Of a DNA stretch of 29,539 bases, positions 1 to 29,539 are shown piece by piece. The translations under genes were made by a program, and so were the position numbers. The notes under the pieces are model-generated. The model was not told where the DNA came from. It worked only from the letters and a program-made list of their open reading frames with translations, and ran no database searches. Origin of the DNA: a virus; IMG/VR virus record IMGVR_UViG_3300043099_000157, positions 1-29,539 of that record, one strand, 5' to 3'. How positions within the stretch are numbered: position 1 is the first letter of the stretch; every line of letters begins with the position of its first letter.

Positions 1-1439
1 TCTGGCGAAAATCCCAAGCCAGTAATTTGACGATTGTTGACGTTATTTCCTGTCCACAGTGCCACGTCCATCGCACTAGAACCCTTTGTGACTGATGGGG
101 CGGGCAGGTTTGCTGTGCAGAGTGCTTTGAAGCCGCTGGGGGCGGTGTAGGCGAAGGCGCGTTGACCGAAGTTGGCGCTGGAAGACGATTGACCGGTTCT
201 GCCGGTAGCAGGAAACCACGTTCCGGTAAGGCTGCTAACTGCAGTGCCTTGGCTTGTTCCATTTTTATAGACGGTTAGAGTCCCAGTGTCGAGGTTTAAG
301 GCAAAGCCCAAAACATCCGTATTGGAGAATGTGAAATAACCTGAAGTCCCAGATCCTGAGTTGTACCTAGTGCCTAAGTACGTAAACCCCCAAGAAACCG
401 AAGTAGCTCCAACAAAATCTGAAGTGCTTGATGCGTCAGACGAAATGCCGACATTTCCTTCGGTAACATTGGACATTTCCCAATACCATTTGCCGCTAGA
501 CACACCAATGGTTCCAATGGCGGAACGGTGAGTTCCACTGGTATTTGCAAAATCAAGATTGCCGTTGCTCAGGAATGAACCTGAGTAGGAGGCTGCCGAG
601 TTCCAAGTGCAATAGTTGCCACGAACCTCACCCCCCGCGCCGGTATCCGTCTGGCTCCCATTTGTTGGTACATCAATAAGTGAATCGTTGCCTGCACCAG
701 CGGTGACGGAAAGGTTGTTCGGCGTCCAGTTATTAGCCGGCGAGTTGCCAGAAGTGTCCTTCCCTAATGTGGTCGCGGTTGCTGCCGAGTTGTCCGCGAA
801 CTCAAGGTGGAAGCCGTTGGTGCCGTAGCTGCCGGTGTATGCCTTGGGGTTCCACACGCCGGTGGTGGCGTCGGTTTCGCCGAATGATGTTGGGTCGAGC
901 GCCTGACCATCAATCAGATAGGCATCAGCCAGCATAAAATCGGCTGGGCTTGTGGTTGTGCCATACGACGTCGTTCCTATTGTATGAATGACAGCCGAAT
1001 TAAAATACCAATCAGATGTGTCTGGGCCGGTATTTGTCGAAAAAGTTTGAGCTACGTTGTTAACGTATAAGTTAAACGAAGTGCTGCTGTTTTGCGAAAC
1101 AACAATGTGCATCCATGCGCCGGGATCTCTAAATACAGCGTTCGTAATTTTTTGTGTCGTATAAGATCCTGGGTAGTTCCAAACCTGGAGCGTATCACTT
1201 GCAGTGAATTCAATTAGCGATGCAGCTGTTCCAGACGAGCCGGCGCTAAATATACGTTGAACCGTTCCAAGCTTTGATCTTTTCACCCAGCATGAAAATG
1301 TCCACGTCTTACGGTTGCCAGCAGATGCAGGTGTGCGGCTTAAGTAAGCAGAATCGGCGGAGTTGAAGCGTAGTGATCTACTCACCCCGCTGGCGGCAGC
1401 AGGGGCACCAAGCAGGAGACTGTTGTTAAGTACGCTCAT
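1..1439 (-). CDS. LamG/SPRY-type tail or adhesion protein, C-terminus cut by window edge
   Basis: The frame stays open from an ATG at 1439 to the window edge, giving at least 479 codons; the 3' end lies outside. The ATG overlaps the tail-fibre stop as ATGA, which supports translational coupling and this start. The N-terminal ~200 residues look like a LamG/concanavalin-type jelly roll: RSLRFNSADSAYLSRT near residues 21-36, then KTWTFSCWVKRS, WMHIVVSQNSS and FNLYVNNVAQ. A second half resembles a SPRY/B30.2 domain: SSGKWYWEMSNV, then DVLGFALNLDTGTLTVYKNG, followed by NFGQRAFAYTAPSGFKAL. Such proteins are common next to tail fibres in marine phages and are thought to bind cell-surface glycans; here that role is inferred from the fold-like motifs and the position. 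Function as a second receptor-binding or decoration protein is likely but unproven. Confidence 0.8.
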   Translation of the reverse strand, partial: MSVLNNSLLLGAPAAASGVSRSLRFNSADSAYLSRTPASAGNRKTWTFSCWVKRSKLGTVQRIFSAGSSGTAASLIEFTASDTLQVWNYPGSYTTQKITNAVFRDPGAWMHIVVSQNSSTSFNLYVNNVAQTFSTNTGPDTSDWYFNSAVIHTIGTTSYGTTTSPADFMLADAYLIDGQALDPTSFGETDATTGVWNPKAYTGSYGTNGFHLEFADNSAATATTLGKDTSGNSPANNWTPNNLSVTAGAGNDSLIDVPTNGSQTDTGAGGEVRGNYCTWNSAASYSGSFLSNGNLDFANTSGTHRSAIGTIGVSSGKWYWEMSNVTEGNVGISSDASSTSDFVGATSVSWGFTYLGTRYNSGSGTSGYFTFSNTDVLGFALNLDTGTLTVYKNGTSQGTAVSSLTGTWFPATGRTGQSSSSANFGQRAFAYTAPSGFKALCTANLPAPSVTKGSSAMDVALWTGNNVNNRQITGLGFSP

Positions 1440-3241
1440 TTCACGTCAGCGATCAGGCGGGCGGTGATGCGGGTGGTGGACTCGACGTAGTAGGCGATCA
1501 CATCCACCGCGTTTGCGGTTGTCGTCAGCGTTGGCGCTGTACCACCGGGCCATTTCCAGTAACTGCCCCAGGCACCTGTGCGAGAGCCGGTCGAATCCTG
1601 CGAAATCACAAGAGTTCCCGCTTGCCCTGCAGTCAGGTTGGTGGGGTTGGCGATTGTTCTGTTTCCACCAAGCGTGACGCTGAAGTTGTTGGACAAGCTG
1701 AAATCGGGGGTGATCGTGGCCCCATCAGTCAGCGCAGTAACCGCGCCTCGCTGGGCCTTGGTGAAGCTCTGCGCCGATGCAAGAGCTGCATAACCGCTAA
1801 TCGAAGCACCTGCCGGAATGGTGACCGTGCCGGTAAAGGTGGGCGATGCAAGAGGTGCATAGGTGGACCCAGCAGCACTGGTGGTCAGGTAGCTGCTCAT
1901 CCCCGCCTGCGTCTGGTAGGTCGAGGCAGCAGTCGTCGTGTCCAGGTAACCGCTGATGGAAGCCCCAGCAGGGATCGTTACGGTCCCGGTAAATGTGGGT
2001 GATGCAAGAGGTGCATAAGTGGAGGAGGCACTGCTGGTCGTCAGATACGACGACATGCCTGCCTGGGTCTGGTATGTGCTGGCTGCGTTGGCCTGGGTGA
2101 GATAGGTGCTGGATGCCGTAGTGGCATCAAGTTTTGCACTATCAAGACCAAGAATGTCTGATTCAGCTTGACTTAAATCAGTCTGTAGCGTTGTGATTGC
2201 ATCCCCATAGCGGGTCTCAGGATCGTTTGGAAAGTATTGAATCCAGTTCCATGTCGCTCCAGAGGTTGTATACACCATCCGGACACTCAAGCCCGAGTCC
2301 CCTACAAATCCAGCAGGCTTACCACTTAACGGAGTAAAGCTCTCAATTCCCGTTGAGTTGACAACTTCAACAGCATCGTTGTTTGCAGGTGATGCTGGAA
2401 TTGCAGCTACGTTTGCAACAGTGTCATAAAGGATTGCATTGGCCACTGCGGAGGCAGCGGCATTTGCAGTACTAATAGCCGTGTTGGCTGTTGACAAAGC
2501 TGTAGACGCATTGCTAGATGCAGTGTTAGCTGTACTTACAGCAGCAGTCGCATTTGACGATGCAGTATTAGAGGTTGAAACAGCGTTACTTGCATTTGTT
2601 GCAGCGGTGTTGGCTGTCGACACAGCAGCCGATGCGTTCGTGCTTGCTGTGTTTGCAGTGCTTAATGCTGTGTTGGCTGTGCTAAGTGCCGTCGATGCAT
2701 TTGAGGCAGCAGTGTTGGCAGTATTGAGTGCCGTGGTTGCGTTGCTACTTGCCGTATTTGCTGTTGACACAGCAGCACTTGCATTACTACTAGCGGTGTT
2801 GGCAGTACTTACAGCCGCACTGGCGTTGCTTGAGGCTGTATTGGCTGTTGCAGTTGCAGCGTTAGCCGTACTAAGTGCAGTGTTCGCCGTTGAAGTTGCA
2901 GAGTTAGACGTAGAAATTGCCTGCGTCGCATCCCTGTTGGACTCCTGAGTAACGTACAGGTTCTGAGTGAAGTTTTCATTCAGATCAGATGAACGGATGG
3001 CAGAGCCTGCATAGAAGGTTGCAGCGAGACTTGTGTCATCCGTTTCTCTGTAAATCCTGATTGCTACGCCATTCCCAGGAGCACTGTTAAATGAAATAGT
3101 TGTAGCGTTGGCAAGTGTGTATGCAGTTGTAACCGTCCCATTCAAGCTGACCTTGATATGAGACTCCTCAAGATATGGAAATGTAAATGTATACAGGGTT
3201 TGTGAACCATTCCCTGTGTAGGTGTTTTGAGTTACGGCCAT
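1436..3241 (-). CDS. T7 gp17-like tail fibre protein
   Basis: 601 residues. The N-terminus (MAVTQNTYTGNGSQTLYTF onward to about residue 105) matches the T7 tail fibre attachment domain (PF03906 type), which docks the fibre to the tail tube; FPYLEESHIKVSLNG and SSDLNENFTQNLY are diagnostic. Residues ~105-270 are a low-complexity Ala/Thr/Ser/Asn heptad-like repeat (STANTASSNASAAV-type units), presumably a trimeric coiled-coil shaft. Residues ~385-485 hold two copies of a YAPLASPTFTGTVTIPAG-containing repeat, and the C-terminus is a small beta-rich tip. It follows the internal core genes, as in T7, and its stop overlaps the next tail gene by ATGA. The attachment domain is sure; the receptor specificity cannot be read from the sequence. 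Confidence 0.93.
   Translation of the reverse strand: MAVTQNTYTGNGSQTLYTFTFPYLEESHIKVSLNGTVTTAYTLANATTISFNSAPGNGVAIRIYRETDDTSLAATFYAGSAIRSSDLNENFTQNLYVTQESNRDATQAISTSNSATSTANTALSTANAATATANTASSNASAAVSTANTASSNASAAVSTANTASSNATTALNTANTAASNASTALSTANTALSTANTASTNASAAVSTANTAATNASNAVSTSNTASSNATAAVSTANTASSNASTALSTANTAISTANAAASAVANAILYDTVANVAAIPASPANNDAVEVVNSTGIESFTPLSGKPAGFVGDSGLSVRMVYTTSGATWNWIQYFPNDPETRYGDAITTLQTDLSQAESDILGLDSAKLDATTASSTYLTQANAASTYQTQAGMSSYLTTSSASSTYAPLASPTFTGTVTIPAGASISGYLDTTTAASTYQTQAGMSSYLTTSAAGSTYAPLASPTFTGTVTIPAGASISGYAALASAQSFTKAQRGAVTALTDGATITPDFSLSNNFSVTLGGNRTIANPTNLTAGQAGTLVISQDSTGSRTGAWGSYWKWPGGTAPTLTTTANAVDVIAYYVESTTRITARLIADVK
1790..2083 (-). repeat. Duplicated 138-nt unit in the tail fibre gene
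   Basis: Two copies of a 46-codon unit lie at 1790-1927 and 1946-2083 (period 156 nt). Each encodes ASTYQTQAGMSSYLTTS, then STYAPLASPTFTGTVTIPAG and ASISGY. The protein copies are almost identical while the DNA copies differ at many third positions, so the duplication is old and under protein-level selection. Confidence 0.85.
2440..2925 (-). repeat. Coiled-coil shaft repeats (Thr-Ala-Asn rich) in the tail fibre gene
   Basis: About eleven degenerate 42-nt units encode 14-residue blocks such as STANTASSNASAAV. Hydrophobic-small residue spacing fits a trimeric coiled-coil shaft. The repeat also creates a 169-codon open frame on the opposite strand, which is a by-product. Confidence 0.75.
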
Positions 3242-3270
3242 TTACGCTATTCAGAAAAGGAAAGGGCGGA

Positions 3271-6200
3271 TTATTTGTTTTGCATCCCCAGCAGGCTGAC
3301 TGCCTGCCCACGAGATTGATAGGCTTTATCAAGTTGTAATTCGTACTGTCGGCGCATTACATCGTTGCGGTTGGATAGCTGAACTTCAGCCATCCGCTTA
3401 GAACGATCTAGCGCAACATTGATTTGTTTGTATACGTTCTGCCACAGGTCAGGGCTCACCTCTGCCCCAAGACGACGGGTAGTCTTAATTGATTCCCTCC
3501 AGGTCTTGGCATCAGTGTTTTGCATGATCCTCTGGAGTTCTTTTTTAAAGTAACCTTGTTGACCAATCAAGCTATACAGCTCAGATCTTTCCTCTGGTGT
3601 ATAACGCACACCTTTCTGACTCTTCATCATGCTGGGACGAGAGTCATATTCAATGTCCACAAGGAACTGACGTTCAGGCGACAGGCCGTCATAGACCTTC
3701 ATTGGACTCACTGCATTAAATGCACGAACAAAGAAGTTTTCAGGGTACCCAATCTTCTTACCATCAATCCAATCGTGTGCGTTTGGCAGAGCAGAATTTG
3801 GATCAATGACATCAGTGAATTTGTTTCTGTTCCTCAGGAGCTGTGTGAACTCCATATCCAGCTCACGGAGCTGTGGAGCCATTAGACGACCAAGTTCGTT
3901 TCGAGCACCAGACAGAGGAACAAGAGAACTTACAAAGGATGCAGCCCAACGGTTGGCAGCTGCAGGATCACCACGCAACACATCGTTCATAGGCTCAATG
4001 CCTGCAAGCATCGATTTGTTTGTGATGTTTGCACTTAGAAGGAACCCAAGCTTGTTAAAGAAGGTAGCCAGGTCAGACTCAGCAATGGAATCAAAATTAT
4101 CCATTACATCCGCAGTCAGTGCCAGGAAGTCTGCCACAGGACCAATTGCTTCGTAGCTATACCACTTGCCGTCCCAAGCCTTGAAGGTGCGTGGTTTCCA
4201 TCCAAGCTCTTGACGAACCTTTTGACGTTCCTTGTCGTAGTGACCATTGCCACGTAAACCGCCATTCATAAACATGGCGGCAGCAGAGAACATTGTGATT
4301 GTGCCAATGGCTTTACGGCCACGAATCTCTGCACGCAGGGTGTTGAAGGTCTGTTCAATGTTTTCGTCAACAGGCAACCCCTTGCTAATGAGGATTTCTT
4401 TGATTTCATCAATCGTGAAGTTGTTGCCAGGTACAGCCAGTCTGTTGTAATCCCTAGCAAACACCGATAGTGGACTGTGCTTGTCAGCCATTGCAATAAT
4501 GTTTGCCGATGTTCTGGGGAACATTAGGAATGGACGTATAGCTGGATAACGGTTAATCAATGTTGAGATTGCATCTACAGCAGGGTTGTCCAGGTTCATC
4601 GCAATCTCACGGCTAGCGTAATCAACAGCCTTATCCGTGATCATGCCAGTCGAGTCAAACATTTCGCTGTACTGCTCATCCAAGGCCTTGCGGATCCCAT
4701 CAGCATCAAGGGTTCGGCCACCATCAATGAACTTGTCATAGATACGACCACGCACTTCAGCGTTAGCAATAACAGCACGGGCAAAGCCATCCAACGCCGT
4801 CATGGCATTAGCACCAAACCTTAGCCAAGGGTTATTGGAAAGATCATTGAGTGCCTCTGCTTTCATGTACAGAGCCATTGGACCCAATTCACCACGCTGT
4901 TCTGCTGCCATAGCAAAAGAGTGAAGAACATCCATAGTCTCTTCATTCCTTTGTACAATGTCATCACGCATGATGTAGCTGACTGAAGTTGGATCACTTG
5001 CAGCTTTTCGATAGACATCGTTCATATGGCGCAGGCCTTTCTGCATGGTGTCCATAAATGCTGAATATTGATACCAGCCACGCTTCAAGGTCTTTACATC
5101 GCCACTAAGCATTGCCCCACCCATCACGCTGATAGGCTTCTCAAGCAGCAATGCAGCGTTGGCAAAACCTGCTTTAAGTGGAGTAGAGATAGAGGTCAAA
5201 ACAGAGTTGTAAATGTTTGACCACATACCCTGAACAAGAACGTTGGGAATCTCAGGGTTTTCGTCATACACACCTTTCTTAATATCAGCCAGGCTGTTCT
5301 CTACAAACTTATTCAGTTTGGATATGGTATCAATATTTCCATCGCTGAACTCCCACGCCATTTGGAGTGGTACCAGATATTCAGGTCGCTCTTTTGAGAT
5401 CTGACGAAGTGTCTCTACAGTGTTCTTGGCGCGAGGAATGATGTTTGCCAGAGCATCCTGTGTTTGCGCTCGGGCATTTTCAGCCACTTCCGCCATTTTT
5501 ACTGGATCTTTAGCATACAGAATTTTTTGCATGATCTTTAGATTCTGTAGACCAGCACCGCGTTGATAGCTTGCCATACCCTTCTCAACAAGCAGGTACT
5601 CAATTCGATCAAGTATCTGTTCTTGAGCCCGCTCAATAGCAGCAGTTCCTTCCATGTAACGAGCACCTTCAGCGATGTCTGATACTTGCCCCGCTAATGA
5701 AGTGGTTAGATATGCTTGAGCCTTCAAACTATCCATGTTGAAGTACTCCTTCATGTATCCAGAAACAGCCTTCAGTGTTGCCATGTACGCTGTTTCACCC
5801 TTCATCGAATTTGGGACCATCTGCTTGGTGCCCTGCACTTCATCCATAAATGGTTCCAGCAAGTTCTTTAGCATTCCTGGTTCCATCCTTGGATCAAGCA
5901 TGTACTCAGCGAGATCACTTCCTGACCTGTCAATCTCTTTCCAGTCCAGCTTCTTACCATTGACATTGTAGCTGTACTTTCCTGCAGCTTTAATCTGCTC
6001 AGCGATTCCCTTGATCAGTTGACGTTGAGTCAGATTCTCAGGGTTTAGTCCGTATTTCAACTCTGCGTCAGTAATAATGCTGCCAAGCCGACCATATTGA
6101 GTACCCATGTTGTTGGCAATACGCGCCTGGTCAACGCTTGCCCCAATTACGCCAAGATTATCAGCAGAACGTATCCCAGATTCCTCAATATCAAATACAT

Positions 6201-7140
6201 CGTGTACACCAAAGATTGGCTGATCTAAGTCCGTATTTTTACTCAGCCTGTACTCTCCTAGTTGATCAGTAGCTTGCTCACGCATTGCTGCGGCCGTCAA
6301 TACCTCTTCCTCAGGAGTTAGATCATTGTTCTTGATCTTTTCAAAGTACTTAGCTGCTTTCTCATTTTCAGGTACCCACTTGGTCAGTTCCTTGGTTCCG
6401 TTCACTGCACGAAGAACCTTACTCGCACCTACCAGTAGGTCAGTGAAGATTCCCAGACCAACCCCTTCGTTGATATTCTTAGCTCGCTTTACATCAGGAC
6501 TATCTGAATCGAGAGTTGCCCAGTCATCAGAGATCCAGTTAAAGGTTTTTGGGAACATCTTCTTCAGACTTCCTTGCAGGTTGTCGTCTGATTCGTTGAG
6601 CTTGTTTGTTGCATCGACAAATGCACCAGCACCTGCTGCAATACCAGTCTCGCCAATGAATTTCATCAGTGAGCTTTTTCCTGCTTCCCATGCAACCTTT
6701 GCTTGAGCTGCTTTACCAGCTGCCCCCAAGCCTTTGGTGATGAAGATCGTAGGCACCACAAAGGAAGAGATCTCCCTTGCAGCTTGTGCTAGTTCATTCT
6801 TAAACTTAGGAATTTTAGGAGCATCTGGAGTGGGCAGTACGTTGTACATGTCTACGGCCCAATCAACGGCCCCACTAGGTACTGCTAATACGCCCTCAGC
6901 AGCTGTTCGGGCATAGTCACCAACATCTTGGGGTTGCTGTGCTTCTGTATTTTGTGATTGTGATGTCTGCTGTTTAGCTGGCGTACCAGGTGCAGCACTT
7001 TGCTGCATCGCTGCCTGTTCAGCAGCTTGAGCATCGAGAATGGTTTGTTCTGATTGAGCCTTTTCTTGAAGCAGTTGATTGCGTATCTGATTGCTCAAAG
7101 GCTCATCACTGCGTTCAAATTCCTCGTAAGGATTGTACAT
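3271..7140 (-). CDS. Internal virion (core) protein, T7 gp16 position
   Basis: 1289 residues, close to the 1318 of T7 gp16, and placed between the gp15-like gene and the tail fibre as in T7. I recognise it by size, order and general make-up rather than a strong motif. The N-terminal ~75 residues are Gln-rich and polar, followed by Gly/Ala-rich hydrophobic stretches around residues 120-175 (SFVVPTIFITKGLGAAGKA, GIAAGAGAFVDA), which could insert in membranes. The remainder is mostly predicted helical. Unlike T7 gp16, no transglycosylase motif is visible here; that activity is in the neighbouring 970-residue protein. In T7 the homologous protein is ejected into the cell and helps form the trans-envelope channel and pull in DNA; that role is inferred. 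Confidence 0.8.
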   Translation of the reverse strand: MYNPYEEFERSDEPLSNQIRNQLLQEKAQSEQTILDAQAAEQAAMQQSAAPGTPAKQQTSQSQNTEAQQPQDVGDYARTAAEGVLAVPSGAVDWAVDMYNVLPTPDAPKIPKFKNELAQAAREISSFVVPTIFITKGLGAAGKAAQAKVAWEAGKSSLMKFIGETGIAAGAGAFVDATNKLNESDDNLQGSLKKMFPKTFNWISDDWATLDSDSPDVKRAKNINEGVGLGIFTDLLVGASKVLRAVNGTKELTKWVPENEKAAKYFEKIKNNDLTPEEEVLTAAAMREQATDQLGEYRLSKNTDLDQPIFGVHDVFDIEESGIRSADNLGVIGASVDQARIANNMGTQYGRLGSIITDAELKYGLNPENLTQRQLIKGIAEQIKAAGKYSYNVNGKKLDWKEIDRSGSDLAEYMLDPRMEPGMLKNLLEPFMDEVQGTKQMVPNSMKGETAYMATLKAVSGYMKEYFNMDSLKAQAYLTTSLAGQVSDIAEGARYMEGTAAIERAQEQILDRIEYLLVEKGMASYQRGAGLQNLKIMQKILYAKDPVKMAEVAENARAQTQDALANIIPRAKNTVETLRQISKERPEYLVPLQMAWEFSDGNIDTISKLNKFVENSLADIKKGVYDENPEIPNVLVQGMWSNIYNSVLTSISTPLKAGFANAALLLEKPISVMGGAMLSGDVKTLKRGWYQYSAFMDTMQKGLRHMNDVYRKAASDPTSVSYIMRDDIVQRNEETMDVLHSFAMAAEQRGELGPMALYMKAEALNDLSNNPWLRFGANAMTALDGFARAVIANAEVRGRIYDKFIDGGRTLDADGIRKALDEQYSEMFDSTGMITDKAVDYASREIAMNLDNPAVDAISTLINRYPAIRPFLMFPRTSANIIAMADKHSPLSVFARDYNRLAVPGNNFTIDEIKEILISKGLPVDENIEQTFNTLRAEIRGRKAIGTITMFSAAAMFMNGGLRGNGHYDKERQKVRQELGWKPRTFKAWDGKWYSYEAIGPVADFLALTADVMDNFDSIAESDLATFFNKLGFLLSANITNKSMLAGIEPMNDVLRGDPAAANRWAASFVSSLVPLSGARNELGRLMAPQLRELDMEFTQLLRNRNKFTDVIDPNSALPNAHDWIDGKKIGYPENFFVRAFNAVSPMKVYDGLSPERQFLVDIEYDSRPSMMKSQKGVRYTPEERSELYSLIGQQGYFKKELQRIMQNTDAKTWRESIKTTRRLGAEVSPDLWQNVYKQINVALDRSKRMAEVQLSNRNDVMRRQYELQLDKAYQSRGQAVSLLGMQNK

Positions 7141-7147
7141 TTGTCAT

Positions 7148-10060
7148 CTAACTAATACCCAGGATCGAGCGTACTCGTCTGGAGAGTTCTTTTTCTTGAC
7201 CAACTGGAACCTGTGAGCCAGGAATATCAATTGCTAATCCACGACCGTGATTGCCTGGATCACCAGGACGATCAATTGAACCAACTTTAATTCCAGCAGC
7301 AGTCAGTTTCCTAATAGCTGCATCACGCTCAGCCTTGGAGGCAAAGGCAATGTGATCGTGGTAGTTGGATCCACCGTGATCTGCCCTGTAGGAAGATTTG
7401 TGGTTTGGATCACCACTTAAGTATTCGATGGTGCGGAACTTACCACGCATAGTGGCAGGATCCATCCAAGCTTGGCCGTAGCCATACTTGGCAGCAGATG
7501 TGATTACCTTTTGATAATAACTACCGCTTTCTTTGTCACCTGGGATAGGTCCTCTGTATTTCTCTACGTTACCTGGCCCAGCGTTGTATGCAATAAGTGC
7601 AAGACGCATATCACCACCAAACTGCCTCTGTAGTCCAGATAGGTATTTGGCTGCGTAGTTGATGCTGGCAATAGGGTCATCCACGTTTACCCCTGGATGA
7701 TATTGGGGCATAATTTGTGCAATACCTCGTGCACCAGACGAACTGCGTGCATTAGCCTTCCAGTTGCTTTCTGTCTCGATCAAGCCTGCCAGGATTGCAG
7801 GATCAATCCCATAGGACGTTGCAGCCGCCTGTACGACCACTCCAAGGTTTTTGGGTACTTGGTATGGATCAAAGCGTTTGGTGCTGCTCAGGGCCCTTAC
7901 AGAGCGGTTATACGATTGATATCGATTAAGAAGGGATTGGAGCTCAGGAGAGATTGTTTGTTGGATCCTTTCTAATGCAGCTGGAGTAGCCAGGTCAGGC
8001 ATCCCCGCAGCACGTCTTTGGCGGTTAATCACATCCAGTGGGTTGATCCCTAACTTCGACCCCCAGTAGGTAGCCTCAGGAGGCATGGAGAATCCAGGAC
8101 GACCGTAACTTCGTTCAATAGCCCTTAGTTCTGCAGCATCAAAGATCAAACCAGGCTTGTTATCAAGAGAGCCTTTGCCGCCATAGGCCAGTGCATCTCT
8201 GATCTTCCGAAGCTTTAGGTTTACTGCTTTTGTTGCTTTTGCTCCAGGAAGTGCCTTTTTGAAATTTGCAAACTCTCCGGTGCCATCAATTTGATATCGG
8301 CTGTTGGTGGCAAACTCGTTCATAACTTCTGCCACCGCAAGCTGAGATGCTTCGGCTGGAGGCTTTCCAACTCCAACATATTCAGCAACCTTACGGTTAA
8401 ACTTAGCCTGCAGTTCTCCAATTACAAGAGTCGCTATGCCGCCCGTAGATCCATCAGGTGAGACCTTGACCCTTGGATCATTCTTTACCGTATTCTCAAT
8501 TGCATCCAGCTGGTTCTTGTAGTTACCAGATTGAGAACGGGCCTTTTCTTGGTTTTGAGCAACAGGTAACCACTTTGTCCTTACTTCCCAAGGAGCTTTC
8601 ATCGCCATCTCCACAGTGAGCATGTTCTGCTCAGCAAGGTTCTGGAATTGATCACTCAAACGCTCCCTTGACAAAGCATCCATCGAGAAACTTGATTGCA
8701 AAGTGCTCAGCTTCTCACTCTTGCGTTGGAACTTATTAAAGAAATCCTTCTGTGCAGCTTCAATATTAGCGTCGGTTGATTCGTTAGGATTGTCGCGGAA
8801 GAACGTCATAAGACTGTTCTCCATCGACCTTGCTTGTGTTTCTAGCTCTGCATCTTCATCCGCAGCATTCTTTCTACGGGCTGCAGCAACTTCCTCGCGA
8901 ATCAACGCAAAGCGTGTCCTCCACCTTTCACCAAATCGTTGCCCAGATACAGGTTCAACCTGCCCCTCAATTGTGGTGATGTCATCATCCGTAAGAAGGT
9001 TGGCGTCAAAGTTGTCAGTCATGTATTTCTGCATGACCTCCCATGCCCCCTTCATCCCACGAGGTGCTCCTTGACCATCAACAGTCAATGAGATCTCGTT
9101 CAGTGCCCGGCTAAGGTTTTTATCAGTAAGGAATCGTTGAAGAGTATCTTGGGTGCTTTCTTCAGACTGAGTAATGCTGTACGTCCGCCGGATCTGACCC
9201 ATCAAGCGAGCATCAGCGTCCAGCATCTGGGGATAGGCGTACTTGTTCAGCAGCGCATCGTTAACGCTGTTAAACCCATGCACTTTGAAGAACTGCTTCC
9301 GTAGTTCAGCCAAAGCCACTGCTGCTTTGACCGGATCCTGCATTGATTGGACTGGCGTAAATTCGTTCCCGTCCTTATCTCTCAGTACGGTTGTATTGTT
9401 TGTGCTCAGTTCATTCAGTACCCACGAGGAGTAGTTACTGCCAGCTCGCTCTACAAGAGACGTATAGAAGCCGTGCCGTTTGGCCCCACTCAAGCCCCGA
9501 ATCTTATCGATCAGCTCTTGTGGGGCACCCTCCTTCTGAAGCCTTGCAGCAGTAGCTGTCAATGCATCATGAGCTTGGTACAACTCCGACTCATTCCTTT
9601 CATACTCAAGGATTGAGTCAGTAGGCAACCCGACCATGTAGCCCAGTTGCTTACCTTCCTCTACATCGCTTTCATATTTCTGCTTGCCAATGTTGACAGC
9701 AAGCTTTCCAATGCTATCGGAAAAAACTGCCAACGCATTGATGTTATTGACGGTTGTGCTTGTAGTGGTCGATGACGGATCTTCTACAGACCGCTTCATG
9801 TTACGAAGTTGATCTTCAATAACACGTTTGCGGTTCTCCTGATCCAGACCAAACAATGTATTCCTGTTCTCTTCCTCTAGGCGTGATTTACGCTCTAGAC
9901 CAGAGATCAAGTTTTGCTGATTCTGTGCACTTTGATCCTGCACACGCTCCATACCTCGTAAGGTGGATTGAGCTTGCTGCTCCATGCGGCGCGTTGGATC
10001 AGGTGCCTGAAGAGGATTGAATCCCCTTGATTGGGCGTACCCTTGGTATTTTCTAGGCAT
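7148..10060 (-). CDS. Internal virion protein with lytic transglycosylase domain (T7 gp15 position)
   Basis: 970 residues. Residues ~1-730 are long, polar and helical, as expected for a core protein. Residues ~735-860 are a soluble lytic transglycosylase domain: YGIDPAILAGLIETESNWKA with the catalytic Glu of the ES motif, SSSGARGIAQIMPQ, and LALIAYNAGPGNVEKY. The last ~95 residues form a separate domain with DHGGSNYHDHIAF and NHGRGLAIDIPGS; the HxxGxAxD pattern recalls M15-type metallopeptidases, although motif order differs from the classical enzymes. In T7 the transglycosylase is on gp16, so domain distribution is rearranged here. The expected job is local peptidoglycan opening during DNA ejection. 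It follows the gp14-like gene by 6 nt. Confidence 0.88.
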   Translation of the reverse strand: MPRKYQGYAQSRGFNPLQAPDPTRRMEQQAQSTLRGMERVQDQSAQNQQNLISGLERKSRLEEENRNTLFGLDQENRKRVIEDQLRNMKRSVEDPSSTTTSTTVNNINALAVFSDSIGKLAVNIGKQKYESDVEEGKQLGYMVGLPTDSILEYERNESELYQAHDALTATAARLQKEGAPQELIDKIRGLSGAKRHGFYTSLVERAGSNYSSWVLNELSTNNTTVLRDKDGNEFTPVQSMQDPVKAAVALAELRKQFFKVHGFNSVNDALLNKYAYPQMLDADARLMGQIRRTYSITQSEESTQDTLQRFLTDKNLSRALNEISLTVDGQGAPRGMKGAWEVMQKYMTDNFDANLLTDDDITTIEGQVEPVSGQRFGERWRTRFALIREEVAAARRKNAADEDAELETQARSMENSLMTFFRDNPNESTDANIEAAQKDFFNKFQRKSEKLSTLQSSFSMDALSRERLSDQFQNLAEQNMLTVEMAMKAPWEVRTKWLPVAQNQEKARSQSGNYKNQLDAIENTVKNDPRVKVSPDGSTGGIATLVIGELQAKFNRKVAEYVGVGKPPAEASQLAVAEVMNEFATNSRYQIDGTGEFANFKKALPGAKATKAVNLKLRKIRDALAYGGKGSLDNKPGLIFDAAELRAIERSYGRPGFSMPPEATYWGSKLGINPLDVINRQRRAAGMPDLATPAALERIQQTISPELQSLLNRYQSYNRSVRALSSTKRFDPYQVPKNLGVVVQAAATSYGIDPAILAGLIETESNWKANARSSSGARGIAQIMPQYHPGVNVDDPIASINYAAKYLSGLQRQFGGDMRLALIAYNAGPGNVEKYRGPIPGDKESGSYYQKVITSAAKYGYGQAWMDPATMRGKFRTIEYLSGDPNHKSSYRADHGGSNYHDHIAFASKAERDAAIRKLTAAGIKVGSIDRPGDPGNHGRGLAIDIPGSQVPVGQEKELSRRVRSILGIS

Positions 10061-10066
10061 TGCTAG

Positions 10067-10939
10067 TTAGCGTCCTTTAACTGCTATTCCTGTAGTAATT
10101 CCACTTGCAATACCACCTGTAATACCACCAATGATTCCAAGAGGACTTGGAGGCAGTGATGTATTGACCCCACGAACCGGAGGGGGACCCTTCTTGGGTT
10201 CCAGAGGGTCTTGGAAGAATGCACGTGGTGTTTTGTACGGAACTGGGATCTCTGGTGGTGCTTCTGGCCGTAGCATTCGATTTGCTTCAGCAGACAAATC
10301 TGCACCGTACTTCTGAATACTGATATCCCGAAGATTTCTATTCGTTTCCTTCCTTGCACTCACAAGGCTTTCGGCTAGTACCGATTGATCCCTCCCAACC
10401 TGAGATAGAACCGCATTCGCAGCTCTTGCTGAGCTGTTTCCGGCTACACCTCTGGCTGTTTGAAGACCTTCTTGCTGCATCATTTCTATGACTAGATCTT
10501 GCATGTCAAATCCAGCACCCGTCTGAATCTCTTGGTAACGTGCAAGCTCCGACTCCCTAGCAAGGTTGGCAGCCATGTTGTTGAAGTTACGCTGTGTTGC
10601 GTAGACCTTTTCTGATTGCTGATATTGCTTTAACTGATTTAAATAATCAAAGTCACGTACAGCTAGGTTGTACTTGTATTGATCGAGAGATACTGCATCC
10701 TTAAGGCGACCAATGGTCTCCTCCTCAGCACGTTTGATCTGGATACCAGTCTTTACGTGGTCATAGTTGCGGAGTGTATCTTCCCAGTTGAATTCATAGA
10801 GAAGCTTATCCTGACCATATTGTGCATCAAGATACTTTTCTTGTCTGGAATATGCTTCAGCTTGGGCTTGGGCTTGTGAGGCTGCACCAGCCACACCAGA
10901 GATTGCACCAATGACTCCAGCTATCCAACCAAATGCCAT
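10067..10939 (-). CDS. Internal virion protein, T7 gp14 position
   Basis: 290 residues. It begins with a Gly/Ala-rich hydrophobic segment (GWIAGVIGAISGVAGAASQA, residues ~4-23), continues as a long helical Gln/Glu/Arg-rich body, and ends with a Pro-rich linker and a second Gly-rich hydrophobic tail (GIIGGITGGIASGITTGIAV). This hydrophobic-helical plan, the size and the position between tail tube B and the large core proteins fit the gp14 class, which in T7 forms the outer-membrane part of the ejection channel. Sequence identity to T7 gp14 itself is not obvious, so the call rests on order and architecture. A Shine-Dalgarno sequence (AGGAG, about 7 nt before the ATG) lies inside the last codons of the preceding gene. 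Confidence 0.8.
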   Translation of the reverse strand: MAFGWIAGVIGAISGVAGAASQAQAQAEAYSRQEKYLDAQYGQDKLLYEFNWEDTLRNYDHVKTGIQIKRAEEETIGRLKDAVSLDQYKYNLAVRDFDYLNQLKQYQQSEKVYATQRNFNNMAANLARESELARYQEIQTGAGFDMQDLVIEMMQQEGLQTARGVAGNSSARAANAVLSQVGRDQSVLAESLVSARKETNRNLRDISIQKYGADLSAEANRMLRPEAPPEIPVPYKTPRAFFQDPLEPKKGPPPVRGVNTSLPPSPLGIIGGITGGIASGITTGIAVKGR

Positions 10940-10941
10940 AT

Positions 10942-13377
10942 TTATCTCCTATTATAGTATTTACCTGAATAGTGGCCTTCCCAAATAATTGAGAGAAGGC
11001 TTACTGGAAATGGTCCAGAAGCTTGGACTTTAATGGTCATATTCTTTGACTTCTGATGTAGTGGTAGGGTGAATAATTTCGAGTTTGATAGCGGCACATC
11101 ATTAGCCAGGTAAACATCAGCATCAGTAACAGCAAACGTCTGAGTCCAATCAGTTCTTCCCTTAGCTTTAATGAAAAAGTCAAAATTGCCTCCTAAGCCA
11201 ACGTTCACCTTCATCCTTGAGATTACCAACGAAGAGGTGAGGTCTGATACCTGATTGTTATCGCCTGTTCTTACGTAGATGCTGGGCAGCTCTACGTCCA
11301 TTGTGTAGAGGTAGCCAACGATAATTTCATCGCTTGTCAGGTCTTGATCTTCAACGATCACATAGTTTCCGGTACCATCTGTATAGACCTGATCAGGAAG
11401 AATGATTAAGCCAATGTCCAGGTAGTTGTTTGTACCAGTTGGTTGACCAGCTACTACGCAGGGGCTTAGGTTGCTGTCATGTTTATATCCAAAGTAGATC
11501 TTTGTTCTGTCGTTAACAGAGTCGTAGACAGCAGTGGGGTTGATTCTCCACATGTCAAGTCGTGGATCAACTTTAATCCCCTCTTGGGTTTGAATCGTAC
11601 TGGTATCAGGACTTTGGATTAGATCGATCCTCTGAAGAACCACAGAGTGCTCTTGCTTTGTAACCACATACATCGTGTCTTCGTTAATGTAGTGGTGAAG
11701 AACATCTCCACTGAGTTCCCACTTGAACCATGACTGTAGTTCTCTTGATTCCCCAGTCGAGTAGAACCTAAACAAGTAGAGGAGCTTATCTTCAGATGAT
11801 GCCAATGACAGAATCGAGTTCTGTGGGCTACTTCTTACCTGATCAATGGTACTTGGAATCCACTCAGGAATGAGTCTAGATATATCAACCACAACAGGGC
11901 TTGACTGCTGACCCCTTGTTTCCATCTCAAAGACCCGTGTGTACGAAGTGATCTTTGTCACAAAGGCAATAGTGGTTCCTAGGTCAACAGGAAGGTTGCC
12001 CTCATCCATCTCATAGTTAGAGATCGATGTAATGTTGACTGATTGAGGCGTGATGATTCCATTGTCTGCAGAAATCAGGAACTGCTGAGTCCTACTAAAT
12101 AGGACCAGGCCCTGCGCTGTGGGAATCACTGCAAACAATGATGCAGGCCTTACACCAGAACACGACACATCAATTGGATCAGATGCAACCGATGTAGTGG
12201 CCGTCTGTGAGAAGAAGTTAAAGTAATCTCCTGTCTGACTTAAGACAATGTTGTCACTACTCAGGGCACCAAGTCGGTTGTTGTAGAAGAACAGTTGACT
12301 GATTGTCGAGCCGACAAATGATGGATCTGGGTTACTTGTTTCATCGCCAACAAGTCGATCTTCCCAATCAACAGCCTCAAACAGGAATGTACCGTTACTC
12401 TGCCTCACCAACTGATGGGGCATTGTCGAGGCTGTCAAGCCTGGGCTGACTGACGGAGAACGAGTTTCCTCCCAGTACCCATTACCACTTGAATCTGCAA
12501 CGAATTCAAGATAATAATCGTCTAGGACTGTTGTAGTGTTGGCTACCCGCACTACTCGCCCGTCTGACGCAATACCAGGTAAACGCGTGATGTTCTCTAC
12601 CGTGTCTTGAAAGACGTAAAGAGCATCACCTCCTTGTCCACCAATTGCACTGATTGTGAATGCTGAGCTACAACTCAGCTCTACAGTTGTGGCCGTTTTT
12701 GTAACTGTCAGTCCTGAAATATTCAGAGCGTTAATCTTACTGGCGATCTCATCAACAATGTCTTCGTAGTTCAGTACCCTCACTGGTGTGTTGCCAGTGG
12801 TGTCATCGCTATTGCGCGTAGTAAATGATGCCTCTGAACCATTGATAACCACCTTGTACTCTGCACTGTATTCAACAGTAAGAATCCGTATGGTTGCCTT
12901 TTTGTTTGCTGTGTAGCTGGGCGCAGCCTGAGCTGTGATTACCTTCTCGGTATTAGTGATGAATGTGTAATCATTTACCGTAAGTGTGTGGTACTTGTCC
13001 TTAGAGGCAGAAAGATAATCCTTAGCGTTTGCTCCGTAGCTGACACTTACAGGAGTTCCATCACTAAGCCTCCACACCTTAACTGCGTTATTGGTGCTTG
13101 GTGTCTGGTTGCAGATCAATGCAACTAGATACTCTTCTGAACTATCCCTGAATATTGTGAATATGTGGGCATCATCCAGTACGCTTGTTCCAATCAGGCT
13201 GTTATTGCTTTCCTTGAGTTCAGCAATAAACTTCCCCCCTGGACGCTTTAGTAGACCAAATGTAGGATCAGGATACCCATTGATTAGCTCACGTACTTGA
13301 CCTGGAAATTTTAGGTCATCCGTTTGCTGTGAGACCCCACCTAGGAAATTAGAAATGCGTTGTGAAATAGATGCCAT
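10942..13377 (-). CDS. Tail tubular protein B (T7 gp12-like nozzle)
   Basis: 811 residues from the ATG at 13377 (MASISQRISNFLGGVSQQTD). The N-terminus is the family hallmark: phage tail tube B proteins start with a short segment reading close to ISQRI.NF.GGVSQQ.D. A longer open frame begins at 13536, but its extra 53 residues only overlap tail tube A and lack any conserved pattern, so I use the inner ATG, one base away from the end of the upstream stop. Downstream segments such as PSVSPGLTASTMPHQLVR and WEDRLVGDETSNPDPSFVG, then FFYNNRLGALSSDNIVLSQT, are typical of the beta-propeller body. Homologues form the nozzle at the tip of the short tail and hold the fibres. Confidence 0.95.
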   Translation of the reverse strand: MASISQRISNFLGGVSQQTDDLKFPGQVRELINGYPDPTFGLLKRPGGKFIAELKESNNSLIGTSVLDDAHIFTIFRDSSEEYLVALICNQTPSTNNAVKVWRLSDGTPVSVSYGANAKDYLSASKDKYHTLTVNDYTFITNTEKVITAQAAPSYTANKKATIRILTVEYSAEYKVVINGSEASFTTRNSDDTTGNTPVRVLNYEDIVDEIASKINALNISGLTVTKTATTVELSCSSAFTISAIGGQGGDALYVFQDTVENITRLPGIASDGRVVRVANTTTVLDDYYLEFVADSSGNGYWEETRSPSVSPGLTASTMPHQLVRQSNGTFLFEAVDWEDRLVGDETSNPDPSFVGSTISQLFFYNNRLGALSSDNIVLSQTGDYFNFFSQTATTSVASDPIDVSCSGVRPASLFAVIPTAQGLVLFSRTQQFLISADNGIITPQSVNITSISNYEMDEGNLPVDLGTTIAFVTKITSYTRVFEMETRGQQSSPVVVDISRLIPEWIPSTIDQVRSSPQNSILSLASSEDKLLYLFRFYSTGESRELQSWFKWELSGDVLHHYINEDTMYVVTKQEHSVVLQRIDLIQSPDTSTIQTQEGIKVDPRLDMWRINPTAVYDSVNDRTKIYFGYKHDSNLSPCVVAGQPTGTNNYLDIGLIILPDQVYTDGTGNYVIVEDQDLTSDEIIVGYLYTMDVELPSIYVRTGDNNQVSDLTSSLVISRMKVNVGLGGNFDFFIKAKGRTDWTQTFAVTDADVYLANDVPLSNSKLFTLPLHQKSKNMTIKVQASGPFPVSLLSIIWEGHYSGKYYNRR
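10944..10952 (-). promoter_or_regulatory. Ribosome binding site of the gp14-like gene
   Basis: The complementary strand reads TAGGAGATAAATATG: a strong AGGAG followed by the stop codon of tail tube B and, after a short spacer, the ATG at 10939. Most other starts in this window have no clear Shine-Dalgarno sequence, so this one stands out. Confidence 0.6.
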
Positions 13378-13378
13378 A

Positions 13379-13999
13379 TCACCTGTAAAGGGCTCGGTAC
13401 GGTTGGTAGCTTGTATAGAAGTTATCGCCAGTAGGGAATCCAAATATGGAATAGTTCCCATCGTTGCAGTCGTATTCCAACGCGGATGACCTAGCCAACG
13501 ATTCGCGTTGAGCGAGCATGTTGTACAAGTCCCCATCTCCCACAGTCTTGATGCAGACTTGAGAGGCAGCTCTCGCAGTGATGTAATCGCGAATTGCTTG
13601 AGGAATATCTACAAAGTCAAACTGCCAGACGACATCACAGTAGACAGTATCAAACTCAGTCCATGAATAAGAATGAGCCACTTTGTCGTAGAGTTTTCCT
13701 TGGCGAATCACTGAATCACGTCCTTTGTTTTCAGGCCGATCACTCAGTTCCAGAGACAAGACGTTATTTGGAAGAAGTATTTCGTTGTTGTTGTCTGGCT
13801 GCAAGGGGTATTCAAACTCCTTGTTAAAGCTCCAACCTTCACCCTGCACTTCGCGACTTGTATCTTGAAGTGTTGAGTAGACAATTGCGATATCAGGGTT
13901 GGTATCATCGAGGGTAGTGACAGGAGCCTGTCCTACCGCTCCGAGTATTTGATTTACGGCAGCCAGTTCGGTGGTTGCTAAAGTAGTAGGATAGGTCAT
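13379..13999 (-). CDS. Tail tubular protein A (T7 gp11-like adaptor)
   Basis: 206 residues, near the 196 of T7 gp11. ELAAVNQILGAVGQAPVTTL at residues ~11-30, EVQGEGWSFNKEFEYPLQPD and a C-terminal FVDIPQAIRDYITARAASQV are diagnostic for the family. Homologues form a ring of twelve subunits between portal and nozzle and carry the tail fibres at the interface. The gene follows the capsid terminator by 16 nt and is adjacent to tail tube B (stop at 13379, next ATG at 13377). A GGTGA motif about 3-7 nt before the ATG may serve as a weak ribosome binding site. Confidence 0.95.
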   Translation of the reverse strand: MTYPTTLATTELAAVNQILGAVGQAPVTTLDDTNPDIAIVYSTLQDTSREVQGEGWSFNKEFEYPLQPDNNNEILLPNNVLSLELSDRPENKGRDSVIRQGKLYDKVAHSYSWTEFDTVYCDVVWQFDFVDIPQAIRDYITARAASQVCIKTVGDGDLYNMLAQRESLARSSALEYDCNDGNYSIFGFPTGDNFYTSYQPYRALYR

Positions 14000-14014
14000 A
14001 TCACCATAGGATTA

Positions 14015-14040
14015 AAAAAAAGGGACTCCGAAGAGTCCCC
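14015..14040 (-). terminator. Rho-independent terminator after the major capsid gene
   Basis: On the minus strand a perfect 7-bp stem GGGACTC/GAGTCCC (14040-14034 and 14029-14023) closes a TTCG tetraloop (14033-14030) and is followed by eight T residues (14022-14015). It begins about 20 nt after the capsid stop codon. The position matches that of the T7 terminator Tphi behind gene 10, and it would reduce expression of tail genes relative to capsid. Confidence 0.93.
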
Positions 14041-14059
14041 GTATAAATAAGTACTGAGA

Positions 14060-15184
14060 TCAGAACTCAGAAGGAGCGGTACCACCCACATACAGCTCAA
14101 CAGCTGCAGCAGGGTTCAGGTAATCAGCACCCATGGCCAGACGGCCCACGATCACATCACCCTGGTAGATGATGGAGGTGTCGCCGCTGGTCACCTGCAC
14201 TTGAGGACCAAGGGCCTCCACACAGCCAGCAGCTTCACGCTGGAAGATCAGACCACAGGACTTGGTACCGAATTCGGTAGCAGTGCCATAGTCGTTTTGA
14301 ATGCCGGTTACGGCGCCATCGGCGTTCTCGATGGCAGCGCCAACGAAGCTACCCAGGTTGCCAGGGGAGGTTTCGCCAGTAGTGCCACCATGCTTGGTGC
14401 CATAGTTGCCCAGGAACGGAATGTTCATGGACTTGTAGACCTTGATACCAGCGATCTCGATGATGCCGTTACCTTTTTGCAGGGAGTCACCCTGGGTATC
14501 GCGGTTCACCAGACCGTTGCTACCAATGGCCTGAATCAGTGCATAGTACTGACGGGGGTTCAGGACGCCCACACGACCTTCGGTGCTCACACCCTTTTCG
14601 TCCATTGCAGCAGCAGCGTCATAGAACGCAGCCACCAGGGCGCTGGAATCGAAAGCATCCGAATCGTTGGCAGAAGAACCAACACGGATCTGGGTACCAC
14701 CAGGCTCAACAAAGTTAGCCTTGGTGATCGGGCTGGCCTTACGTGCACCACGAGCGATAGCACGGAAGATCAGGCGGTCATACTTTTCAGCAAGGGCATA
14801 GCCGATTTTGCGGCTGATCTCGCTACGCAGATCGTAGTGAGAAAGAACCTCATCGAGCTCATACACAAAAGCCGAGCTGATCAGAAGGTCATCACAAGTG
14901 ATGGTCTTCTCAGCCACCGGAGGTGCACCATCGGTATTACCAAGGATGCTATTTCCGGGAGTATGGAACTCAGCAGTGGTGCGACCCGTGTAGATGAACT
15001 GCAGGGACTTACCACCTTTGAGGGTGCGCTTCATGACAAGATCGCGAGCGATCGTCTCATTTTGGAAGCCTTTGAACATCTCACCCGAAAACAGTTTCAG
15101 GTAAAGAGCACGGGCGTCACCCGCGCTATTAGATTGACCAGGACGAGTCAGACTCGTGGTCACAGCGTTAGATTGTTGTGCCAT
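14060..15184 (-). CDS. Major capsid protein (T7 gp10-like, HK97 fold)
   Basis: 374 residues. Recognisable capsid segments are the N-terminal RALYLKLFSGEMFKGFQNET, KRTLKGGKSLQFIYTG, then TITCDDLLISSAFVYELDE, ALAEKYDRLIFRAIARGARK and a C-terminal IYQGDVIVGRLAMGADYL. They match the T7-like capsid family of cyanopodoviruses. The gene has its own upstream promoter-like sequence and a strong terminator behind it, fitting high-level late expression; its codon choice is also more GC-rich at third positions than that of the neighbouring tail genes. The start at 15184 gives the expected N-terminus MAQQSNAVTTSLTRPGQSNS. No internal frameshift site producing a longer minor form was evident. Confidence 0.96.
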   Translation of the reverse strand: MAQQSNAVTTSLTRPGQSNSAGDARALYLKLFSGEMFKGFQNETIARDLVMKRTLKGGKSLQFIYTGRTTAEFHTPGNSILGNTDGAPPVAEKTITCDDLLISSAFVYELDEVLSHYDLRSEISRKIGYALAEKYDRLIFRAIARGARKASPITKANFVEPGGTQIRVGSSANDSDAFDSSALVAAFYDAAAAMDEKGVSTEGRVGVLNPRQYYALIQAIGSNGLVNRDTQGDSLQKGNGIIEIAGIKVYKSMNIPFLGNYGTKHGGTTGETSPGNLGSFVGAAIENADGAVTGIQNDYGTATEFGTKSCGLIFQREAAGCVEALGPQVQVTSGDTSIIYQGDVIVGRLAMGADYLNPAAAVELYVGGTAPSEF

Positions 15185-15215
15185 TGAAAGAGAGAAAGAG
15201 TTTGTTTACTTGCTC

Positions 15216-15229
15216 TCCAAACGTTTGGA
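15216..15229. promoter_or_regulatory. 14-bp perfect palindrome in the capsid gene leader
   Basis: TCCAAACGTTTGGA is a perfect inverted repeat flanked by A/T-rich sequence (AAAAATTTTTT at 15229-15239). It lies between the predicted start of transcription and the capsid ATG, so it could be an operator, a short mRNA hairpin that stabilises the transcript, or chance. No factor can be named. Confidence 0.4.
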
Positions 15230-15244
15230 AAAATTTTTTAGTCA

Positions 15245-15273
15245 GTTATTTGCGTCGTCTTTCCGACTGTCAA
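15245..15273 (-). promoter_or_regulatory. Sigma70-like promoter upstream of the capsid gene
   Basis: The minus strand has a perfect -35 box TTGACA (15273-15268), a 17-nt spacer and AATAAC (15250-15245; 4 of 6 matches to TATAAT). Transcription would start near 15238, about 50 nt before the capsid ATG, in the longest intergenic region of the window. A phage RNA polymerase promoter may also be present, but I could not recognise its consensus. Confidence 0.5.
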
Positions 15274-15310
15274 CGGCTAAGGGTGTCGGCGTACCGGCCT
15301 CAGCCAATAG

Positions 15311-15338
15311 AAAGGAGGTCCGACTCTGAGGTGCCTCC
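15311..15338 (-). terminator. Possible weak terminator after psbA
   Basis: About 10 nt after the psbA stop the minus strand has GGAGG (15338-15334), a 15-nt loop and CCTCC (15318-15314), followed by TTTCTATT. The stem is only 5 bp with an imperfect interior and the T tract is short, so termination would be partial at best. Confidence 0.3.
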
Positions 15339-15347
15339 AATCTGTTG

Positions 15348-16427
15348 TTACCCAATAACAGGTGCAGTCAAAGCCACAGGAGTGGTCTCAGCAGCAGCCA
15401 AGTCAAGGGGGAAGTTATGAGCATTGCGCTCGTGCATCACTTCAAAGCCAAGGTTGCCTTTGTTGAGAATGTCAGCCCAGGTATTAATAACGTGGCTCTT
15501 ATTGTCAAGAAGTGATTGGTTGAAGTTAAAACCGTTCAGGTTGAATGCCATGGTGCTTACACCAAGAGCAGCAAACCAAATCCCAACCACAGGCCATGCA
15601 GCCAGGAAGAAGTGAAGACTACGGGAGTTATTGAACGAAGCATATTGGAAGATCAAACGTCCAAAGTAGCCATGGGCGGCAACGATGTTATAAGTTTCCT
15701 CTTCTTGTCCAAACTTGTATCCATAGTTTTGAGACACATCTTCAGTGGTTTCCCGTACAAGAGAAGAAGTGACCAATGAACCGTGCATTGCGCTGAACAG
15801 CGAACCACCAAATACACCAGCAACCCCAAGCATGTGGAAGGGGTGCATCAGGATGTTGTGCTCAGCCTGGAACACCAACATGTAGTTAAAGGTACCGCTG
15901 ATACCAAGGGGCATGGCGTCCGAGAAGGAGCCCTGACCGAAGGGGTACACCAGGAACACAGCGGTGGCTGCTGCCACTGGAGCAGAGTAAGCAACAAAGA
16001 TCCAGGGGCGCATCCCTAGTCGATAGCTAAGTTCCCACTCTCGTCCCAGGTAAGCATAGATGCCAATGAGGAAGTGGAACACTGTGAGTTGGAATGGACC
16101 CCCGTTGTAGAGCCATTCATCAAGTGAACTAGCTTCCCAAATTGGGTAGAAGTGAAGTCCGATGGCGTTGCTGCTCGGAACGACGGCTCCCGATATGATG
16201 TTGTTTCCATAAAGAAGACTTCCGGATACAGGCTCACGGATGCCATCAATGTCGACAGGGGGAGCCGCAATAAATGCAAGAATAAAACAGGTGGTCGCTG
16301 CAAGCAGGCAGGGAATCATGAGGACTCCGAACCACCCAACATAAAGACGATTGTCAGTGCTGGTGACCCAGCTACAAAAACGCTCCCAGTTGGACTGAGA
16401 GCGTGGAGCTGCGAGGATAGCAGTCAT
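15348..16427 (-). CDS. psbA: Photosystem II D1 protein
   Basis: 359 residues, full length for picocyanobacterial D1. All key residues are present at canonical numbers: Tyr161 (TyrZ), Asp170, His190, His198, His215, His272, His332, Glu333, His337, Asp342 and the Ala344 processing site. Residue 130 is Glu, the form linked to high-light D1 isoforms in freshwater cyanobacteria. Five membrane helices are readable. Phage D1 replaces host D1, which is rapidly photodamaged and no longer resynthesised after host shut-off, keeping electron flow and ATP available during infection. No intron interrupts the gene. It sits between the RlpA-like gene (8 nt upstream) and the capsid gene, the usual place for host-derived photosynthesis genes in cyanopodoviruses. 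No clear Shine-Dalgarno sequence is seen. Confidence 0.99.
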
Positions 16428-16435
16428 GAATGAAG

Positions 16436-16732
16436 TTAGTTAAGACGGGTTATCTTTACCCTTCCAACTCCAGAGTTAGTGAGACCGATAGCATCAGCCG
16501 CACCTTTACTGAGATCAAGTCCCCTGCCATGGGCATAAGGACCACGATCATTGACCCGAACAACGGCACACCGTTTAAAGCAAGCTTTTAGCTTAGTTCC
16601 AAACGGGAGTGTCTTGTGCGCTGCAGTAAGGCCGTTTTGATTGTACCGTTCACCATTGGCGGTGAGGTTTCCGTGGAAGCCAGGACCGTACCAACTGGTG
16701 ATCACTGACAGAGTAGTTAGGATAGGTAGCAT
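16436..16732 (-). CDS. RlpA-like lytic transglycosylase (double-psi beta-barrel)
   Basis: 98 residues, nearly all one RlpA-type barrel: [20 protein letters not shown] at residues 13-32, [35 protein letters not shown] and a closing [11 protein letters not shown]. The His of TAAH and the Asp of NDRGP, the catalytic pair in characterised RlpA enzymes, are both present, so it is probably an active enzyme cleaving peptidoglycan glycan strands. The N-terminal [12 protein letters not shown] is hydrophobic but short and lacks a charged start, so export is uncertain. No other lysin-like gene is visible in the window, making it a candidate endolysin. It lies 78 nt after the preceding gene and in the same frame, with no other ATG, GTG or TTG between. 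Confidence 0.88.
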
Positions 16733-16774
16733 AATTAAAAAGCAAAGAACTTTTATATTGCTCTCACCATTTAT

Positions 16775-16803
16775 CCCGTCACTACACTCGCTATAATGAC
16801 GGG
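16775..16803. repeat. Inverted repeat between the 49-residue gene and the RlpA-like gene
   Basis: CCCGTCA (16775-16781) and TGACGGG (16797-16803) form a perfect 7-bp stem with a 15-nt loop. On the plus strand the second arm is preceded by TATAAT (16792-16797), a perfect -10 box, but no good -35 box is 16-18 nt upstream. No T tract follows on the minus strand, so it is not a standard terminator. Confidence 0.4.
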
Positions 16804-16810
16804 AGTAGCT

Positions 16811-16960
16811 CTACTTTTTCTTCGCTGTCTTAGCAGCTTGCTTAAATTGTTTTGCAGTGGGAGCACCCGCAGTGCCAGGCTTACGCATCTTCTCTCCACT
16901 ACCTTCTTCAATCCGCTTTCGCTTTGCGTGGATGTTCGCGTAGAGACCTTGCTTACTCAT
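16811..16960 (-). CDS. Conserved small basic phage protein (49 aa)
   Basis: MSKQGLYANIHAKRKRIEEG opens the protein, followed by SGEKMRKPGTAGAPTAKQFK and a Lys-rich end. Short proteins beginning with this sequence recur in very many marine and other tailed phages, usually near structural genes; no function is established to my knowledge. It is highly basic, so nucleic acid or capsid-interior binding is conceivable. A longer frame reaches 16996, but the ATG at 16960 overlaps the hli stop as TGATG and gives the conserved N-terminus, so I take that start. Confidence 0.85.
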   Translation of the reverse strand: MSKQGLYANIHAKRKRIEEGSGEKMRKPGTAGAPTAKQFKQAAKTAKKK

Positions 16961-17130
16961 CAGAAGATACCGGGGATGATTTGACCGGTGATGCAATATG
17001 CACCTACAGCTGCTACGAACCCAAGCATGGCAAGGCGACCATTCAGCAGCTCAGCATGTTCATTATGAGATTGATGATAGTTGGGATCCATATACATTGG
17101 CGGCTCTTTGGCCCATAGATTTTCAGTCAT
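16960..17130 (-). CDS. hli: High-light-inducible protein (Hli/Scp)
   Basis: 56 residues. The C-terminal half carries the chlorophyll-binding helix of the family: HAELLNGRLAMLGFVAAVGA, i.e. ExxNGR followed by AMLGF, and the typical ending YCITGQIIPGIF. The N-terminal half is polar (MTENLWAKEPPMYMDPNY). Hli proteins are one-helix thylakoid proteins that bind chlorophyll and carotenoid and protect photosystem II assembly intermediates under stress; phage copies are co-expressed with psbA. Junctions are tight on both sides: TAATG with the scaffold gene and TGATG with the next gene, so it is embedded in the late operon. It is below common ORF length cut-offs and easily missed. Confidence 0.96.
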   Translation of the reverse strand: MTENLWAKEPPMYMDPNYHQSHNEHAELLNGRLAMLGFVAAVGAYCITGQIIPGIF

Positions 17131-17894
17131 TAGAAATCGACATCGGAAAGCTCAAGCTTTCGCATTACATCTTGTCGATATGCTGGGTCGCGATCATAAC
17201 GGGGATCCGCCATGGCCCGTACAAGTTCAGCTTGGCTACGGAAGCCTTGTGAATCTTGTGCTGTCTTACCAGTAAGAAGCTGACCTTCTACACCTTCTGA
17301 TTCTTGATAACGGTAGTTCAAAGCTTGAATTGCAAAGTAAATAGCTGCTGGATCATTTCCATCCATTACAGCATCATAGAGTTCGATTTCATCTGATCGC
17401 AGGTTTTGTGAGGCCCATGCAACCATGTTGCTGTAAGCTTCATCTCCGCCTACAAGTTCTTTCATCTCACTGATCTGTTCAGTGGACAAAGGCTCTACTG
17501 ACGAAGGCTCAGTTTCTTTGTTCGCTTGTCTAGTTGCAATCATCAGATTTGCAAGATCCTCAGGCGACAGCTGTGACAACAGTTCCATTGTTTCATCGGA
17601 GACTGTTCCAGCATCAAGCTCTTGAGAGATCTTCCCTACGTAATCAATTTCTTCTTCCGATTGCTCCTCTTCTGGAGCCTCCTCGTATTCGCCTGCTTCT
17701 TCCTCAATGTTGGAACCAAGCTTTCGTTGTAGCTCAATATATGCTTTCTCTAGCTCTTGTGCATTCTGGTACTTACCAGCAAGAAGAGACTCGTGTTCAT
17801 TTTGAAGAGCCTCTCCAAGCTCATAGCTTTCCGCTTCAGCCTGTTCTACAGCTTCGGCATTTTCACCAGACGCATCATACGAAAGGGTTGTCAT
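17130..17894 (-). CDS. Capsid assembly (scaffolding) protein, T7 gp9-like
   Basis: 254 residues, strongly acidic and predicted helical, with a Glu-dense stretch at about residues 65-85 (EEAGEYEEAPEEEQSEEEID). It lies directly after the portal gene, where T7 has gp9. The C-terminus (YRQDVMRKLELSDVDF, preceded by AMADPRYDRDPAY) is of the kind conserved in podovirus scaffolds, which bind the capsid shell through the C-terminal end. It is expected to direct procapsid assembly and be lost on maturation. Unlike T7, the capsid gene does not follow at once: hli, a small gene, the RlpA-like gene and psbA are placed between them. Confidence 0.88.
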   Translation of the reverse strand: MTTLSYDASGENAEAVEQAEAESYELGEALQNEHESLLAGKYQNAQELEKAYIELQRKLGSNIEEEAGEYEEAPEEEQSEEEIDYVGKISQELDAGTVSDETMELLSQLSPEDLANLMIATRQANKETEPSSVEPLSTEQISEMKELVGGDEAYSNMVAWASQNLRSDEIELYDAVMDGNDPAAIYFAIQALNYRYQESEGVEGQLLTGKTAQDSQGFRSQAELVRAMADPRYDRDPAYRQDVMRKLELSDVDF

Positions 17895-17909
17895 AAATGG
17901 TGGATAATC

Positions 17910-19508
17910 TTATTGGGGTGGCGGAGGTGCTTGTTGACCTCCCATGTTTTGTTGGCCTTGCCTAAACATCTCCATAGCTTGTGGATTCTTTGACGGATCA
18001 AAGATTGGTGCACTAGCAAGTTGAGCTGTTTGATTAACAAGCGCAAGGTTCTTCTGTTGACTCATGGCTTGCTGCATCTCGGATTGAATCTGTTCCTGAC
18101 TCTTAATCAGATTCAGGACATCAATGCCTTGTGCGGCAGCAAGACGTTTGATTGCTTCGTCTGGATTGACGAACTTTCCAAGCGCCTCAGGTCCGATGGT
18201 TTGAGTGATAGTAGTAAGGAATGCCGTGAGGCTTTCCCTATCTTGTCCACGGCCCAGAGCATTGATGCCAGCCACAATTGTTGGCCGGACAAGTCCTTTG
18301 GGTAGACGTACTATCTCCCCAGACTTCTGCATTACATTCAGCTTTCGGTTCAAATACGGAATTAGAAACTCAACAGTCAACAGACTAAATAGTCCTCCAA
18401 GCTGCTGTTCCAATTCCATTTGGGTAAACCTAACTTCCTCTGCTGTCGTACGTTCGCTTTGCCTCACATTCAACACAAGGAAGGCTTCGGAGATCCGCCG
18501 CTCTAGGGTTGAGGCCATCTCAGCGGCAGTTCTGAAGTCGGCAGTTTTACCAACTTGAATCACACCAATGTCATCTGGCCTTCCCTGGACAATCGCCCCG
18601 TTTCCTGCCTTGGCAAGTGTTTGAGCTTTTGTTGAAGAGGATGGCGACACTGTAAAGATCACCTTTGCAGCTGCAGCAGATCCCTCTACAAGCGCCTGCA
18701 TGAGAGCTTCCAAGGATCGCATGTCTCCCAGGAACTCCTCACATCTTCCACGCCCAAAGCATTCACCATCAACAGTGTTGAAGCGGAGCACCAACCAAGG
18801 ACTGGCATCGATTGGAGCTTTACCCTGGGTGCCTGGAATAATTTTGTCGTACACCTCTTGGTGCCAGACCCAGCGATTGTTGTCACGGCGTACATGTGTG
18901 TACACCTCTACTTCATCTTCGTAATCAGAGTCGTTGCTAACTTTATTTGGATTGTCCTTCAGTTGTTCTTTGATGACGGACTCCAAGAGCTTTTTAGCAA
19001 TGCGCTCTTTGGTGACGATTTCAATGACGTTACCGTTACCATCTCGATCTACGACATAACGGTTCAGTGGATAGAGCTTAAGTCCCTCCTTGCCCATGTA
19101 CACCAATGCATTGCCACCTACAACCAGGTGCTTAATTGCTTGGTGAATGACTACTCGATCACTTGATGCAGCAATCGAATCCATAACCATACGTTCAAGC
19201 TTTGCAAAGCTAAGATCTAGTTCGGACCTCGCCTCTGCTGGCAGCTCAACGCCCAGCTTTGAATCATTTACTTGGAGTTTAAAGAAGCTGGTTTGAGGAG
19301 GTAGTAGAGCCAGCATCAATTTTGATGCAAGAGTGACTACGCCCTTCGCTCCAACGCTTTGCCATGGAGTCTTAAGGTTTCTATGAGTTACCCTGTTCTC
19401 ATCTCGTTGAATGAGATAGGGCAAAGTTAACTCAGAACACTGAACAGCAATATCTAGAAACTGGGTACGATAACGAGTTAAAGCGTCATACCTTGATTTT
19501 GCTGTCAT
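17910..19508 (-). CDS. Portal (head-tail connector) protein, T7 gp8-like
   Basis: 532 residues, close to T7 gp8 (536). Family segments are visible: RYRTQFLDIAVQCSELTLPY near the N-terminus, TPWQSVGAKGVVTLASKLML, YPLNRYVVDRDGNGNV, PSPWLVLRF-like DASPWLVLRFNTVDGECFGR, and RQSERTTAEEVRFTQMELEQ. The C-terminal ~70 residues are Gln/Pro-rich (AMSQQKNLALVNQTAQLASA, ending GGQQAPPPPQ). It forms the dodecameric ring through which DNA enters and leaves the capsid and on which the tail is built. It starts 3 nt after the gp7.3-like gene ends and is followed 16 nt later by scaffold. Confidence 0.97.
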   Translation of the reverse strand: MTAKSRYDALTRYRTQFLDIAVQCSELTLPYLIQRDENRVTHRNLKTPWQSVGAKGVVTLASKLMLALLPPQTSFFKLQVNDSKLGVELPAEARSELDLSFAKLERMVMDSIAASSDRVVIHQAIKHLVVGGNALVYMGKEGLKLYPLNRYVVDRDGNGNVIEIVTKERIAKKLLESVIKEQLKDNPNKVSNDSDYEDEVEVYTHVRRDNNRWVWHQEVYDKIIPGTQGKAPIDASPWLVLRFNTVDGECFGRGRCEEFLGDMRSLEALMQALVEGSAAAAKVIFTVSPSSSTKAQTLAKAGNGAIVQGRPDDIGVIQVGKTADFRTAAEMASTLERRISEAFLVLNVRQSERTTAEEVRFTQMELEQQLGGLFSLLTVEFLIPYLNRKLNVMQKSGEIVRLPKGLVRPTIVAGINALGRGQDRESLTAFLTTITQTIGPEALGKFVNPDEAIKRLAAAQGIDVLNLIKSQEQIQSEMQQAMSQQKNLALVNQTAQLASAPIFDPSKNPQAMEMFRQGQQNMGGQQAPPPPQ

Positions 19509-19510
19509 TA

Positions 19511-20122
19511 TTAGATGCCAATATTGAGACCGCTAGAGCGGTTTGTTTGTCCTTGAGAAGCTATCTTTAGTTGTGATGTACCTTTATTAGTTGCCCCTGA
19601 TTTCTTGGCACGTGATTCTTTTCGTACAAAACCCATTGCGTTCCCAGATACTGCCGAACCTGTGGCACTCAGCACCTTGGGAGGTTCAGGTGCAGGCGTA
19701 GGTGCGGGAGCAGTGGCTTGACTCATACCACTGATTGCCTTATTGATTGCATCAATAGCATCTTGGTATGGTGATCTAATCGGATCCTCAGCTGTAGGTA
19801 CAATCGGCTCAGGATTTTTCGGTGTTCTCTCTGGGGTGGGTGCTGGAGTCGGAGCAGGAGCAGGTGCCGGAGCAGGTGCCGCTTGCCATGCTGAATCGTA
19901 GTAAGGAATTTTTTGCTCATCACCCGCAAGAAAGTTACCCTGTTTCTGGTACACCATTCCAGGGTATGCAGTGATGAATCCCATTACAGGACCATTGGGC
20001 GTCAGAGTGGCACCCAATCCTTGAGCTAATTCGTTGGCCTTACTTTTGATTTGGTCAGCCGTGATTCGATTTGCTGTCCCTCCATACGTAAACGATGAGG
20101 GTGCATCGTAATTAATCGGCAC
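19511..20122 (-). CDS. gp7.3-like virion/host-range protein with Pro-Ala linker
   Basis: 203 residues from a GTG start overlapping the previous stop as TAGTG. Position directly before portal is that of T7 gp7.3. The extreme C-terminus, KIASQGQTNRSSGLNIGI preceded by a Ser/Lys-rich RKESRAKKSGATNK, resembles the T7 gp7.3 tail (SVARSSGGGINI after a Lys-rich stretch), which supports homology. The middle (about residues 80-105 and 137-150) is a Pro-Ala-Thr repeat (APAPAPAPAPTPAPTP), an extended linker. The N-terminal ~75 residues are a compact domain I do not recognise. T7 gp7.3 is a virion protein needed for tail assembly or adsorption; the same role is inferred. Confidence 0.65.
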   Translation of the reverse strand: MPINYDAPSSFTYGGTANRITADQIKSKANELAQGLGATLTPNGPVMGFITAYPGMVYQKQGNFLAGDEQKIPYYDSAWQAAPAPAPAPAPTPAPTPERTPKNPEPIVPTAEDPIRSPYQDAIDAINKAISGMSQATAPAPTPAPEPPKVLSATGSAVSGNAMGFVRKESRAKKSGATNKGTSQLKIASQGQTNRSSGLNIGI

Positions 20123-20313
20123 TAATCTTCCTCCTCAATCTTTTGCAAGATCCACTCAACAACACTTCGTTGACCTGAGCGGTACATGATCTTTTCCATT
20201 GAATCTTCAGGTGTAAATGTGGTGGGTGGAAATACGCTTTCTAATTCTGCAAGCACACTTGTTAGTGTGATGCCTTTTGCCTCAAGCGTATTGAGGTAGA
20301 TTGGGGTTTGCAT
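20122..20313 (-). CDS. Conserved hypothetical phage protein (63 aa)
   Basis: Small acidic protein with a C-terminal IMYRSGQRSVVEWILQKIEE segment. Comparable short proteins ending in a YR.GQRSVVEW motif are familiar from cyanophages, but I know no assigned function. Start chosen at the ATG at 20313 (MQTPIYLNTLEAK); a TTG two codons earlier is also possible. It overlaps the reductase small subunit gene by 32 nt and the next gene by one base (TAGTG). Confidence 0.75.
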   Translation of the reverse strand: MQTPIYLNTLEAKGITLTSVLAELESVFPPTTFTPEDSMEKIMYRSGQRSVVEWILQKIEEED

Positions 20314-20998
20314 GTTCAAAGAATGCAGGCATCCGAGCTCGTTTAGTTTCTGCCAGTTCAGGAGCTTTGCCCTCGTACATCAGACGATCGCTTGCATCCA
20401 GCCAGAATTTTTTGTTCAGATATTTATTTGGGTTGGCAGAGGATAAAGGCTGCATCACCCAATTAATGGTTGCCTTCCGGAGCTTATCGAGAGAAGGACT
20501 CCAATCGAGACCAAGCTCACGACATACCAAGCTATTCGTAGCCACATGGACTTGTTCATCACGCGAGATATCCGCAGACACTGTCCTCAGTCCAGCGTCT
20601 CCGTTGAAACGAAAAAAGGGAAGTAGGACGAAAAAAATTGCACGCTCGGCAACCATTGCTTTGAGGACCGTGTGATCTGGATGTGCAACCCATGCATCCC
20701 GTAAGCGGATGGCTTCGGATTCAGCTTTTTCATCCACGCCCAAAGCGTTGGCGATGTAACCGAGTGCAAGATCGTGGTTCTCCTCATCTTTAATATTTGA
20801 TCGTAAGAGATCCACCGACGCTGACGGTACTTCATTTTTCAGTGCTTCATTGATAAAATCTCCCACAGGCAGCTCCATGTGGCGGATAGCTAGTGCCCTG
20901 TAGATAGTTTCTTCGGCACCTTCTACAAGCTGGCCTGCAGTTGTTTGGACCGGAGTCCAGGTTCTTTTACGGTTTAGTAGTTTCTGATAAGGGTTCAT
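20282..20998 (-). CDS. nrdB: Ribonucleotide reductase small subunit (ferritin-like), class I
   Basis: 238 residues, shorter than E. coli NrdB (about 375). Ferritin-like metal motifs are readable: Glu cluster near residues 26-30, E72-x-x-H75 in KDEENHDLALGY, E118 in VAERAIFF, and E148-x-x-H151 in SRDEQVHVA. In standard class Ia/Ib small subunits the radical Tyr sits four residues after the first ExxH histidine; here that position is Leu79, so the cofactor must differ (a Tyr at 81 is two residues off). The ATG at 20998 overlaps the large subunit stop as ATGA, which argues for a two-subunit enzyme; a frame three codons longer exists. Published reclassification of cyanopodovirus reductases as class I with a novel small subunit fits this pair. 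Confidence 0.85.
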   Translation of the reverse strand: MNPYQKLLNRKRTWTPVQTTAGQLVEGAEETIYRALAIRHMELPVGDFINEALKNEVPSASVDLLRSNIKDEENHDLALGYIANALGVDEKAESEAIRLRDAWVAHPDHTVLKAMVAERAIFFVLLPFFRFNGDAGLRTVSADISRDEQVHVATNSLVCRELGLDWSPSLDKLRKATINWVMQPLSSANPNKYLNKKFWLDASDRLMYEGKAPELAETKRARMPAFFEHANPNLPQYA

Positions 20999-22398
20999 TC
21001 GCCGCAATTACAATCAGGAGCAGGATCGTCGTCTCTGTCATAGAGAATTGACTCCAGGTAGGAATCCACTTCCGACTCCTCCAACGCGGCGTATGCACTG
21101 GTCTTGTCTTGGGTGTCACCCATAACCTGAAGCGAGTAGTAAAGGGAGGTCTGCGAAGACTGCAGCCACTCTTCAATAAACGCTTCGTCATAGGTGATCA
21201 CATCAGACCAACTATTGAAGCTGTAACCGTGAAGAAGTCCCGTACCGTCAAGCATCCTCATGATGCCATCAGCGACTTTCTTGTAAGCCTCCCAGCCAAC
21301 CTCAGCAGCGATCTCAACAGGACCGTAGTCAAAGCTCTGGACGCCAAACGTACCGCTGTCACGGTCCACATGGCGGGCAATAGGAGGGGCAATCTCTGGG
21401 CAGGTGGTGTACCCATCAAGGTCCGTATAGCGGTAGCTACAGGACGCTGTAGGAGCGATGGCAAAGGCCCGCTCCATATTGTTTACCTTGGCTACCTGAG
21501 CAGCAGCTTTGATGGCTGCCTGCAGCTCGTGAGCAAGGATTGATGCAGGAGTGTGGGGGTGAGGTTGTTTGGTGTTAACCGCCTCAAGTGCATCGCCAAA
21601 CTCCTTGTATGTCACACCGGAGCGACGGAGCAAGTTAGCCAGTCCGAGCATTCCCAAACCGACCTGGCGATCCGTCTCCGGAGTGAGGTACTCTCCGCTA
21701 GCTCCAACGCCTGTTTGGCCGTGTAAGGCGCACAGCTGGGACATTCCTGTGACAAATGCACTTTGAATGTCACTGAGTTCGCACTGGCCAAGGTTGACAT
21801 GCTGCAGTAGACAGGTTCCCCGTGAGGGCAAGTACACCTCCAGGCAAACGTTTCCCCGGATTCGATTTCCATTTCGATCAACCTTTGTTTTATTCAGCCA
21901 TATGTCCCCTTGGCGAATGCCTTGTAGTACAGCTTCCTTGACTTCCTGTTTTGCCTCCGTCCACCAATGCGGATTAATGTTGACGCAACGCTTAACCCAA
22001 GGAAGCTCAGAGCGACTAGCGGAAACAAAATCCAAGATGTCGGGATGACTAAGATCCAGATGGCACACCACAGCACCGTTTTTATAAACTCCGCCACGCC
22101 TCAGGATCTCATTTAAAGTTGAGTAGATTTTTGCAAAGGATACTGGGCCGGACGCTACAAGACCTTTGCCGTTCTCAGCCCCTTTAGGGCGTAGCTTAGA
22201 CAAGTGAACTGCTACTCCAGCTCCGTAGCGGAGGGCATGGGATACAAACCTCCAAGAGGCTTCAATGCCGTTTGGTCCTTCCATCTCATCCTCCACCACA
22301 AAGACGGTGCAGGAAACAGGTAGGCGGCTGGTGGGATCGTCAATCCAAGACTGCACTCGCCCAGTGCGAGCGATAAGTTCTTTGGGAGGAGCGGACAT
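20995..22398 (-). CDS. nrdA: Ribonucleotide reductase large (catalytic) subunit, class I-like
   Basis: 467 residues; makes dNTPs from ribonucleotides for phage DNA synthesis. Active-site residues are in order: Cys30 (RLPVSCTVFV), N183-x-C185-x-E187 (RGNVCLEVYL), Cys196 (RGTCLLQHVNLG) and the APTAS loop at 315-319. Two features point to class I rather than B12-dependent class II: a Tyr-Tyr pair at 420-421 (QTSLYYSLQ), aligning with the E. coli radical-transfer Tyr730-731, and an adjacent small-subunit gene coupled by ATGA. A C-terminal Cys-x-Cys (DCNCGE) can serve as the reducing relay. It lacks the ~200 N-terminal residues of E. coli NrdA, including any ATP-cone, so allosteric activity control is probably missing. 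Confidence 0.93.
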   Translation of the reverse strand: MSAPPKELIARTGRVQSWIDDPTSRLPVSCTVFVVEDEMEGPNGIEASWRFVSHALRYGAGVAVHLSKLRPKGAENGKGLVASGPVSFAKIYSTLNEILRRGGVYKNGAVVCHLDLSHPDILDFVSASRSELPWVKRCVNINPHWWTEAKQEVKEAVLQGIRQGDIWLNKTKVDRNGNRIRGNVCLEVYLPSRGTCLLQHVNLGQCELSDIQSAFVTGMSQLCALHGQTGVGASGEYLTPETDRQVGLGMLGLANLLRRSGVTYKEFGDALEAVNTKQPHPHTPASILAHELQAAIKAAAQVAKVNNMERAFAIAPTASCSYRYTDLDGYTTCPEIAPPIARHVDRDSGTFGVQSFDYGPVEIAAEVGWEAYKKVADGIMRMLDGTGLLHGYSFNSWSDVITYDEAFIEEWLQSSQTSLYYSLQVMGDTQDKTSAYAALEESEVDSYLESILYDRDDDPAPDCNCGE

Positions 22399-22400
22399 TA

Positions 22401-22790
22401 TTAAACGAGATCAGTAAGTACAGGTGGTTGATAGTTAGGTCCTTTCAAGACCTTGCCGTCTTCACGACGTATAGGTTGACCATCTTCTCCAAGCTTGGTC
22501 ATGTTGCTGCGATGTACACGATTAAGTGCTTCGTCCAAGTCCCACCCAACATTGGCGGCGTACTGGTAGCAGACGTATACAAGATCAGCCAATTCTTTCA
22601 GGCACTCTTCGGAGTTCCTTTTAAAATCAATCAGTAGTTGCTGTTCAGCTTCTAGAAATTCTTTGAACTCTTCAACGATCAAAGTCCTCTGCCCAGTCCG
22701 TGAAGCTGGACTCGTACTGTTGTTGACCTGGAAACTTTTCCGGAACTCCTTTGCTTGGTCGCTGATAAAGGATTTCGTCTTCGAGCTCAT
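22401..22790 (-). CDS. MazG-type nucleoside triphosphate pyrophosphohydrolase
   Basis: 129 residues from the ATG at 22790. The all-alpha NTP-pyrophosphohydrolase metal motif EExxE...ExxD is seen in IVEEFKEFLEAEQQ followed by LKELADLVYVCYQYA, and the helix WDLDEALNRVHRSNMTKL, ending with a GKVLKGPNYQPP segment typical of phage members. Such enzymes hydrolyse (d)NTPs or, it has been proposed for cyanophage MazG, alarmones; the natural substrate here is unknown. It overlaps the DUF3310 gene by 119 nt in another frame and lies 2 nt before the reductase gene, suggesting a nucleotide-metabolism role. A longer frame to 22826 exists but adds no conserved sequence. Confidence 0.88.
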   Translation of the reverse strand: MSSKTKSFISDQAKEFRKSFQVNNSTSPASRTGQRTLIVEEFKEFLEAEQQLLIDFKRNSEECLKELADLVYVCYQYAANVGWDLDEALNRVHRSNMTKLGEDGQPIRREDGKVLKGPNYQPPVLTDLV

Positions 22791-22971
22791 TTTGTAAATA
22801 ATGGATTGCTTTTCGTAAGTCTTCAATGCGGGAGCCTTTGTAACCCGCCCGGCAGATATATTTGATGGCGTTACCCAGGTGGAAGTTCAATCCTTGGTCC
22901 CGAATAAAGTCCCATACTTGTATGGATCCTCGTCGGTAGTAGCTTGGTCCTGTACTGTTGGTAGTGGCCAT
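22672..22971 (-). CDS. DUF3310-family protein
   Basis: 99 residues. Residues ~11-60 match the DUF3310 pattern: YYRRGSIQVWDFIRDQGLNF, HLGNAIKYICRAGYKG and EDLRKAIHYLQNELEDEI. These small proteins are widespread in phages of many bacteria, often among replication and nucleotide genes, and resemble the helical MazG-like fold around the NAIKYI..R segment; biochemical function is not established. It overlaps the NblA-like frame upstream by 85 nt and the MazG gene downstream by 119 nt. Confidence 0.85.
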   Translation of the reverse strand: MATTNSTGPSYYRRGSIQVWDFIRDQGLNFHLGNAIKYICRAGYKGSRIEDLRKAIHYLQNELEDEILYQRPSKGVPEKFPGQQQYESSFTDWAEDFDR

Positions 22972-23180
22972 TTTTTAATTAGGTTAGAGACATTATTGCC
23001 AAGAACAAATGATTGGCGTTGAAGAGCCAAGAAGATTGTGATGATATCTTCTTTTCTTGTGTCTGGATGCTTAAGTGCATCTTCAATCTGCCGTAACTTG
23101 AACTCTTGCTCCATTGTCAGCTTTAGGACTGGAGCTGGCGGTCCAAAGGATGGGCCGTTTAGCGGTGAAATCGTAGTCAT
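22887..23180 (-). CDS. nblA: NblA-like phycobilisome degradation adaptor (candidate)
   Basis: 97 residues from the ATG at 23180 (MTTISPLNGPSFGPP); an internal ATG at 23114 would give 75. The core LKLTMEQEFKLRQIEDALKH followed by EDIITIFLALQRQSFVLGNN and VSNLIKKW has the two-helix pattern of NblA: the L.LEQEF.LR start, a short turn, then FL..L.RQ..V..N....L.K. Cyanobacterial NblA is a ~60-residue protein that binds phycobiliproteins and recruits the ClpC protease to dismantle the light-harvesting antenna; functional phage copies are known. The long acidic C-terminal tail (QDQATTDEDPYKYG) is extra. It overlaps the exonuclease end by 98 nt and DUF3310 by 85 nt. Family call is from remembered patterns, not a search. 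Confidence 0.62.
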   Translation of the reverse strand: MTTISPLNGPSFGPPAPVLKLTMEQEFKLRQIEDALKHPDTRKEDIITIFLALQRQSFVLGNNVSNLIKKWPLPTVQDQATTDEDPYKYGTLFGTKD

Positions 23181-23850
23181 CTGCTTGTAAGATCTTTGCG
23201 AGTCTTGCGTTAGTGAGCGCGACATCTTCCGAAAGATCCTTTCCAGCAAATGCCTGAACGACGGTCTCCCACGTTGCTCCATGTTCATCAAGTAAAGCAG
23301 CTGCTTTTTTGATACCAAGACCAGGTACGCCGGAGTATCCATCGGTTTGATCGCCTGCCATCGTCTGTATGTAGTGCCAGCGTTCTCCATCTTCTTTATT
23401 GATCGTTACTACACCATCTGATAAATCATATAGTTCCCCAGGTATTTGCCTCATGTCTTTGTCAGGTGAGCAGATAATATGGCCTTCCTCTTTGGTCGCG
23501 TAAATACCAATAGCATCATCGGCTTCTAGCTCAGGCATGACAATTACCTGATAATCTTCCTTGAGTTTGTTGATGACCCTTCGGTATCCACACGGCTTCT
23601 TGCGGTTTCTATGTCCTTTATATGTTGGATCAATAGATTTACGGAAATTGATAGAATCAGAAAAGAACAGAATAGAATCGTCAAAGCATCCAAGGTCGTT
23701 TGCAATCTTGTAGAGCTCTCGCTCCACCATCTGATACGCCTCACTGAATTTGCTTGTGACAGTAATTACATCGTCACCCCAGTCAATTTCAGATTCATTG
23801 GCTGCACAGCACTTATAGACAATAAAGTCAGCGTCAATCAACAGGCTCAT
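23083..23850 (-). CDS. 5'-3' exonuclease (T7 gp6-like flap/RNase H family)
   Basis: 255 residues. Acidic metal-binding motifs of the FEN/5' nuclease family are in order: SLLIDADFIVYKCC at the N-terminus, MPELEADDAIGIYA around residues 103-116, CSPDKDMRQIPG, then the helix-hairpin-helix region MAGDQTDGYSGVPGLGIKKA. It would remove RNA primers and degrade host DNA to recycle nucleotides, as gp6 does. The ATG at 23850 overlaps the stop of a 46-codon upstream ORF as ATGA. T7 gp6 homology ends near residue ~228 (DYDFTAKRPILWT); the final ~25 residues are encoded where the NblA-like frame also runs. Confidence 0.95.
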   Translation of the reverse strand: MSLLIDADFIVYKCCAANESEIDWGDDVITVTSKFSEAYQMVERELYKIANDLGCFDDSILFFSDSINFRKSIDPTYKGHRNRKKPCGYRRVINKLKEDYQVIVMPELEADDAIGIYATKEEGHIICSPDKDMRQIPGELYDLSDGVVTINKEDGERWHYIQTMAGDQTDGYSGVPGLGIKKAAALLDEHGATWETVVQAFAGKDLSEDVALTNARLAKILQADDYDFTAKRPILWTASSSPKADNGARVQVTAD

Positions 23851-23987
23851 TTACCTTGCCCTTTTCGCAACTTCCTTGTCCCTTTTGGCAATGACCTTGT
23901 TCCGTTCCCTTGTTTTGTGTGCTTGAATTTGGCGCGGGATTCAAATTGTTTTTTAGCTAAATTTGTCTTTGATTTTGTGGGTGGCAT
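23847..23987 (-). CDS. Small very basic hypothetical protein (46 aa)
   Basis: An ATG at 23987 opens a 46-codon frame ending in TGA that overlaps the exonuclease ATG as ATGA. The product starts MPPTKSKTNLAKKQFESRAK and ends KGTRKLRKGQGK; it has about 16 Lys/Arg and hardly any acidic residues, so nucleic-acid binding is plausible. It fills the ~100 nt otherwise empty between the nuclease ORF stop (23953) and the exonuclease. No family recognised; translational coupling is the main support. Confidence 0.55.
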   Translation of the reverse strand: MPPTKSKTNLAKKQFESRAKFKHTKQGNGTRSLPKGTRKLRKGQGK

Positions 23988-24414
23988 CTACGTTAGTGGA
24001 TAGATAGTTCAAGGCTTTTTGTACACAAGTCGGATCGTCGCCAAAGCATCCAAGGCCTCGATTGCAACGATCACATATGTAGCCTCTAAACCTCTCAGTG
24101 TTGTGGCAGTGATCCAAGATCCATGTAGTGGTGTGCTTGTCACATATCGGACAATTTCCTGGGGGTGGAGTTGGGTTCTGTTTCCTCAACTTATTCCTAA
24201 GTTGGCTCATCTCCTTTCTACACCCCTTACAGGTATTTCTAATACCACCACCTGTTTGAAACACATCAAAGCAGCTCAGAGGTTTTATTTCCTCACACTT
24301 AATGCACTTCTGACCAATTGGATCCTGCTTTTGCTTCTGCTGCGATTGGGACCCTGAGGTTGTAGTACTCTCCAGCAGACTGAGCTGCCCAAAGTAAGCT
24401 GAACTTGAGATCAT
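23953..24414 (-). CDS. Endonuclease VII-type (His-Me finger) nuclease, probable homing endonuclease
   Basis: 153 residues. The N-terminal half has a zinc ribbon (C37-x2-C40 and C62-x2-C65, CIKCEEIKPLSCF ... CKGC). The C-terminal half has the T4 endonuclease VII fold motif: C88-x2-C91, ILDHCHNTERFRGYICDRCN with D101, H102 and H104, then C114-x2-C117-N118, i.e. the zinc site, catalytic Asp-His and the Asn following the last Cys. It should be catalytically competent. Free-standing nucleases of this type behave as homing endonucleases in phages. The ATG at 24414 lies 116 nt inside the polymerase gene, and the recognisable domain starts right at the polymerase stop, as if the cassette was inserted there. 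Endonuclease I is encoded elsewhere, so a resolvase role is less likely. Confidence 0.85.
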   Translation of the reverse strand: MISSSAYFGQLSLLESTTTSGSQSQQKQKQDPIGQKCIKCEEIKPLSCFDVFQTGGGIRNTCKGCRKEMSQLRNKLRKQNPTPPPGNCPICDKHTTTWILDHCHNTERFRGYICDRCNRGLGCFGDDPTCVQKALNYLSTNVDATHKIKDKFS

Positions 24415-25567
24415 TTACATATTCATCTTGCGTTTCAAACTGAAGTTCGTCGTGAATGAACGCCAGCTGATGAGCCTTTATGTCAGCGCGGATAATTGAT
24501 TCATGCGTCAACACCATCCATCTCTTCGCCACCACACCGGCCCCTGACTGCAGCAAATAGTTCAGAGCCTTATGCCCCGAGTCAACGCTGATACGCCTGT
24601 TGTCGATGCTGCGAATAAAACCTCGTTCTGCAGCTTTCTTAGTTGCATTAACAAGCTTCTCAAGACCAGGAATGGCATCCATATAGGCCTGCCGAATCTC
24701 CTTACCTTTCTTTTTTGCCTCGTTCTGGGAAAGGCTTTGGTCGTATGACAACCCAATCTTTTGATCTCCAGCACCGTATAGAAATGCGTAAGTAACTGTT
24801 TTAACTAGACGACGACTGATGCCTATTTTGTCAGCGTTCTCCTGGTGAATGTCACCGTTGAGAAGAACATCTGCGTAGCGGCCTCCATCGTATCGAGCCA
24901 GATAATGGGCAAGCATTCGCAGTTCAATCCCTGCGAGGTCAGCACCAACCATGCACATGTCAGGGCTAGCGCGGAATAGCTTTCTAAAATCAGAGTCACT
25001 TGGTACTTGACCTAGGTTTGGCTTTCGGTGCGCACATCGATGTGTATTGGTTGCAACTGAACAGTGGTGATGAATCCTGTTGTTCTTCACTAACTTCAAC
25101 CAGGCATTGACGCCTTCCGACAACATGCCAAGCATCTTGGTTAATTCCAAGCAGCGGAAGAACTGAAGAGCGATTGGCGTACCAATGTCTTTCAGAACTA
25201 TCTCATCAATAGTTGCCTTACCCTTTTCGGTGAATTGAGTTGGCTTCCATTTGTAGTACCACTCCATCACCCAAGCTATATGATCCCTGGATGTTGGGTT
25301 GAATTCTTTTAGTCGACTAAATGTTGCGCCTTGGACATACCCTGAGGTTTTGTTAGGTCGCTTAGGAGTAAACTCCGATCCTTTGATGAGAGGATGCTTG
25401 TCCCGTAGTAGTTGAGTAAGGCTTTCCAGCTCTTGTCTGAGAGTCGACTCAAGTTTCCATGCAGCAGCCTCATCAAAATACCATCCATGTATCTCCTGTT
25501 CTGTAAGGATTTCAGCAACTCTGTGCTCTAACGCAACCCACTCAGGTAGGGGTGGAAGTGTTTGCAT
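24299..25567 (-). CDS. DNA polymerase (family A, T7 gp5-like), polymerase domain
   Basis: 422 residues from the ATG at 25567 (MQTLPPLPEWVALEHRVAEI). Motif A is VGADLAGIELR (D210), motif B SRRLVKTVTYAFLYGAGD with Lys256 and Tyr260 (equivalent of T7 Tyr526/E. coli Phe762), and motif C FIHDELQFE (H372, D373, E374). The C-terminus NWSEVH matches T7 NWAICH. The 3'-5' exonuclease domain is on the preceding ORF, in another frame. The region between SFTPKR-like residues 60-95 is about 40 residues shorter than the T7 thumb loop that binds thioredoxin. A longer frame to 25633 exists but overlaps conserved exonuclease sequence. Possibly one protein interrupted by a one-base deletion. Confidence 0.93.
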   Translation of the reverse strand: MQTLPPLPEWVALEHRVAEILTEQEIHGWYFDEAAAWKLESTLRQELESLTQLLRDKHPLIKGSEFTPKRPNKTSGYVQGATFSRLKEFNPTSRDHIAWVMEWYYKWKPTQFTEKGKATIDEIVLKDIGTPIALQFFRCLELTKMLGMLSEGVNAWLKLVKNNRIHHHCSVATNTHRCAHRKPNLGQVPSDSDFRKLFRASPDMCMVGADLAGIELRMLAHYLARYDGGRYADVLLNGDIHQENADKIGISRRLVKTVTYAFLYGAGDQKIGLSYDQSLSQNEAKKKGKEIRQAYMDAIPGLEKLVNATKKAAERGFIRSIDNRRISVDSGHKALNYLLQSGAGVVAKRWMVLTHESIIRADIKAHQLAFIHDELQFETQDEYVNDLKFSLLWAAQSAGEYYNLRVPIAAEAKAGSNWSEVH

Positions 25568-26091
25568 AGTTTGTGTGTAACAACAACGTCTTGAACGCAA
25601 TAGTCCTGCATTTCCTGTGACCACTCTTTCCAATCCGTGGTCTTGGCAAAGCTGCCTTTGTACTCACCTAATCTGTATCCGTACGATTCCAATGAGTGAC
25701 GCCCATACAATTGGGCGGGCATGTGCTCCCAGGTTTTCTTCTGATCAACCTTTAGCATGTTGGCGTGGTAGAGCCTTGACAATACTAAAGTGTCAACAAT
25801 TAAACCAGTAGGAGTGAACCAAGGATAGAGTTTGTGAATAACAGGACAATCGTAACCAATAATGTTGTGGCCCACAATGCAGCCAGCGTCCTCAAGACGT
25901 TCAATGCCCCGAATAATCGGCTCTTCTGTTCCTTCGTCGTTGTATACAAGCATTTGATCTGCCTGGAGATCATAGATAGCCAGACAGTGGATGCGGGTAA
26001 CATCATTCAGTAACCCGTCAGTTTCAAGATCGAATACGAGTGTCGGTCCAGCCTCGATAGGTCTTGTCAACGAACTGGGCTTTTGAGACAT
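25528..26091 (-). CDS. DNA polymerase (T7 gp5-like), 3'-5' exonuclease domain on a separate ORF
   Basis: 187 residues. Proofreading exonuclease motifs are complete: ExoI D21-x-E23 (LVFDLETDGLL), ExoII around D81 (GHNIIGYDCPVIHKL), ExoIII with D168 (QEMQDYCVQDVVVTHKL), plus DTLVLSRLYHANMLKVD and LESYGYRLGEYKG as in T7 gp5. The frame ends in PYLSGLR and a stop 40 nt after the next ORF's ATG; the polymerase domain continues in the -1 frame. Homology to T7 gp5 passes without a gap from the HFHP of this ORF to the LPEWVALEH of the next, so the two parts belong to one ancestral gene. Whether they are two proteins or the result of a sequence error cannot be settled here. Confidence 0.93.
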   Translation of the reverse strand: MSQKPSSLTRPIEAGPTLVFDLETDGLLNDVTRIHCLAIYDLQADQMLVYNDEGTEEPIIRGIERLEDAGCIVGHNIIGYDCPVIHKLYPWFTPTGLIVDTLVLSRLYHANMLKVDQKKTWEHMPAQLYGRHSLESYGYRLGEYKGSFAKTTDWKEWSQEMQDYCVQDVVVTHKLCKHFHPYLSGLR

Positions 26092-26293
26092 CTTCAGGTT
26101 TAGGTGGATTGGGACGGTTAAGTTGAGCTAGATAATTAAATGCTCGATCCCACCGTTGTTTTGCTTTGTCAGGGTCTTTCCAAACCGAATACATCGGTAG
26201 CCGTCCACGAAGATTCCATGGATCAGGACAATCAATCCATTCTTGTTCAGAATTCTGTTGTTGCGTTGAAGTCTTCTTCTGCTTCAGTTTCAT
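26024..26293 (-). CDS. Hypothetical protein between primase-helicase and DNA polymerase (89 aa)
   Basis: Basic N-terminus (MKLKQKKTSTQQQNSEQEWI), then an aromatic and proline-rich part: DCPDPWNLRGRLPMYSVWKD and RWDRAFNYLAQLNRPNPPKP. It overlaps the helicase end by 47 nt and the polymerase exonuclease start by 68 nt, but about 155 nt between those genes would otherwise be empty, and the aromatic-rich composition is protein-like rather than random. No family recognised. Confidence 0.6.
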   Translation of the reverse strand: MKLKQKKTSTQQQNSEQEWIDCPDPWNLRGRLPMYSVWKDPDKAKQRWDRAFNYLAQLNRPNPPKPEDVSKAQFVDKTYRGWTDTRIRS

Positions 26294-27836
26294 GGAATTT
26301 ACAAGTATCTAAGTCGTAGTTCAAATTGCAGGCGATGCCAACTTCGCCCGAATAGCGATTTTTAAGGACTCGCACTGTCGTATTACTTCCTCCAGATGCG
26401 GCCTGTTGGTCTCGCTCAAGTGCGATAACTCCATCAGAGAGTTGAGCAATTGCTGCGCTTCCCCTGAGCTGCCCCAAAGTGACCCGAGCTCCTTCTTCGT
26501 GATTTTTGTCATTAGCTGTGCGGCGTAGGTGTGAAACAAGGAACATCGCGACACCTGTCCGCTCAACCAAAGAACGAAGCTTGGTCATGGTGGTGTCGAT
26601 CATTCGCCGTTCGTCACCATCCAAGCCACTGAGAAGAATTGACAAGTGGTCTAGAAAGATGACCCTCGCATCAAGACCTGCTGCCAGGTATTCAACTCGG
26701 TTGTAGATGAGATCAGGATCAAAAGAACCAAAGCCGTCGAAAAGAAAGAGATTCCAGTCAGCAAGAGTCTTTTGATAAGCGTCGGTGAGAGTAGATCGTT
26801 CATGCGTTCCTAAATGGAGGTTTTTTCCAACTGCTGCGGACATCAGTCCTAGAGCTGTGCGGCGATTTGACTCTTCGAGAGCCAGGTATCCAACTCGTTC
26901 ACCGGCACTAAGAAGGTGAGTTGCCAACTCTCTACAGAATGAGGATTTGCCAATCCCAGATCCTGCAGTAATAGTAATAAGCTCTCCGTATCGGATCCCG
27001 TGAAGCTTATTTTGCAATCCCAAGAATGGGTAGTCATGGTCTGATGGTGGAGAGGGTGTAGTGACTAGCTCTAAAAGGTTTTTGCCATCAACGATCCCAT
27101 CTGGACGGTAAGGTTTTGCGTTCCAAATAGCGCAACGAACCGCCTCAGCGTCATTGGCAGAGAGGGCGTCAGACGCATCTTTATAATTACCTTGGAGCGA
27201 TGCAATCTTGCACTTGCCAGGTGGCAATACGCTTGCTGCTTCCTCCGTTGCCTTACGGCCTGCCTCGTCATTGTCGAAGAACAGGACAATCTCCTCATAA
27301 CCCTGGAGCCAGGGGAGAGCCCGTTGAATCGCCTTTCGGGCCGCTGCGGCACCGCTAGGTAAAGACACCATCGGCCACCCCGGCATAGCTTCAAAACACG
27401 AAGCCGCATCGAGTTCGCCTTCTGTAATGACAACTCGTTTTCCAGTGGCGGGAAACAAATGTTGTCCAAATAGGCTTCCTGTGGGTTCGCCTTCATAGCT
27501 AAAAACCTTGCTTTTTGTCTTTAGCTTGCAGCCTTTAAGGATGCCAGCATCGTCGAAATAATGGAACCGTAGAACGTCTCCGTCCCGGTAGATTTTGTAC
27601 TTTTCGCAGACTTTCTCAGACAGGTTTCGTTTTTGCAGCCGTTCGGCTGATCCTTTGATGCTGCTTGAGCGTGACATTGATTTGTGATTGTGAACATCGT
27701 CTTCACTGTGTCCGTATGTGTGGCAGGCAAAGCAAAATGTGTGACCATCGGAGTACAGGGAGTTTGCATCCGATGAGCCACATTGTTCACATGGCAAGTG
27801 CCTCACAAACTCGCTGTCGGAGTTCTGCGTAAGCAT
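26247..27836 (-). CDS. DNA primase-helicase (T7 gp4-like)
   Basis: 529 residues, close to T7 gp4 (566). Residues 16-38 form the zinc-binding domain (C16, C19, C35, C38; LPCEQCGSSDANSLYSDGHT) that reads primase sites. The Toprim domain follows (VVITEGELDAAS with E139; LFFDNDEAGRK with D188 and D190). The RecA-type helicase has Walker A GSGIGKS at 292-298, Walker B around ARVIFLDHLSILLSG, and the SHLRR and RGSAAIAQLSDGVIAL motifs. The C-terminus is acidic and ends in Phe (EAEEDFNATTEF), as in T7 where this tail contacts the polymerase. Start supported by alignment of NSDSEFVRHLPCEQCGSSD to the T7 N-terminus; it overlaps the upstream small gene by 50 nt. Confidence 0.97.
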   Translation of the reverse strand: MLTQNSDSEFVRHLPCEQCGSSDANSLYSDGHTFCFACHTYGHSEDDVHNHKSMSRSSSIKGSAERLQKRNLSEKVCEKYKIYRDGDVLRFHYFDDAGILKGCKLKTKSKVFSYEGEPTGSLFGQHLFPATGKRVVITEGELDAASCFEAMPGWPMVSLPSGAAAARKAIQRALPWLQGYEEIVLFFDNDEAGRKATEEAASVLPPGKCKIASLQGNYKDASDALSANDAEAVRCAIWNAKPYRPDGIVDGKNLLELVTTPSPPSDHDYPFLGLQNKLHGIRYGELITITAGSGIGKSSFCRELATHLLSAGERVGYLALEESNRRTALGLMSAAVGKNLHLGTHERSTLTDAYQKTLADWNLFLFDGFGSFDPDLIYNRVEYLAAGLDARVIFLDHLSILLSGLDGDERRMIDTTMTKLRSLVERTGVAMFLVSHLRRTANDKNHEEGARVTLGQLRGSAAIAQLSDGVIALERDQQAASGGSNTTVRVLKNRYSGEVGIACNLNYDLDTCKFHETEAEEDFNATTEF

Positions 27837-27996
27837 CTGCTTGAGTCTTATGATAGTTAAACCATGAATCGAGGGCTAGCAAGAAACCCTTGATAATGTT
27901 GTCGGTGATTTCCGGATTCTCGGCTTCTACATCGGCGAGTAGATCGCTGAATTGTTCTTCGTAGAATTCCGGTGTACCGTAAGTTAGGTTAGCCAT
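27787..27996 (-). CDS. Hypothetical protein between endonuclease I and primase-helicase (69 aa)
   Basis: Acidic, predicted helical small protein beginning MANLTYGTPEFYEEQFSDLL and containing IIKGFLLALDSWFNYHKTQA. Start at 27996 gives a 13-nt overlap with endonuclease I; the frame extends to 28050, but the extra 18 residues fall wholly in the endonuclease gene. The 3' end overlaps the helicase by 50 nt. No family recognised; position in the replication block suggests a role there. Confidence 0.7.
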   Translation of the reverse strand: MANLTYGTPEFYEEQFSDLLADVEAENPEITDNIIKGFLLALDSWFNYHKTQADAYAELRQRVCEALAM

Positions 27997-28334
27997 GCGA
28001 GTGGAATGGTGGAATAAGAGCACCAAAGGAACCCGTATTTCTCGGCCCATTTGGCGTAGGTAGTCTTTGACCCCTTATTGATCTTGTTGTATGGAGCTTG
28101 AAAGACAAAGCGAATATCTAGTTCAGGATTGCTCTTTTTCACTGCGAGCATCTTCCTTCGATCTTCTACCGTCAATCTTCCCTTGACTTCTAGATATATG
28201 CCATTTGGCAGTAGAAAGTCAGGGGTGTAATTGCACTGCAGAACGTAAGGTACTTTGGTCGATTCATATTCGTACTTCACCTTCAAGCTGGAGAGCAGAT
28301 CAGCGACCTGCTGCTCCAAGCCTGATCGAAACAT
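27984..28334 (-). CDS. Endonuclease I (T7 gp3-like Holliday junction resolvase)
   Basis: 116 residues, compared with 149 in T7. FRSGLEQQVADLL (catalytic Glu), VPYVLQCNYTPDFLLPNGIY (catalytic Asp of PDF), LEVKGR (the E-x-K pair) and PELDIRFVFQAPYNKINKGS follow T7 endonuclease I closely, so the PD-(D/E)XK active site is complete. It is missing only the disordered N-terminal stretch of the T7 enzyme. It resolves branched DNA before packaging and helps break down host DNA. ATG overlaps the SSB stop as TGATG. Confidence 0.96.
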   Translation of the reverse strand: MFRSGLEQQVADLLSSLKVKYEYESTKVPYVLQCNYTPDFLLPNGIYLEVKGRLTVEDRRKMLAVKKSNPELDIRFVFQAPYNKINKGSKTTYAKWAEKYGFLWCSYSTIPLAWLT

Positions 28335-28903
28335 CAGAACTCGTCGTCCTCCTCTTTAGAAGGCAGTGTGGTTACGTTGGGATCGTTCGACTTATAACCT
28401 TTTGTTTGCCCAAAGATGGCAGCGACTTCGGTCTCATCGAGATCTCCCGTATCCACAGCTGCACCACTGTTGAGTGCAATTACTTGAATACCTACCAGTT
28501 TCAAACTGGTGCCATACGTCACCCCATCTTTCAGCACATAGGGTTTCTGACGAAAGGCCAGCTTTACCTTGGAGCCGCTGTACAAAGGAGTGCTTTCATC
28601 GGTGATCGGAGTTCCTTCCGAATCTACGACAGGTGGACGAGTCTCTTCGTTCCAGTTGAATTTGACTTTGTATTTACCGCCGTCAACTTCTTCCCAAGGC
28701 TCAGGCTTCAGTACGCTGCGCTTTGGGTTCTTCAGTTTTGATTCAGCCCACTTAAGGGTTTCAGTTCGATCCGCTTCCAGCAGTTCGATCAGTCGGTCGT
28801 CTACCAGGGCTCCAAGGGAATATCCAAACTTGGAGGGCTTCATGACTGCCTGATAACCTTCAAGGACAACAGGCTCTTGGGTGACGTGAATAGTTTGTGC
28901 CAT
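28334..28903 (-). CDS. Single-stranded DNA-binding protein (T7 gp2.5-like)
   Basis: 189 residues with an OB-fold-like beta-rich body (KVKFNWNEETRPPVVDSEGT, VKLAFRQKPYVLKDGVTYGT, SLKLVGIQVIALNSG) and an acidic tail ending SKEEDDEF. The acidic tail with terminal Phe is the hallmark of gp2.5 proteins, where it contacts the polymerase and helicase. It lies between RNA polymerase and endonuclease I as in T7. Junctions are TAATG on the upstream side and TGATG on the downstream side. Confidence 0.92.
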   Translation of the reverse strand: MAQTIHVTQEPVVLEGYQAVMKPSKFGYSLGALVDDRLIELLEADRTETLKWAESKLKNPKRSVLKPEPWEEVDGGKYKVKFNWNEETRPPVVDSEGTPITDESTPLYSGSKVKLAFRQKPYVLKDGVTYGTSLKLVGIQVIALNSGAAVDTGDLDETEVAAIFGQTKGYKSNDPNVTTLPSKEEDDEF

Positions 28904-29539
28904 TAACAGAAAAAATAGGTGGATTCAATCACGGATTCGGCCTCAAGGCCACCGATGATCGGAGGGTCTGATTGGGCACCGATTTGGTTCCCCCAATCAG
29001 TTAAGTAGTCGTGCTCTGCAAACAGGTGCATGTATGTTTCCCGTACCAAAGTGGACAGGATCCCCATGTCAGTAGCCCTGCACAGAACTGAGTCGTGGAT
29101 CAATGCAATTGGTGCATTGAACCTAAGGGTTGATAGGTGAAGCAGTGACGCATCCAGTGAATGGATCAGGTTGGGAGCTGTTGCGTTTTTGTGGTGAGAC
29201 AAATCCACCTCGTCGGTTTCCCCGACAGCGGCGGCAATCTTGCACCGACCCAACAGTTGCAATTCAATCGACTGGATCTCTTTTTTCATGAGCTTCTGAG
29301 TCACGACAAACCCTGATGGGGTTGTCCACTTCAGCTCCTTTGCACCAGATCTGATTGCTTCTGCAACCTCCTCTTCAATCCATTTCATCACAGCCATGGG
29401 GCCAGGGACCACCTTGTTCATGGCGTCCCGTACAGCTTTTACGGTTGCGGTTAGATCGTCCTTTTCAACCTCAACTCCCTTCTCCTTCAACGCCTCACGA
29501 ATGTAACCACGGTTGGAGTACGGCTTGGCGTTGTAGGGG
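28903..29539 (-). CDS. DNA-dependent RNA polymerase, T7 type (C-terminal part, cut by window edge)
   Basis: Only the last ~211 codons are in the window; the frame is open to its right edge. The visible sequence starts PYNAKPYSNRGYIREALKEK, aligning to the T7 segment around Tyr639 that discriminates NTP from dNTP; the Gly after that Tyr in T7 is Asn here. Then come ATAPNLIHSLDASLLHLSTL (T7 His784-Asp-Ser-like helix) and IALIHDSVL with the catalytic Asp equivalent to T7 Asp812. The protein ends in STYFFC, similar to the T7 FAFA foot. It transcribes the late genes downstream. Do not take the in-frame TTG at 29490 as a start. Confidence 0.96.
   Translation of the reverse strand, partial: PYNAKPYSNRGYIREALKEKGVEVEKDDLTATVKAVRDAMNKVVPGPMAVMKWIEEEVAEAIRSGAKELKWTTPSGFVVTQKLMKKEIQSIELQLLGRCKIAAAVGETDEVDLSHHKNATAPNLIHSLDASLLHLSTLRFNAPIALIHDSVLCRATDMGILSTLVRETYMHLFAEHDYLTDWGNQIGAQSDPPIIGGLEAESVIESTYFFC

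Follow-up and report, generated by a model that had tools for sequence, protein, structure and literature searches.

The short gene at 22887-23180 (minus strand, ATG at 23180) of the viral DNA analysed here is very probably a viral nblA, and its product would be a small proteolysis adaptor through which the host ClpC-ClpP protease dismantles phycobilisomes. The analysed stretch, hereafter the window, is an IMG/VR virus record of 29.5 kb (29,539 nt), which on its sequence is a fragment of a T7-like cyanopodovirus, a virus of ocean-type cyanobacteria. The gene is a further member of the already published cyanopodovirus nblA. According to the account in PMC9602691, the nblA genes predicted by Nadel (2019) came from 14 isolates of cyanopodoviruses, and activity in Synechococcus elongatus PCC 7942 was observed for a marine viral NblA. 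Nadel 2025 (Nature 648:434-442), as cited in PMC12892361 and PMC13386980, deals with viral NblA and with how it affects photosynthesis in the ocean. Going by these secondary accounts, the novelty implied by the initial annotation, which had been drawn up from the sequence alone, cannot be maintained.

The genes of the window follow the T7-like cyanopodovirus order, in a layout shared with P-SSP7: RNA polymerase, SSB, endonuclease, primase/helicase, split DNA polymerase, endonuclease VII, exonuclease and the nblA-like gene are followed by DUF3310, MazG, ribonucleotide reductase, portal, scaffold, hli, psbA, capsid and tail genes. The identity of both neighbours, a T7-type 5'-3' exonuclease upstream (23083-23850, minus strand) and a DUF3310 protein, called nucleotide kinase in many annotations, downstream (22672-22971, minus strand), was confirmed by profile. 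The gene overlaps both of them, as had been noted from the open reading frames: the 98 nt shared with the exonuclease 3' end (23083-23180) code for the N-terminus of NblA together with the greater part of helix 1, and the 85 nt shared with the DUF3310 5' end (22887-22971) for the C-terminal tail. The 97-aa product, MTTISPLNGPSFGPPAPVLKLTMEQEFKLRQIEDALKHPDTRKEDIITIFLALQRQSFVLGNNVSNLIKKWPLPTVQDQATTDEDPYKYGTLFGTKD, contains every motif quoted in the initial annotation, which had also placed the gene exactly. About 6 kb downstream, on the same strand, lie hli (16960-17130; PHROG high light inducible protein, E 5.5e-26) and psbA, encoding photosystem II D1 (15348-16427; TIGR01151, 751.6 bits), and the proposed association of NblA, psbA and hli in one genome is thereby confirmed. 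A gene for a double-psi beta-barrel, lytic-transglycosylase-like protein (16436-16732, minus strand) separates hli and psbA in the window; in P-SSP7 hli directly abuts psbA. The window DNA polymerase occupies two overlapping frames (24299-25633 and 25528-26091, minus strand), representing either a split gene or a programmed frameshift, and is annotated as split also in P-SSP7 and S-TIP37.

The search against PF04485 suggested in the initial annotation did return a match, although the window protein, at 19.9-20.3 bits (E 0.001 against all Pfam, profile positions 1-48 of 50), stays by itself below the curated cut-off of 25 bits. When the whole record was scanned with this profile, the 22887-23180 locus was the only match (E 2.5e-5). 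The NCBIfam NblA model (NF045916) is matched over positions 3-56 of 56 with 18.5 bits, far from its equivalog cut-off of 100 bits, and PHROG 27006, of unknown function, matches with E 2.5e-37. Relatives do pass the PF04485 cut-off: two proteins 87% and 86% identical to that of the window (L001 and L007) score 25.3-25.4 bits, the S-TIP37 copy 27.8-28 bits and locus L052 35.7 bits, matches being found in 25 of the 28 relatives (E up to 1; best 4.4e-7).

Profile and structure prediction delimit an NblA domain at residues 20-69 (22974-23123, minus strand), with helix 1 at residues 23-37 and helix 2 at residues 43-70. AlphaFold2 predicts the core as a helix-loop-helix monomer, whose two helices, at core positions 11-24 and 31-58 (pLDDT 91), correspond to residues about 23-36 and 43-70, in keeping with the two-helix pattern of the initial annotation; the C-terminal tail is predicted to be disordered. 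Foldseek and VIA-align, run on full-length and core monomer models of what would be a small dimerising hairpin, returned weak unrelated helical matches only and no NblA structures. The initial annotation was to be given up if no NblA profile matched or if the predicted structure was not a two-helix hairpin; since profile matches were found and two helices are predicted, it stands on both counts.

Short two-helix proteins might resemble NblA by convergence and have some other role, such as modulating the neighbouring exonuclease, a view favored by the low score of a short domain and by the fixed position beside the exonuclease, but made very improbable by several comparisons. A profile of the relatives, searched against 177,635 distinct PDB sequences, placed the four solved NblA structures at ranks 1-4, the best NblA reaching E 4e-6 with a core-only family profile; host NblAs outscored all 3000 shuffles of themselves, and profile-profile comparison (hhalign) with three host NblAs gave E 1.2e-7 and a probability of 94%. 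The score of L052 connects the family to NblA, and an LTxEQxF motif is common to the family and host NblA. L67, K69 and W71 of the window protein correspond in the alignment to residues L51, K53 and W56 of NblA from Anabaena (1OJH), of which L51 and K53, towards the C-terminal end of helix 2, contact phycobiliproteins; L67 and K69, which occupy these two positions, are putative contact residues. L67 is invariant across the family. K69 varies among relatives, and this lack of conservation of the K53 equivalent counts against the NblA reading, as does the sub-cut-off score of the window protein. The homology claimed at the outset is nonetheless borne out by PF04485, by the PDB ranking and by hhalign.

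Host NblA is represented in these comparisons by PDB sequences only, because a scan of genome contigs with a host NblA fragment gave just two contigs, both labelled Betaproteobacteria. These two MAG contigs (L070 and L071) carry NblA-like matches of 37-53% identity and are possibly misbinned cyanobacterial DNA. An insensitive tblastn search of phages and plasmids with the host fragment gave S-TIP37 and S-SRP01 as its only cyanophage matches, both at the nblA-like locus. The tree of the 60-residue core sets host NblA apart from all podovirus proteins with support 97/95, L052 and L078 coming first among the phage rows, and adds little beyond this host/phage split, most inner branches being unresolved and host branches long. 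At L052 (1547-1925) a short NblA lies between the exonuclease and a Syn5 gp30-like gene, and the slot thus reaches beyond the window's own group. Syn5 gp30 itself, which is 52 aa long and occupies this slot, was evaluated as a possible cryptic NblA and discarded, as it scored -0.3 bits and 1382 of 3000 shuffles scored as high.

The ORF at 22887-23180 is a real gene under purifying selection. About 60 of its 97 codons overlap other genes, and one might suppose an open frame simply forced by the two neighbours; the pattern of substitutions makes this hardly conceivable. In the third which overlaps no gene, the NblA frame has a pN/pS of 0.33, against 1.1 and 2.5 for the remaining frames. Where the gene overlaps the exonuclease, constraint is again stronger on the NblA frame (0.45 versus 1.1), and within the DUF3310 overlap it is stronger on the DUF3310 frame (0.40 versus 0.81 in the NblA frame), these figures being pooled pairwise Nei-Gojobori proportions from related sequences, calculated with no overlap-aware model, reliable in direction and not in exact strength. 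Moreover, in 9515-10a and NATL2A-133, two phages in which the slot is empty, the exonuclease ends at ILWTPVL, while the window exonuclease continues for about 20 residues past that point, through the helix-1 coding region: in its overlap with the nblA-like gene, the exonuclease is a passenger. In the same two phages (L072 and L076, about 1880-1926) the exonuclease directly overlaps DUF3310 by 41 nt and features no extended C-terminal tail of the kind seen in nblA carriers.

The arrangement itself is conserved, the gene lying between exonuclease and DUF3310 in 67 of 70 homologous loci, a count which takes in the window and its duplicate (L053). Two of the remaining three loci show one flank and then the contig end, and the third, S-RIP1, has a broken frame. 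In S-RIP1 (L068:1501-1737) a frameshift between the two helices splits the nblA-like gene, which may be a pseudogene or reflect a sequencing error; the match to the adjoining exonuclease likewise falls into two parts. Within the phage collection, the set of 37 records whose exonucleases are nearest coincides with the set of 37 carrying an nblA-like gene, S-TIP37 and P-SSP7 included.

An acidic C-terminal tail had been singled out as a distinctive feature of the protein. The last 26 residues are indeed mildly acidic, and lie wholly within the DUF3310 overlap. Because constraint there acts on the DUF3310 frame and not on that of NblA, and because tail-less relatives exist, the tail is best read, from sequence comparison, as mostly a by-product of the overlap rather than a new functional part: S-TIP37, S-SBP1 and S-B28 are among the relatives ending 10-13 residues past the helix-2 tryptophan, and L040 and L051 stop at this residue.

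NblA is a homodimeric helix-loop-helix adaptor which bridges ClpC and phycobilisomes and brings in the Clp protease (PMC7966870; PMC7760959), and cyanobacteria expressing viral NblAs lose phycobilin (PMC9602691). By analogy with this biology, from which we infer dimerisation, binding and phage benefit alike, two copies of the core, each of two helices, most likely pair as a four-helix bundle. The dimer would bind phycobiliproteins, mainly via the C-terminal end of helix 2, and would also bind the ClpC chaperone; the host's own ClpC-ClpP protease would then take apart phycobilisomes during infection. Amino acids would be freed for the phage and light capture lowered, the two benefits, amino-acid supply and reduced light absorption, proposed for viral NblA (PMC9602691), while phage D1 and Hli would keep photosystem II working. 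From the position of the gene, it has been suggested that antenna stripping might precede D1 replacement; in the transcriptome of the myovirus P-HM2, psbA and all other auxiliary metabolic genes fall into the middle cluster (PMC5082946).

The copies carried by Prochlorococcus phages bear on the target of the adaptor. The nblA-like gene is present, in the same slot, in P-SSP7, P-SSP3 and NATL1A-7; in Prochlorococcus, chlorophyll-binding antenna proteins replace phycobilisomes, and nblA is missing (PMC7439483). The P-SSP7, P-SSP2 and NATL1A-7 proteins give no significant PF04485 match any more, and pN/pS is 0.09 for P-SSP7, P-SSP2 and one close environmental relative. P-GSP1, a phage of Prochlorococcus MED4, encodes in this slot a 75-aa protein (L073:1880-2104) that lacks a significant Pfam match to NblA and scores 46 bits against the family profile, the best of 3000 shuffles scoring 12. 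The P-GSP1-type branch (L103-L158) is abundant in marine viromes and strongly conserved, comprising 56 virome loci, with the exonuclease adjoining in 56 of 57 loci and a pN/pS of 0.18; by profile comparison it matches the family with E 2.8e-14, and host NblA directly only weakly (E 2.5e-4, probability 43%).

These relatives weigh somewhat against the NblA reading, as the family may have targets besides phycobilisomes. Either Synechococcus is among the hosts of these Prochlorococcus phages as well, or the adaptor acts on a different target in Prochlorococcus. It is possible, though we hold it only tentatively, that the Prochlorococcus-phage branch (P-SSP7/P-SSP2/P-SSP3, NATL1A-7 and P-GSP1-type) redirected the NblA adaptor to a non-phycobilisome target, for which the Pcb antenna, residual phycoerythrin or some other Clp substrate would be candidates. 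For the window gene, the corresponding view, that of an NblA descendant still working as a Clp adaptor but delivering another host protein, or having the phycobilisome as a merely secondary target, draws on the conserved occupation of the slot in phages of such hosts and on their lost PF04485 match. It appears unlikely: the window copy is on the Synechococcus-phage side, its nearest relatives match NblA best, and the phycobilin loss mentioned above was obtained with viral NblAs tested by others (PMC9602691). A viral NblA acting on phycobilisomes is thus the reading we prefer for the window gene, and the Prochlorococcus-phage copies raise a testable question about NblA targets.

As anticipated in the initial annotation, such genes are easily left as hypothetical: most phage records omit the nblA-like gene or call it hypothetical, and those of S-TIP37, S-SBP1, S-CBP3 and DSL-LC07 annotate no gene for it. 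The family profile, combined with the constant position between exonuclease and DUF3310, provides a simple way to find overlooked nblA-like genes. Viral NblA reduces the light captured by infected marine cyanobacteria, and its potential weight is indicated by an estimate, quoted in a 2026 review (PMC12892361), of up to 5% of the photosynthetic light capture of the globe.

Among known systems, the cyanopodovirus NblA of Nadel (2019, 2025; via PMC9602691 and PMC12892361, respectively) belongs to the same phage group, to which the window copy adds a further IMG/VR sequence. With the freshwater cyanophages Ma-LMM01, MaMV-DC and PaV-LD the window shares a phage-borne nblA; freshwater cyanophage nblA is expressed in infection, where phycobilin declines (PMC9602691), but these viruses belong to other phage groups, and their NblAs lie far away in the tree published there (PMC9602691, Fig. 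5). As in host NblA (3CS5 of Synechococcus elongatus, 1OJH of Anabaena, 2Q8V/2QDO of Thermosynechococcus), the aligned core of 50-56 residues is a helix-loop-helix, and a motif of the LSxEQQF type marks the start of helix 1. In contrast to host NblA, which measures 54-65 aa, the window protein has in addition a Gly/Pro-rich N-terminal stretch and the C-terminal tail, and its identity to the host proteins is only about 25-30%.
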